Below are positions 1 to 47,539 of a stretch of 47,539 bases of DNA, piece by piece. Made by a program: the position numbers and the translations under genes. The notes beneath the pieces are model-generated. The model did no database searches, was not told the origin of the DNA, and saw only the letters and a list, made by a program, of their open reading frames with translations. This stretch comes from a virus: positions 1-47,539 of IMG/VR virus record IMGVR_UViG_3300025111_000005. One strand, given 5' to 3'. Within the stretch, counting starts at the first letter, position 1; each line of letters starts with the position of its first letter.

Positions 1-367
1 CTCCCTGTTTGTCAAATTTTTCATTTAACTGCCTGAACCCGTACCATGCCAATAATGCAGCTACAACAATGATTCCAATCCCGACCTTCGGATATTTCTT
101 TAACATCCTATACTCCTCAAGGTCTGTTCTTATCTCTTTTATCTCTTTTGCCTGACTACAATTTATAGGATGTGTTAATAAATCCTTCTCAACCTCCACC
201 ACCTTATCTTCTAAGATGTTTACCCTTGCATTAGTTTTTATTGTCTGTATCTCAATTGCAGATAGCTGTGACTGAATGACCCGGTATTGGCCGTCAATTC
301 CTTTAATATGTCCGGATAATATATCTGTCAGCATATCCCTTACTTCGTTCCTATCTTCGTGATCCAT
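1..367 (-). CDS. Coiled-coil, single-TM phage protein (cut by window edge)
   Basis: The frame opens with ATG at 367 and stays open to base 1 (122 codons). The first 90 or so residues are hydrophilic and heptad-like, with many Ile, Leu, Glu and Lys. A hydrophobic stretch near residues 97-108 follows a Lys-rich segment, so the protein is probably anchored by one C-terminal membrane helix. If the window is circular, the frame runs on for a few codons and stops at 47529-47531, giving a protein of about 125 residues. It lies between the tail genes and the lysis-type gene at 46336, so a holin-like or membrane-anchored late role is possible, but no family was recognised. Confidence 0.7.
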   Translation of the reverse strand, partial: MDHEDRNEVRDMLTDILSGHIKGIDGQYRVIQSQLSAIEIQTIKTNARVNILEDKVVEVEKDLLTHPINCSQAKEIKEIRTDLEEYRMLKKYPKVGIGIIVVAALLAWYGFRQLNEKFDKQG

Positions 368-424
368 GTTTATCTCTCATTTTTTCAAGTTCGCTCTTCT
401 GTGTCATATTGTTGAGTTGTTATC

Positions 425-685
425 TTATTCTTTAATAATTGCTTTTGGCTTCCATGATTCAGGATATTTTGATATTTGTTCTTTAATAGATAAATCCAAT
501 TCCATTTTTACAGGCCATTTCTGGAAATCATCAGGTATCTTAACTGCCCACTTCTCTTCTGATTCCGATTTATTAATATCACTCCACCTCACAGCATCAT
601 AGCCAATTCTGTTTGCTTTCAGGAAGTTATGTATCTTTTCAGAAAACTCCATTGCATCTTTTTCCGTGTAAAAAATTGCTATCAT
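425..685 (-). CDS. Small hypothetical phage protein
   Basis: This is an 86-residue soluble protein without a signal peptide or membrane segment. Its ATG overlaps the stop of the upstream gene by 4 bases (ATGA style), a spacing that recurs through this genome and supports translational coupling. The N-terminus (IAIFYTEKDAMEFSEKIH) looks like a small alpha/beta fold, followed by a charged middle with several Trp residues. It is the last gene of the tail/appendage block before the coiled-coil membrane protein. I do not recognise the family. Confidence 0.65.
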   Translation of the reverse strand: MIAIFYTEKDAMEFSEKIHNFLKANRIGYDAVRWSDINKSESEEKWAVKIPDDFQKWPVKMELDLSIKEQISKYPESWKPKAIIKE

Positions 686-1380
686 ATAGTTGGGAATCCA
701 TATTTTGTTGCTAAATAATTATAAATAGCTGTCTCATCTCCTGAAGCATCAGCAATCCTTCTCATTATAATTTCCTTAACTTCTATATTAGAATAATTAG
801 TACCTGATCCATTTGCACCTAAAGTAAAGCCAGCCATGTTTCTTATACCAAAATTACCCGTAGCAGCTGCATCTGAATTAATTTGAAATTTACTGGATGC
901 ACCATTTAGTAATACTCGAATTATCCCAAATGTGTCAAGAGTTAAGTTTTTTTGAGCTGATCCTGCTCCTGCGTATACCTTCATTCCGGGAGTCGTTAGA
1001 TTTTGATATAACGTACCATAATCAGCTGAATTACCATCCCATATTCGATCTGCAATTGTCCATGTAATCTGTTTTAATACTGCATATATAAATGTTGGTT
1101 GATTAATAGTAAAAGTTGCAGTCTTCATAAAATTATCAATTCCATCGAATAATATACCTGTTGCGCTCCATAATGGCTGCTTAGTACCTGTTGCCTGAAT
1201 CAAATCATGTCCCGAACCTAACCTGTCATTCCACCTGCTGACAAAATTACTGCCATCTTTTGTAATTGTAGAGAGTAGTTGTGAATCATAAAAAGCAACT
1301 GTATTACCATCATCAAGAATAGCAGGATAACCAGCCCCGGCGGCAGCAGCATAAAACCCTATTGCGTGTCTTAGTCCCAT
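682..1380 (-). CDS. LamG/concanavalin-like tail appendage protein
   Basis: This 232-residue protein is rich in Gly, Ala, Asn, Thr and aromatic residues. It has the look of a LamG/concanavalin-A-like beta-sandwich: an early 'AFYDS' segment, a 'DGIDNFMKT' strand pair and a C-terminal 'IYNYLATKYGF' helix, an ending I associate with prokaryotic carbohydrate-binding LamG-like proteins. In the distal tail block it most likely forms part of a fibre or receptor-binding appendage. It overlaps its neighbours by 4 bases (downstream) and 1 base (upstream). The fold is inferred from composition and the C-terminal motif, not from an alignment. Confidence 0.6.
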   Translation of the reverse strand: MGLRHAIGFYAAAAGAGYPAILDDGNTVAFYDSQLLSTITKDGSNFVSRWNDRLGSGHDLIQATGTKQPLWSATGILFDGIDNFMKTATFTINQPTFIYAVLKQITWTIADRIWDGNSADYGTLYQNLTTPGMKVYAGAGSAQKNLTLDTFGIIRVLLNGASSKFQINSDAAATGNFGIRNMAGFTLGANGSGTNYSNIEVKEIIMRRIADASGDETAIYNYLATKYGFPTI

Positions 1381-2009
1381 TAGACTTTTTGAATAATTGT
1401 GTAAAGTATATCAGCCCCCGACTTCATCCAACTGATAAAATTATCAGCCGCCGTTGTTGCCACAATAGATGTACTACCCAGTTTCTTAGTGAACATTGTA
1501 CCCATTGTGATAGTATAACCTCCTGCTCCAGATATGATCAATTCAATTGATCCCGCATCACCATCAACGACTCCTGTAAGGTTTACTGTTGTATTAGCTG
1601 AAACAGTTACTTTGAAACTCTTGTACAATGTGCCATCAAGAGCCAAAGGGTCAGCGAAAGCAGGCGTTTGTATTGCTTCCGGAATTAGGATTAATGCTTT
1701 TGTTTCTGCCAGTGTTTTCTTAACGAAAGCCCCCGATCCTGATGCCACAATAAAGTCGTTGGCGGCTGTTGCCAGGGCATGGGTGACATAATCGGTCACT
1801 GCCGTGTAAGCTGCCGAGCCAAGCCCCAGAATAGTCTTCACCTGTGCAAGTGTTTTAACGAGCCAACTGAATGGAGTCGCATCACTAACAATAAAACTAC
1901 TTTCAGCAACTGCTGTCGGTTTTCCCGATATACCATCCCATGTTACACCATCTGAAATAGTAACTGCGATAGACTCTTCTGTTATCGCAACATTTATGTC
2001 GTCTGCCAT
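1380..2009 (-). CDS. Tail fibre / baseplate protein
   Basis: This 209-residue, Ala/Thr/Ser/Gly-rich protein has low charge. The N-terminal third (strand-like 'VAITEESIAVTISDG') resembles the linker of tail fibres. The phrase 'LALDGTLYKSFKVTVSANTTVNLTGVVDGD' and the remaining C-terminal half look like a beta-rich stem or tip domain. It lies between a BppU-like protein and a LamG-like protein and is coupled to both by 1-base overlaps, which fits an adsorption apparatus. The exact role (fibre shaft or tip) cannot be told from the sequence. Confidence 0.6.
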   Translation of the reverse strand: MADDINVAITEESIAVTISDGVTWDGISGKPTAVAESSFIVSDATPFSWLVKTLAQVKTILGLGSAAYTAVTDYVTHALATAANDFIVASGSGAFVKKTLAETKALILIPEAIQTPAFADPLALDGTLYKSFKVTVSANTTVNLTGVVDGDAGSIELIISGAGGYTITMGTMFTKKLGSTSIVATTAADNFISWMKSGADILYTIIQKV

Positions 2010-2359
2010 TATACTATACGTTTTGTTATAATCTCTACAATCTCACAAACCCCTTTTGTCGAATTGAGCTGAACCAGGGGACTATCATCATAAATTCTTA
2101 AATCCCAATTATAATCACCAAGTACAATATCTGTCTGTGACGCTGTAAGTGCTAATGTCGTAATACCCCCGCTGGCGTTAGTATGAGATATTATATCTTT
2201 TGTAATCACTGCCAAAGCATCATCACTACTATTATCAGTCGCTTTTTTAACAGTAAAAAATACAGTTTTCCCAGTAAGGTCGTAAGCATTGCCCGAAGCA
2301 TTTGTCACTGTTATTGTTGCGTTATATGGATTCCCTCTTTGTATAGTTATTGTTGCCAT
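2009..2359 (-). CDS. BppU N-domain-like baseplate protein
   Basis: The 116-residue protein begins 'ATITIQRGNPYNATITV' and continues 'YDLTGKTVFFTVKKATD', the pattern of the N-terminal Ig-like domain of BppU-type baseplate proteins, which attach receptor-binding proteins to the tail tip. The C-terminal part ('DYNWDLRIYDDSPLVQLNSTKGVCEI') fits the last strands of that domain. It stands at the head of a coupled group (2359 to 425) of likely adsorption genes. The assignment is by motif recognition. Confidence 0.6.
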   Translation of the reverse strand: MATITIQRGNPYNATITVTNASGNAYDLTGKTVFFTVKKATDNSSDDALAVITKDIISHTNASGGITTLALTASQTDIVLGDYNWDLRIYDDSPLVQLNSTKGVCEIVEIITKRIV

Positions 2360-2396
2360 AATTATAAATTATTACAAAGTGTTTCAGCATATCGCA

Positions 2397-2558
2397 TTAT
2401 GTATCTTCTTTTTTATCTCCTACTTCAATCTCCTGCGCCCTGCTTACTGCATCCAAAGCATCGGCGGCCACTTTGCTTTGCAAAAAAGAAACAGTAACAA
2501 TGGATAGTAAGTTAAGTATCTTCTGCCAGTCCGAAGGGTCAATTATTATTTTCTTCAT
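2397..2558 (-). CDS. Small hypothetical protein (53 aa)
   Basis: An ATG at 2558 opens a 53-codon frame ending in TAA at 2397. Its start overlaps the stop of the lipoprotein gene by 4 bases (ATGA), matching the coupled spacing of this genome, which is the main reason to accept so short a frame. The N-terminal half is amphipathic or mildly hydrophobic ('WQKILNLLSIVTVSFLQ') and the C-terminus is acidic and lysine-rich. No family was recognised. A small membrane-associated partner of the lipoprotein is possible. Confidence 0.55.
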   Translation of the reverse strand: MKKIIIDPSDWQKILNLLSIVTVSFLQSKVAADALDAVSRAQEIEVGDKKEDT

Positions 2559-2803
2559 TTCTCCTTGCATATAGTAATTGTTTGTGAATAATAAGGCCCG
2601 GCAGCTGCCTGTTTGATCACAACTGAGCTATGCTGCCTTTCATATTCCCGGACAGAAATAATACCAGTAATTTCGTACACCTCTGATGTTTCCAAAGTAG
2701 TACCAACTTCTTTGCGTGTCTCGCAAATGTAGCATTTGTCAGTCAGTTTCTCACAGCTGGCGAGAATGACAATCAAAAATAAAATACCTGCAATCTTTTT
2801 CAT
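2555..2803 (-). CDS. Phage-encoded lipoprotein
   Basis: The 82-residue product starts with a short type II signal peptide: Lys-Lys, a hydrophobic core 'IAGILFLIVI', then the lipobox 'LASC' with Cys17 as the lipidated residue. The residue after the Cys is Glu, and acidic residues just after the lipidated Cys are typical of surface-exported Bacteroidetes lipoproteins. A CxxC pair (CYIC) follows, then a short beta-rich body. Phage lipoproteins often act in superinfection exclusion or lysis, but nothing here decides between these. It sits between the large fibre protein and the small 53-residue gene. Confidence 0.75.
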   Translation of the reverse strand: MKKIAGILFLIVILASCEKLTDKCYICETRKEVGTTLETSEVYEITGIISVREYERQHSSVVIKQAAAGPYYSQTITICKEK

Positions 2804-2820
2804 CTTTTTTAATTGTAAAG

Positions 2821-4269
2821 TTACAAAACTAATCTGATATAAACTGTATAATCTGTATTTTGTGCCGTCTCTCCGATATTCGCAATATTGACAACGTTAT
2901 TATATTCTGCCCTCTGACCCGTTGCTGTTGCCCATCCCGACGAAGGATAAACCTGAGTTGCGCCACGTTTGATAATATATTCAATAGTTCCTCCGGAAGG
3001 TGGAAAGTCCCCGCCACCTGTAGGATTATAAGTGAAAGTCAAAGCAGTTGACCCGGCATAGCCCTGACTGACCGTTATATCCTGTGTAATTGAATTAGAA
3101 GTTACTCTAACAAGTCCATCCGGCGATCGTTCTAACACAGGATTAACATCACCGCTCTCACTCTGTATAGTATAGTCATAACTATCTGAAGCATCCTTAT
3201 AAACAGTCACAGAAGAAACGTCAGATATTGCAGCAGTTGTAACTCGTGTATTAAAACCACTGGTAACAAGACTACAATTAACCGGAGTACCCGCATCATT
3301 GCAGGACAGAGTTATCCAAGTCCCGCCGGTAATTACCGCCGCCGACCAATCAGGAGGACCACCGGCATAAGAACAATAGACTGTAACATCTTCTGACTCC
3401 CCGGCTGCACTGTGAACAAGTGCGTTACTACTTACTTTTAACCAATCTTTAATTGTAAATGAACCATTTGTGATATAAGTATTCGTCCCGTCAGTATCCC
3501 ATGTATCGGGGCTACCCCCATTTGCAATGCCTGTAAAAAATACAAGCAGTCCCGGAGAAATTGCTGTCCATGCTGCTGCTGCGCCAGAGCTTAGAATTAA
3601 TTGCCAGTCAACCGATCCTATATGATAAGGAAAGTTTGCAAATGCAGGAGATGTCGCCCAGTTAATTATCTCTGTACTTATTGAAATATTCCATGCTCCT
3701 GTAAAATCCAAATCTTTTACTTGTCCAAAAGTCTTATACCACGGCCCGCCGGTTGCGTTGATTTTTAATCCTACATAGTAATCATCTAAACTGCTGGCTG
3801 AAGGATATATATCCGATGGAAGGATTATAACTGAACTCGATGAACGGTGCGCCCTGCAATACCATCTTTGTAAATAAGGAGTGCCGGAAGGATAAAGATT
3901 TGCGTTCCATGCGTTATCAGTATCACGACATTGAATTGAAGGATATGCTAAAGTACGATCATGTTCATACCCCCGAAAGTCGCCAAGTCTTGCAGGTTCA
4001 TCAGGTGAACCGCCATCACTTCCACCTCTGGGTTGAAGATAATCCCACTTATCAGGATTTGAACCTGAGAAATTAAAGCCCCAGTAACCTACATCATCTT
4101 TGCCTCGTTCATATACAGTCGTTCCAATCCCGGCAGCTCTGACTGGTTTGTATTTTGACCAACGATTAATCAGCGATGATGTGCCAATGTTAAATAGCGA
4201 CCAATCAGCAGAATATCCAAGATTAGTCCTGACTGCGCTTAATGCCAAATTTGTAGTTGCCAGTGCCAT
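2821..4269 (-). CDS. Large tail fibre / appendage protein
   Basis: A 482-residue protein rich in Ser, Thr, Gly, Trp and Tyr and low in charge, typical of phage tail-tip or fibre proteins. The C-terminal 200 residues look like two Ig/BACON-like beta repeats ('VSSVTVYKDASDSYDYTI' and 'EYIIKRGATQVYPSSGW'). I set the start at ATG 4269 (MALATTNLAL), because the only in-frame upstream option is a TTG and the ATG lies one base after the stop of the small gene at 4271. It is the gene before the lipoprotein in the late transcript. The receptor-binding role is inferred from place and composition. Confidence 0.65.
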   Translation of the reverse strand: MALATTNLALSAVRTNLGYSADWSLFNIGTSSLINRWSKYKPVRAAGIGTTVYERGKDDVGYWGFNFSGSNPDKWDYLQPRGGSDGGSPDEPARLGDFRGYEHDRTLAYPSIQCRDTDNAWNANLYPSGTPYLQRWYCRAHRSSSSVIILPSDIYPSASSLDDYYVGLKINATGGPWYKTFGQVKDLDFTGAWNISISTEIINWATSPAFANFPYHIGSVDWQLILSSGAAAAWTAISPGLLVFFTGIANGGSPDTWDTDGTNTYITNGSFTIKDWLKVSSNALVHSAAGESEDVTVYCSYAGGPPDWSAAVITGGTWITLSCNDAGTPVNCSLVTSGFNTRVTTAAISDVSSVTVYKDASDSYDYTIQSESGDVNPVLERSPDGLVRVTSNSITQDITVSQGYAGSTALTFTYNPTGGGDFPPSGGTIEYIIKRGATQVYPSSGWATATGQRAEYNNVVNIANIGETAQNTDYTVYIRLVL

Positions 4270-4270
4270 T

Positions 4271-4411
4271 TTAAGCAATTAACTCTTTTTTAGCATATTT
4301 GCCATGTTTTATATGAGATTTACTCATATTTATTCTTGCTTTAAAAGAGGGACTTTGTTTATGTTTACCCATAGCAGGCTTACTCATTTTTAATTTTGTT
4401 TCATCAGACAT
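4271..4411 (-). CDS. NUMOD3-like fragment (46 aa)
   Basis: The 46-codon frame (ATG 4411, TAA at 4271) encodes a very basic peptide beginning 'SDETKLKMSKPAMGKHK' and continuing 'SPSFKARINMSKSH'. This is the NUMOD3 repeat pattern (ET+xKMSxAxxGKxxS...+xKIS), a DNA-binding module of HNH and GIY-YIG homing endonucleases. No nuclease domain accompanies it, so it is either a remnant of an invaded endonuclease gene or a small DNA-binding protein. It lies between the Tal-like gene and the fibre gene, with its stop one base before the fibre ATG. Confidence 0.55.
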   Translation of the reverse strand: MSDETKLKMSKPAMGKHKQSPSFKARINMSKSHIKHGKYAKKELIA

Positions 4412-4435
4412 TTTAACAATTCCTTTATTTTCATA

Positions 4436-7075
4436 TTAAACTCCGTAACAAATTACATCACCTTTAACTGTTAATGTACCAGAAGAAGATAATTTTTTTT
4501 GCCAAGTACCATTATAACTCCAATAATATTCCGTTGTACCATTTGGAACTTGTAACCAATAATTGGCCTCAGTCGAATCATAATGAATAATATTATTACC
4601 TGCTCTAATCCCCAGTTCTCCAAATAATGTGAGTTTCTGACTTCCGGCAGTGCCTCCAATAATGACATTATGACTTGTAAGAATAGTTATGGCAGATGTA
4701 TTTCCGACATCTGCTGAAATCATTATTTTCCCGCCTTCACTCCTTAGTGCAATATCACCGCCTACCGAGCCATTAATTAAAGAATTAGTACCATAAGCAG
4801 CTCCTATATATCCCTTTGTAACATCAGATAAACTAAACGTAATTGCAGAATTAGCCGTGCTGCTATTAAGATTTAATAATTGAGATTTAGTTGTAGTACC
4901 GATACTAACCTGACCTGTAAACGTAGGATTTGTAAACATTGTAGCCTTACTCTCATTAGTCACATTACCAAGTCCTACATCTGATGATACTAATGCAAGA
5001 GCCGTTTTAAAATTTGCTGCATTCAAAGCACTAACAGAATTATTAGCATTGAGACGGATGAAAGTAATCGCTCCGGGATTGGCCAGAGTAATCAGATTAT
5101 TTCCTACTGTTGTATTTACCAGTGAAGTTCCCCATGCCGTACCTGTTGAAAGAGCAATACCAGATGCAGGATAAGTAGATGAAAGTATAATACTGGAGTT
5201 TGTCGGAGTTGCCGCTGCAGGCACTGTCCATGCCCCCTTTGCATTTAAAAAATAACTTGCACCAGCGTTATTAGCACCAGGAACCATGCCTTTTATAGGA
5301 GACGACGTACTGAATAATGCTCCTTTTGTAATTATTGAAGCGGCCTTAATAAGCCTATCTTGTAGAGTATGCGGTACAACCGGATTTGCTAAAACGACTT
5401 TTATCTTATAAGGATTAACCAGCGGGTATTCAATACTCGAAATTCTGATTAACTTATTAATTGAAAGTGCTGAATCAATTATAGTAACCCTGTTGCCTGC
5501 TTTTAAAGATATATTATTCAGTTTTGCATCCTTTGGGTCGATCTCTAAAGTATATAATACATGAGGAGCACAGTTTTCATTCAGGTATCTTTGCGTAGCG
5601 GCCTGTAATGTGGCCTCTGCCGTGTCGATATACGTTTGAGGCATTATTATATTAACAAGTGTATAAGTATCCCCAATTACAGGCAGATGAGTTGCATTCG
5701 GCTGTATATATCCATCAGAATCAGTAAATGATTCTATATAAATTCGTTTTGTAGTATAATCAAAGTGCGAGATTTCACACTGTACCCCGGAAAGGACACC
5801 TGATTTAAAGACCACTGATGCCGTTTGTCCTGAGATATTATAATCATTTATATCAAAGTTAATTGAGGTATCTTCAATAAAACTTGTTTCCGGATTTAAA
5901 TCCGTACCTGTCCCTCCGGCTGCATTTGCGATTAAATTATCAGCAGTTCCCGATCCTGGCGTAATTGTTGCTGCTGCAAAATCTACACCCGGCACAGCAG
6001 CCATAAATAATATTTCTGAATTGGAAATTCTTGTCAGCGTAACGGCCCCAAAATCATTCTGATGGTCAAGATAAAAAGCAAGTACTGTAACTGATACACT
6101 TGTATTCCAAACCATTGTTTCAGAGTAACCGTTACATCCTACTGTACAATCTCCGGATGCATTATTTTTTGTTATCTTGTCAATCCTTGCTACCGCACCT
6201 GATCCACCGGCATCGAAATTCATTGTTACCGCTGTGATTGTTCCGGTACGTTCAGGAAATATATTATCATCCACGAAAACACCTTCAATAGTACCATATA
6301 AGGCTGATGCAGAAGGTGAATCCAGATAGCCTGATGCCGCATAACCTGATGGAGCGAAAATGAGTCTTTTATTCCCGTTTCTGTAAGTGTCCGGGATATT
6401 TGTTTGTCCTCCAAATCCGTAACACCGGGTAATGATGTTTTGATTCAAAACCTGTTCACGGGTTAATTTATAAAGTCCGTTTTCACGACCATATTCAAAA
6501 CTATATCCCGAAGCCCCGGCAATAGAATCCTGTAAACTAATAACCTTATCAGTGATATCATATTCCATTTTATAAGCTTCTGCAATTTTTGAAAGAGCAG
6601 ATAGACAGGATTCGTTTGTAAATTGCAAGGTCTTATCTATACCAGTTGAACAAGTACCGGAAGCCCACGTAGGATTTATTTCATTAATATTCGTAAGTAT
6701 CTTACTGATAAAGTCTACAGGTGACCCATCATAACTAAAATCAGTCAACCCATTTGCGCCGTCTTTAAAAAGTTTTTTATTAAGATTATAAAGATTAGCC
6801 TGGAAATCTACATTGTATTTAAAAGTCGAATCATTGATCTTAACTACACTCGGAAGCTGATTAATAAAATAGTTCTCCCCGGTTGCTGCGCCTCCACTGG
6901 CAGGATATGTGATATAATCACCGATAGTTATGTCAAGAGCGGAAGCAGAATTATGAATGAACTCCGAAGTTATCTTATGTTCACCCATTAACTTTTTACT
7001 ATAAACACACCTATCATCAATATCAACTGTAATTGGTATTGCCCTTCCGCTGCGATATATATCGATACTTATCAT
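4436..7075 (-). CDS. Tail-tip / Tal-like baseplate protein
   Basis: An 879-residue protein directly after the Dit-like gene, the usual place of the tail-associated (Tal, gp18/gp44-like) protein. The first 350 residues or so carry the baseplate-hub pattern ('LNINEINPTW', 'SCLSALSKIAEAYKMEYDI', 'DTYRNGNKRLIF'), ending near residue 560 with 'LKAGNRVTIIDS' and 'IRISSIEYPL', seen in hub and endopeptidase-tail proteins. The C-terminal 300 residues are a Gly/Ser/Asn-rich fibre-like extension ending in a beta-rich tip (TTEYYWSYNGTWQKKLSSSG). It overlaps the Dit-like gene by 4 bases. No protease active site was identified. Confidence 0.75.
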   Translation of the reverse strand: MISIDIYRSGRAIPITVDIDDRCVYSKKLMGEHKITSEFIHNSASALDITIGDYITYPASGGAATGENYFINQLPSVVKINDSTFKYNVDFQANLYNLNKKLFKDGANGLTDFSYDGSPVDFISKILTNINEINPTWASGTCSTGIDKTLQFTNESCLSALSKIAEAYKMEYDITDKVISLQDSIAGASGYSFEYGRENGLYKLTREQVLNQNIITRCYGFGGQTNIPDTYRNGNKRLIFAPSGYAASGYLDSPSASALYGTIEGVFVDDNIFPERTGTITAVTMNFDAGGSGAVARIDKITKNNASGDCTVGCNGYSETMVWNTSVSVTVLAFYLDHQNDFGAVTLTRISNSEILFMAAVPGVDFAAATITPGSGTADNLIANAAGGTGTDLNPETSFIEDTSINFDINDYNISGQTASVVFKSGVLSGVQCEISHFDYTTKRIYIESFTDSDGYIQPNATHLPVIGDTYTLVNIIMPQTYIDTAEATLQAATQRYLNENCAPHVLYTLEIDPKDAKLNNISLKAGNRVTIIDSALSINKLIRISSIEYPLVNPYKIKVVLANPVVPHTLQDRLIKAASIITKGALFSTSSPIKGMVPGANNAGASYFLNAKGAWTVPAAATPTNSSIILSSTYPASGIALSTGTAWGTSLVNTTVGNNLITLANPGAITFIRLNANNSVSALNAANFKTALALVSSDVGLGNVTNESKATMFTNPTFTGQVSIGTTTKSQLLNLNSSTANSAITFSLSDVTKGYIGAAYGTNSLINGSVGGDIALRSEGGKIMISADVGNTSAITILTSHNVIIGGTAGSQKLTLFGELGIRAGNNIIHYDSTEANYWLQVPNGTTEYYWSYNGTWQKKLSSSGTLTVKGDVICYGV

Positions 7076-7884
7076 GTCACTGAAACTGCTATCAAACTCA
7101 TTCGAAACTTTGCAATAACACCCAAATTATAAAGAAAAATATTATCAACCTTAAAGCCTGAAGTGGCAAAGCAAACTACTGTAACCCCATTCAAAACTAT
7201 TGATCTGGTTCCGGCAGAAGAAAAAACTTTATAAAGAGCCTGTATCTTACTTTGAAAATCCGACAAAGAAGACCCTGTGATAAATCCATTAAATTCCAGA
7301 GTATTATTTTTGCGCTTTACTATCTGATAACCCTCTGATCCATATTTAGTGAATTGCTGCTCTTTGAGCTCAGGCAAATCATGTAATGCTTCTGCTTTGG
7401 ACAAATATAGTCCAAAAGATAAAAAAGGTATTGAATCAATAGTATAAGTACTTATACCTGATGCAGGTAAAGTTCCGGTTAAGCTAACTACCGTCTCCCT
7501 GAAGGTCATTACAACACTTGCTCCTCCGTTCATGTATTCAGGTATTACCGATTTAACGTAACCCGAAGCACTATTATATGGCGTCTCGAAAATACTTAGT
7601 CCGGTTGCTGCATTAATGGCAGTATAGAAGCTACTCAAATAACCATTTATACCTGATGCAGTTCCACCAATTGAACCTGAAAAAATAATATCCCGTCCGG
7701 CAAAAAATATCTCATCAGCCAAAACCCACGGCTCCACGCCTGACTCATCGCCCCATTCATGAAAACATTCTCCTGCTCTTTCCGGCATGTTGAAACAGTT
7801 CTGAATAGCAATATTTGAACCCGGTGAATGCCCTGCCCGGATATTGTAAGTATTGAATAAATCTATGCCGTTAAGTGTGTACAT
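7072..7884 (-). CDS. Distal tail protein (Dit-like)
   Basis: The 270-residue protein opens 'YTLNGIDLFNTYNI', a start typical of distal tail proteins, which form the ring joining tube, tape measure and baseplate. The C-terminal half contains 'NTLEFNGFITGSSLSDFQSKIQALYKVF' (quoted by position: residues about 193-220), the usual galectin-like Dit region. Its place between the tape measure (7886) and the Tal-like gene (7075), both nearly touching it, strongly supports the role. Confidence 0.75.
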   Translation of the reverse strand: MYTLNGIDLFNTYNIRAGHSPGSNIAIQNCFNMPERAGECFHEWGDESGVEPWVLADEIFFAGRDIIFSGSIGGTASGINGYLSSFYTAINAATGLSIFETPYNSASGYVKSVIPEYMNGGASVVMTFRETVVSLTGTLPASGISTYTIDSIPFLSFGLYLSKAEALHDLPELKEQQFTKYGSEGYQIVKRKNNTLEFNGFITGSSLSDFQSKIQALYKVFSSAGTRSIVLNGVTVVCFATSGFKVDNIFLYNLGVIAKFRMSLIAVSVT

Positions 7885-7885
7885 A

Positions 7886-10348
7886 TTAAAATCCTGCTAC
7901 CGCCGATTGTTTAGTATTACTATTTATTGATTGAAGTTCTGTTACTGCTTTCTGAAGTTCCACCACGGTCTGAAAAGTATTCGCTTCTATTTTTGTCAAA
8001 TTTTGTAATCCTGCCAAAGTATAATCTTTTGTAGTACGATTATCATCTGCAAATCTCCTGAACAAACTTGCTAATTCCGTTCCTGTCTGCTCCGTGATCT
8101 GTCTTTGAATGCCCATTGAAAGGCCTTTATTTATAACAATATTATCACCTATATTTAATCCACTTGTCATAGCCTCATAAGCCTTTTTGTTTTCAGCTGC
8201 AATTTCCGCTATCCTTCGAGCGTTCTCTTCTTTTTCGGCCTCGGTTATCCCTCCTGTCATTGCCCCTCTTAGCCATTCCATGTATACTTTCATTTTTGGA
8301 CTTGAAAGAAGCGAATCGGTAAATACGTTCATTACAGCATCAATTAACACCTGGTTCATGTAATCAGCAAAATCATCAACTGATGTTTTCCCTTCCTGGA
8401 ATCCCTGAGTAATAACATCTGCAATAGTATTTTCCGTTATGCCTCCCGTGAGGAAATCAGTTAGCGATTGATCTGCATCTGCTATTGCGTTCTCTGTTTC
8501 CTGTATTATTATGTTTAATTCTTTAATTTGCTCCCATACTTTATTTTGTGCCGCTGATGATAATTGCCAGAAGCTATTATATCTTTTCTGTAACTTAGCA
8601 AGCCGTGACTCCTGCACTGCAAGTTGATCTTTTAAAATATTTATTTCCCCTTGCCTTGCTTCACCAATACCTCCCTTTCGTTCTGATAGCTCGATTAATC
8701 TCTGTTGTTCTTTTAATAACTGATTAATGTGTTCTATTTGAACCTCGAATCTCATTGCAGAAGTTGGGATCTGTGCTATTATCCCGGCGAGCATTCTACC
8801 TGCTGCGCTTACTATTGCAGCAGGATTCCCGGAAGCCATTGCAATAAACGTATCCAGCGAGCTGTTCAATAATACCATTGACTTCTCGTCAAGTCCAATT
8901 TGTTCACCGATCTGGTAAACCAAATCAGCAGCGGCATTGACTATCTGGTTTCTTAAATCCAGTTGTTCATTTAATATGTCAATTTGCTTCTTGTCATTTT
9001 CCGCAATGGCTTTTTGCATTTTCTTATACCACTCGATACTACCGGCAGCTAATATAAAATTATCAGGACCCTCTTTGGTAAGTTCCGATCCGGTAGCCGG
9101 TGTTTTTCTTCTCCTTAATAAAGCTCTGTTGAGTAATGAAAATCCTTTCCCCGGATCAATTCTTTCAAGTATTTCATCTATTTTATTATATTCTTTTTTA
9201 ATGGCTTCGAGAGCTTCCTTTGCTTTTTGTTTTTCAGAATCATATAACTCTTTCCTAGCAGCCATTAAGCTATTTGTTGCCCGCACCTGTCTCTGGTTGC
9301 TTTCTGTTTGTAGATTAGTTTCCTCCGCAATAGCTTCTTCCAATTTTTTCCTGTCATCATCTGTGAGTTGTCCGCGTTTTTCCAACTTATCATTGCCTAA
9401 AGAAATTAATATTATTTTTCTTTTTTGATGTTCAATCTCTTTTGCAGCTGTTTTATTCTCAAGATCAAGAGCCTTTTCAAGTGCTGCAATTCTTTTTTCA
9501 GGACTCTTTGTATCATCGGCATAAAGTAGCCGAGCCTTAACAATTTCTGCATTAGCCTCAGCCCTCGGAACTATCATTGCACGCTCAGCATCTTCTAATT
9601 CCTGCTGTATTCGTGTATAGTTTTCAGCAGCTTTGCCAGCATCATTCATTGATTCTGCCAATTCATCAAAATATTTTCTTACTCCGGGAATAAAATTTGC
9701 AGTTGTGGAAATTAATCTTAATCCGTTTACTATTCTGGTTCCCCAAGGAGTTACCTCATCGCCTTTTTCGCCGACCATTGACTTGCCTAACTTTATAAAT
9801 TCACCCTGCAGGACACCGACTGCGGCCTTTAATCCTGAAATCTTACGTTCAAGCAGTTCAACTCCTTCCTGTGACTTTGTAAAAAATGCTAATACAGTTT
9901 CTTTCAATACCTTAACTACCGCCTGAACGGAAATATAAGCAAGTGCCATCCTGCCTATCTTATCTATAATCCCGGTGGATGATTTTTCAATCTGAACATT
10001 CCCTTCAATCTGTTGTTTCTGTAATTTAGCAAGTTGAGCCTGTTCTTCTGCGAGTGCTCTTTTTACTGATTTTAATTCACCAGCAGCAGCCATTTTACTC
10101 CGTCCTGCCGTTGCATCATCATAGGCTTTCTGAAGCCTCTTAACGTCCTGTTCAATAGATTTGATAAGAGTTTTCTGCTCAGATATGGCTTGTTTAAAAC
10201 TTTTTGTTGTCTTATTGAGTCCTTGATCAACGATATTGCCTTGCTTCTCGACATTTTTAGCCCAATCTTTAACAGTTTTATTGCTGTTACGGATAGCAGT
10301 TTCGAGTTGTACGGTATTTAACGAGGCATCAAAAATTATACTGCTCAT
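7886..10348 (-). CDS. Tape measure protein
   Basis: At 820 residues this is among the longest genes of the tail block. It is almost entirely alpha-helical and rich in Lys, Glu, Gln, Ala and Leu, with long coiled coils (about residues 20-125, 235-400, 525-610). Two hydrophobic segments ('MALAYISVQAVVKVL' near 133 and 'AAIVSAAGRMLAGIIAQI' near 500) could be membrane-active parts released at injection. Its ATG overlaps the frameshifted tail chaperone frame by 4 bases. It sets tail length and lies in the tail lumen. Length and position match the family, and no lytic domain was seen. Confidence 0.85.
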   Translation of the reverse strand: MSSIIFDASLNTVQLETAIRNSNKTVKDWAKNVEKQGNIVDQGLNKTTKSFKQAISEQKTLIKSIEQDVKRLQKAYDDATAGRSKMAAAGELKSVKRALAEEQAQLAKLQKQQIEGNVQIEKSSTGIIDKIGRMALAYISVQAVVKVLKETVLAFFTKSQEGVELLERKISGLKAAVGVLQGEFIKLGKSMVGEKGDEVTPWGTRIVNGLRLISTTANFIPGVRKYFDELAESMNDAGKAAENYTRIQQELEDAERAMIVPRAEANAEIVKARLLYADDTKSPEKRIAALEKALDLENKTAAKEIEHQKRKIILISLGNDKLEKRGQLTDDDRKKLEEAIAEETNLQTESNQRQVRATNSLMAARKELYDSEKQKAKEALEAIKKEYNKIDEILERIDPGKGFSLLNRALLRRRKTPATGSELTKEGPDNFILAAGSIEWYKKMQKAIAENDKKQIDILNEQLDLRNQIVNAAADLVYQIGEQIGLDEKSMVLLNSSLDTFIAMASGNPAAIVSAAGRMLAGIIAQIPTSAMRFEVQIEHINQLLKEQQRLIELSERKGGIGEARQGEINILKDQLAVQESRLAKLQKRYNSFWQLSSAAQNKVWEQIKELNIIIQETENAIADADQSLTDFLTGGITENTIADVITQGFQEGKTSVDDFADYMNQVLIDAVMNVFTDSLLSSPKMKVYMEWLRGAMTGGITEAEKEENARRIAEIAAENKKAYEAMTSGLNIGDNIVINKGLSMGIQRQITEQTGTELASLFRRFADDNRTTKDYTLAGLQNLTKIEANTFQTVVELQKAVTELQSINSNTKQSAVAGF

Positions 10349-10599
10349 GGCTTAATATATTTTCCAAGTATTAAATTTGCCTGATCGCCTGAAATCATCT
10401 TCTTTGCTTTGTAATCCCACCATGGCAGGTCTACACTTTCAATCTGCAATGATATCCAACTCTTGTTCATCAGTTCCGATTCTGTTAAATTTAATTTCGT
10501 GCGGTACATTGCAAGACGACCAAAAAGACTAACACCCCCTTTTGCTACTCCGGTTTCTTCTTCAGTATGTTCATCTTTCTGGCCAATGCCATATTCCAA
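10345..10599 (-). CDS. Tail assembly chaperone, frameshift extension (GT-like T part)
   Basis: This frame has no real start codon: its only possible start is a TTG inside a run of nine T's (minus strand). It is open from within the 3' end of the preceding gene to the tape measure start, 83 codons plus stop. A -1 slip on the T run joins it to the 136-residue frame and gives a fusion of about 203 residues. This is the G/GT arrangement of lambda-like phages, where the short and long chaperones load the tape measure. The segment is charged and hydrophilic at first and ends 'SGDQANLILGKYIKP'. Confidence 0.75.
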   Translation of the reverse strand: MEYGIGQKDEHTEEETGVAKGGVSLFGRLAMYRTKLNLTESELMNKSWISLQIESVDLPWWDYKAKKMISGDQANLILGKYIKP

Positions 10600-10955
10600 A
10601 AAAAAACCTCTGCATCTGAATTTTTGATGACAATCTTAAAGAGAATATTTTGATCTTTATTCGGGAGTTTTGATATTGCATATGCTACTATTCTCACAAA
10701 CCTTGTTCCGGTTGCAATAGCAATAGCCCTGCTAATAAATTCAGCATCTTTGGCATGATCCATCAAGGCTTGAAAATAAGATACATTCTCATCTTCAAAG
10801 TCTCTTATCTGACATATTTCACCGCTGATCCTAATTAACTGCCTTGTTGATATTGGACGTATAGACAAACGAAAAGTAAACCAACCCCATTTTAAACGGA
10901 ATGAATCAGCCGGACCAAATCGTCCAAGTAATATGTTCGACGCTGTGCGCTCCAT
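10545..10955 (-). CDS. Tail assembly chaperone (G-like)
   Basis: This 136-residue protein lies between the major tail protein and the tape measure, the standard place of the G chaperone. It is alpha-helical in the middle ('YFQALMDHAKDAEFISRAIA') and ends in a basic tail after the slippery T run. The zero-frame product stops at 10545. A fraction of ribosomes should move to -1 and make the longer form. It follows an intrinsic terminator just after the major tail protein gene, so its transcript level is likely lower than that of the tube gene. Confidence 0.75.
   Translation of the reverse strand: MERTASNILLGRFGPADSFRLKWGWFTFRLSIRPISTRQLIRISGEICQIRDFEDENVSYFQALMDHAKDAEFISRAIAIATGTRFVRIVAYAISKLPNKDQNILFKIVIKNSDAEVFFWNMALARKMNILKKKPE
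10598..10606 (-). promoter_or_regulatory. -1 ribosomal frameshift site (T9)
   Basis: On the minus strand nine T's (context GAG GTT TTT TTT TGG, zero frame) precede the overlap between the two tail-chaperone frames. T TTT TTT is a classic -1 slippery heptamer. A -1 slip gives ...TTT TTG GAA TAT, which enters the 84-codon frame exactly at its first codon. That both frames overlap here, and that the second lacks a start, is seen directly. The efficiency of slippage is not. Confidence 0.75.
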
Positions 10956-10967
10956 AATTTTATAAAA

Positions 10968-10986
10968 AGCCCCTTGTTCAGAGGCT
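10968..10986 (-). terminator. Intrinsic terminator after the major tail protein
   Basis: The minus strand reads AGCCTCT GAACA AGGGGCT then TTTTTATAA: a 7-bp stem with one G-U pair, a 5-base loop and a U run. It lies just past the stop of the major tail protein gene and before the tail chaperone gene, so it probably causes partial termination and high tube-protein expression. Confidence 0.7.
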
Positions 10987-10991
10987 CTTAA

Positions 10992-11486
10992 TTAGAAAGC
11001 ACTGATTTTCCAGCTGCCTGTATTGTCTGCCGTCATCTGCGGGAGGGCCTTGAGCTCCAAAGAAAAAAGTTTGTCCCTTCCACCACCACCAATGATGCGA
11101 GTGATGCAGTTAGCATTATACATCTGAAGTTTATGGCCTGAATCAAGTAACATCTCCAGAGCCAAGTTAACGGTTGTATAACCTGTTGCAGGAGTGTACC
11201 CTGAAGCGTTTCCAGTACCACCTTTCAGAGCAGCAATATTGGCAAATGTCATGTCGTAAAACTGCATGATTGCCGATAATTCACCTTCTTCAGTTTTTAC
11301 ACTTCTTACAGGCGAAAACTTCTGATCAACATAGAAGTTAGTCAGGGATCCTTCTGTTTCTTCAATACTTACAGATCCCTTAACGGTATCCGGTAAAGTA
11401 GTCAATGCAGCACCTGAAGGCATATTACTTCCGGTTGCGGCTGTTCCGTATTTAACGGATGCTATTCCAAATAAATAAACTGCCAT
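10992..11486 (-). CDS. Major tail (tube) protein
   Basis: A 164-residue, Gly/Thr/Ala-rich, mostly beta protein. The features 'GSVSIEETEGSLTNFYVDQ' and 'SLELKALPQMTADNTGSWKISAF' fit small tail-tube proteins. It lies after the tail terminator-like gene and before the chaperones, and is followed at once by an intrinsic terminator, both expected for the abundant tube protein. The start (MAVYLFGIASV) is the only ATG near the upstream gene. Confidence 0.75.
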   Translation of the reverse strand: MAVYLFGIASVKYGTAATGSNMPSGAALTTLPDTVKGSVSIEETEGSLTNFYVDQKFSPVRSVKTEEGELSAIMQFYDMTFANIAALKGGTGNASGYTPATGYTTVNLALEMLLDSGHKLQMYNANCITRIIGGGGRDKLFSLELKALPQMTADNTGSWKISAF

Positions 11487-11490
11487 ATTC

Positions 11491-11886
11491 TTAATTATTA
11501 ATGTTTTTGAAACTAAATCTTAAATTTGAATAATGTTCTCCAAGTTGCTCCTCCCTTATTGTCTCCTGACTTTCAAGATCAATGAGATAACTTGTTGTAG
11601 AGACTTGTTTTAATGCTGCCAGAATTAATGCTGATCCGGCTTCCAATTTTGTGGCATCAGGGATTAACCCGATACCCGGCCCTCCGTCAATATCCTTAAC
11701 GTGATAATTCACGTTGACATAACATTTTTGCATCACATTAGCATTTACCGGGAGCGAGTTGATGACCACGTATTCTGTTGCGGTTGACTTGCTGGGTTTT
11801 GTCTTTAAATATTTTGGTTTCGTTATAGACCCCAAAAGTGAGTAAACAATACCTATTATGTAATCCGTAGTCTTATAATCGCTCAT
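11491..11886 (-). CDS. Tail terminator / completion-like protein
   Basis: The 131-residue protein sits between an HK97 gp10-like neck gene (4-base overlap) and the tail tube gene, where the tail terminator (gpU/gp17 type) is normally found. The central 'NVMQKCYVNVNYHVKDI' and the later 'ALKQVSTTSYLIDLESQ' segments suggest the small alpha/beta fold of this family. Assignment rests mostly on gene order. Confidence 0.55.
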   Translation of the reverse strand: MSDYKTTDYIIGIVYSLLGSITKPKYLKTKPSKSTATEYVVINSLPVNANVMQKCYVNVNYHVKDIDGGPGIGLIPDATKLEAGSALILAALKQVSTTSYLIDLESQETIREEQLGEHYSNLRFSFKNINN

Positions 11887-12401
11887 GGTATAAATGTTTC
11901 TTCCATTCGTGCTGCCGTGCCTTCCTTAATGACTTCGAGTTTTTCCAAGTGTAATGCCAGATCAATCATACAAACATCTGCCTGGTAAGAAATGACATTA
12001 TATCCTTTCGACTCTACATAAGAAGCGTAATTCATCCCTGCAATGAGGATCATCTGAAAACCAGTCGGTTTGATGAACTCCTGAATTGATTGTTTATTCA
12101 TTGATGCAATTTCTGCAGCAGATAACCGACCTTCAGTTATTTTTCCAGCAAGTGTCCCCGGTTCCTTTCCGATAATCAATTCCCCATTATGGAAAATATA
12201 ATACCCGATTGAGTTCCGAAGGTTAGCCGTTACATCTTCATATTGCCCTGCTACATGACTTTGCGCCTGTCCACGTGCATTAATAATAAATTGTTCAGCA
12301 TCATTAATAAACGCATCAATAATTTGTTGATAAAGTAATCCAGCCTGTTTTTCAATATCTTTCATTGACTTAGCCTCGTTGAAATTACTCTTTAGAGCCA
12401 T
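11883..12401 (-). CDS. Neck protein (HK97 gp10-like)
   Basis: A 172-residue protein between the head-closure and tail-terminator genes. It has a helical N-terminus ('KDIEKQAGLLYQQIIDAFINDAE', residues about 14-36), a central 'TANLRNSIGYYIFHNGELIIGK' segment (about 69-90) and 'GMNYASYVESKGYNV', the pattern of HK97 gp10-like proteins, where an alkylation-type 'YA.YVE.G' motif is common. It joins head to tail. It overlaps the upstream gene by 10 bases. Confidence 0.6.
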   Translation of the reverse strand: MALKSNFNEAKSMKDIEKQAGLLYQQIIDAFINDAEQFIINARGQAQSHVAGQYEDVTANLRNSIGYYIFHNGELIIGKEPGTLAGKITEGRLSAAEIASMNKQSIQEFIKPTGFQMILIAGMNYASYVESKGYNVISYQADVCMIDLALHLEKLEVIKEGTAARMEETFIP

Positions 12402-12706
12402 AGTCTTGAATTTAATTGACCATTCGAGGCACGTTTTACTTTACCCGTGATCGTACCGTTTGAAAGTGCAGTAAGAACAAAATCAGATCCTGCCGGTATG
12501 ACCACTGTTGTAACAGGCATGAAAAGATCAAAAGAATAATCTATCATCACTCCATCTGCCCCTGCTATTTTCTTCCCCGTGCCGTTCACTTCTGCCCGGC
12601 ATGAAAAAGTATAATCAGTTGTCTCCCCTGCAGTCCAAACTCCGCTTGCATTCTGTGAACCAGATGCAGAAGTAGTTACTACGATACTATCAGGATATTG
12701 TTGCAT
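12392..12706 (-). CDS. Head closure / head-tail joining protein
   Basis: The 104-residue protein is beta-rich ('DSIVVTTSASGSQ', 'YTFSCRAEVNGTGKKI', 'FVLTALSNGTITGKVK') and lies second after the capsid gene, where head-closure proteins (SPP1 gp16 / lambda FII type) are placed. The small-barrel pattern with a mid-protein loop fits that fold. It shares one base with the upstream adaptor gene. Confidence 0.55.
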   Translation of the reverse strand: MQQYPDSIVVTTSASGSQNASGVWTAGETTDYTFSCRAEVNGTGKKIAGADGVMIDYSFDLFMPVTTVVIPAGSDFVLTALSNGTITGKVKRASNGQLNSRLWL

Positions 12707-13023
12707 CAGAAACGTTGTACAAAGGTTGCCGTTTTTTTCAAAGAACTTGCTGGTATTGGATTCACTGCACTATACTTTGTATAAATACCTGCTGCCAAAC
12801 TTAAAAGAGTTGTCTTATCAGCCAAACTGACCTGATACCCCCCTTCAACAACATTAGGGACAGTTACAAGTGTAGTGATCGCATCAGCATAAGCAAGATC
12901 AAAAGACTCACCACCTGAATAAATACCAGCAGAAGCAAGCCCTCTGTCCTGTAACGCAAGAATAAAAGCATTCTCAGACAAAGGATAATTCATCTTGGCT
13001 TTTATCGCTTCAAGGTTTGTCAT
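12706..13023 (-). CDS. Head-tail adaptor protein
   Basis: The 105-residue helical protein follows the capsid gene. Its form ('TNLEAIKAKMNYPLSENAFILALQDRGL', about residues 2-29, then two helices and a C-terminal 'KKTATFVQRF') matches the gp6/gp15-like connector adaptors that bind under the portal, in a variant I associate with Bacteroidetes phages. A perfect hairpin separates it from the capsid gene, so its expression is probably lower than that of the capsid. Confidence 0.55.
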   Translation of the reverse strand: MTNLEAIKAKMNYPLSENAFILALQDRGLASAGIYSGGESFDLAYADAITTLVTVPNVVEGGYQVSLADKTTLLSLAAGIYTKYSAVNPIPASSLKKTATFVQRF

Positions 13024-13036
13024 GTCGTTTTATTAA

Positions 13037-13063
13037 AATAGGAGTAGGAATCCTACTCCTATT
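13037..13063 (-). terminator. Perfect 13-bp hairpin after the capsid gene
   Basis: Thirteen bases (AATAGGAGTAGGA) are followed by one base and their exact reverse complement. On the minus strand the stem is followed by TTAATAAAA, a weak U-rich tail. It is in the 49-base gap between the capsid stop and the adaptor start and is likely a partial terminator or mRNA 3'-end stabiliser for the capsid transcript. Confidence 0.65.
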
Positions 13064-13072
13064 AATATATAA

Positions 13073-14161
13073 TTAACTCCATGAAGTCGCATCAACCTTC
13101 AGGATAAATATCCCGTCCACATCGGTAAACCGGGGAAAGGCATTGGCCTGCCCTTTAGTAAATTCACCGAAAGGCTCCAACTCTGACCACTTCGATAAAA
13201 GTATATGATCTCGCTTGACCTGGATGGATTTTTTACTTACTGATTCACTGGTTTCCTCAGCTATAGGTCCGTGAAGGACGTTACCGATTTTTAGATCAGG
13301 AATAAAGGTTACATAACCATTTTTCCATGCAGCTACGTTGGTAAGTGCATGTGCATTGCTTTCAAATCTCACATTCGAGTCAACTATAACAATCTTCGGA
13401 AGAAGCCTTGATTCAAATAGATTACTCAAATCCGTAAATGTCGGAGTGGCTTTCGTGGTTGTATTACGGAGTACTGCCCATTCATTCTGTACCTGTGTTG
13501 ATGCTACAAGCTCATTAAATGCTGTTCTATCGCAACACATATACTCCAAAGGATACCCGGAAGCCCTTGCATTATCTGTAAGAGTCCTGATATCAGTCAT
13601 TGGAACACTACCAGATGCTTGTGACCATTGAAGAGTAACGCCTGTTTTATTCCCAGTAGGAATACCGAAATCACAAACATCTTCAGTTATGATCCCATTA
13701 TTGTTTGAGGAGGTAAGAGATATCTGACCATAACTAAGTGCCTGCATAGCAAGGTACTCAGTACGTGCCATAACACCTGTATAACAGAAATCAATGTCAT
13801 TAAACACGAGGTCAAGAAGTGCGCTCCTATTAATATCGCCCAAAGATAATGCTTTCAGAATGTTATAATCATTCATATCCTTTTCATCCATCTGCCTTTT
13901 AATGGCTATCTTTGGGATGTCTCCGGTTATCTTGGTGATAATTCTACGAGATTTGAGAGGCGCAGAAGAGTTATACTCGATAACATCTGCCATTACAGGA
14001 TTACCACCCGACCCAGAAAGGGATTCCCATGTTAATTGAGTGGTATATTTTAAAGGGAAAAACTGTTGCCAGAAAAGTTTATTAAGGAACAGTTCACGCC
14101 GACGGTTAACGTAAGCTTCGACATTCACTTTCGTTAACTCTTTTAAAATTGATCTTTCCAT
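13073..14161 (-). CDS. Major capsid protein (lambda gpE type)
   Basis: A 362-residue protein following decoration and scaffold genes. Features of the phage major capsid protein E family are visible: the N-terminal 'RRELFLNKLFWQQFFPLKYTTQLTWESL' region (about 22-49), the central 'GDIPKIAIKRQMDEKDMNDY' segment (about 99-118), and the C-terminal 'VKRDHILLSKWSELEPFG' (about 322-339). The length fits the family. No cleavage site or neighbouring head protease is evident. The gene is followed by a strong hairpin, which suits an abundant product. Confidence 0.85.
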   Translation of the reverse strand: MERSILKELTKVNVEAYVNRRRELFLNKLFWQQFFPLKYTTQLTWESLSGSGGNPVMADVIEYNSSAPLKSRRIITKITGDIPKIAIKRQMDEKDMNDYNILKALSLGDINRSALLDLVFNDIDFCYTGVMARTEYLAMQALSYGQISLTSSNNNGIITEDVCDFGIPTGNKTGVTLQWSQASGSVPMTDIRTLTDNARASGYPLEYMCCDRTAFNELVASTQVQNEWAVLRNTTTKATPTFTDLSNLFESRLLPKIVIVDSNVRFESNAHALTNVAAWKNGYVTFIPDLKIGNVLHGPIAEETSESVSKKSIQVKRDHILLSKWSELEPFGEFTKGQANAFPRFTDVDGIFILKVDATSWS

Positions 14162-14180
14162 TTTTTCTATTTTTTAAAAG

Positions 14181-14765
14181 TTAAACGAAACGAACTAAAG
14201 GAAGTAGTGCCTTAATGGTTGCATCAACAAAATAAGGCAATTGTGAAGTACGAACACGACCACGGACCAAAAGTCCACAACCGTTATTATCGTTAGTCAG
14301 ATCGACAGGGTTAGTTGCAATAGCAACAGGAGAGTATCGAAATCCACCGCCATTAAATCCTGAAGTAGCATTTTCAATTACCAACCCACTTGCAGCAATA
14401 GCAATACTCAAATTACTACTGAGGTTAAGCACATCTTTCCCTGTGCCAGAAGCTACAACTGATGTGATCCTGACGCCTGATGCAGTGCCTAAACTATAAC
14501 CAAGAAGATCGCCTGCTTTAAATTCATGGTTGTTATAAACTACGACATGATTAAAACCTGATGCTACCAAAGCATTGGCTAACATAGCTGTTTTCGTGAG
14601 ATGATAAATCCCATCAGAGTCCACTCCAAGGAGTGCACCCTCTTTCATCCCAGTTGCTGAAGTCGGAAAATCATCTTTCTCGACCACACCGCCTCCGGGA
14701 ATATCCTCAAGGATCAGCTCGACGGCTAAATTCCTTTCGGTATCTGTTGAAGAAAATGTTTGCAT
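14181..14765 (-). CDS. Head decoration-like protein
   Basis: The 194-residue protein, rich in Gly, Ala, Val and Asn and low in charge, sits between scaffold and capsid genes, where lambda gpD-like decoration proteins lie. The pattern 'MKEGALLGVDSDGIYHL', 'HEFKAGDLLGYSLGTASG' and 'GLLVRGRVRTSQLPY' is typical of gpD-type beta-barrel proteins that bind capsid trimers. An essential role is not implied. Confidence 0.6.
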   Translation of the reverse strand: MQTFSSTDTERNLAVELILEDIPGGGVVEKDDFPTSATGMKEGALLGVDSDGIYHLTKTAMLANALVASGFNHVVVYNNHEFKAGDLLGYSLGTASGVRITSVVASGTGKDVLNLSSNLSIAIAASGLVIENATSGFNGGGFRYSPVAIATNPVDLTNDNNGCGLLVRGRVRTSQLPYFVDATIKALLPLVRFV

Positions 14766-14770
14766 AATTA

Positions 14771-15472
14771 TTATTTTTTAATTAATACTTTGCCTTGCGG
14801 CTCTTTCGGGAACTTCTCATTAAGGTAAGCATCGATTGTAGATTTCTCACTTTGCTGCCCGCCTCCCGTTGGCGGTACTGAAATAACGACCCCCTTCTCT
14901 GCCATTTCCTGTTTGAATCCGTTGTAATCGGTTTCAATAGATGCGACCAGTTGATCAATCTCGGCCTCTGATTTTGGAATCAGATTCCGACCCTTTAAAT
15001 ACGATGCAGGTATATCCTTTAATTTTTCATGCTTACTCACTTTTTCAGCTAATGAGGCTAAAGTCTTTTCCTGTTTTTGCTTTTCAATCTCCGCTTTAAG
15101 AGTCTCAGTTGATTCCTGTTGTTCTTTTTTAAAAGCAGTGAACCAAACAGGCTCATTCGGATCAGGATCAGCGTCTTTGTCTTTCGGAGGTCTGCCGACT
15201 TTCTTTATCGGCGTACCGTCTTCATTAAGTCCGTGTTTTTCCTGGAAATTCTTTAAAGCTGTCTTTTGTGCTTCTGTTGCTCTGCGGTCGCCTTCGATCT
15301 GAAGTTGTGTTGCAGAGAATTTGAGTGTCTCGATGATCCCGTCTGTGAATACGGTCTCAATATCTTTTTCTTCTTTTACGGTTTTGCTGAACGTATCTGC
15401 AACCCCTGATAAAAATGATTCACTGACCCCGGTTAATTTCGATTTCAGGAATGCTAAAATTTTCTCTTTCAT
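14771..15472 (-). CDS. Scaffold protein
   Basis: A 233-residue, very charged helical protein (Lys, Glu, Gln rich) with coiled-coil potential at about residues 115-165, located just before the decoration and capsid genes, as scaffolds are. A short 'KVGRPPKDKD' segment near residue 92 resembles an AT-hook but is more likely a flexible linker. The C-terminus ('YLNEKFPKEPQGKVLIKK') is basic, as in capsid-binding scaffold tails. A Bacteroidetes-type promoter lies 20 bases upstream of its ATG, so it opens a head-tail transcript. Confidence 0.65.
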   Translation of the reverse strand: MKEKILAFLKSKLTGVSESFLSGVADTFSKTVKEEKDIETVFTDGIIETLKFSATQLQIEGDRRATEAQKTALKNFQEKHGLNEDGTPIKKVGRPPKDKDADPDPNEPVWFTAFKKEQQESTETLKAEIEKQKQEKTLASLAEKVSKHEKLKDIPASYLKGRNLIPKSEAEIDQLVASIETDYNGFKQEMAEKGVVISVPPTGGGQQSEKSTIDAYLNEKFPKEPQGKVLIKK

Positions 15473-15491
15473 AAAATGAATATATTTTGTT

Positions 15492-15523
15492 CAAAATTAC
15501 GTTAAAGTATATTGTTAGTTCAA
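15492..15523 (-). promoter_or_regulatory. Bacteroidetes-type promoter for the head-tail operon
   Basis: Minus strand: TTG at 15523-15521, 21 bases, then TAATTTTG at 15499-15492, an exact match to TAnnTTTG. The predicted start is near 15485, about 13 bases from the scaffold ATG. It is divergent from the candidate promoter of the lone plus-strand gene. Confidence 0.6.
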
Positions 15524-15541
15524 TAAGATTATTTAACTTCG
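15512..15541 (+). promoter_or_regulatory. Candidate rightward promoter for the lone plus-strand gene
   Basis: TTG at 15512-15514, 19 bases, then TAACTTCG at 15534-15541, one mismatch from TAnnTTTG. It overlaps the leftward promoter, so the two could exclude each other. Confidence 0.45.
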
Positions 15542-15561
15542 TCCGCATATAGACAAGCAAT

Positions 15562-15813
15562 ATGGTAATAACAGTTGAAGAGTATGCCAAAATGTTCCCC
15601 TCGAAAGGGAAAGAAGTCTCCCCAAAAACTATTATAAGACGTTGTATAAATGGTTTTTTGCCCTCACATCACCACGCAAGGAAACTACCAGGCGATCAGG
15701 GCCAATGGGTGATTGAAATAGCGGATGAAATTCCCAAAATAGTCGTAACAAAGACAGATCCACCAAAACCGGATATAAGAAGTATGAATCGGAAATATTT
15801 TAATTTTCAGTAA
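15562..15813 (+). CDS. Excisionase/MerR-like DNA-binding regulator
   Basis: The only convincing rightward gene. Its 83 residues begin 'VITVEEYAKMFPSKGKEVSP' and continue 'KTIIRRCINGFLP' and 'GQWVIEIADE', the winged-helix pattern of excisionase or MerR-type domains (EYA..., VSPKTI-RR, G.LP, GQWVIEI). The C-terminal 30 residues are basic and unstructured. It faces a terminator shared with the opposing operon. A role as a regulator of the divergent head-tail promoter is an inference from position. Such a domain can also act in excision, but no integrase was found. Confidence 0.75.
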   Translation: MVITVEEYAKMFPSKGKEVSPKTIIRRCINGFLPSHHHARKLPGDQGQWVIEIADEIPKIVVTKTDPPKPDIRSMNRKYFNFQ

Positions 15814-15820
15814 TAAAAAA

Positions 15821-15843
15821 AGCCCCTCCGATATGGAGAGGCT
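15821..15843 (-). terminator. Bidirectional terminator
   Basis: AGCCCCTCC, a 5-base loop, then GGAGAGGCT: a 9-bp stem with one mismatch on the plus strand and a G-U on the minus strand. On the minus strand seven T's follow, and on the plus strand CTTTCC. It separates the converging plus-strand regulator and the ParB operon. Confidence 0.75.
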
Positions 15844-15863
15844 CTTTCCGAAAAACCTGGGGG

Positions 15864-16292
15864 CTAATTATGAATTTCTAATTCTTTTAGTTTCTCAGGC
15901 GCAATCATTCCCTGCACTTTTGCGGTATCTAATAATCTATTAAATGAAGCAGTTTTTGCATCTCCATTTTGCTTTTTATAAAGTAATTCCTTCAAAACAT
16001 ATTCTGCATCATTTACCATTGGTATCTTCCAACCAGTTACAATAAAAGTTCTGTTTTTGCTTTTTGTTAATTTTCGGGATGGAATTATAGAATGACCGAG
16101 ACGGGTAGCAATTTCAGATACTTGAAACATTTGCGTTTTCATCATCTTAATATAATCATACCTGAATTTCTTTACAGAATATCCCTGTCCGAAAATTGCA
16201 TGACCTAAATCATCATAGGTCATAAAGGCGTTTTCTCCTTTTGTATTTGAAAGGAGTAAAGCATAAATTTGTGATGCTAAACTTAGTTTCAT
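15864..16292 (-). CDS. Hypothetical protein, downstream of ParB-like gene
   Basis: A 142-residue basic protein. The middle ('YSVKKFRYDYIKMMKTQMFQVSEIATRLG', about 38-66, then 'KLTKSKNRTFIVTGWKIP') could form a winged-helix DNA-binding domain, and its C-terminus is helical. It is 5 bases from the ParB-like gene upstream and ends at a strong terminator, so the two form a small operon. I do not recognise the family. Confidence 0.6.
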   Translation of the reverse strand: MKLSLASQIYALLLSNTKGENAFMTYDDLGHAIFGQGYSVKKFRYDYIKMMKTQMFQVSEIATRLGHSIIPSRKLTKSKNRTFIVTGWKIPMVNDAEYVLKELLYKKQNGDAKTASFNRLLDTAKVQGMIAPEKLKELEIHN

Positions 16293-16297
16293 AATTA

Positions 16298-17203
16298 TTA
16301 TTTTTTATTGGTTTGTATAAATGTATCTATCATTGTAACTGTTTTGTTGAGATTATTAACAAGTTTCATGTGCCAGTTAATCTGTTCCCAAAATTTTGGG
16401 ACGCCACCAACTTCACGATAAAGTGTAGTTAATCTTAAAAGCTTATCCTGTAAGTCAGAATTAAGAGAATCAACAGATTTTATTTCATTCTCAATAGTTC
16501 TGGAAGTATCAATAGATTCTTTCTTCTTCTTTGGAACTATCACTTCTTCAATAACAGCATTAGTCATTGCCCTTTGTCCACCCTCAGATTCTTTATATTT
16601 TGCAACGACTGCTTTTTGCTTTCCTTTTGGAATATCAAACTCCTTAACAGAAGTAATAAAGTTTCTGGCAGCCCTTTCGGTAGGTAAACTATCTATTGCT
16701 TCCCGATCAATTTTATCATCCTGAATCATCTTCAGACGTTCAAGAGAATAGGAAACCCGGCTTTCATTCCAGTTAAGAAACTGTGAAATCATATCCTTAC
16801 CTATAATAGTTAGGCGTCCATGGGAGCTTAACTTCTTCACTTCTTCCGGGTGCTGCTCAAGAAATTGCTTTGTGACCCTGACCGTCTCATCAATGACTCT
16901 CGGCAATGCTGTCCATGCTTCCATGTTCTCATTTGCCATAATCTTTATCATTGTTGCATCATCCAATTCCTTCACCGGAATATCAACAAAGTCTATGGAC
17001 TTAAACACTTCTCTTATTGCTGCCAGTCTGTGATGACCATAAGCAATTTGATATTTGTTTCCATGTTTCCGGGAAAGTATATTATCCCAAAATCCTGTTT
17101 GCCGGATAGATTCAATAAGGCTTTTCACCTTTGCCTCATCCATAGGATAATTATTCATATCCCTGTATGGATTAGGTTCTAAATTCTTAATTTGTACTTT
17201 CAT
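16298..17203 (-). CDS. ParB/RepB/Spo0J-like protein
   Basis: The 301-residue protein begins 'KVQIKNLEPNPYRDMNNYP' and has 'VKSLIESIRQTGFWDNILSRK' (about 26-46) and 'YQIAYGHHRLAAIREV', the ParB N-terminal domain with its GHHRLAA (GxxRxxA-type) motif. A helical region follows ('MISQFLNWNESRVSYSLERL', about 137-156), similar to the ParB HTH, then a charged coiled-coil end. Chromosomal ParB binds CTP and parS. In phages this domain occurs in regulators and in ParB-methylase proteins. No ParA gene is visible, so partition is unlikely. It sits between the MuF-like gene and the capsid operon behind a structured leader. Confidence 0.75.
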   Translation of the reverse strand: MKVQIKNLEPNPYRDMNNYPMDEAKVKSLIESIRQTGFWDNILSRKHGNKYQIAYGHHRLAAIREVFKSIDFVDIPVKELDDATMIKIMANENMEAWTALPRVIDETVRVTKQFLEQHPEEVKKLSSHGRLTIIGKDMISQFLNWNESRVSYSLERLKMIQDDKIDREAIDSLPTERAARNFITSVKEFDIPKGKQKAVVAKYKESEGGQRAMTNAVIEEVIVPKKKKESIDTSRTIENEIKSVDSLNSDLQDKLLRLTTLYREVGGVPKFWEQINWHMKLVNNLNKTVTMIDTFIQTNKK

Positions 17204-17315
17204 ATATAAAAAAATTAAGCCCCACTAAAAAGAAAAAGCCAGAGGTAAGTACAACCGAACCTTCTGGACAATTCCCCGTTAATGGGGCAATTTTAAAATT
17301 AAATAATTTCTTCAT
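17187..17315 (-). CDS. Possible leader peptide overlapping the ParB-like start
   Basis: ATG at 17315 opens a 42-codon frame that ends at 17187, inside the first codons of the ParB-like gene. The peptide begins 'KKLFNFKIAPLTGN' and has a hydrophobic 'FFFLVGLNFFI' near its end. It runs through the hairpins of the leader. It may be a leader peptide coupling translation to the ParB-like gene, or just an open frame by chance. Confidence 0.35.
   Translation of the reverse strand: MKKLFNFKIAPLTGNCPEGSVVLTSGFFFLVGLNFFIYESTN
17219..17288 (-). promoter_or_regulatory. Structured leader with alternative pairings
   Basis: In the 141-base gap before the ParB-like gene, GCCCCACTAA (17219-17228) can pair with TTAATGGGGC (17279-17288; 9 of 10). 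Inside, CCAGAGGT (17239-17246) can pair with ACCTTCTGG (17259-17267, one bulge). The GGGG at 17284-17287 can instead pair with CCCC at 17274-17277. On the minus strand T-rich runs follow the inner hairpin, as in attenuators. A TATCTTTG box (17341-17334) lies upstream but lacks a clear -33 element. Confidence 0.5.
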
Positions 17316-17344
17316 GTTGTACTTTTAGAATACCAAAGATAAAC

Positions 17345-18388
17345 CTATTTTTTGATTTTCATAATGTTTTCGATAATATTTTGATTGTCCTCAATCCAGA
17401 ACGGAGTACTTTGGTATTTTGAATACCTGTCAAAATTTTCTTTTACATACTTTTGAAACTTATCTGAATAGGTTGTAATCTGTTTAGCCTTTAGCGGTTC
17501 ATTACCTTTTAGGTATGCGTTAAAATCATCAGGAGGCATTAAAACAGCGACCGCATGACAAAGGCAAATCGGATGCCAGCCTACCCAAACAAATGTTTTT
17601 GGATAAGTACCTTCACATTCATCACAAATATCAAATATTTTATGCTGTGCTGAAAGTGATATTTTTTTACCAATAACCATCGGAAGTTTCAACCAACGAA
17701 TATGGTCTGCCAGAAGATACGCCTGATTCGTGTTTGTACGTGCCACACGCATAGCATTTTTATAAGCCGAGTTATACACTCCCTGGCCTGGTTTATTCTC
17801 CAACATTGCCTTACTTGCAATAAGACGGCCATTATTATCACGTACACGACGAAACAAAGCATCTGGATTTTTAAGGTAAGTTCTAATCCTGCGTGAAATA
17901 GTACTGGCACTGTCCCCATTCGCTAATCCGATACCTAAATGAATTTTAAGTTCGCCCCTTAATTGTTTTGCTACCTGCCAAACTGAATCTGAAAGTGTTT
18001 TAGTTCCATGCTTGCCGGAAATAAACGCTTTGAGTGCCGGAATGTTAGGCAAAAAGTATTTTGCAGATTGTACTGCTTTAATTTTGCCAATAGTTGAAAG
18101 GTAATCTTTTACTATCTGATCATTTTTAGAGTTACTTAGTCCCCAGCTCTTTTCAATATCCAGTTCAGTTAAATCCAAAACGTCCTTATGAAACGACTCA
18201 ATTATGATGTCAATCTTTTTATTGATAGCACCGTTATATCGGAAACTTTTTGAAAATTTTATAGAAGGATCATTTGAAAGTAAGGCAAATTGTTCAGCAA
18301 CCCGGTTAAATATTTCCCGGAATTTTTTATCATACTGCAATTGCCGTTTTAAAAACTTATTGCGATATTCGAGTGAATGATCAGGCAT
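17345..18388 (-). CDS. Head morphogenesis protein (SPP1 gp7 / Mu gpF-like)
   Basis: The 347-residue protein has the MuF core near residues 215-290: 'AMRVARTNTNQAYLLADHIRW' by position, then 'FDICDECEGTYPKTFVWVGWHPICLCHAV', where RxART-TN-AY and W-HP-C-C are the family signatures. Such minor head proteins sit with the portal inside the capsid and affect DNA exit or capsid assembly. In most siphoviruses this gene directly follows the portal gene. Here about 11 kb of glycan genes separate them. It overlaps the GT10-like gene by 8 bases. Confidence 0.8.
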   Translation of the reverse strand: MPDHSLEYRNKFLKRQLQYDKKFREIFNRVAEQFALLSNDPSIKFSKSFRYNGAINKKIDIIIESFHKDVLDLTELDIEKSWGLSNSKNDQIVKDYLSTIGKIKAVQSAKYFLPNIPALKAFISGKHGTKTLSDSVWQVAKQLRGELKIHLGIGLANGDSASTISRRIRTYLKNPDALFRRVRDNNGRLIASKAMLENKPGQGVYNSAYKNAMRVARTNTNQAYLLADHIRWLKLPMVIGKKISLSAQHKIFDICDECEGTYPKTFVWVGWHPICLCHAVAVLMPPDDFNAYLKGNEPLKAKQITTYSDKFQKYVKENFDRYSKYQSTPFWIEDNQNIIENIMKIKK

Positions 18389-19208
18389 AACCTTCTGATT
18401 TAAGTACCAAAGTTACACCATTTTTTAATTGTCCCATCTGATCGCACCATTTAATTGACCGTTCAAAATTATCATTTAAGGCCGGTAACATATCATCATA
18501 AATTCCAGGCTTTAAATAATTACAAACAGCAACTATCTCTTCCACGTCATTAACATCAATAATCCCGTCCATATTAAAGAAGTCGCTAATATTCCTGCAC
18601 CCATAATAAATCGGTACTGTCCGGGTCTGAAAGCAATCAATAAGTTTTTCGGTAAAGAAATTAGCTATTGAAGTATTCTCAATCGCAATATGAAACATGG
18701 AATCAAATAGCGGATTTTTTGAGTCACCCAAAATTAACTGCCCTGTATAGTCTGCCTCATTCCACGGAACGAATGTATGAAAATGTTTTGCATTGCCGCT
18801 TAGATAGAATTTTTTCGGAATGGTTATCATATCCTTTTTTCTCCATAATTCATGCCTTAATTCGTGACCTTCTAAAGTCTGAATATTCTTACCCCCGACG
18901 ACAGTTGAAACGCTAAACTCTTTTCTTGGTTCATAACCTTTGACCCACGTATTCGGAAAGTGAAATAACCTTGCTTTTGGATTCGTCTGCAGAACTTCTT
19001 CCTGGTATGTCAGTACGTAATTATAATAACCTTTATACTTTTGTACAAGTGGAACCATAGGCGACCGCCACGGCTCTTGTAAGATGATAATACGAAGCGA
19101 ATCCGGCGGGATATCTTCTAAAGTAAATTGATCTATATAGACATTGACTTCTTTGTTGCAGTCAATATCTAAATTGATCGGATAGGCGTAATGAAATTTA
19201 ACCTTCAT
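18381..19208 (-). CDS. GT10-like (alpha-1,3/4-fucosyltransferase family) glycosyltransferase
   Basis: This 275-residue protein carries the C-terminal GT10 signature: 'FHIAIENT' (about 172-179), 'FTEKLIDCF' (185-193) and 'TVPIYYGC' (197-204), matching FxxxFENS, TEKLxDAxxxG and VPVxxG, which bind GDP-fucose in this family. The N-terminal half contains a conserved-looking 'ILQEPWRSP'. It has no membrane anchor, so it would act at the cytosolic face. The gene overlaps the GT11-like gene by 4 bases. The true donor may be fucose or a deoxy relative, since a ColD-like enzyme is encoded two genes away. Confidence 0.75.
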   Translation of the reverse strand: MKVKFHYAYPINLDIDCNKEVNVYIDQFTLEDIPPDSLRIIILQEPWRSPMVPLVQKYKGYYNYVLTYQEEVLQTNPKARLFHFPNTWVKGYEPRKEFSVSTVVGGKNIQTLEGHELRHELWRKKDMITIPKKFYLSGNAKHFHTFVPWNEADYTGQLILGDSKNPLFDSMFHIAIENTSIANFFTEKLIDCFQTRTVPIYYGCRNISDFFNMDGIIDVNDVEEIVAVCNYLKPGIYDDMLPALNDNFERSIKWCDQMGQLKNGVTLVLKSEGYA

Positions 19209-19966
19209 GATATAAAGTTCCAGTCATTTAAAAAAACATCTGTTATCTCATTTGCAATAGTCCCGGAAAACCAAACAGCCGGAGCGCAAACAATTTTATT
19301 TGTATTTTCATTCAGGTATGCACCCCAACGGGAATAAGTCGAATTTGCTATTATATTGTGTGTGCATTTAGTCTGCAGGTAGAAATCAATGTAATCAGGG
19401 ACACCTTCGCTAAATATTACCCTTTGATCTTTAAATGTCTCTTTACACCAGGGGATGTCATCAGAGATAATATAAATATGGTCTATCTGAGTCTTTGAAT
19501 CCATAAAAGATAAAGCCTTTTTATAGTAATTTTCACCACAAATATGACTCGCATTTATAAGATAGTCACCCCTTCTGACGTGAAGCGAAACACTATTTAT
19601 AAAATCAAACTTTATACTTTCAAGCATCTCGTGATCTTTGAATAGTTCAATAATTTCCTTCCGGTATTTGTCGAAATATTTCTCACTTGAAAAGTACCCG
19701 CCGATCATTAGATTCATTTGGTAAGGAATAGGGTCATAATTATACCTTCGTTCCTGATAATATGCTTCTTGCTTCCAACCTGGCGGTAAATCTTTGAGCT
19801 TTCTGAAAACGTTATTCCGGTATGTTGATGGATAAACTCCCTGACTCAATGAACCCATATTAAGATTAAAGGCACACTCATCATTATTTTCGAGTGCAAG
19901 GGCGTAAGCGGCTGCTATTTGAAACATCCGTCCCCCTAAACCACCACATAACATTGCTGAAATCAT
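19205..19966 (-). CDS. GT11-like (alpha-1,2-fucosyl/colitosyltransferase family) glycosyltransferase
   Basis: The 253-residue protein shows the GT11 motifs in order: 'GGLGGRMFQIA' at 8-18 (family GGLGNQMFQYA), 'HVRRGDY' at 129-135 (the donor-binding HxRRGDY), 'YIISDDIPWCKETF' near 165, and 'NSTYSRWGAYL' near 222. The family transfers L-fucose from GDP-fucose in alpha-1,2 linkage, and at least one known member (E. coli O55 WbgN) transfers colitose. Because a ColD-like gene lies immediately upstream (4-base overlap), a 3,6-dideoxy donor is plausible here. It has no signal or membrane segment. Confidence 0.85.
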   Translation of the reverse strand: MISAMLCGGLGGRMFQIAAAYALALENNDECAFNLNMGSLSQGVYPSTYRNNVFRKLKDLPPGWKQEAYYQERRYNYDPIPYQMNLMIGGYFSSEKYFDKYRKEIIELFKDHEMLESIKFDFINSVSLHVRRGDYLINASHICGENYYKKALSFMDSKTQIDHIYIISDDIPWCKETFKDQRVIFSEGVPDYIDFYLQTKCTHNIIANSTYSRWGAYLNENTNKIVCAPAVWFSGTIANEITDVFLNDWNFIS

Positions 19967-21102
19967 CTGTTTAAAATTTCTATTATAAAGTCCATATCCT
20001 TTTCGCTTAAATCCTGATGATTAGGTAAATAAAAGCCAAATTTATGAATCAGATCAGCATTTGGATAGTTATAAGATCCGTGTTTTTTAATCCAAAAAGG
20101 CTGTTTCCCGATTGACCCCGCTATCAGTGGCCTGGTTACAACTCCATTTTCCTGCAGTTCCCTGACTATCCGGTCTTTTTTAATACTCACAACAGGATAG
20201 GCAAAATTTGAAATATAACCCCTTTCTTTAAGAGTCAGAATATTATCTTTGATATGTTTCAGGTAGTACCGAAAATTATAGTTTCTTTTTTTGGAAAACC
20301 GAGCGAGTTTATCCAATTGTCTGAGTCCGATAAATGCCTGTAGATCAGTTGACCTTAAATTAAGTCCCGGATAATAGAAAGTATAAAGAGAATTGAAATC
20401 TTCAACGTTCCACTTCTTTTTATGCCGCTGCGTTGTCTGGGCATCCCAATCACGATCCCATCCGTGGTTACGCATCGAAACAAGAAAGTTATATAATTCG
20501 GTGTCGCTTGTATTTATAAAACCTCCCTCAATTGTACTCAAATGATGCCCATAATACATGGAAAATACAGACGAATCGCCATACCGTCCCAGCATCTCAG
20601 CGCCAATACGTGAACCCATGCTCTCGCAGTTATCTTCAATTAATATAACATTAAATTCCTTGCATAGATTAACGATACTATCCATATCCGGGATTAATCC
20701 AAGGGGCGCAACGGAAATAAATATATCAGGCTTAAACTCGGCAAATATTTCTCTTAACTCTTTCAGGTCACATGACAGGTCCCTGAGATTGCAATCACAA
20801 AGCCGAACATCATAACCTAATAACATCGGAGAACTGACATCCGTGACCCAGCTCAATGCCGGAACCACTATCTTAGGATTATAACCAAGTATTTCCTTAT
20901 ATGCTGCCAAAAGCAAGAGAATACCTGACGATCCCGAATTGACAAAAACAGAATATTCAGTTCCGACCTTCTTTGCCCACTTAGATTCAAGTTCTTTTGT
21001 AAGGGGCCCTTTTGTTAGCTGTGGAATAGGGTCTTTTTGCAGCCATTCGATCAGTGCGTTGATATCTTCCCGGTCTATTGTATCACTTACAAGGTTTATC
21101 AT
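19963..21102 (-). CDS. ColD-like sugar 3-dehydratase (PLP/PMP, Lys replaced by His)
   Basis: This 379-residue DegT/DnrJ/EryC1-fold protein has 'FVNSGSSGILLLLAA' near 53, 'VILIEDNCESMGSRIG' near 152 with the PLP-contacting Asp, and 'SMYYGHHLSTIEGGF' at 181-195. The residue that is the Schiff-base Lys in aminotransferases is His186. ColD, GDP-4-keto-6-deoxymannose 3-dehydratase, has His188 in the same 'GHH-STIEGG' context and length near 388. The likely reaction is removal of the C3 hydroxyl of a GDP-4-keto-6-deoxyhexose, an intermediate shared with GDP-fucose synthesis. Neighbours are a fucosyltransferase-like gene and a transketolase half. The identity of the sugar is inferred. Confidence 0.8.
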   Translation of the reverse strand: MINLVSDTIDREDINALIEWLQKDPIPQLTKGPLTKELESKWAKKVGTEYSVFVNSGSSGILLLLAAYKEILGYNPKIVVPALSWVTDVSSPMLLGYDVRLCDCNLRDLSCDLKELREIFAEFKPDIFISVAPLGLIPDMDSIVNLCKEFNVILIEDNCESMGSRIGAEMLGRYGDSSVFSMYYGHHLSTIEGGFINTSDTELYNFLVSMRNHGWDRDWDAQTTQRHKKKWNVEDFNSLYTFYYPGLNLRSTDLQAFIGLRQLDKLARFSKKRNYNFRYYLKHIKDNILTLKERGYISNFAYPVVSIKKDRIVRELQENGVVTRPLIAGSIGKQPFWIKKHGSYNYPNADLIHKFGFYLPNHQDLSEKDMDFIIEILNR

Positions 21103-21566
21103 CTCTTTAAATTTAAATAAGTTGGTTTCCCGGAATAGATAATTTCTGACAAGTTAAAACCTTCTTCCGGCACTAAAAAATTAATATTTTTGAACTGCTT
21201 TAATATCTCATGATCTGAAGCATCATGACTAAATCCCTCATGAGAGTAATCCTGACCCCTACCGGCTCCTGCAAGTATTACCGGGATGCTCTCATGGTCG
21301 AGGTATAGCCGAATCGCTTCCATTGGTCTGAAAATAAGAAATGGCGTGATTGTGTAAACTACCGGGATACGACCCGACAAAGCTAATCCGACTGCCATAG
21401 TTATTGCTGCCTGCTCCGCTGCACCAACATTATAAAACTGATCCGGCATCTCTGATCTTATACGGTCAGCATAAAAATAACCAAGGTCAATAGAAATAAG
21501 AATAATATTTTTATCCTTAACCATTAAATCATAAAGAGAATCAAAAAAGTACTTTCGCTGATTCAT
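21099..21566 (-). CDS. Transketolase-like protein, pyrimidine-binding domain only
   Basis: The 155 residues equal just the central (Pyr) domain of transketolase C-terminal subunits: 'LMVKDKNIILISIDLGY' near 14, 'YNVGAAEQAAITMAVGLALSG' at 45-65 with the catalytic Glu51, then 'VYTITPFLIFRPMEAIR' and an 'AGAGRGQDYSHEGFSH' loop. The usual C-terminal transketolase domain of about 130 residues is missing, and the frame ends cleanly with the 4-base overlap to the next gene. It should pair with the PP half at 22794. Its first codons (MNQ) overlap the HNH stop. The natural start of such proteins (M-R-K-x-F) seems to have been displaced by the HNH insertion. Confidence 0.75.
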   Translation of the reverse strand: MNQRKYFFDSLYDLMVKDKNIILISIDLGYFYADRIRSEMPDQFYNVGAAEQAAITMAVGLALSGRIPVVYTITPFLIFRPMEAIRLYLDHESIPVILAGAGRGQDYSHEGFSHDASDHEILKQFKNINFLVPEEGFNLSEIIYSGKPTYLNLKR

Positions 21567-22110
21567 TTTTTCTTATTTTATGATCATATCTACTATGACA
21601 TGGTACACACATTCTTTTAAAATCAGACTTATCTCTTATATATTTCCCTGAAAGATTTGCCCAATGATATTTTCTATTTGAGTCACTAAGTCCGCAAACT
21701 TCACATCCTATTGGTTGTCCCAAATGTTTTGTTACCCAGTCATGGATACCATAATAACCTACCTTTTCGCCTTTCCATTTAGGATGTTTCGTTTCATCCA
21801 TTCCAATTCTCGACCTTCCATCATAAGCACCAAAACAATTGCGTGAACAAAATATTTTTTCACCCCAACGTTTTATCCCATAAGAAGAAGCGACACCTTT
21901 TTTATTATAACTGGCAATATTATAATATTTTTTACCACACTCTAAACAATATTTATATTTTTCCGTTACTCTTTGATCTATCTGTTTCCTTTTACCACGG
22001 ATAGCTTCAAAATAGCAATCTCTTGAACAAAATTTAGTTTTCCAGTTTTGATTTTTAGGAGAAAAATCAACTCCGCATTGTTTACATTTTAGTATTCTCA
22101 TTGTTCTCAT
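21541..22110 (-). CDS. Free-standing HNH-type homing endonuclease with zinc fingers
   Basis: From ATG 22110 (a longer frame uses TTG at 22128) the product has about 189 residues. It has two Cys-rich fingers ('CKQCGVDF...KFCSRDC' and 'CLECGKKY...FCSRNC') and a C-terminal nuclease-like part 'GCEVCGLSDSNRKYHWANLSG', 'RMCVPCHSRYDHK', where CEVC, CVPC and H form an HNH/zinc core. It sits between the methyltransferase and the transketolase Pyr gene, and its last 9 codons overlap the latter in another frame. All other genes in this operon overlap by 1-11 bases, so the gene and its 5' leader look like an insertion. Confidence 0.8.
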   Translation of the reverse strand: MRTMRILKCKQCGVDFSPKNQNWKTKFCSRDCYFEAIRGKRKQIDQRVTEKYKYCLECGKKYYNIASYNKKGVASSYGIKRWGEKIFCSRNCFGAYDGRSRIGMDETKHPKWKGEKVGYYGIHDWVTKHLGQPIGCEVCGLSDSNRKYHWANLSGKYIRDKSDFKRMCVPCHSRYDHKIRKNESAKVLF

Positions 22111-22118
22111 AAAAATTG

Positions 22119-22186
22119 CCCATACCAATTACAGAGGCGATCCAGTCGTGTAATATTACACAATTTGGCAATGTAACTGATATGGG
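22119..22186 (-). ncRNA. Stem-loop structure ahead of the HNH gene
   Basis: On the minus strand CCCATATCAGTTACA (22186-22172) can pair over all 15 positions, with two G-U pairs, with TGTAATTGGTATGGG (22133-22119). Between them is the perfect 14-base palindrome GTGTAATATTACAC (22148-22161). The structure lies 9 bases before the HNH ATG, in the sequence that separates the two operon genes. No complete group I or group II intron core was recognised, so its class is unknown. Confidence 0.5.
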
Positions 22187-22257
22187 ACTTTTTGTTTTTC
22201 ATAACTGAATCGCATTACAAATATATAAAATAATCAAATCAACTGCAAATTTTCTTC

Positions 22258-22794
22258 TCATGATATGTAAAAATATACTGCCCCGTAATCCGGGAGGCTG
22301 TTAAATGTTATTTCCGGATGCCTTAACTTAAATTCTGCCAAAGCCGTAACAACACCCTCAATATTTACCGTATCATCCATTACAACAAATAACCTCTTCT
22401 TCTTTGCGAATAATTCTGCAAGTTGTAAATCTAAAGTGACATATTCAAAAGAATGGTTGCCATCAATAAATAAAACGTCTGGCTCAATAAGTTCATACAA
22501 TTTCCCTTTCAAAAACGCTTCATCAGTCATATCAAAATGAAACACATTATCACAATCTTTTGTATTATTATAAAATACCTCTCTTATTGCAGTAAATAAA
22601 TCACCTTTTCCAACTCCATTCCCTGATGTATGTCCATCCTCAATAAATGGATCAATAGAATAGAATGTCTTGTCAGGGAATTTATTGCTTAACATTGCGA
22701 TTCCCTCCCCATCATATGAACCTATTTCTAAATATACCTGATTACTGTATAAGTTATCAGTTATTATTCCTTCGTATAATTGCCTCGCTAACAT
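22258..22794 (-). CDS. Class I SAM-dependent methyltransferase (Methyltransf_24-like)
   Basis: The 178-residue protein has the SAM motif I form 'VYLEIGSYDGEGIAML' (about 20-35), a post-I acidic 'YSIDPF' loop, and 'PDVLFIDGNHSFEYVTLDL', the IDG-H-Y pattern of Methyltransf_24/CmcI-like enzymes, which often methylate sugars or small molecules. Its start shares one base with the stop of the transketolase PP half. It probably methylates a sugar hydroxyl of the glycan made here, though a protein or lipid target is not excluded. Confidence 0.7.
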   Translation of the reverse strand: MLARQLYEGIITDNLYSNQVYLEIGSYDGEGIAMLSNKFPDKTFYSIDPFIEDGHTSGNGVGKGDLFTAIREVFYNNTKDCDNVFHFDMTDEAFLKGKLYELIEPDVLFIDGNHSFEYVTLDLQLAELFAKKKRLFVVMDDTVNIEGVVTALAEFKLRHPEITFNSLPDYGAVYFYIS

Positions 22795-23372
22795 CAGATA
22801 GTTATATAATGTGCTGATAATCCTTTTAATCCATAATCTTCCACTTTTGTATATCTTATTTCAATCTTTGGGAATATATGTATAACATTCCATTGCATCC
22901 AATCTTCTATAGAATCATAAGCTGAAAACCCGTTCCAATTAATGTAAACCTTTAAGTTTGTGACATTATATTTTCTAATCACATTTGCAGACTCGTAGAT
23001 AATGCCTTCAAAAGCCTCCCCGTCAGAAATAAGACAATAGACGTTTTTTGTCCTGTCTGCCAGTGCCATCCCTACTGATATACCAAGTCCCATTCCGAGT
23101 GACCCGGTTGAACAATATATTTTATCTTCTAAATCCCGATGCGGATGTGTGCCATGTTTTAAGTAAAGTTTTTCAGCATCAAAACCATAGTATTTTTCAA
23201 GGATGCAATAAAGAGATAGTCCAGCATGTCCGCAGGAAAGGACAAATGGCTCATCTTCTTTTTTAATCCGGTAAATCTCATCAATTATCCCTAAAGATGT
23301 ATAACAAGATCCAAGGTGAGATAATTTGTATTTTTTAGCTATTTCTGTTATTCTGCCAAGCATTTTCTCCAT
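22794..23372 (-). CDS. Transketolase-like protein, TPP-binding (PP) domain only
   Basis: The 192-residue protein matches the N-terminal half of transketolase: 'HLGSCYTSLGIIDEIY' (19-34), 'VLSCGHAGLSLY' (44-55), 'STGSLGMGLGISVGMA' (88-103) and the TPP/Mg motif 'SDGEAFEG' (116-123) with 'INWNGFSAYD' (144-153). This half is normally about 270 residues, so the protein is a shortened form. With the Pyr half at 21099 it should form a heteromeric TPP enzyme that moves a two-carbon ketol unit. Other genes of this island make a 4-keto-3,6-dideoxy sugar, a possible acceptor. Confidence 0.8.
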   Translation of the reverse strand: MEKMLGRITEIAKKYKLSHLGSCYTSLGIIDEIYRIKKEDEPFVLSCGHAGLSLYCILEKYYGFDAEKLYLKHGTHPHRDLEDKIYCSTGSLGMGLGISVGMALADRTKNVYCLISDGEAFEGIIYESANVIRKYNVTNLKVYINWNGFSAYDSIEDWMQWNVIHIFPKIEIRYTKVEDYGLKGLSAHYITI

Positions 23373-23417
23373 TTATGCGATGCTTCCTTTCTTATTAATT
23401 TCATGTCTTGTGAGTTT

Positions 23418-24158
23418 TTAATAGCGTGACATTGATTCATAAGTTCTTTTTAATCCTTCATACATTCCAATATCTTTTACTCCCTCTTTACATACCCAAT
23501 CTTCATTGTCATAGATCCTTAAAGTCCCTGATGTGTATTTCAGTTTCTTCCCGGAAATCTGTTCTAACATTCTTACAACTTCGAGGTTTGATATTTTGAT
23601 CCCAGCACCTATTCGAGTCGCCCCGGCAAATAATGCTTCAACTGCACAGTCAATATAAACCCAGTCATGGCAGGCTCTTTCATCAAGTATCATCTCTGCA
23701 CCTGTATTCAGACAATCTATGATGGTAGGAATAAACCGGTGTTTCTGTTCACCGGGGCCATAAATAGAATAAGGCCGGACGTTAATCACATTCTTATACA
23801 TCCCTGCCAGTTGTTCACCGCAAAGCTTCGTTATGGAATAATATGTAGGCTTATCAAAGAAAGTTACTGATGAAGTCGATAGATTATAAAATGTCTTATA
23901 ATTAAATTCTTTAGCGGCCTCCAAAAGATTGTATGTTCCGATAATGTTAGCATTTACCACTCCTATAAAATCTCTCTGATAATACTGGTTGCCATAGGCT
24001 GCGAGGTGGATAATCACATCAGGATTATTTAAATAAAATAACTGCTTGAGTTGCTCAATTGACTGGTGCCGTGGGATGGAAAATACTGATTTACCCTCCA
24101 GGTACTTTGTTATCGCAGTTCCTAAAAAACCTGACTGCCCGGAAATATAATAATTCAT
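23418..24158 (-). CDS. NAD-dependent epimerase/dehydratase (SDR), nucleotide-sugar type
   Basis: From ATG 24158 (MNYYISG; overlaps the upstream stop as ATGA; the longer frame to 24239 has no support) the protein has 246 residues. It has the Rossmann motif 'SGQSGFLG' (6-13), 'VIIHLAAYGNQ' (48-58), and the catalytic YxxxK at Tyr107-Lys111 ('YSITK') with 'STSS' before it. The 'VRPYSIYGPGEQ' segment is typical of sugar epimerases and reductases. It may reduce or epimerise the keto-dideoxy sugar, as ColC or Fcl do for GDP-sugars, but its substrate cannot be read from the sequence. It is somewhat short for the family (about 310). Confidence 0.8.
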   Translation of the reverse strand: MNYYISGQSGFLGTAITKYLEGKSVFSIPRHQSIEQLKQLFYLNNPDVIIHLAAYGNQYYQRDFIGVVNANIIGTYNLLEAAKEFNYKTFYNLSTSSVTFFDKPTYYSITKLCGEQLAGMYKNVINVRPYSIYGPGEQKHRFIPTIIDCLNTGAEMILDERACHDWVYIDCAVEALFAGATRIGAGIKISNLEVVRMLEQISGKKLKYTSGTLRIYDNEDWVCKEGVKDIGMYEGLKRTYESMSRY

Positions 24159-24385
24159 AACAGTCCCCCGTCCGGATGATAGTGATCGTAAATAAGAATT
24201 CCTATTACAAATATAGCCCATGCAAGTGTAGGAATCCATGCATATTTCGTATTGCCACTATAATCCTCTGCCATACCATAAAACATTAATCCCCCCAGTA
24301 TTATAAGTAACGCAATAACAAAAACTGCAACTATATTTTCCCATATAGTCCCCCACTTTACTTCCTTTAATCTTATTGTTTTCAT
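24155..24385 (-). CDS. Small two-TM membrane protein
   Basis: The 76-residue protein has two hydrophobic helices ('NIVAVFVIALLIILGGLMFY', about 17-36, and 'AWIPTLAWAIFVIGILIYD', about 49-67) joined by a short polar loop, with basic residues at the N-terminus. It overlaps the SDR start by 4 bases and lies 10 bases after the E1-like stop. No family was recognised. A membrane-bound helper of glycan transfer is possible from context. Confidence 0.6.
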   Translation of the reverse strand: MKTIRLKEVKWGTIWENIVAVFVIALLIILGGLMFYGMAEDYSGNTKYAWIPTLAWAIFVIGILIYDHYHPDGGLL

Positions 24386-24395
24386 AATTTTGATA

Positions 24396-25673
24396 TTAAA
24401 ATTTCTTTACAACTTTTTCAATGTATTCAAATATTTCACCTCCATAATGCGGCGCAGCTCCAATAAAAAATACTTTATCGAGTACTTTGTTTGCCTCTGG
24501 ATAGTTTCTGTAATCATCATGAAAAGCGTAACCGGGATGCATCAGAATATTACCTGTAAAATAATTCCTTGTCTGGATGAGGTGTTTTTCAAGGTGTGCG
24601 ACTAACTTATTTTTTAATCCGTCCTCGCAAATAAAAGGAGTCCCAAACCAACAAACATCAGCCCTGCCTAATGTCTGAACCCCATGCACTCCTGGAATCT
24701 TACTTACAATTTTCTCTATTATTGTTTTTGAATGTTTTCGCCGGGCCTCAATCTCTGTAAATTTGTCGAGCTGGACCAATCCTATTGCACCCTGTAAATC
24801 AAGTGGTTTAAGATTATATCCCATGTTTGAAAATACGTATTTATGATCGACAATCCCGTCATAAGCTTCGAGCCATTTATCAAACCGGTGGCCGCATGAT
24901 CCTTTCAGTAACATATTATCTGAACCGATACAATTACAATCCCGTCCCCAATGAGCTATACTTGTCATAATTTCCATCAGGCCTTTATCATTAGTACTGA
25001 TCATACCTCCTTCCCCGGTACATAGTGTATGCGCGGCATAAAATGAACAGGATGAAGCGATACTATATTCATTCAGGTATTTCCCGTTCCACTTTGTCCC
25101 CAGAGAATCGCAGTTATCCAGGATCGGTTTCAATCCATACACATCACATAAATACAAGAGTCGGTCAATGTCCGGCGGATTACCAAGTACAGGACTTAAG
25201 AATATCGCTTTGGTACGATATCCTATCTTTGATTCAATTTGATCTAAGTCAAAATTCAGGGTGTTCCATTCAATATCTACAAATACCGGGTTGAGCCTAT
25301 TTTGATAAAGCACAGATATTGTTGTCGGAAATCCAACTGATGAAACAATAACCTCATCTCCGTCCTGCCAGTTATAATATTTTTTTAGAGCGGCAATCAT
25401 AACCAAATTAGCCGATGATCCAGAATTGACCATTAAAGAATAACCAGAATTAAATTTCCTACTGAATGCCTTTTCAAAAACATTAACCTGGCCGCCTGAT
25501 GAAATCCACGTACCGTTAAGGAATGTATTTATTGCCGCTTCACTTTCTTTATTGTCCCAGTATGGACCGGAATAAGGAATGACAGTTTTACCTGGTTTGA
25601 AGTTCACAGAATTATAAAGATATGGTGCAACATGATTGCCAACTAAAGATTCTATTTTATCAGGTAATATCAT
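24396..25673 (-). CDS. E1/RfbH-like CDP-4-keto-6-deoxyglucose 3-dehydrase
   Basis: A 425-residue DegT-fold protein. The PLP lysine is replaced by His215 ('SFYAAHTLCTGEGG', 210-223), as His220 in Yersinia E1. Four cysteines follow the E1 iron-sulfur spacing: Cys188-X57-Cys246-X-Cys248, with Cys260 11 residues further on (7 in E1). Asp189 follows Cys188 as in E1. E1 uses PMP and a [2Fe-2S] centre, with a reductase (E3), to remove the C3 hydroxyl of a CDP-4-keto-6-deoxyhexose. No E3 gene lies in the window, so the host may supply electrons. It overlaps the GT2 gene by 4 bases. The CDP specificity is inferred from family. Confidence 0.8.
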   Translation of the reverse strand: MILPDKIESLVGNHVAPYLYNSVNFKPGKTVIPYSGPYWDNKESEAAINTFLNGTWISSGGQVNVFEKAFSRKFNSGYSLMVNSGSSANLVMIAALKKYYNWQDGDEVIVSSVGFPTTISVLYQNRLNPVFVDIEWNTLNFDLDQIESKIGYRTKAIFLSPVLGNPPDIDRLLYLCDVYGLKPILDNCDSLGTKWNGKYLNEYSIASSCSFYAAHTLCTGEGGMISTNDKGLMEIMTSIAHWGRDCNCIGSDNMLLKGSCGHRFDKWLEAYDGIVDHKYVFSNMGYNLKPLDLQGAIGLVQLDKFTEIEARRKHSKTIIEKIVSKIPGVHGVQTLGRADVCWFGTPFICEDGLKNKLVAHLEKHLIQTRNYFTGNILMHPGYAFHDDYRNYPEANKVLDKVFFIGAAPHYGGEIFEYIEKVVKKF

Positions 25674-26407
25674 AGATCAAGTGTTAAAATATGTTTTGCT
25701 CTATATTCCTTATTTTGTCTTAATATTTCAAAAACTCTTTGGTTTATCTCCCATTTTGACGGGTCCCATGCCGTTGAATGATGCTGATGAAGCACAATAG
25801 GGTTATCGGTTATTTCAACCTTCAATCCTAACATTGCTATCTGATGAAGGAAGTAATTATCTTCATAAGCGCAACCATCTTTAAACCGTTCATCAAAACC
25901 ATTTAACTTAATCAGGTTCTTTGTTGTAATTGCTGAACAGAAGTTATAACCTACCGGTCTTATCTCAGGATGATTATACCACGATCTTTGCCCATCCGTA
26001 GTGCATGGCCTATTCAGCATCTCGAATGACCCAGGCGTTTCGTCCTTGCCTAAAGAATAACAACCAAAGGAAATATATGTTTTGTCCGTTACCTGTTTGG
26101 CACGGCTTAATATGTCCCCGTGATGATAGCACTCTGACTGTTGCATGATAATAATATCCGGGTTTTCCTGAATTGCATAGAATAAACCCATGTTAATAAT
26201 GCCTGTATAGATATGCACCCACGGTTCGGTAGTGAATTTAATTACCCGGACTTTGTAAGGCAAATCAGGGAATATAATATCTTCTTTGCTGTTATCATCA
26301 ACTATAATCACACTGAAATCTTTAGGATCGTATTGAAGTAACGACTTCAAAGTCCATTTTAAGGATTCCGGGCGGTTGATGTATGTCATTAAAATAACTA
26401 CTTTCAT
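25670..26407 (-). CDS. GT2-family glycosyltransferase with galactosyltransferase-like C-terminus
   Basis: The 245-residue protein starts 'KVVILMTYINRPESLKWTL' and has 'VIIVDDNSKED' (33-43; the DD pair binds the nucleotide), 'IIIMQQSECYH' in place of a DxD, and 'NGFDERFKDGCAYEDNYFLHQI', the GFDE...EDxxL motif of the galactosyltransferase C-terminal domain. The GT-A fold is clear. Donor and acceptor are unknown. It sits between the E1-like gene and a gene of the 'LRIGN' family. Confidence 0.8.
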   Translation of the reverse strand: MKVVILMTYINRPESLKWTLKSLLQYDPKDFSVIIVDDNSKEDIIFPDLPYKVRVIKFTTEPWVHIYTGIINMGLFYAIQENPDIIIMQQSECYHHGDILSRAKQVTDKTYISFGCYSLGKDETPGSFEMLNRPCTTDGQRSWYNHPEIRPVGYNFCSAITTKNLIKLNGFDERFKDGCAYEDNYFLHQIAMLGLKVEITDNPIVLHQHHSTAWDPSKWEINQRVFEILRQNKEYRAKHILTLDL

Positions 26408-26790
26408 GATTCCATTTCTAATTCGTTTCCGGTTAAAGCAAAGTAAAGGTTCTGAAGCTGATGGACATATTTAAATTCAGTCCAGCAACAATCATCAAAA
26501 TTAAACTTAGGGTAAAAGAGTTTGCAATCCGTTTCTATTACAAATCTGTCATCCCCCTCCCACCCTATGCCCTCTTTATGTTCAAATACCTGACCATTAA
26601 GTCCAATGCTTTTAAATCCGAATTTTTCTAACCACAACTCGGTTAATGGGACAGGAATTGCCCAACCTGGATGTTCAGAAAGCGCATAAAATTCACTGGC
26701 TTTTATAGGCCTTATCTCATTAGGGAACTTTCCCCCTCCTGCAATTAGAAGCTCTACTATATTCCCGATTCTTAATTCCTGTATTTTCAT
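26404..26790 (-). CDS. Small protein of the 'LRIGN...ALTGNEL' phage family, paralogue of 37256-37648
   Basis: The 128-residue protein begins 'KIQELRIGNIVE', has 'IPVPLTELWLEKFGF' in the middle and ends 'VHQLQNLYFALTGNEL'. The gene at 37256-37648 has the same plan ('FRLGNLVYY', 'RPIPLTEELLLKL', 'VHEYQNFIFALTGNEL'). I know such proteins as common unknowns in Bacteroidetes phages. That one copy lies inside the glycosyltransferase island, coupled by 4-base overlaps on both sides, is odd. Its function is unknown. Confidence 0.75.
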   Translation of the reverse strand: MKIQELRIGNIVELLIAGGGKFPNEIRPIKASEFYALSEHPGWAIPVPLTELWLEKFGFKSIGLNGQVFEHKEGIGWEGDDRFVIETDCKLFYPKFNFDDCCWTEFKYVHQLQNLYFALTGNELEMES

Positions 26791-27419
26791 CTGAATATTC
26801 CTCCCATACTATGTGATTCCCGACAAGTTTTGAAGTAATACTGCTCATCCGCTGGCATATCTTCAAATTTAAAGTAATACCACGGCATATGGCGACAGGT
26901 ATATGGCCTGTTAGTCCTTATCCCTTTAGTTGAATGAAAAGGTACTTTGTATAATGCAAACGTGGTATCGACAGGTGCGTCATAATACCTGCCATCAAGT
27001 GGATTCTGCCAGAATTGTATTTCCCAGTCAAGAGGACAAAAAGGTGTTTTTGGAAGGTCTTTTATTTCAAGTGAAAACCCGCATTTATCAAATTGAGGGT
27101 AACGATTTAATCCTTCCTCCAAAACACTCAGAAAGTCATCCGGAATGCCTGTTAAGTCCAAGTCAGGATCGGTGACAATGTAATTACCTGTTATTCCGAG
27201 CTTCTCCAAAAGGTTCTGTTCCCAGACTACCTTGTAACCGTAATTCTGAGGCATGCGGATAATCTGATAAGGAGTTGTTTTGTAGTATTCTAATAATGGC
27301 GGGTAATCAGAATTGTTATCGACAAAAATAGGATCAACATTTATCTCCCAAAGCCAATCCGCAATTTTTACGGGCAGTTGCAAGCGATTGTACACAATGA
27401 TAAATGCCTTACACTTCAT
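26787..27419 (-). CDS. GT-A-type glycosyltransferase
   Basis: I use ATG 27419 (MKCKAFIIVYNRL), since the longer frame reaches into the upstream gene. The 210-residue product starts with a glycosyltransferase beta1 strand, has 'DPIFVDNNSDYPPLLEYY' (about 28-45), 'NYIVTDPDLDLTGIPDDFL' (about 78-96) with a DPDLD acidic motif in place of DxD, and a C-terminal region rich in aromatics. It resembles GT2/GT82-like sugar transferases. The start overlaps the upstream stop by 11 bases. Specificity is unknown. Confidence 0.7.
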   Translation of the reverse strand: MKCKAFIIVYNRLQLPVKIADWLWEINVDPIFVDNNSDYPPLLEYYKTTPYQIIRMPQNYGYKVVWEQNLLEKLGITGNYIVTDPDLDLTGIPDDFLSVLEEGLNRYPQFDKCGFSLEIKDLPKTPFCPLDWEIQFWQNPLDGRYYDAPVDTTFALYKVPFHSTKGIRTNRPYTCRHMPWYYFKFEDMPADEQYYFKTCRESHSMGGIFR

Positions 27420-27996
27420 GACAAACAAAATATTCCGGTGTTTCAATCTTCTTACCTTCAAACTTCCGTAGTTGCTGGATGAACTGATAATCGTGACCAT
27501 ATCCGGCCTTTTCCCATTTCAACTTAAGGCGTGAAGCATGGCAGATATTCGAGGTTCCGCAATGACCGTACAAAGAAACGTCAATTTGCCGCTCAATGAA
27601 CTCAGTGCCTGACCATCTGAAGTCGTTAAAATACAGCCAGTTCTCAGTATTATCCATCTGATCATTGATTTTCCGTAAATGATCCGGGCCATACTTATCG
27701 TCATTGTCAATATAGATAATATACTTACCTTTTGCGGCCTCAATACCGGCGTTCCGGGGTGTATTCGACCATAGCTCTTTACGTTCGACTCTTAAAAGAT
27801 TAATCCGCTTATCGGTGAAATTGTGCTTAACTACAAATTCAGTTAAAGGGCATCCATCAGCCACTATGATTAACTCAAAGTTTTCGTATGACTGCTTTAA
27901 AACTGATTCCACAGCCCGGATGAGTTTTTTATCTTTGCCGGTCGCTGATCCCGGGTAGTCGGAAAGCAGGGATGCCATAATCACGCTAAACTTCAT
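27409..27996 (-). CDS. GT2-family glycosyltransferase
   Basis: From ATG 27996 (MKFSVIMASLL; the extended frame overlaps the upstream membrane-protein gene) the protein has 195 residues. It shows a classical GT2 layout: 'AVESVLKQSYENFELIIVADG' near 30-50, 'NTPRNAGIEAAKGKYIIYIDNDDKYGPDHL' near 77-106 with the DNDD metal-binding motif, then a short C-terminal part with 'GHCGTSNICHASRL'. It is shorter than usual (about 230-300), but both ends look intact. Confidence 0.8.
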   Translation of the reverse strand: MKFSVIMASLLSDYPGSATGKDKKLIRAVESVLKQSYENFELIIVADGCPLTEFVVKHNFTDKRINLLRVERKELWSNTPRNAGIEAAKGKYIIYIDNDDKYGPDHLRKINDQMDNTENWLYFNDFRWSGTEFIERQIDVSLYGHCGTSNICHASRLKLKWEKAGYGHDYQFIQQLRKFEGKKIETPEYFVCHEV

Positions 27997-27997
27997 A

Positions 27998-28192
27998 CTA
28001 TTTCCAATTAGTTGACCTAAATAAAAATCCACATAAAAGATTAATTCCTAAACTCTGCCAAAAAGTTAGTTTCATTAATCCAAATATTGTTGGCATAAGC
28101 CAATTCCAAAGCCACATTACTGGAAATGCCAAAAGAAGTCCAATTCCAATTATTAAAGCAATTACGCCCAAAATTTTAATTACTTCTTCCAT
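27998..28192 (-). CDS. Small two-TM membrane protein
   Basis: With the start at ATG 28192 (MEEVIKILGVIA) the product has 64 residues and two hydrophobic helices: 'ILGVIALIIGIGLLLAFPVM' (6-25) and a second, 'FWQSLGINLLCGFLF' (about 44-58), with a conserved-looking 'WLWNWLMPTIFG' between. I recognise this plan from unnamed small membrane proteins of Bacteroidetes phages. It is preceded by an unusual leader with interleaved inverted repeats. Its function is unknown. Confidence 0.65.
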   Translation of the reverse strand: MEEVIKILGVIALIIGIGLLLAFPVMWLWNWLMPTIFGLMKLTFWQSLGINLLCGFLFRSTNWK

Positions 28193-28196
28193 CTTG

Positions 28197-28292
28197 TCAG
28201 TTATTAAAAGCCCCGCAAACAAAAGGGCTATCAACTACACCCGAGGGGATAATTGCTTTTGTTTTTGGGGCTGTTACTGTTTTTGATTGCAT
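28197..28292 (-). CDS. Possible 31-aa leader peptide
   Basis: ATG 28292 opens a 31-codon frame ending in TGA at 28197, 4 bases before the ATG of the small membrane-protein gene. The peptide (starts 'QSKTVTAPKTKAIIPSG', ends 'VCGAFNN') lies entirely in the interleaved repeats. The close coupling suggests a leader peptide, but it may be a chance frame in a structured leader. Confidence 0.35.
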   Translation of the reverse strand: MQSKTVTAPKTKAIIPSGVVDSPFVCGAFNN

Positions 28293-28307
28293 AGTGTAGT
28301 TAATAGC
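28209..28307 (-). repeat. Interleaved inverted repeats (alternative hairpins)
   Basis: Two long complementary pairs overlap in the order A-B-A'-B'. A is AGCCCCGCAAACAAAAG (28209-28225) and A' is CTTTTGTTTTTGGGGCT (28256-28272), matching at 15 of 17. B is GCTATCAACTACAC (28227-28240) and B' is GTGTAGTTAATAGC (28294-28307), fully paired with one G-U. A and B nearly touch, so both stems cannot easily form together. This is a layout for a switch between two structures. The A/A' hairpin is followed on the minus strand by TTTTAAT. Confidence 0.65.
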
Positions 28308-28341
28308 CGTAACAAATTTACACATTTTTTTGAATAAACAA

Positions 28342-29322
28342 CTAAAGCAAAGAATTTATTATATCAACTCTCAAATCATTCACCTTCGATAAAAGCAAGC
28401 AATCGCAAACATACTCCCACGCCTCTTTTGTCAATTTAGTTTTATCTGCTTCGCCTGAAAGAACTGACCTGATCGCTTCGTAATAAGAAGGGCCGTCAGT
28501 ATAAGGCAATGATCCGGGAGCGTTCCACCATGCAGGAGCAACACACACGGCCCCGAAGTAAGTCGCCTCAATATATGCGATATTGCTTTTTGCCCTGTTA
28601 AATAGATTGTCATGAAGTGGAACATGAAGACAGGACGGGGCCATATCAAAGAGAGTTTTCATGTACATGGCAATATCCAATGACGGGACGTGTCCTTTGT
28701 TATCTGTTTCAGTCAGGAACCAGGGCGAAAACCCGCAAAACATGAATCTCCATTCCGGGAACTCTTTAGTAGCTTCATTAATCTGCTTGCTGAATGACAT
28801 CAGGTCAAAGATATGCGCCTCAGGACCACGCCAGACAATATGATTTGTCCGCTTTGGTAATTCGGGACGTTTGAATAGCAAGTCATTTAAAGCGTTCGGG
28901 ACAATATGAATATTCTTGTTAAAATCGCTGTATGCCTGCCTGAGGTATTCCGTTGGCACACTTACAACATCTGCCAGCTGCAGCATTGCTTTTATATTAC
29001 CCTGAGTCTCAGGGTTGTTATAAAGTGCATAAGTCGGATTCTCAGGATTAAGAGCAAAAAGGTTATCATCATAGTCCAACCAGATTTTTACACCGCACTG
29101 TTTAGCATAACCGCAAACATTAAGCGACTCCTTTGAAAATGCCCTCTGATGGTAAATGAGATCGAACTGAGTCAAGAATGACCAGTTCATCGGGGCCTGG
29201 TTCATCTGTACCAGTGTAATGTTGTGTTTTGTTTTCCTGCGAAGGTCTTTTAAGACTCCTGCTGAGCGATAAAAACTGCAAGTATCTCCATTTTCAATAG
29301 TTAAAAAAAGTACTTCTGCCAT
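28342..29322 (-). CDS. GT4-like glycosyltransferase
   Basis: The 326-residue protein has a GT-B layout: an N-terminal part with 'WLDYDDNLFALNPENPTY' (about 97-114), 'ADVVSVPTEYLRQAY' (about 135-149), 'NIHIVPNALNDLLF', and a C-terminal donor-binding region 'YIEATYFGAVCVAPAWWNAPGSLPY' (about 249-273), where GT4 enzymes have E-x-G. This is the form of glycosyltransferases found in phages and in glycan clusters with methyltransferases. It is the first island gene after the portal (62 bases). Confidence 0.75.
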   Translation of the reverse strand: MAEVLFLTIENGDTCSFYRSAGVLKDLRRKTKHNITLVQMNQAPMNWSFLTQFDLIYHQRAFSKESLNVCGYAKQCGVKIWLDYDDNLFALNPENPTYALYNNPETQGNIKAMLQLADVVSVPTEYLRQAYSDFNKNIHIVPNALNDLLFKRPELPKRTNHIVWRGPEAHIFDLMSFSKQINEATKEFPEWRFMFCGFSPWFLTETDNKGHVPSLDIAMYMKTLFDMAPSCLHVPLHDNLFNRAKSNIAYIEATYFGAVCVAPAWWNAPGSLPYTDGPSYYEAIRSVLSGEADKTKLTKEAWEYVCDCLLLSKVNDLRVDIINSLL

Positions 29323-29384
29323 AGGTTTTTAGCTTGTCTCCGATAGGCTGGAGGTTTTTGACTAAGTTTAATAATATCAATTAA

Positions 29385-30839
29385 TTACAAATTATCATTT
29401 TCTGACCCGGAAAGCTCCGCCGTGGCATCTGCTTTCATACGCTCCATCTCTACTTTTGAATCTTTAACCAAAGGATTCTTTTCTATTGCTGTTTCTTTTG
29501 ACATTATCCCTCCTGTGACAGCTACCGATAAATTATCAATAATTTCCGTTGTGTTCATTGGAAGGTAAGGTGTAACCTCAGGCTTCAATTGAACTGTCCT
29601 GCATTCACTTGCCAGCGAAGTGTCGATTAGAGCTCCTATGGCCGCCTTGATGATATTTAACCGCCTTTGAAGTCCTATCCCGAACGTTTCCTCTTCCATG
29701 CGAACTGCCATATGCGGATCTGAGAAAATCATTTCTGCTGCAAATCCTGACATCTGGCCTATTGTCATCATTTGGTCAAATGATATGTTCGGAGTCTGCG
29801 ACATTGCATGAATGAACTTTTCAAGATTCGTCTGCTCCAGGCTTATCGACTGCGGCTCTGAGGCTAAATTAGCGTAACCGGCCGTTGCCCCGTTCTCGAG
29901 TTGCATAACTGACCCCTGAGCGTTGTCAATTATCTCGCCCTGGATTTCACCGGCCACGGTGAAGATAGGCGCCCCGAACTTATCGTTCATCCCGCCGTGA
30001 TTCGAAGTCAATGTTTCGTGACGGTCAATCATTGACTGCACGTTATGCCATACCGGTTTTTTCTGATTGTAGTATTCAACTAGAATCTTCTTTGCGGGAT
30101 TCGGGACCGGATTAGCGGGGATATAGTCGCCTGTCTCCACTGATTTGCCAATTGCATCAGGATCAAGTGTCCACTGGCCATCTTTTTTGATGTACTTGTA
30201 AGTAAATTCAGCAGTGTAAATATCCGAATGCTCAATATCTTTGCCGTTCTCGGATAACTTATAATCCCTGCGAAATGATATCATCGTTCCGTTACTGTCA
30301 AACAGTGGGTAAAGAGTGTCACCAAGTTCCGGGGAGACAATCTTGCTGTTTAGTGTAAACTTGTATTTTGGATCATTCGTTTCAACATAATACCAAATAA
30401 CAGCGACTTCCAGCTCAGACAACTTCCGGCGCAGGATCTCTTTATTCTTGTAATCCATTTTATTGTCGTTCTGGATCCTCTCTACCAACTTAACAAGCTG
30501 TTTTTCTTTTTCGCTTTCAGTATCCCATATTACATTTGTTTTAACAGGATGCGAAAGTGTGAACCCGACCCGGCGTTCTGTGATTATGTTCTGCCAGGGA
30601 ATGCCGACTCTCACAACATCTATCCACTTATCGGTCCAGTTAACATTACCTGCAGAGTCTTTTGTGCCTGAATCAATTTTGATCTTACGCATTGGCCGGA
30701 TAGCCTTATCAAAGACATCATGAGTATCGACATTGTACTGTTTAATAGCATCTGCCTGAACCCCGGTATCAACCTGGCGGGTGAATAGCTTATCAATCGC
30801 TTTAAAGTCCTGTGATTTAATTACGTCAAGTGCTGCCAT
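29385..30839 (-). CDS. Portal protein (SPP1 gp6-like)
   Basis: The 484-residue protein follows TerL, as portals do. It shows the gp6 pattern: N-terminal helices, 'IPWQNIITERRVGFTLSHPV' (about 80-99), 'EVAVIWYYVETND' (about 147-159), 'MIDRHETLTSNHGGMNDKFG' (about 273-292), then a long C-terminal helix region 'FIHAMSQTPNISFDQM'. It forms the dodecameric DNA channel at one capsid vertex. The length fits the family. The next gene is a glycosyltransferase rather than the usual MuF-like gene. Confidence 0.85.
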   Translation of the reverse strand: MAALDVIKSQDFKAIDKLFTRQVDTGVQADAIKQYNVDTHDVFDKAIRPMRKIKIDSGTKDSAGNVNWTDKWIDVVRVGIPWQNIITERRVGFTLSHPVKTNVIWDTESEKEKQLVKLVERIQNDNKMDYKNKEILRRKLSELEVAVIWYYVETNDPKYKFTLNSKIVSPELGDTLYPLFDSNGTMISFRRDYKLSENGKDIEHSDIYTAEFTYKYIKKDGQWTLDPDAIGKSVETGDYIPANPVPNPAKKILVEYYNQKKPVWHNVQSMIDRHETLTSNHGGMNDKFGAPIFTVAGEIQGEIIDNAQGSVMQLENGATAGYANLASEPQSISLEQTNLEKFIHAMSQTPNISFDQMMTIGQMSGFAAEMIFSDPHMAVRMEEETFGIGLQRRLNIIKAAIGALIDTSLASECRTVQLKPEVTPYLPMNTTEIIDNLSVAVTGGIMSKETAIEKNPLVKDSKVEMERMKADATAELSGSENDNL

Positions 30840-30859
30840 ATCTTTTTGTGTAAAGTTAT

Positions 30860-32845
30860 TTAAATTTTTCCTAACAGGCTTGAAAGGTTTGTTTTTTTAC
30901 GATTATGTCCGATAACCTCTTCTAGAATCACATAACGCCCTGCGTCAATACTGTTATGTACTAATATGCCATTTGCGAAATATTCATGCACTCCTTCGAC
31001 GTGGATATCGAATACCTGCATCTTTTCGCCTTTTACGCAATGCTTTTGCTTTACAGTTTGGATGACAGTATTTTGATATTCCTGAATGTCTTGTTTGATA
31101 TTCTCTTCCGCAAAATTGACAGATAAGCGTTTTTTGTCCTTTATCCTTCCATCCTTCTTTACTATGTTCTGAGTGCCATTCTCTTCCTTCTTTTGAACCA
31201 TGCCATTCTTTTGCTTTTTCAATACCCGCATTATGAAATTTATCAAACCATTCTTTGTCTCGCGAAAACCGCGACTTCCCATGTTCTGACAAATGCTGAT
31301 GCTTTTCTTTAATTTCAATATTTTCGGGTTGATTATCCCATGTATTTTCGTTTTTATGATGAACAGTAAACCCCTTAGGAACTTTGCCATTATAAAATTC
31401 CCAGACTGCGACATGCATCCGTTTTGTTCCTCTTGAAAAGTATCGTTCTCTTGGATAAAGTCTGTATGTTTTCCCATTAAATGTTTGCTCAGGAATACCT
31501 GCATCCCCGATTCTAATTGTGAAATCTGTTCCCATCCTTGCGTTGTTTTAATTAAATGATCTTCTGTACAATGCAAAGATAATGAAAACATATCGAATTG
31601 TATCGAATAGTTATTAACTTGTTTTAATCCATTATGATATAATTTTATAACCCGACTAAATCCTTCCGAAGTTAAAACATCATCAGATGTTTTTATATCA
31701 CAAATATTTTTTATTCCTTCTTTCGTAATTATTTTAGTATCTGAAACAAAACAGTGATTAAACTCATCAACTGGCTGGTTAAGATATCTACCTTCCTTAT
31801 CCTGATCATAAACGTAATTATCTATTTCCTTCTTAATATTAGTCGACCTCTTGGTGATTTTGAGATTATACTCTTTCATCTTTGCCAGCCCGGCATTGAT
31901 TGATCCCTGAAACTTTTCAACCGCATGGATATTTAACCCTGCATTATGTATCTCATCTATTAGTCTGGGGTCTGCACTTTCAGAAATAATCTTTTTATTT
32001 TGACATTCTGATTTTAAGACTTTAATAATATCATTTGTCAACATTTTAGTTCGGTAACAAATTTCATCCATATATAAATCCTCACCATCTATTGCCACGT
32101 TCAAAATTGCAGTAGGATCATTTGTGTAACCGAAGTCCATACCTACCCATCGCTTGCGGATATGTTCCGGTATTCCTTCCACAATCTCATAATCATCAAA
32201 AATCCGCCCTTCGATAACAGCCCGGAGTCCTAATCCGTAAACAGTCCAAAGAGATTTATTCTTACCTTGTAACTTCTCAATATCATCAATAATTTTCTGC
32301 TCCAGAAATGGATTATCATTATAGGTTGAAATAAAATGATAACAGTCCGGGTCTTTATTTACTGATTCAATCCAATGATCTTCTGAAAATGAAGGGTTGT
32401 AATCCAAAACAGCAAAGAGTGTGGTTCTCATTATAAGCTGCTGCCATTCCAGGTAACTTAATTCATTCGCTTCATTGGCAAATAAGATTCCACGTTTACG
32501 ACCTCTGATCTTCTGTTCATCATCAGTTGAAAAGAACTCGACCCAAGAGCCATTATTAAATTTATAAATCAGTTCTGTTTTATTGAACTGTTTATCATTC
32601 CAAATATCCATCTTAAAAAGAATCTCTTTGAAGTCAATCAGGACTGATCCTTTAAGCGCCGGTAATGTTTTACGGACAATAGATAGCCGGGTGTTATTGT
32701 GTTCAAGAATATATGTAATCAGAAATATTAAGATATTAACCGTTTTCCCTGATCGGGATGAACCTTGAAGAGAAAGAATCGTTTTACTTTCAGCAAGTCC
32801 CTTAATAAGTCCTTTATAAACCTTACTTGCTACTTGTATCTTCAT
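30860..32845 (-). CDS. terL: Terminase large subunit interrupted by an intein
   Basis: The 661-residue frame is a large terminase split by an intein. Walker A is 'QGSSRSGKT' (27-35), Walker B is 'GILFANEAN' (119-127), and the nuclease acidic residues are in 'GMDFGYTNDPTA' (235-246) and 'ESADPRLIDE' (289-298). The intein runs from Cys365 to Asn631: block A 'CFVSDTKI', block B 'CTEDHLI' (426-432), block F 'VFDIHVEGVHEYF' and block G 'GILVHN' with Ser632 as +1 residue. Splicing gives a 394-residue TerL joining 'DEFNH' to 'SIDAGRY', the site of the last catalytic Asp. Between blocks B and F the frame overlaps an HNH gene in another frame. Confidence 0.9.
   Translation of the reverse strand: MKIQVASKVYKGLIKGLAESKTILSLQGSSRSGKTVNILIFLITYILEHNNTRLSIVRKTLPALKGSVLIDFKEILFKMDIWNDKQFNKTELIYKFNNGSWVEFFSTDDEQKIRGRKRGILFANEANELSYLEWQQLIMRTTLFAVLDYNPSFSEDHWIESVNKDPDCYHFISTYNDNPFLEQKIIDDIEKLQGKNKSLWTVYGLGLRAVIEGRIFDDYEIVEGIPEHIRKRWVGMDFGYTNDPTAILNVAIDGEDLYMDEICYRTKMLTNDIIKVLKSECQNKKIISESADPRLIDEIHNAGLNIHAVEKFQGSINAGLAKMKEYNLKITKRSTNIKKEIDNYVYDQDKEGRYLNQPVDEFNHCFVSDTKIITKEGIKNICDIKTSDDVLTSEGFSRVIKLYHNGLKQVNNYSIQFDMFSLSLHCTEDHLIKTTQGWEQISQLESGMQVFLSKHLMGKHTDFIQENDTFQEEQNGCMSQSGNFIMAKFLRGLLFIIKTKIHGIINPKILKLKKSISICQNMGSRGFRETKNGLINFIMRVLKKQKNGMVQKKEENGTQNIVKKDGRIKDKKRLSVNFAEENIKQDIQEYQNTVIQTVKQKHCVKGEKMQVFDIHVEGVHEYFANGILVHNSIDAGRYVILEEVIGHNRKKTNLSSLLGKI
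30984..31535 (-). CDS. HNH homing endonuclease nested in the terL intein in an alternate frame
   Basis: This 183-residue frame is shifted by -1 against terL and lies wholly within the intein coding sequence. It starts at the third base of codon 437, just after block B, and stops inside codon 621 in block F. It has an HNH core 'KGFTVHHKNENTWDNQPENIEI' (about 54-75) with His-His and Asn, a linker 'IEKAKEWHGSKEGREWHSEH', and a zinc finger 'CQFCGREY...YCHPNCKAKA'. This is the nuclease type usually found in frame inside inteins. Here it has its own ATG preceded by GCAAGG. It probably makes intein homing possible. Confidence 0.85.
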   Translation of the reverse strand: MGTDFTIRIGDAGIPEQTFNGKTYRLYPRERYFSRGTKRMHVAVWEFYNGKVPKGFTVHHKNENTWDNQPENIEIKEKHQHLSEHGKSRFSRDKEWFDKFHNAGIEKAKEWHGSKEGREWHSEHSKEGWKDKGQKTLICQFCGREYQTRHSGISKYCHPNCKAKALRKRRKDAGIRYPRRRSA

Positions 32846-33203
32846 GTTCTACTTTATCCGAGTTGTCTATAAGTTCAATCAGAATTGAAGTGTTTAAGTT
32901 CTGATCATTCGTTGTAATGTCATTTTTATCCTTCTGTTCAAGATATTGTTTTCCAAGCCAAACAAGCATTGTTTTATCTCCATCCATAGCAACTTGATAC
33001 TGCTTGCCCCTGAGTAGCTCCTTGCCCTCTCCTTTCTTTTGTGCGGAATAGGCTTCAAAATTGACTTTATATTTCTCCTCACAAGCCCTGTAAAGTGTAA
33101 TTGGCGCAATCCCCAATAACCCAGCAATACCAGTCCCGTTACATTGAGCTTGCAGATATTTATCAACCTTATTCCAGTCTATTATTGCACGGGGACGAGA
33201 CAT
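32823..33203 (-). CDS. terS: Terminase small subunit
   Basis: The 126-residue protein lies just upstream of TerL (23-base overlap). Its N-terminal half is a DNA-binding HTH of small-terminase type: 'DWNKVDKYLQAQCNGTGIAGLLGIAPITLYRACEEKY' (9-45), with helix-turn-helix 'GTGIAGLLGIAPITLYRA'. The rest is a helical oligomerisation part ('GKQYQVAMDGDKTMLVWLGKQYLEQ') and an acidic tail. Recognition of the packaging site is the expected role. Confidence 0.8.
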   Translation of the reverse strand: MSRPRAIIDWNKVDKYLQAQCNGTGIAGLLGIAPITLYRACEEKYKVNFEAYSAQKKGEGKELLRGKQYQVAMDGDKTMLVWLGKQYLEQKDKNDITTNDQNLNTSILIELIDNSDKVEHEDTSSK

Positions 33204-33775
33204 CTCTTATTATTTTTATTAAATAGGTTTTCTTTTAAAGTTATTTCTTTATGACAGTCTTTACATAAAGTAACACCGTTATTAATATCCCAAATAGGAC
33301 TATAAATCAATGCTGCATCAAATATTTTTAAACTTGGAAATGTTTCTTTTGCCTCATCAATTAATATTGATAATGCCTTTTTATGATGTACCTCAAATTC
33401 ATGCGGTTTAGAAAGTCTACATTCACAGCATATAAAATTATCCCTTTTAAAAACAGATAACCTCCAATCGTTATATTTCTGTGATGATCTTATTGCTTGT
33501 GATATTGGCGTTATTCCACCCTTACTCCAATGATGTTTCCCTTCCTGTACCAATCTTAATTGTGCTTTTGACATTCTTAATTTTTGTTCTTCACTCCTGT
33601 GTTTTCCTGTTAATACTTTACTTCGTTTTGATCTTGATTCCTTTGTCTGTTTGGTTCCGGTTAATTGTTTGACATAACAATCATGACAACAATATTTAGG
33701 CAATCTGCTCTTACATCCATGATTGGAATAAAACTTTTTTCCACAATTCAAACAATTATATTTTATTCGTGCCAT
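33182..33775 (-). CDS. Free-standing HNH homing endonuclease
   Basis: This 197-residue protein has an N-terminal Cys-rich finger ('YNCLNCGKKFYSNHG', 'YCCHDC'), basic linkers, and a C-terminal HNH domain: 'DNFICCECRLSKPHEFEVHHKKAL' (about 129-152), then 'WDINNGVTLCKDCHKEITLK' with the Asn and second His of HNH. Another finger in the same frame ('YCKECQREYF') lies just upstream of the ATG, so the gene or its ancestor extended further. The stop overlaps the TerS start by 22 bases. Upstream is a fragment of a ParB-like gene that it seems to have interrupted. Confidence 0.85.
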   Translation of the reverse strand: MARIKYNCLNCGKKFYSNHGCKSRLPKYCCHDCYVKQLTGTKQTKESRSKRSKVLTGKHRSEEQKLRMSKAQLRLVQEGKHHWSKGGITPISQAIRSSQKYNDWRLSVFKRDNFICCECRLSKPHEFEVHHKKALSILIDEAKETFPSLKIFDAALIYSPIWDINNGVTLCKDCHKEITLKENLFNKNNKRCLVPVQ

Positions 33776-33851
33776 AAAATATTCTCTTTGACATTCTTTG
33801 CAATATGATACGGGGATTTGCAGGATTAATATGAATTTGAGATAACTTCAT
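33756..33851 (-). pseudogene. ParB-like gene remnant cut by the HNH gene
   Basis: ATG 33851 opens a frame beginning 'MKLSQIHINPANPRII', which is the N-terminal strand and Asn-Pro motif of ParB-like nuclease domains, a protein often found before TerS in Bacteroidetes phages. After codon 16 similarity ends and the frame closes after 31 codons within the HNH gene. The remaining 100 or more residues of the domain are absent. It is probably the stump left by HNH insertion. Confidence 0.55.
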
Positions 33852-33868
33852 TTATTCATTTTAAAAAA

Positions 33869-33901
33869 GCGGAGTCGGAAATTTTCTGTCATCGACCCCG
33901 C
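33869..33901 (-). terminator. Strong intrinsic terminator between early and late genes
   Basis: Minus strand: GCGGGGTCG, a 15-base loop, CGACTCCGC, then TTTTTT. The 9-bp stem has one G-U pair. It ends the early operon (last gene stops at 33974) and lies just after a good promoter, so it could also act as an attenuator for the packaging genes. Confidence 0.8.
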
Positions 33902-33934
33902 TCTCTACCTAATTCAAGTCCACCTATGAAAAAC

Positions 33935-33966
33935 CAAAGTTAAACTATTCAAAATTAACAAACAAA
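33935..33966 (-). promoter_or_regulatory. Bacteroidetes-type promoter upstream of the packaging genes
   Basis: Minus strand: TTTG (33966-33963), 20 bases, TAACTTTG (33942-33935), an exact consensus match. The predicted start is near 33927, about 26 bases before the terminator stem. It would serve the HNH, TerS, TerL and portal genes if the terminator is passed. Confidence 0.6.
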
Positions 33967-33973
33967 ATTAATT

Positions 33974-34174
33974 TCATTTTACTTTGAACTCCTCAACCTC
34001 GAAATTAAACTCTGACTTTCGGACAATAAACTCAAAGCCTTCATTATCCTGAAATAGTACACATTTAGCATCTATATCTTTTATCCGTCCATAACCATTA
34101 AAGCCGGTTATTGTCTGGCCTTTTTTCTTAATCTTAAAACTCGCTTTGCCGAAGTTGTTTACATGGTAGTTCAT
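33974..34174 (-). CDS. Small hypothetical early protein (66 aa)
   Basis: A small basic, beta-rich protein ('KASFKIKKKGQTITGFNGYGRIKDID', about 10-35, then 'CVLFQDNEGFEFIVRKSEFNFEVEEF'), which may be an SH3-like barrel. It is the last gene of the early operon, overlaps the upstream gene by 4 bases and is followed by a terminator. Its function is unknown. Confidence 0.65.
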   Translation of the reverse strand: MNYHVNNFGKASFKIKKKGQTITGFNGYGRIKDIDAKCVLFQDNEGFEFIVRKSEFNFEVEEFKVK

Positions 34175-34677
34175 TTGTCTTTTATTTCAGTTAACCAGTA
34201 TCCATAAACATCTTCTAGTGGGTTTTCACCATCTTGTAAATCAAACCACCTAATTTTACCATCTCCGTCTTTGCCAGTCATGGGAAACATTTCAAGTCCG
34301 TCAAATGCGATCCACTCGATAAACTCTCCCGAATATCCCTTCTGTCTGTCCCTTGCCCACTTACAGCCTTGAATCCATCTCATTCTTTGCACATTTAAGG
34401 TAGATGAACTGCTTAGTGGTATTTCAATTTCTGCCTCTTTCTCAATGTACTCATCTGTCAGCTCTGATCTCTGGCTGGCATAGACTTCCGGCGCTTCCTT
34501 TTCTAAGGCGGATAGTTCATTCTCAATATAACTTATTTCAGCCAGTTTTATCATCAAATTTTCAGCAAATGAATGAGATAAATCAGCTGTCTCTGGTGAT
34601 TGACATTCCGTTTCAAGCCATTCAATTAGCTCCTCATGCTTTTTATTCTTTTCAATAATCAGTTTATCTCTTTCCAT
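34171..34677 (-). CDS. Hypothetical early phage protein (168 aa)
   Basis: The first 75 residues are helical and charged (coiled coil 'KNKKHEELIEWLETECQ', 'IKLAEISYIENELSALEKEAPEV'). The last 70 form a Trp/Tyr-rich domain ('MRWIQGCKWARDRQKGYSGEF', 'IRWFDLQDGENPLEDVYGYWL') seen in small phage proteins of unknown role. It is coupled to the next gene by a 4-base overlap. Confidence 0.65.
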   Translation of the reverse strand: MERDKLIIEKNKKHEELIEWLETECQSPETADLSHSFAENLMIKLAEISYIENELSALEKEAPEVYASQRSELTDEYIEKEAEIEIPLSSSSTLNVQRMRWIQGCKWARDRQKGYSGEFIEWIAFDGLEMFPMTGKDGDGKIRWFDLQDGENPLEDVYGYWLTEIKDK

Positions 34678-34689
34678 TGCTATGTTGGT

Positions 34690-34959
34690 TTAGTACGTTT
34701 GTATGCGGTCAATTTCAGCAGCAATTAATGCTCCTGCAACTTTAAGAGATTCTATTTCATTACTGAATTTGCTTCTGAATTTTAAATGCCATTTTTCATC
34801 CCAAGATTTAGGAAGATAGTTAATTTCTCCGGTTAATAAATAGACGGCTGCGTCTATTAATTCTCCATTAATCATTTCTTCGTCATGATCTTTATCGAAA
34901 CCATGTTTTTCAATTTGCTCCTGTCGCTCAATTGCGATTAATTCAATTCCTGTTTTCAT
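34690..34959 (-). CDS. Conserved early phage protein ('ELI-ERQEQI-KHGF')
   Basis: The 89-residue protein starts 'KTGIELIAIERQEQIEKHGF', then 'DEEMINGELIDAAVYLL' and a C-terminal 'ESLKVAGALIAAEIDRI'. This plan is widespread in phages as a small helical protein near MazG/DUF5664-type proteins, but no catalytic residues of a MazG pyrophosphatase are evident. A nucleotide-related role is only a guess from that resemblance. Confidence 0.65.
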   Translation of the reverse strand: MKTGIELIAIERQEQIEKHGFDKDHDEEMINGELIDAAVYLLTGEINYLPKSWDEKWHLKFRSKFSNEIESLKVAGALIAAEIDRIQTY

Positions 34960-34970
34960 AGTTGTTGGCT

Positions 34971-35237
34971 TTATTCTCCTTTTGGTTTCTTAACTTCTCT
35001 TTCTTTCATCAATTTATTGATGACAAATATCACATCAGTAAGGCATGTGTTATTCCATACCGTATTGAACTCAAATCTCTCAGGCATAAAACAATATTGT
35101 CTCCATGCTCCGTACCATTCGATTGTGCCAATCTCGTCCAGTGAAGATTTATTGATGATTGATATGATCTTAGTTTTTCTTCCCAGTTTAAGTGTATCTT
35201 TAAAAAGCAGATACTTTGTTTCGTGTATTATTTCCAT
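34971..35237 (-). CDS. Small conserved phage protein (88 aa)
   Basis: I use ATG 35237 (MEIIHETKYLLFKD), because the longer frame enters the upstream gene. The product has a beta-rich N-terminus and the motif 'IEWYGAWRQYCFMPE' followed by 'FNTVWNNTCLTDVIFVINKLMKER'. I recognise this Trp-x-x-Tyr-x-Phe plan with a final helix as common and unnamed in Bacteroidetes phages. Its function is unknown. Confidence 0.65.
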   Translation of the reverse strand: MEIIHETKYLLFKDTLKLGRKTKIISIINKSSLDEIGTIEWYGAWRQYCFMPERFEFNTVWNNTCLTDVIFVINKLMKEREVKKPKGE

Positions 35238-35254
35238 GGTTGTAGGTTTAGTTG

Positions 35255-35509
35255 TTAATTTAAGTGACAATCTTTTTTAACGCATTCGAATAAATCGACT
35301 CGCCTTGTAAATGTTACTGATCTTTCAGAAAATATAATTGTGTCGGGCGTGGGCATTTCTTTAAATGGCTTATAAAGAAAATCTTCATTATATTGAATCT
35401 TAACCCTTACACAAAGACTCAATAATTCAGCATAGCAGATTGACATTACTTTACAATCATACTTTTTTTCAATCTCTTCAGATATATTTTTCAATATTAA
35501 ATCATCCAT
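35255..35509 (-). CDS. Small hypothetical early protein (84 aa)
   Basis: A small alpha/beta protein ('DLILKNISEEIEKKYDCKV', 'LSLCVRVKIQYNEDFLYKPF', 'TFTRRVDLFECVKKDC') with three to four cysteines not arranged as a clear zinc site. It belongs to the early operon between two other small genes. No family was recognised. Confidence 0.55.
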   Translation of the reverse strand: MDDLILKNISEEIEKKYDCKVMSICYAELLSLCVRVKIQYNEDFLYKPFKEMPTPDTIIFSERSVTFTRRVDLFECVKKDCHLN

Positions 35510-35524
35510 ATCTCTGTTTATTGG

Positions 35525-35734
35525 TTACTCAACAATACATCTTACTTTAACAACTCTGAAATGACTTTTTACACTATCCCATGTTGATCCATTATTCCCG
35601 GTATCCACACAGGCTGCTATTGCTTCTTTTCTTGTCCTGTAAACTTTTTGATGACAAATGCCCCAATTAAATGTTGCCCATCCTGTAAATTCATATCCTC
35701 TTGGGATTACCGGCTGTTGATTTGTTTTTTTCAT
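35525..35734 (-). CDS. Small hypothetical early protein (69 aa)
   Basis: A basic, Trp-containing protein ('PRGYEFTGWATFNWGICHQ', 'VYRTRKEAIAACVDTGNNGSTWDSVKSHF', about 34-62). The 'RTRKEAI' pattern looks like a small alpha/beta unit of the kind found in phage accessory proteins. Its function is unknown. Confidence 0.55.
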   Translation of the reverse strand: MKKTNQQPVIPRGYEFTGWATFNWGICHQKVYRTRKEAIAACVDTGNNGSTWDSVKSHFRVVKVRCIVE

Positions 35735-35775
35735 GTTAGTTAGTATTATTGGTTACTCTCATGTTGGCAACACAA

Positions 35776-36039
35776 TTATTCCAAACTTCCTTTTAACCAT
35801 CGCCTTATTGCCCTTTCAATAACCCTCTCCCTTCTTAACTCTGGCTGAGGAATAGGCTGTAAGTACCAGTCAGCTATTGATAATAGTGTTTTTTTATCAT
35901 AATCACTTAAAGGATCAAAAGTATAATTTGTAGGATATGCTCTTAATTTTTCTTTTATAACATAATTGTCCTTTACTTCTGGTAAATCCGATTCACTGCG
36001 GATAAATACCTGTTTGTAATATAATTCTTCGTCTTTCAT
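35776..36039 (-). CDS. Small conserved phage protein (87 aa)
   Basis: The start is set at ATG 36039 (MKDEELYYKQVFIRSE), because the longer frame overlaps the upstream gene by 65 bases. The sequence 'YYKQVFIRSESDLPEVKDNY' followed by 'DWYLQPIPQPE' and a basic C-terminal helix 'RRERVIERAIRRWLKGSLE' is a plan I know from small Bacteroidetes phage proteins. Its function is unknown. Confidence 0.65.
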   Translation of the reverse strand: MKDEELYYKQVFIRSESDLPEVKDNYVIKEKLRAYPTNYTFDPLSDYDKKTLLSIADWYLQPIPQPELRRERVIERAIRRWLKGSLE

Positions 36040-36043
36040 AGTC

Positions 36044-36328
36044 CTATTTGGATTTAAATAAATCAATAGTTTCATTAATCTGCTTTTCAGCTTTTTCAAT
36101 CTTAGCAACTTCGATAGGTAATTCAGTATGTAATTTATGAAAAAGACTTCTCATTGCTGTTTCATGATCTTTCAAATATGCCTTACCAAGTTTAGGATGA
36201 AATACTTCTAAGAAAGCGTCAGCACCATATCCGACAATTCCCTGTAAAGCCTTAGCTTCTTCTTTTGTTATGAATAACCTAATATTCATATTGACTTCCA
36301 TAATAATATTACCGTTTACTGTTTTCAT
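36044..36328 (-). CDS. Small helical early protein (94 aa)
   Basis: A helical protein with 'MNIRLFITKEEAKALQGIVGYGADAFLEVF' (about 14-43) and a C-terminal charged coiled coil 'EVAKIEKAEKQINETIDLF'. An internal ATG at residue 10 or 14 is an alternative start. It is next to several genes of similar size with nearly touching ends. Its function is unknown. Confidence 0.6.
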   Translation of the reverse strand: MKTVNGNIIMEVNMNIRLFITKEEAKALQGIVGYGADAFLEVFHPKLGKAYLKDHETAMRSLFHKLHTELPIEVAKIEKAEKQINETIDLFKSK

Positions 36329-36331
36329 AGT

Positions 36332-36547
36332 CTATTTGTTAGTGATTAACAATTCAGTACGCTTTTTATTTAAGGCATCTATATATCCCTGTCTTGTCAA
36401 ATGATGAGCCCAACGATCAAAGGTAATAGCATAAATCGAATCAAGATCATCATTTGACATCTCTGAAAATGGTTGATCTCCGGTTAGTCTCATACAACAA
36501 TCAATGTATGATAAAGTAGAATTATTTCTTCTTTTTTCTATTTTCAT
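36332..36547 (-). CDS. Small early protein (71 aa)
   Basis: A small protein with 'CCMRLTGDQPFSEMSNDDLDSIYAITFDRWAHHLTRQGYIDAL' (residues about 16-58), a helical, Trp/His-bearing core that recalls small phage DNA- or protein-binding units. It lies 3 bases from the next gene. No family was recognised. Confidence 0.55.
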   Translation of the reverse strand: MKIEKRRNNSTLSYIDCCMRLTGDQPFSEMSNDDLDSIYAITFDRWAHHLTRQGYIDALNKKRTELLITNK

Positions 36548-36568
36548 CTTCTTTCTATTTGTTAGTGA

Positions 36569-36853
36569 TTAAACTTTAACATCAAATCTGTATCTTTCAT
36601 TAATCCATTTTTTTACTGCTTCATCAACTGGCAATTGATTTACATAAGGCATGTCAGAGTGTTGGTTCATCCATTCCTCCCATTCCTCTGATTCCATATC
36701 CGGTTCGGTTGAACACTCAATATCAAACGAATCAGCAGTCCATGTGCCATCTTCTTGTTGCTCATGACCATTGCACCGATAAGTAAGATCACCTTTACAA
36801 TAAGGACAAATCCCTTTAAACTTAAATTCTTTATCTTCGGCAACGAGTTTCAT
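36569..36853 (-). CDS. Small zinc-ribbon-like early protein (94 aa)
   Basis: The N-terminus carries 'CPYCKGDLTYRCNG' (about 16-29), a CxxC knuckle with another Cys, then 'FDIECSTEPDMESEEWEEW' with a further Cys, so a zinc ribbon is likely. The second half is acidic and Trp-rich and ends in a helix 'PVDEAVKKWINERY'. This plan is common in phage small proteins of unknown role. Confidence 0.65.
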   Translation of the reverse strand: MKLVAEDKEFKFKGICPYCKGDLTYRCNGHEQQEDGTWTADSFDIECSTEPDMESEEWEEWMNQHSDMPYVNQLPVDEAVKKWINERYRFDVKV

Positions 36854-36859
36854 TCTTTT

Positions 36860-37249
36860 CTATTTTATTTTATTGTCTCTGAGTGCCTTTGCGCCTGCTC
36901 TAAATCCTTGCGCCTCATGTAAACAAAGTGTTTTGTGAGTATAGCTTGTAGGGGATTCGTCCTTTAAAGCCATGTGAGATTCAAATAATTCTTTTGCGGC
37001 TTTTTCAATTTGTTCATCCGTCACAGCCTTACTTCTCTTAACTAAGTCAAGATACCATTTTGCAATAGTTTCTTTATCATGTGTCATTAATGATTCTAAG
37101 TCTTCATCAGTAGGCTTGTCTGTGGCAGGGGGACTGAAAAATATGTTGAAATACCATTCAATTCTTTCAAAGTAATCTTTGCCACAAAAGCCCAATACGA
37201 CTTCATTTTTGAAAAATTCAATTACTTTATTTTTATCTTCTTCTTTCAT
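36860..37249 (-). CDS. Hypothetical early protein (129 aa)
   Basis: A helical protein. The C-terminal 'IEKAAKELFESHMALKDES' and 'HEAQGFRAGAKALRDN' segments are common in phage proteins of unknown function. The N-terminal half ('FFKNEVVLGFCGKDYFERIEWYF') is aromatic. It ends 6 bases from the zinc-ribbon gene. Confidence 0.6.
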   Translation of the reverse strand: MKEEDKNKVIEFFKNEVVLGFCGKDYFERIEWYFNIFFSPPATDKPTDEDLESLMTHDKETIAKWYLDLVKRSKAVTDEQIEKAAKELFESHMALKDESPTSYTHKTLCLHEAQGFRAGAKALRDNKIK

Positions 37250-37255
37250 GGCTGT

Positions 37256-37648
37256 TTATTTGATTGTTAATTCATTTCCGGTTAAAGCAAATATAAAGTT
37301 CTGATATTCATGCACAAATTCAATTTTTGTGAGATATTCTTTATGGTTACTCGTTATTACATACCAGTATTTATAATTTTCTTTCCAGATGAATAAGAAG
37401 CGATCATAAATAGTTATTTCATTTGGGAACCTTCCACTTTTCTCTATTTCTTCATCTGAATGAAGCTTTAACAACAATTCTTCTGTAAGGGGAATTGGTC
37501 TGTATTCTGAATTATCTTCATATTGAACAAAACAACGAATATCATCATAATCAATAGGATTTATTTCATCCCATTCCTTACGTTCATCCATCGGATCTTC
37601 AATGCGATAATAAACTAAATTACCGAGGCGGAAATCATTTGCTTTCAT
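37256..37648 (-). CDS. 'LRLGN...ALTGNEL' family protein, paralogue of 26404-26790
   Basis: The 130-residue protein starts 'KANDFRLGNLVYYRIED', contains 'YRPIPLTEELLLKLHSDEEI' and ends 'VHEYQNFIFALTGNEL'. The gene at 26404-26790 shares this start, the 'IPLTE' motif and the ending. The family is common and unnamed in Bacteroidetes phages. The ATG overlaps the upstream stop by 4 bases (ATGA). Confidence 0.75.
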   Translation of the reverse strand: MKANDFRLGNLVYYRIEDPMDERKEWDEINPIDYDDIRCFVQYEDNSEYRPIPLTEELLLKLHSDEEIEKSGRFPNEITIYDRFLFIWKENYKYWYVITSNHKEYLTKIEFVHEYQNFIFALTGNELTIK

Positions 37649-37812
37649 TTGTCCTGTTTTTCAATATTAATTCTCGCCCTTAATTCTCTTTCAAATATCG
37701 CATCATTCCTGAGCTTCCATTCTTTGCCACGCCCCAGAAGCCACAGAAAGGTACATATCACTGCTGATAATATCAGGCTAAAAATCAAAAGTACTACAAT
37801 TAAAGTATCCAT
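37645..37812 (-). CDS. Small single-TM membrane protein (55 aa)
   Basis: ATG 37812 opens a 55-codon frame ending at 37645 in a 4-base overlap with the next gene. Residues 3-26 are a strong membrane helix ('LIVVLLIFSLILSAVICTFL'), followed by a basic, charged C-terminal half ('WKLRNDAIFERELRAR'). The coupling supports it as real. Its function is unknown. Confidence 0.6.
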   Translation of the reverse strand: MDTLIVVLLIFSLILSAVICTFLWLLGRGKEWKLRNDAIFERELRARINIEKQDK

Positions 37813-37817
37813 ATCGG

Positions 37818-38183
37818 TTAGTTTAAGTAAAAGTCATTTTCCTGGTACACCTCCTCATCAATTTTCCGAGTATCTTTAATAAGCGATTCAAGCCTTTTGC
37901 GGATATTATTAACTTCTTCCCGGTAAATCGGATTAGTGTCAATCTGATTACTTACCGACCTTAAAGAATGACTAATTGTCGCATGATCTAAGTAACCTTT
38001 TTTACCGGGAAACTCCTGACCTATTGCCGAAAGTGACATCTTAAGGATATTTCTAATAAAGTAAATAACAATATGCTTATACTTTATGTTTTTGTAAAAT
38101 TTCCGCATAGAGTAAATTTCATCTACCTTTATACTGTAGTAAGAAGCTACCTCTGCTGTAATTGTATGTACTGTTATATTCAT
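37818..38183 (-). CDS. Stand-alone DnaA domain IV-like DNA-binding protein
   Basis: The 121-residue protein matches the C-terminal DNA-binding domain of DnaA: 'VASYYSIKVDEIYSMRKFYK' (12-31), 'HIVIYFIRNILKMSLSAIG' (37-55), and 'HATISHSLRSVSNQI', the family's HATV-x-HA recognition helix. The ATPase domains are absent. Such a protein can bind DnaA boxes and could recruit or block the host initiator at the phage origin. It lies two genes downstream of the replication initiator. Confidence 0.75.
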   Translation of the reverse strand: MNITVHTITAEVASYYSIKVDEIYSMRKFYKNIKYKHIVIYFIRNILKMSLSAIGQEFPGKKGYLDHATISHSLRSVSNQIDTNPIYREEVNNIRKRLESLIKDTRKIDEEVYQENDFYLN

Positions 38184-38185
38184 AG

Positions 38186-38719
38186 CTATTTATTTTTACG
38201 CCTGTCGGTTAAAAGAAAATGATGTAACTGAGGACTCTGTTTATTACCAATCATTTCTGCAAGTTCTTTCAATGATATTGTATCCCAATCATCACTGTTA
38301 ATACATCCTGATAATAACCATTCTATTTTAAGATTAAGAGCCGTACCCATTGGATATTTACGTAAATCAATAGGATTTCCAGTATTTTTAAGTCTTTCTT
38401 CTATTTCTTTATGATCTCGTTCTTTCATATATTCCTGAGATACCTCCCTTAACCATTGTGAAATAGTTTTAGGAATTAACCTCCCTGCACCAAAATTACC
38501 CATTGACCCCCTGTATAATGCTGATACTACAAGATTGACAGTCATATATGAAAAGTTCTCTTTTATTATTTCAATAGTCCTGTCCAATATTTCATCCGTA
38601 TAATGAGTACCCATATTCAATGAACAGTTTTTCATTGTAAGCTCAATGATCTCTTTTAGGTATACTGATGGTATATCCCTAACAAAATCGGTTATATAGT
38701 TTTCTGAATTGCTACTCAT
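38186..38719 (-). CDS. Hypothetical replication-module protein (177 aa)
   Basis: A mostly helical protein between the initiator (4-base overlap) and the DnaA-like gene. The C-terminal half ('KIEWLLSGCINSDDWDTISLKELAEMIGNK') ends in a conserved-looking helical unit. Lambda-like phages have a helicase loader (P or DnaC-like) in this position, but I see no Walker A motif, so any loader role is speculative. Confidence 0.6.
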   Translation of the reverse strand: MSSNSENYITDFVRDIPSVYLKEIIELTMKNCSLNMGTHYTDEILDRTIEIIKENFSYMTVNLVVSALYRGSMGNFGAGRLIPKTISQWLREVSQEYMKERDHKEIEERLKNTGNPIDLRKYPMGTALNLKIEWLLSGCINSDDWDTISLKELAEMIGNKQSPQLHHFLLTDRRKNK

Positions 38720-39402
38720 TTTTTAAGTGTTTTAAGTATCTTATCTATCCTTGAAAAATCAGCTCTCTCTTTTATTTTATGTTCATCCTTAAACCAAACA
38801 GTTCTCATTTTCATTTTCCAGTTCAGTACAGGATTATCATTTTTATCGTGCCAGTCAAGATCAGTATAATATTCAAAGGCATTTATGGCACAATCTTCTG
38901 AATAACCTGATTCTTTAAAATATTGTTTTACTTCTTCAATAGTCGGAGGTGTGAATATTTTACTATCTTTTATTTCCTTTCCTTTATATACTTTATTTCC
39001 TTTCCTTTCCTTTATAGCATTGCTATCGCATTGCGTTCGCATTGCGTTCGCATCTGTTTTGATTTTATTCCATCTTGAAAATGCTGATTGTCTGGCCTTT
39101 TCACTTTTACTATTTCTGTCATCCAGTCTATTTTCTATACTTATTGAACCAAAAGAATCATTCTCTAAAATAAATAAATCAAAATCATTTATTATACTTT
39201 TCACTAATTCGCTATCCACTCGCAAATCATACGCAATGCCTTCGTAATCCGAACGCAATGCGTTCGCATTATTATAGAGGTCTTCAATTATTGCCCAAAA
39301 CACACCATAACCAGCCATTCCATGTTTTCTGATGAGTGCCTTGACTTTATCATCAACACGAGCATTATAATCATGCGAGAAGTAAAATGTATCTTTACTC
39401 AT
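38716..39402 (-). CDS. Replication initiator-like protein (DUF4373 / DnaD-type)
   Basis: The 228-residue protein has the DUF4373 (Lin1244/Lin1753-type) N-terminal domain: 'DYNARVDDKVKALIRKHGMAGYGVFWAIIED' (11-41), 'NNANALRSDYEGIAYDL', and 'IINDFDLFILENDSFGSISIENRL'. It then has a charged linker and a C-terminal region like DnaD/RepO proteins ('AINAFEYYTDLDWHD'). Proteins of this form act at phage origins. The coding sequence carries tandem 11-bp iterons. It is expected to bind DNA and help load the helicase. Confidence 0.75.
   Translation of the reverse strand: MSKDTFYFSHDYNARVDDKVKALIRKHGMAGYGVFWAIIEDLYNNANALRSDYEGIAYDLRVDSELVKSIINDFDLFILENDSFGSISIENRLDDRNSKSEKARQSAFSRWNKIKTDANAMRTQCDSNAIKERKGNKVYKGKEIKDSKIFTPPTIEEVKQYFKESGYSEDCAINAFEYYTDLDWHDKNDNPVLNWKMKMRTVWFKDEHKIKERADFSRIDKILKTLKK
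39017..39053. repeat. Tandem 11-bp iterons inside the initiator gene
   Basis: Three head-to-tail units with a partial fourth: GCATTGCTATC (39017-39027), GCATTGCGTTC (39028-39038), GCATTGCGTTC (39039-39049), GCAT (39050-39053). The first unit matches at 9 of 11. The period is one helical turn. A pyrimidine-rich, AT-rich tract (about 38950-39013) adjoins. This is the layout of iteron origins such as lambda ori, which is inside gene O. Confidence 0.65.
39229..39265. repeat. Inverted copies of the iteron
   Basis: GAACGCAATGC (39251-39261) is an exact inverted copy of the 11-bp iteron, and ATACGCAATGC (39229-39239) is a 9 of 11 copy exactly 22 bases earlier. Together with bases to 39265 they make the palindrome GAACGCA-A-TGCGTTC. 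These copies may be a second initiator site 180 bases from the tandem array. Confidence 0.55.
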
Positions 39403-39566
39403 TTCCCGGTCATTAAATCAGATATACTTTTGGGATCAGATGATTTATATGATCCCTTTAAAGATGCGATTATTCTTCTGAGCTTTTTAATCTGGTTGTA
39501 ATCAGTAGACTCTGCGAGTTCCTTTGATAAGGATACAATTCTTTTCCTAATTGATTCCTGGTTCAT
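39399..39566 (-). CDS. Small helical protein (55 aa)
   Basis: ATG 39566 opens a 55-codon frame whose stop overlaps the initiator start by 4 bases (ATGA). The product is helical and basic ('SIRKRIVSLSKELAEST', 'QIKKLRRIIASLKGSY'). The coupling supports it as real. Its function is unknown. Confidence 0.6.
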   Translation of the reverse strand: MNQESIRKRIVSLSKELAESTDYNQIKKLRRIIASLKGSYKSSDPKSISDLMTGK

Positions 39567-39577
39567 ATCAGTAAAAA

Positions 39578-39688
39578 TTAAGCCGGTACGGAAACAACAA
39601 ATCCACTAAAGGAAAGCAGCGACGCAAGAGCCTTTTCGTGGACGTTGTAACCGTGACCGGCTATGTAAATTTCAGAATTTTCTTTCAT
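39578..39688 (-). CDS. Possible very small protein (36 aa)
   Basis: ATG 39688 gives 36 codons ending at 39578, 11 bases before the next small gene. The sequence ('SEIYIAGHGYNVHEKALASL') is compositionally protein-like. A TACATTTG box lies upstream at 39713-39706 but has no good -33 element. Acceptance is tentative. Confidence 0.4.
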   Translation of the reverse strand: MKENSEIYIAGHGYNVHEKALASLLSFSGFVVSVPA

Positions 39689-39744
39689 GTCGCTGCTTTA
39701 AGTTTCAAATGTAAACCTTTAATTTGGAATAAAAAAATAAATCA

Positions 39745-40530
39745 TCAAAATAATTTCTGTTGCATCAAATATGGCAATATTCGTTTCTCTGATTCAGAAG
39801 CATAATCACTACTTATTTCAGAAGCAATCCATTTTCTTTTTTGAATATGTGCCATTTTAGCGGTAGTGCCTGAGCCGCTGAAACAATCATAAATAAGGTC
39901 CCCTTCATTTGACCAACTAAATATATGATCTGCTGTTAATTGTTCGGGAAATGCTGCTGGGTGTGTATAATAATCTTCTGAATAACCAACAGAGTAATAC
40001 CAGATGTTTGCCCTTATTTTCTTTTTACCTATTAATGATTTTCCTAATCGCTGCCTCATTGATGCCTCCTCAACCTTTTTATCTTTATTCAAGTTATTTA
40101 TTTCTCCTCCCAATATGGCATCTATTTTTATAAGATTAACGGTTATTGGTACATCTTTAGAAAATACAAACATATATTCAAATGATTGTTCATACCGATT
40201 ATGAGTTAATGGTATATAATTTACCTTTGCATATAGCATTGTATCATGTAATTTAAACCCACATTCCATAAAATATAATGCCTGTCTAAATGATGTACCC
40301 GTTTCGGATCCATTAATAGTTGCATCGCCAACAACCCAAACAACTACACCACCTTTTTTAGTTACTCTAAACAATTCTTTTGCTATACTTTCAAAGTCAA
40401 AAACATATCCATTATAGTTTCTAAGGTTATCATAAGGTGGACTTGTAACTGTTAAGTCAATAAACTCATCCGGCATCCTTGACATTGTATCAAGGCAATT
40501 TTCGCAGTAGATTTTATTCAATTCCATCAT
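39745..40530 (-). CDS. DNA N4/N6 methyltransferase (beta class)
   Basis: The start is ATG 40530, which overlaps the upstream stop as ATGA. The 261-residue protein has catalytic motif IV 'TSPPYDNL' (29-36) near the N-terminus and the SAM motif 'YDCFSGSGTTAKMA' near residue 225 at the C-terminal end, an order typical of beta-class methylases. SPPY is most common in N4-cytosine enzymes but also occurs in N6-adenine ones. No restriction partner is present, so protection of phage DNA from host restriction or regulation is likely. Confidence 0.85.
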   Translation of the reverse strand: MMELNKIYCENCLDTMSRMPDEFIDLTVTSPPYDNLRNYNGYVFDFESIAKELFRVTKKGGVVVWVVGDATINGSETGTSFRQALYFMECGFKLHDTMLYAKVNYIPLTHNRYEQSFEYMFVFSKDVPITVNLIKIDAILGGEINNLNKDKKVEEASMRQRLGKSLIGKKKIRANIWYYSVGYSEDYYTHPAAFPEQLTADHIFSWSNEGDLIYDCFSGSGTTAKMAHIQKRKWIASEISSDYASESEKRILPYLMQQKLF

Positions 40531-40865
40531 GCCAGTCTGTAACATCTACATTTCCTTCCATAATTCCCGATTCTCAGATTCCCAGTTTCAACCAGCTTCC
40601 CGGCATCAATTAAGCAGGTAATTGCACGCCTTATAGAAGTTATAGGCACGTTTCTGAGCTTCATGTATTTCCACGTTTCCCATGCGTTGAAGTTAGTTCC
40701 TTCATGCCTTTGGAAGAACTTTAGCACCGCCTCAGTCTGACTCTTAGCTTTCAGTTTGCACTCTTTAAGTTCAGGATTATGCAAATTAGTTGTATTGAAA
40801 TACCCGAAGTGCGGAGCTTTCTCAATGACTTCAGATACTTCGTCGAATAGCGATTTTTCTGTCAT
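40527..40865 (-). CDS. Winged-helix DNA-binding protein
   Basis: The 112-residue protein has 'SQTEAVLKFFQRHEGTNFNAWETWKYMKLRNVPITSIRRAITCLIDAGKLVETG' (about 42-95), a clear winged helix with recognition helix 'ITSIRRAITCLIDAGKL'. It is coupled to the methylase gene by 4 bases. It may regulate the early operon or act as an accessory to the methylase. No close family was named. Confidence 0.7.
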   Translation of the reverse strand: MTEKSLFDEVSEVIEKAPHFGYFNTTNLHNPELKECKLKAKSQTEAVLKFFQRHEGTNFNAWETWKYMKLRNVPITSIRRAITCLIDAGKLVETGNLRIGNYGRKCRCYRLA

Positions 40866-40876
40866 GATTTAAGAAA

Positions 40877-41020
40877 TTAATGTTTCAACAAAATATCAAT
40901 AGCATTAATTTTGCTTTCTAATAATTTCTTTTCCTCAATTAACATATCGATAAGATCGCCTTTTATTGCTCTTCCAGGTTCGTGTTTCTTAATCTGTATT
41001 TCCTTCACTTCCGGTTCCAT
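40877..41020 (-). CDS. Small acidic-basic helical protein (47 aa)
   Basis: ATG 41020 gives a 47-codon frame ending at 40877. The sequence ('PEVKEIQIKKHEPGRAIKG', 'DLIDMLIEEKKLLESKINAID') has a C-terminal coiled-coil-like helix. It fills the 166-base gap between two genes. Its function is unknown. Confidence 0.5.
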   Translation of the reverse strand: MEPEVKEIQIKKHEPGRAIKGDLIDMLIEEKKLLESKINAIDILLKH

Positions 41021-41031
41021 TTTCCTTATAG

Positions 41032-41304
41032 TCACGACTTTCGGAAGTAATCAATATGTTTTACCGGCAGAACTTTACCATGCTTTTCAGAATACTCTTT
41101 TAGTGATTGCCCTGAATTAATCCATTTTAGAACAGAATCCCAATTAGACTCTTTTAATCTAATCCAATATCTTTTATTAAAAAGATAGGATACTTGCGCC
41201 GGTACAAGGCCGACGATTGCCCCTGCCTCTAACTTAAAGAGTTTTTCTTTCTTTATTGCCGAAAGAAATTTATCTACTGTAGCTTGTTTTGCAATGTCAT
41301 TCAT
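41032..41304 (-). CDS. Small HTH regulator-like protein
   Basis: The 90-residue protein contains 'KLFKLEAGAIVGLVPAQVSYLFNKRYW' (about 21-47), which looks like a Cro/CI-type helix-turn-helix, then 'WDSVLKWINSGQSLKEY', typical of the last helix of small phage regulators, and a basic tail. It could be a transcriptional regulator of the early operon. It starts 31 bases after the 58-residue gene. Confidence 0.65.
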   Translation of the reverse strand: MNDIAKQATVDKFLSAIKKEKLFKLEAGAIVGLVPAQVSYLFNKRYWIRLKESNWDSVLKWINSGQSLKEYSEKHGKVLPVKHIDYFRKS

Positions 41305-41335
41305 GATTTTAGATTTATTTTAGTAGTTAGTCCAT

Positions 41336-41512
41336 TCATTGATTTAAACAATTTAATGCCTGTTTGTACTGAAATATTTTAGGCTCTAAATTACCTTTAT
41401 GAGTCTCATGTAGTTCCTTTGTGATTTCACCTTTTTTGAATGATTCAAAGGATTTATGAAGTGCCTTTTGGTACTCATTAAGTTGATTGGTTATCAGTTC
41501 TTTCGGAGTCAT
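41336..41512 (-). CDS. Small helical protein (58 aa)
   Basis: ATG 41512 gives a 58-codon frame ending at 41336. The start overlaps the NinG-like stop by 4 bases. The protein is helical and lysine-rich ('ELITNQLNEYQKALHKSFE', 'IFQYKQALNCLNQ'). Its function is unknown. Confidence 0.6.
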   Translation of the reverse strand: MTPKELITNQLNEYQKALHKSFESFKKGEITKELHETHKGNLEPKIFQYKQALNCLNQ

Positions 41513-41910
41513 TTTAGTAGTTTAATTTCTTCTGAATAATTTTCTATCATTTGCTCAAAATCAAACCGGCTCCACTTTACTGAATCAAACCTTTGAGCCT
41601 CTAATTTTTCAACTGCCGGACTGCCTATCTCACAAATCAAACGAGTGCGAAATTCAATAGTAGCACCGTGAAGCATTACATTACATCTATAATCCTGAAC
41701 CCTTGAATTATCAGGATGAAACGTTAATCCCGGATAAGCGCCTCTGGACAAAAAATGTCCTAACTGGGTATTTGAAGTATTGAGTTTCAGGGGCGCATCG
41801 CACGTGTAGCAATACAATTTCCCTTCATTGGCAGCCCTTAATTTTACCAGCTCTGAGTATAAATCGAGGGCCTTTTTCTTTAGTTTGGGCAGGGATTTAG
41901 TTTTCTGCAT
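41509..41910 (-). CDS. NinG-like recombination nuclease
   Basis: Start ATG 41910 (MQKTKSLPKL) is preferred to a TTG upstream. The 133-residue product has a Cys pair 'LYCYTCDAPL', then 'LGHFLSRGAYPGLTFHPDNSRVQDYRCNVMLHG', the NinG/Rap-type motif (GHF-SR-yPgl-fh-dN--vQ-yrCN--L-G). NinG is an HNH-like recombination nuclease of lambda-like phages acting on branched DNA. It lies in the recombination set and is coupled to the 58-residue gene. Confidence 0.8.
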   Translation of the reverse strand: MQKTKSLPKLKKKALDLYSELVKLRAANEGKLYCYTCDAPLKLNTSNTQLGHFLSRGAYPGLTFHPDNSRVQDYRCNVMLHGATIEFRTRLICEIGSPAVEKLEAQRFDSVKWSRFDFEQMIENYSEEIKLLK

Positions 41911-41911
41911 C

Positions 41912-42181
41912 TCAAAGATTTTCAATCTCAGTTATGATTCTTTTTTTGTCGTGCCATGGTCTTAATCCTAATAGCCGTTTGATATAAGACAGTAACTGAT
42001 CGCTTGTTTTAAATTCCGGTAAAATCATTTTGTCTGGATTTTCAAGAAATCCAACCGTCTCTGTTTTTCGCTCCTCTTCCATTATCTTTTCAAAATCATG
42101 CCGTCTTAAACATTCCCTTACCAGATATTTTGTGTTAACCTCATCCAAATACTCTTCAATATCTATGTCAATTCGTGCCAT
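41912..42181 (-). CDS. Hypothetical protein in the recombination block (89 aa)
   Basis: From ATG 42181 (MARIDIDIEEYLDEV; a second ATG 6 bases upstream is possible) the protein is acidic and helical ('YLVRECLRRHDFEKIMEEER', 'LLSYIKRLLGLRPWHDKK'). It ends next to the NinG-like gene, so a partner function is possible. No family was recognised. Confidence 0.6.
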   Translation of the reverse strand: MARIDIDIEEYLDEVNTKYLVRECLRRHDFEKIMEEERKTETVGFLENPDKMILPEFKTSDQLLSYIKRLLGLRPWHDKKRIITEIENL

Positions 42182-42326
42182 AGTCATCAGTATTAAAGAT
42201 TTTCAAATTCTCATCCAGGTTCAAAGGTGAATGATCACTGGTCTCTTCATCCAGGACGAAAGCATCCAGTTCATGCTCATCCGTATCAGGACGGAGGCAC
42301 TCGAATAAAGCAGGTAGGTAACTCAT
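42168..42326 (-). CDS. Small acidic protein (52 aa)
   Basis: ATG 42326 opens a 52-codon frame ending at 42168, overlapping the next start by 14 bases. The product is strongly acidic ('ECLRPDTDEHELDAFVLDEE'), like small DNA-mimic or anti-defence proteins, but that is only a resemblance in charge. Confidence 0.5.
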   Translation of the reverse strand: MSYLPALFECLRPDTDEHELDAFVLDEETSDHSPLNLDENLKIFNTDDYGTN

Positions 42327-42329
42327 AAT

Positions 42330-42869
42330 TTATAATTTTGATAAAAATTTTTCAAATTCTATTTCAATCGTATCAATTATCCCATTAAGTATATCACCTT
42401 CAAAATACATACCTATTACATTTTCAAATATAAATGGCAACTGTTCCCGGATATAATCCTCAAATGTTTTCTGGCTCATTTTACCAAAAGCAATACTTTC
42501 ATACTCGACTAATGAAGTCCCGTCTGCAAAAGTAAACACAATGGTATATTCTTTTTTCAGGTGTTTAAGCCAGATATAAAATTTATCTTCTTTGACTTTC
42601 TTTTTGAATACCGGAGGCATATATCCGTAAATGAATTTAAGAAGTGCGAAATAACAGCGGTGCATACTTATATCTCTTTTAGTAATTTCTATAAATGAAA
42701 GAACTTCTCCTTTGCCAGTCTGCTCAAGCATCTCTATTGCATTTGCAGAGACGGGAATTAACCCGCCTCCGACATATGCAAAATCCATTAGTTTGTGAAA
42801 ATCACTATCCCTCATGATATTGAAAATTAAATTTTGTATTTCTTTATGAAAATCCTTGTCAGTCATCAA
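42330..42869 (-). CDS. DUF1367-like phage protein
   Basis: The 179-residue protein has the pattern 'ISMHRCYFALLKFIYGY' (about 67-83), 'TSLVEYESIAFGKMSQKTFED' (about 118-138) and 'QLPFIFENVIG', similar to DUF1367 (NinB/NinX-region) proteins of lambda-like phages, where HR-FFaLL and sisFakMde-eF occur. It lies within the recombination set. Its activity is unknown. Confidence 0.6.
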   Translation of the reverse strand: MMTDKDFHKEIQNLIFNIMRDSDFHKLMDFAYVGGGLIPVSANAIEMLEQTGKGEVLSFIEITKRDISMHRCYFALLKFIYGYMPPVFKKKVKEDKFYIWLKHLKKEYTIVFTFADGTSLVEYESIAFGKMSQKTFEDYIREQLPFIFENVIGMYFEGDILNGIIDTIEIEFEKFLSKL

Positions 42870-43231
42870 TAAGGAAGATCACTTACTTCATCCTGTACCA
42901 CATTTGAACTTACCGGAGTTGATTCGCCCCCTTCAGTCCATACCTGAAGATTTCCTAATATTGGCATCTTTTTTAGTTCTTCTTCCCCTAAAGATTCCCG
43001 GATTTCCTTACTGAAGGATTGTTTAACTAAATGAGTATCTTTTGAATCTACTTTTGGATTCTCAATCTCAAAAGCGATAAGATCCAAATATACCCCTTTT
43101 TCACCGATAAAAAGCCTATTCTTTTCAATCGGGATTACCAGACATTCAACCAATCCAAGTTGCCCGTTTATCATTTTGCGAACTGCATGGAGTTGCAATA
43201 AATTAAGTTTACCTGAAATTATTTTACTCAT
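42866..43231 (-). CDS. Recombination-set protein with SSB-like acidic tail
   Basis: The 121-residue protein is beta-rich ('ISGKLNLLQLHAVRKMING', 'RLFIGEKGVYLDLIAFEIEN'), and its extreme C-terminus, 'VQDEVSDLPY', resembles the acidic DDIPF tail with which SSB proteins bind partners. Neighbours are a YqaJ-like nuclease (upstream) and a DUF1367-like gene (4-base overlap). A single-strand-binding role in phage recombination is inferred from tail and place only. Confidence 0.55.
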   Translation of the reverse strand: MSKIISGKLNLLQLHAVRKMINGQLGLVECLVIPIEKNRLFIGEKGVYLDLIAFEIENPKVDSKDTHLVKQSFSKEIRESLGEEELKKMPILGNLQVWTEGGESTPVSSNVVQDEVSDLPY

Positions 43232-43235
43232 AATT

Positions 43236-43838
43236 TTACTGTTTTATACGTTCAATTAATATTTTAACTTCCTCAATACATTCGGCCAGTTTTGCTTTTA
43301 ATAGACCAATAGACCCCTCGTGTTCGGCTCTTTCAATCCGGATGAGTATTTGCTTTAGTTTCGGACTTGAATATGGCATATAGTCTATAAAGTCCCATCC
43401 GGTACAAAGTAACTGGCCTATGATTTGCCAGTAGTAATCTTTTGGAACCTTACCGGTTTCGAGATATTCGTTATAGATTTGAAACGAAGGACATTTGAAC
43501 TCACAGCCACCATTTAACCCGATTATTTTACGATCAGGACTGGCCCCTGTAAATTCATCATACTCATAAAATCCGGCAGGTTCGCAGGTATTAAAAGTAA
43601 ATAACTCATAATTTTCAACTGCAAAAGGTTCCTTTTCATTTCCCCGCTGCATCCACTTATTTGAGTAATTTTCTTCACACTCTCCGGTAACTCTTTCAAA
43701 AGCTACTTTGATAATTGCGTTACGATATCTCTTTGTATCTTTTTTCATAAACAAATCGGCAAAAGTTGAAGAGGTAAATTTACCAAGTCTGAGCGCATCC
43801 CATTCTTCAGAGTTCTGATCTATTTCGTGATGTATCAT
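43236..43838 (-). CDS. YqaJ / lambda-Exo-like recombination nuclease
   Basis: The 200-residue protein has 'IDQNSEEWDALRLGKFTSS' (6-24), 'QRGNEKEPFAVENYELFTF' (about 64-82), 'FTGASPDRKI' (about 95-104), 'GGCEFKCPSFQIY' (about 109-121) and 'YYWQIIGQLLCTG', the PD-(D/E)xK core of YqaJ: Glu, Asp, ExK and Q. It digests one strand of duplex ends so that the partner protein can anneal the rest. It is coupled by 4 bases to the recombination-associated gene upstream. Confidence 0.85.
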   Translation of the reverse strand: MIHHEIDQNSEEWDALRLGKFTSSTFADLFMKKDTKRYRNAIIKVAFERVTGECEENYSNKWMQRGNEKEPFAVENYELFTFNTCEPAGFYEYDEFTGASPDRKIIGLNGGCEFKCPSFQIYNEYLETGKVPKDYYWQIIGQLLCTGWDFIDYMPYSSPKLKQILIRIERAEHEGSIGLLKAKLAECIEEVKILIERIKQ

Positions 43839-44326
43839 AATATGGCAGCTTTTAAAGTTTCTTCATCTTCTTTATTTAACTCATATCTGGTTTTGATAGC
43901 ATCGATTGTACCGGTTCCTTTTAAGAACTCAATAGCTTTATTCCATGCCGGGATACCTGGAGTTAATTTTGGTTTACTCATTACCGGCTGGGTAGGTCTT
44001 ATCCGTAACCCTTCGGTAACTTCACCAAAGGCCTTAATATCATCTTTGACATAAATCTGAATAGGGATGTTATTCCAGTCATTGATAAATACTGATTTTG
44101 CAAACTTTTTGATCAGCTTACAATTAGTCGCATTCAGTATCATAGGCTTTAAATTAGCATCCGTAAAGGTAGCCACGTTCCGTTCCTGTTCTTTGCCGTC
44201 CGGGCCTTTTACAGATTTTACAGTAACAGATTTAATTACAGCTTTCATATCCTTTCCGTCCTCAAGGTCACATGAACTAAGATAGTCGGATAAAAATACT
44301 TTTCTCCAATGTGTTTTAGTTTCCAT
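43835..44326 (-). CDS. Recombination-associated phage protein (SSB/annealing partner-like)
   Basis: The 163-residue protein opens 'THWRKVFLSDYLSSCDLEDGKDMKAVIKSV' (about 5-34), has 'PMILNATNCKLIKKFA' (about 81-96) and 'KAFGEVTEGLRIRPTQP' (about 118-134). Such proteins (HWRKLF...SDYLGA-DL-dG) are regularly found next to YqaJ or Erf genes in Bacteroidetes phages. I infer a role in single-strand binding or annealing in the recombination set. Confidence 0.65.
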   Translation of the reverse strand: METKTHWRKVFLSDYLSSCDLEDGKDMKAVIKSVTVKSVKGPDGKEQERNVATFTDANLKPMILNATNCKLIKKFAKSVFINDWNNIPIQIYVKDDIKAFGEVTEGLRIRPTQPVMSKPKLTPGIPAWNKAIEFLKGTGTIDAIKTRYELNKEDEETLKAAIL

Positions 44327-44342
44327 AGTTAGTATTTAAAGT

Positions 44343-44591
44343 TTATTTCAAGTTACAATTATCACACACAGATTCAGTATGTTCTCCGCAACGAGTACAG
44401 ATGTCAGTCCATTTAATTGGAGCGTTACAACACTCTGACAGACCTTCTAAATCGCATTTTTCGCAGGGGTCAGATACGTCCTCAGTCCGTTCATTTAACT
44501 GATCTTCATCAAAAGCTCCATATCCGGTAGGTTCTGAAAATCCTCCATAAAAGGATTCAATGTTTACATTATCGCGGATATCTATTATCAT
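44343..44591 (-). CDS. Small Cys-rich (zinc-finger-like) protein
   Basis: The 82-residue protein is acidic in its first half and then has nine Cys in 40 residues: 'CEKCDLEGLSECCNAPIKW', 'CTRCGEHTESVCDNC'. This is likely a double zinc ribbon. A similar 'SECCNAPI' start of a zinc domain is common in phage proteins. Its function is unknown. Confidence 0.65.
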   Translation of the reverse strand: MIIDIRDNVNIESFYGGFSEPTGYGAFDEDQLNERTEDVSDPCEKCDLEGLSECCNAPIKWTDICTRCGEHTESVCDNCNLK

Positions 44592-44594
44592 GGC

Positions 44595-44879
44595 TTAATC
44601 TATGGATTCTTCAGATGTCTGCTTTTCGATTTCAGTTATTCCCTGGTATAGTTTCTTAATCGAACTTGCGCATATTTCAATAGCAGTAATTTTGGTACTA
44701 TCGTCCGAGTCTTTAACAAAAATAGTTACGCATCTTGCATCCCCGTGACATTTAGCAATACCATTTTCTTTATCTACCCAAATTACATCACGCTGTTCAT
44801 CCCTGCATTCTATCATGAATGACTCAATTATAGCATCGTGCGAATAGCCATTTATCATAACGTCTGTTAATGTTTTCAT
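44595..44879 (-). CDS. Hypothetical early protein (94 aa)
   Basis: An acidic mixed alpha/beta protein ('MINGYSHDAIIESFMIECRD', 'GDARCVTIFVKDSDDSTKI') without recognised motifs. It is 3 bases from the zinc-finger gene. Its function is unknown. Confidence 0.55.
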   Translation of the reverse strand: MKTLTDVMINGYSHDAIIESFMIECRDEQRDVIWVDKENGIAKCHGDARCVTIFVKDSDDSTKITAIEICASSIKKLYQGITEIEKQTSEESID

Positions 44880-44886
44880 AAGTTAG

Positions 44887-45057
44887 TTAGTTTAAAAAGT
44901 AATGTTTCTCTATAAGTTCATGTAAATCCACAGAATAAGCAATTTGTTTGCCGCATTTGCAAGTACAGCGGAATACCCAACAAATAACTTCATCAGGCTC
45001 GGAGGTAAAGAACTCCGGATTGACAGAGTCTTTTAAATAAAATACTTCTTTGCTCAT
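44887..45057 (-). CDS. Small zinc-knuckle-like protein (56 aa)
   Basis: ATG 45057 gives a 56-codon frame ending at 44887. The start overlaps the upstream stop by 4 bases. It has 'ICWVFRCTCKCGKQIAYSV', with a CxCxC cluster that may bind zinc. Its function is unknown. Confidence 0.6.
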   Translation of the reverse strand: MSKEVFYLKDSVNPEFFTSEPDEVICWVFRCTCKCGKQIAYSVDLHELIEKHYFLN

Positions 45058-45239
45058 AGCTTTTCAGTATCAATAAGTTTATCTGCAATTCCGATTTTAA
45101 GGCAGTCAGATGCAATCTGAACGAGTGTTTTACGAACGCCAGTCCTTACAAATCTGCTCTGAATTTCTATTAGATTACCCCTATCTGAATTGTCCAATTC
45201 GAGAACAATGCCCTTAGTAGTTTTGTTTTTCTTTGCCAT
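45054..45239 (-). CDS. Ribbon-helix-helix-like small DNA-binding protein
   Basis: The 61-residue protein is basic at its N-terminus and then reads 'IVLELDNSDRGNLIEIQ' and 'RKTLVQIASDCLKIGIAD', a beta strand and two helices in the order of CopG/Arc-type regulators. Such proteins often repress the operon they belong to. The palindromic candidate operator upstream of the early promoter would be a natural target, which is inference only. Confidence 0.55.
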   Translation of the reverse strand: MAKKNKTTKGIVLELDNSDRGNLIEIQSRFVRTGVRKTLVQIASDCLKIGIADKLIDTEKL

Positions 45240-45253
45240 AGCTAGTATTTAAA

Positions 45254-45306
45254 AGCCGGTAACGAGTGCGGGAGGGGTAGCCACAGTAATCCGCACCCGA
45301 CCGACT
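45254..45306 (-). ncRNA. Long hairpin between the first two early genes
   Basis: On the minus strand AGTCGGT-CGGGTGCGG pairs with CCGCACTCG-TTA-CCGGCT (about 15 pairs, two G-U, one small internal loop) around a loop of about 20 bases, followed by TTTTAAA. It looks like an attenuator or processing site between the first and second early genes. An intrinsic terminator that early transcripts must pass is the simplest reading. Confidence 0.55.
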
Positions 45307-45314
45307 AAGGTTTC

Positions 45315-45584
45315 TTATTGCTTAATAATGTCAATCGATTTATCAAAGCCCTCTATTAATCTCAGCAGATAACCAAAGGGTAATTTTATTATAAACATAC
45401 TTCCAAGTTCTTCTGAATATGATTTTGTATAAAGGGTATCATCTGAATCACTTCCAAGAGTATCTATAAGTCCCAGAGAATCATATACCCTGTTTTTATT
45501 TGATAAATAGTAACCAAATTTAGACAACCATAAATAAAGATTGAATAACTGATTAAATGCGAAGTTGAATAATTGTGTTTTCAT
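45315..45584 (-). CDS. First early protein (89 aa)
   Basis: The first gene of the early operon starts about 20 bases after the predicted transcription start. Its N-terminal half is aromatic and mildly hydrophobic ('LFNFAFNQLFNLYLWLSKFGYYL'), with an acidic middle ('GSDSDDTLY') and an amphipathic C-terminus. First early proteins often attack or steer the host, but nothing here points to a target. No family was recognised. Confidence 0.6.
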   Translation of the reverse strand: MKTQLFNFAFNQLFNLYLWLSKFGYYLSNKNRVYDSLGLIDTLGSDSDDTLYTKSYSEELGSMFIIKLPFGYLLRLIEGFDKSIDIIKQ

Positions 45585-45609
45585 CTTAGTCGGTTTTAAT
45601 TGTATGTAT

Positions 45610-45639
45610 CAAAGATAAACATATATTTGATATAAACAA
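45610..45639 (-). promoter_or_regulatory. Early promoter with palindromic candidate operator
   Basis: Minus strand: TTG (45639-45637), 19 bases, TATCTTTG (45617-45610), an exact consensus match. TATCAAA and TTTGATA, 12 bases apart (45608-45633), form an inverted repeat that includes part of the -7 box, so a bound dimer would block RNA polymerase. It drives the 11-kb early operon. Confidence 0.65.
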
Positions 45640-45698
45640 TACATTTAATACATTATTTTCAATTTATATCGTTATTTATATTGTTTCTAAACAAAAAA

Positions 45699-45718
45699 GA
45701 GGCCGATTTCTCGACCTC
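45699..45718 (-). terminator. Intrinsic terminator 2 of the tandem pair
   Basis: Minus strand: GAGGTCGA, loop GAAA, TCGGCCTC, then TTTTTT. The 8-bp stem has one G-U pair. With the next terminator it isolates the secreted-protein gene from the early operon. Confidence 0.75.
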
Positions 45719-45734
45719 TCCCCTATCTAAAAAA

Positions 45735-45755
45735 AGCCACCCTAATTGAGTGGCT
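45735..45755 (-). terminator. Intrinsic terminator 1 of the tandem pair
   Basis: Minus strand: AGCCAC, a 9-base loop, GTGGCT, then TTTTTTT. It lies 26 bases after the stop of the secreted-protein gene. Confidence 0.75.
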
Positions 45756-45780
45756 CTTAAAATATTGATTCTTTATTTAT

Positions 45781-46215
45781 TTATATAATATTTTGCCGGA
45801 GATAAGTTTCTCCGATGTCAAGTCTAAAGACCCCCTGACTATATTGATTTACTCCTTTCGTGGGAATTAATTCATTATTCATGTCTGTTGATCTTTGCCA
45901 AGTGTGGTCATAATTGTCAACACGGCATGACTGGAATGATTGTTTTTCAATAATAACATTATAACCTTCAAAACTTAGACCCTTATCCGGTACACTAACC
46001 CCTCTGGATATTTGCATGTCGGCTACAGGAGAATCGAAATTCATAACGGTTTCATTCTGGTCTATGGTTAATGAATAACCTACATCATTGTCAAGTGCCG
46101 TTTTAGTGTCAGTAAAAGAACTTGACAAAAATGCGACCAGAAAAACCGTAAAGATCATCACACAAAACTTTTTTATACTCTTTACTTTTTGGTTAATACT
46201 AATTGCAATTTGCAT
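45781..46215 (-). CDS. Secreted/membrane-anchored protein in a single-gene unit (moron-like)
   Basis: The 144-residue protein has a basic N-terminus and a hydrophobic segment ('FCVMIFTVFLVAFLSSSF', about 18-35) that is a signal peptide or anchor, followed by an acidic, Asn-rich beta body with one Cys ('FQSCRVDNYDHTWQRS'). It has its own consensus promoter and tandem terminators, and so is expressed apart from early and late genes. Such moron units in phages often alter the host surface or block superinfection. No family was recognised. Confidence 0.65.
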   Translation of the reverse strand: MQIAISINQKVKSIKKFCVMIFTVFLVAFLSSSFTDTKTALDNDVGYSLTIDQNETVMNFDSPVADMQISRGVSVPDKGLSFEGYNVIIEKQSFQSCRVDNYDHTWQRSTDMNNELIPTKGVNQYSQGVFRLDIGETYLRQNII

Positions 46216-46225
46216 TAATGAACTA

Positions 46226-46257
46226 CAAATATATAAAGTTAAAATATCAAAGTCAAA
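46226..46257 (-). promoter_or_regulatory. Promoter of the secreted-protein gene
   Basis: Minus strand: TTTG (46257-46254), 20 bases, TATATTTG (46233-46226), an exact Bacteroidetes consensus. The ATG is only 10 bases from the end of the box, so the transcript has almost no leader. Confidence 0.65.
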
Positions 46258-46274
46258 TTTATTTTAAAAAAAGA

Positions 46275-46301
46275 GGGATGCAGTTAACTACTCTGCACCC
46301 C
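46275..46301 (-). terminator. Intrinsic terminator of the late lysis-type gene
   Basis: Minus strand: GGGGTGCAG, a 9-base loop, CTGCATCCC, then TCTTTTTTT. The 9-bp stem has one G-U pair. It ends the late transcript that includes the gene at 46336. Confidence 0.8.
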
Positions 46302-46335
46302 TAACTACTAACTAAAACCTATGAAAAACAGAACC

Positions 46336-47046
46336 CTATTTTATAACTGCAATACCAACGGCAGCCGCTGACACTCCAAGAAGTACCTTATTCCAAAACC
46401 CTTTCCGATTAATCTGCCTATTTAAAATCGTAATTTCTTTATCGTAGTTCTTAATCTGCAAATCAGCCTTCAAAATATTGTTCTGTAAACCTGTAATCTG
46501 AGAATTAAGATTCAAAATTCCTTTTTCGTAACCTGTATTTAATCCGATACAGCTTTCAAGACTATTCCCCTGAAGTGAGTATTCCTGCTGAATCATATCT
46601 AAGGAAATAGATGTAGAATAGATTTGTCCTACCTGGAAGCCACTGAAAGGATATTTAAGTATCTCACTGTCATAATTTGGAAAGCGTGCCTGTAAACGTA
46701 CATAGATAGTATCAGAAGGTATCTTTGAAAGCTCGGATAACTCTTTAGCGTGTTCTTTTTTCAGGATAACAAGTGCTACCTGGTATTTTTCGAGTACTTT
46801 CTTTAGTGAATCATTCCGAGTCCTGATGACTTTATAGTCTATCTGATGTTTTATAACCTGACTTTGAAGTTCGATCCGGTCACCGTTTAAGCTTAAATTA
46901 CTTTGTTCAATAGTGACTATCCGCTCAGTCTGCTTTTTGATTGTCCTGTTTTTGACAGTAAGAATCAGAAGCAAAAAGATAATTGCACCGATCAGGATGA
47001 CATACTTAATATTCTTTTTTAAGAAGTCAATGATTTTTGCTTTCAT
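46336..47046 (-). CDS. Spanin-like inner-membrane coiled-coil protein
   Basis: The 236-residue protein has an N-terminal membrane anchor ('NIKYVILIGAIIFLLLIL', about 12-29), then a long coiled coil (about 33-105), a middle domain with 'LQARFPNYDSEILKYPFSGF', and a second coiled coil (170-215) before a C-terminal hydrophobic stretch ('VLLGVSAAAVGIAVI'). Rz-type inner spanins are membrane-anchored coiled coils that bridge the periplasm at lysis, and this could be one, though it is longer than usual. The HNH-AP2 gene upstream overlaps it by 20 bases. No endolysin gene is visible beside it. Confidence 0.55.
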   Translation of the reverse strand: MKAKIIDFLKKNIKYVILIGAIIFLLLILTVKNRTIKKQTERIVTIEQSNLSLNGDRIELQSQVIKHQIDYKVIRTRNDSLKKVLEKYQVALVILKKEHAKELSELSKIPSDTIYVRLQARFPNYDSEILKYPFSGFQVGQIYSTSISLDMIQQEYSLQGNSLESCIGLNTGYEKGILNLNSQITGLQNNILKADLQIKNYDKEITILNRQINRKGFWNKVLLGVSAAAVGIAVIK

Positions 47047-47539
47047 TTAACTTTCGTTTTGAAATTATATTTAAAACTGCAAATTCTCCATAATATTTTT
47101 TTGCTCCATTATTATATGCAATAGCAGCCTCAATTTCTGTTCTAAATTCACCTAAATATATAGATTTACTATTACATATAATAACTGCTTGATAGCTTTC
47201 TGGTCTTGTTTTTTGTATTGTTTCTCCTTTTGCATTAATATATTTATAAAATGGATACCTTTTCCGAACTCCTTTATACTCTCTTCCTTTTTGAACTTTC
47301 TTATTCCATGTATTTTGTCTTTTGGTACAAATTCTAAGATTTATTTTTTGATTATTTAGTCCATTACGATCAATATGGTCAATAGATTGTGCAAAGCTAC
47401 AATTCATAATTTCACGATGCATGAGTATTTTCTTTCTTATACCATTGATTCTGATACTTCTTCTTGCATATAAATTACCACAACTATACTTTGATTCATG
47501 TAAATGCCATTTAAATTGATTTATTCTTTCATAATCTTC
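47027..47539 (-). CDS. HNH-AP2 homing endonuclease (cut by window edge)
   Basis: The frame is open from base 47539 to the stop at 47027 (170 codons in the window). It has an N-terminal strand 'NLYARRSIRINGIRKKILMHREIM' (about residues 23-46 of this piece), the HNH core 'IDHIDRNGLNNQKINLRIC', and a C-terminal AP2-type domain ('YKGVRKRYPFYKYI', 'YLGEFRTEIEAAIAYNNGAKKYYGEFAVLN', given by position only for the rest). HNH-AP2 proteins are mobile endonucleases of phages. If the window is circular, the start is ATG at 22-24, giving 'MKNLTNREEDYERINQFKW' at the N-terminus. Confidence 0.85.
   Translation of the reverse strand, partial: EDYERINQFKWHLHESKYSCGNLYARRSIRINGIRKKILMHREIMNCSFAQSIDHIDRNGLNNQKINLRICTKRQNTWNKKVQKGREYKGVRKRYPFYKYINAKGETIQKTRPESYQAVIICNSKSIYLGEFRTEIEAAIAYNNGAKKYYGEFAVLNIISKRKLNESKNH

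Follow-up and report, generated by a model that had tools for sequence, protein, structure and literature searches.

The terL gene of virus record IMGVR_UViG_3300025111_000005 contains a predicted intein, and a complete HNH endonuclease gene lies out of frame inside it. The window analyzed here is the whole stretch of 47,539 nucleotides of this record. The preferred reading, to which a probability of roughly 0.8 is assigned, is that the window carries a mobile TerL intein whose endonuclease slot between blocks B and F holds an independently translated, out-of-frame HNH homing gene. The layout of the window is one case of a widespread architecture.

The locus would work as follows. Ribosomes reading terL would cross the HNH gene in the frame of the intein, a frame that is kept free of stops but is not conserved in sequence. 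Judging from the intact blocks and the fold, the precursor would splice like a mini-intein with a floppy insert. Other ribosomes would initiate at an ATG within a Gly-Trp codon pair and produce a 21-kDa HNH protein, as start-codon conservation and protein-level selection suggest. This protein may cut intein-free terL alleles, and repair would then copy intein and HNH gene as one unit, a step to which the distribution points. Related lineages have the HNH gene at the other offset, have it between two halves of a split intein, or lack it, and a second HNH family shows this layout at another TerL site.

Features of the terL locus

The coordinates of the features are summarized in Table 1. The terL product matches the Pfam families Terminase_3, Terminase_3C and Intein_splicing, the last one below the curated cut-off. 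The insert interrupts the conserved motif NH|(C/S)xDAxRY (the bar marks the insertion point) in the C-terminal (nuclease) domain of TerL, with Ser632 as the +1 residue. It has the features of a class 1 intein: the block A nucleophile at position 1 is Cys365, which is invariant in 34 aligned inteins; the TxxH of block B is T427-E-D-H430; and the terminal His-Asn is followed by Ser (VHN|S), with a match to NCBIfam intein_Cterm (TIGR01443, E=4e-7). In the AF2 model, intein residues 1-90 and about 231-268 reach pLDDT 85-95 and the two halves form a Hint domain, for which the best Foldseek match is the gp41-1 intein (TMt 0.81, rmsd 2.3). The AF2 model contains no confident fold for the intein-frame insert between them (mostly below 62). 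The insertion is precise, and intein-free alleles exist (L130-L138, N-extein 76-90% identical to the window where measured). On sequence and modelled fold the insert thus qualifies as an intein, and protein splicing is predicted. The initial annotation had identified terL residues 365-631 as an intein in which blocks A, B, F and G are intact, and the motifs, the NCBIfam match and the Hint model at both ends agree with it. The precursor is one ORF in the window, not two as in split inteins or fractured genes, and Rfam models, searched up to E=1 over 30700-33000, gave no match, including to a group I intron RNA core.

Table 1. Features of the terL locus and its neighbors in the window
Feature	Position	Strand	Remarks
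Portal gene	29385-30839		Neighbor of terL
terL precursor (N-extein + intein + C-extein)	30860..32845	(-)	Single open frame, 661 codons/661 aa
Intein, predicted (terL residues 365-631)	30953..31753	(-)	Based on alignments, AF2 and Foldseek
Intein block A (CFVSDTKIITKEG)	31715..31753	(-)	C1, F2, T6 and G13 invariant among 34 aligned inteins
Intein block B, LHCTEDHLIKT (TxxH)	31544..31576	(-)	Intein T63 and H66 invariant
Nested HNH endonuclease gene	30984..31535	(-)	183 codons + stop; offset 2 relative to terL, which occupies the HNH +1 frame
HNH start ATG	31533..31535	(-)	Made by intein codons GGA-TGG (Gly437-Trp438); begins at third base of codon 437
HNH core read in the intein frame (terL residues 455-594)	31064..31483	(-)	Open spacer; AF2 mostly pLDDT 28-62
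Intein blocks F + G with splice junction (VFDIHVEGVHEYFANGILVHN|S)	30950..31015	(-)	Block F overlapped by the HNH C-terminus
HNH stop TGA	30984..30986	(-)	Spans His620-Glu621 (CAT GAA) of block F
terS, probable	32823-33203		By position only

The product of the nested gene matches Pfam HNH_3 (E=7e-13). Residues H41, H59, H60, N68, N72, H81, C139, C142, C157 and C161 are invariant, so the HNH motif and the zinc-ribbon cysteines are intact. The AF2 model of the protein has a mean pLDDT of 90.9. The nearest solved HNH structure by both sequence and fold is I-HmuI, although the match is weak. By its sequence the protein qualifies as an HNH endonuclease selected for function, and its homing activity is putative. 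A canonical full-length intein has its endonuclease in the frame of the splicing domain; that of the window is at offset 2. The ORF analysis reproduces the complete out-of-frame gene described initially, from the third base of codon 437 to codon 620/621 within an open intein frame. It was further proposed that nuclease and splicing domain are encoded separately within the same DNA, and this is supported.

Openness of the intein frame

Stops in the intein frame were counted against a null obtained by shuffling the synonymous codons of each HNH core while the protein and its codon usage stayed constant; this null relies on each gene's own codon usage and is therefore conservative. Among 90 non-redundant HNH genes the +1 frame is stop-free in 70, against 5.4 expected, and the +2 frame in seven, against 0.0 expected. 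In the six non-redundant nested genes of the NUMOD type, for which the null predicts 11.5-16.9 stops, there are 0, and the stops of their free-standing relatives agree with the null.

The codon composition of the HNH gene might by itself leave the +1 frame poor in stops, in which case the intein frame would be open by chance. The window taken alone (L010, identical) would allow this: 1.43 stops are expected in its HNH core and 11% of the shuffles are stop-free (P about 0.11), and in these HNH genes far fewer stops are expected in the +1 than in the +2 frame. The family as a whole makes chance extremely improbable, given the 70 open genes, the +2-frame cases in which 5-17 stops are expected and none occurs, and the 13 free or split HNH genes serving as controls, which carry stops at about the expected number. 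That the intein frame is kept open by selection is supported, with a signal that is overwhelming only across the family. The initial judgment that chance openness is unlikely therefore holds for the family but not for the window alone.

Selection on the two frames

In the HNH core, at 65-80% HNH identity, codon divergence falls from position 3 to position 1 to position 2 (0.44, 0.24 and 0.20), a pattern that indicates purifying selection on the HNH protein. At the same level of HNH identity the amino acid identity of the core is 0.44 in the intein frame and 0.43 in the unused third frame; the overlapping intein stretch is therefore merely kept open, with no selection on its sequence. The first HNH codons overlap the GWxxIxxLxxG stretch of the intein, and there the pattern is reversed. 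The intein frame is the more conserved one, and position 3 (0.373) diverges less than positions 1 (0.541) and 2 (0.570), compared with 0.562 for position 3 in the core. The selected frame thus switches to the intein inside the end of the gene.

True dual coding, in which the HNH protein and the intein-frame insert would both be functional and both be under amino acid selection, fits the dual constraint in the short end overlaps and HNH third positions that are slightly less divergent when the gene is nested (0.527, against 0.598 for the control genes, at 50-65% identity). It is very unlikely in view of the core, where the intein frame equals the third frame, the insert without a confident AF2 fold, and the existence of mini-inteins that are entirely without the insert. 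True dual constraint is limited to the short end overlaps. The codon-position rates in both frames of homologous TerL inteins, proposed initially as a check, reveal the selection on the HNH protein, and they do not bear out the claim that the DNA must satisfy two proteins throughout.

Proposed translation of the nested gene

The codon before the overlapping Trp ends in A in 60 of 69 non-redundant nested loci, and the Gly of the start Gly-Trp pair is GGA in 44 of 52 loci, while across these ORFs GGA makes up 34% of all Gly codons (P about 6e-14). At other Gly-Trp sites, used as a control, GGA occurs in 19 of 48 cases (40%), and the A before the Trp is present in only one of five mini-inteins. 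The exceptions among the nested loci belong to clades whose HNH gene starts further downstream, where the start is less certain. Selection for an ATG within the Gly-Trp codons argues for initiation at that ATG. At the other end, the HNH stop of relatives often lies across Y-D, V-E or H-E of block F.

In the clade of the window, the nested ATG has no Shine-Dalgarno site ahead of it. An apparent excess of such sites in other clades was discarded, being inflated by the choice among several starts. Bacteroidota often lack a Shine-Dalgarno site. The nearest relatives of the window's portal protein are mostly from phages of Bacteroidota.

A second possible route to the HNH protein is programmed ribosomal frameshifting out of terL, which would yield a TerL-IntN-HNH fusion and dispense with a start of its own. 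The offset, which is nearly constant per clade, is compatible with it. A stop in the HNH frame usually lies 12-18 nt ahead of the ATG and leaves little room for slipping, the ATG is preserved by codon choice, and the HNH genes of split relatives begin at an ATG with GGAGG-type sites. Frameshifting is accordingly considered quite unlikely, and initiation at the Gly-Trp ATG is preferred.

Distribution of the layout

A tblastn search of annotated phages detected HNH relatives within terL inteins of four phages: a gut phage, a Rhodobacteraceae phage, and the isolated phages Highwayman (Acinetobacter) and TJE1 (Tetrasphaera). All are at offset 2. In the three of these records that are annotated, terL alone is marked there and the HNH gene was missed. 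Free-standing HNH homologues occur between terL and the portal gene in L003 and L007-L009. In IMG/VR, 108 entries are nested at offset 2 and 10 at offset 1, counts that include near-identical copies and four GenBank phages; the loci are not independent counts, and the searches that collected them favor close relatives. None of these IMG/VR loci (108 at offset 2 and 10 at offset 1) contains an in-frame fusion of intein and HNH.

A second sample was blind to the HNH gene, as it was picked only by blocks F/G and the C-extein. It comprised 75 inteins at this TerL site, 68 with a nested HNH gene and 7 mini-inteins of 130-137 aa, with three truncated contigs besides. None of the 75 TerL inteins in this sample carries an in-frame nuclease. 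The search for intein precursors that overlap an HNH frame in the B-F region, recommended in the initial annotation, thus found them in more than 100 virus contigs.

These numbers bear on the possibility that two compensating frameshifts, real or introduced by sequencing, broke an in-frame intein-HNH fusion and left the HNH gene out of frame by accident. Inteins with an HNH domain in frame do occur; the dCTP deaminase of cyanophage CL131 contains a self-excising one (PMC6293099). Accidental frameshifts would have to account for more than 100 loci from unrelated assemblies that share one offset with none in frame, for two frames that stay open across loci of only 40-50% identity, and for a second HNH family at the other offset. 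They have next to no probability, and for the family this main alternative of the initial annotation is ruled out.

Members of the second HNH family, which looks NUMOD-like by eye, occur in L042 and L245-L260, nested at offset 1 within an intein that interrupts the P-loop of TerL (GGSR|C...HN|SGKT). In L042 the NUMOD-like HNH gene lies at 1571-2173 within an ORF at 1288-4158. The second family and the split versions show that the layout recurs. Among GTDB contigs the layout was found in Bacteroides, Prevotella, Parabacteroides, Nitrospiraceae, Gammaproteobacteria and a Thermoplasmatales archaeon. The last case (L226, CP070724.1, a metagenome-assembled genome) is a nested-HNH TerL intein on a contig assigned to the archaeal chromosome, which may be a provirus or mis-binned. 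A contig assigned to Ca. Methanimicrococcus (L225) has a TerL intein with a nested HNH gene whose intein frame contains one in-frame TAG (L225:4473-4475); this codon could be read as pyrrolysine in that lineage or mark a split point. In L081 (1155-4373) one TerL ORF of 1073 codons contains two inteins, and a separate out-of-frame HNH gene is nested in each of them (2144-2782 and 3464-4102).

Probable mobility, split forms and mini-inteins

Between the window and L094 the N-exteins are 27% identical, the N-terminal halves of the inteins 74%, and the HNH proteins 64%. Intein similarity is correlated with HNH similarity more strongly than TerL similarity accounts for (partial Spearman 0.50 against 0.27). 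The HNH tree requires 18 changes among nested, other-offset, split and free states, and at least five for the main nested label when only well-supported branches are used; it is a quick tree in which gain and loss are indistinguishable.

Full, split and mini intein states coexist around one TerL site. In L056, L063, L069, L070 and L088 the TerL intein is split, and an HNH gene belonging to the family of the window separates the TerL-IntN ORF from the IntC-TerL ORF; as read from their ORFs, these are new candidate natural split inteins. In several of the split forms IntC is preceded by a Shine-Dalgarno-like site or starts at an ATGA overlap. It had also been proposed that the HNH gene can be lost without breaking the splicing domain, and the natural mini-inteins of 130-137 aa support this.

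The HNH protein could instead be a packaging cofactor of TerL, like the HNH proteins encoded beside terminase genes, and not a homing enzyme. Such a role would suit the free-standing homologues between terL and the portal gene, and HNH roles with terminases have been noted (PMC11855218). It is unlikely, since TerLs up to 90% identical have neither intein nor HNH gene, which makes the HNH protein dispensable, since the intein-HNH unit moves between TerLs of only 27% identity, and since the HNH gene occupies the homing slot of the intein. A homing role of the nested gene is preferred.

A 13-bp exact direct repeat (GATGCAGGTATTC) at 31010-31022 and 31493-31505 flanks the HNH core in one intein-frame register, and removal of the segment between would leave an intein of 106 aa. 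It was rejected as a target-site duplication, as other loci have no clear excess of such repeats and natural mini-inteins measure 130-137 aa; the repeat itself is absent from relatives. It probably reflects two similar motifs, GxxVF and xxVFD.

Comparison with known systems

In textbook inteins the homing endonuclease and the intein belong to a single polypeptide. In the family of the window, nuclease and intein share DNA but not protein, in a common and essential phage gene, and annotation misses the nuclease. In fractured genes (Dassa et al., 2009) the intein is reportedly split, and a free-standing endonuclease gene lies between its two parts. They resemble the window in having an independent endonuclease gene at the intein break, and gp41-1 is the best structural match; in the window, by contrast, the intein is contiguous and overlapped out of frame by the endonuclease gene. 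Group I introns of the I-HmuI type likewise have an endonuclease gene independent of the host frame. They are removed at the RNA level, whereas the window has no Rfam match and its host frame is open.

The canonical endonuclease inteins, such as those of CL131 and of mycobacteriophage TerL, share with the window the Hint domain, the endonuclease between blocks B and F, horizontal spread, and TerL as a host. Their endonuclease is part of the precursor, whereas that of the window is a separate overlapping gene whose intein-frame copy is a spacer. The mycobacteriophage TerL inteins lie in the ATPase domain, unlike that of the window in the nuclease domain, and those tested carry LAGLIDADG endonucleases (PMC5050341).

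The nearest published case is the ShiLan domain (Arsenault, Gosselin and Gogarten 2025, PMC11855218), an out-of-frame HNH gene in a non-splicing phage insertion. Both it and the window have an HNH protein with zinc-finger-like cysteines, out of frame in a host gene that stays open, and for both a disjunct distribution is seen and homing is proposed. The ShiLan domain has no intein splicing blocks and is predicted to be retained in its host protein, one methylase, as an insert of 202 aa. In the family of the window the insert is itself an intein, with its blocks intact and a Hint fold, found in many TerLs and in two frames. A literature search found no out-of-frame endonuclease gene within inteins; priority is uncertain, and a related actinophage-intein preprint ('Non-Canonical Architecture', Gosselin et al. 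2025, 10.1101/2025.01.02.630785) and Gorbalenya 1998 lie outside this comparison. The initial statement that no class with this layout had been described is nearly right, but an out-of-frame HNH gene had been published with the ShiLan domain in 2025.

Nested-frame inteins probably form a class of mobile element that is widespread and undescribed, occurring in bacterial and likely also archaeal phages, with at least two origins, as there are two HNH families, two offsets and two or more TerL sites. In this class the splicing and homing genes would share DNA, frame selection would be handed over at the Gly-Trp and block F codons, and the elements could become split inteins or mini-inteins. Decay of the nuclease is decoupled from splicing, and a plausible path connects the full, split and mini-inteins found side by side at one site. 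If true, turnover into split inteins would suggest where natural split inteins originate. The family is also a large natural set for measuring the tolerance of overlapping genes, with openness selected in one frame, sequence in the other, and sharp handover points. Seemingly orphan linker regions of inteins may hide genes.

Neighboring genes

Besides the nested gene, the (-) strand of the window has two more HNH endonuclease genes, at 33182-33775 immediately upstream of the probable terS and at 47027-47539 at the contig end. Two aminotransferase genes of the DegT/DnrJ/EryC1/StrS family (19963-21102 and 24396-25673, both on the (-) strand) lie between the capsid and portal genes, and this pair is an unusual cargo for a phage of this size.
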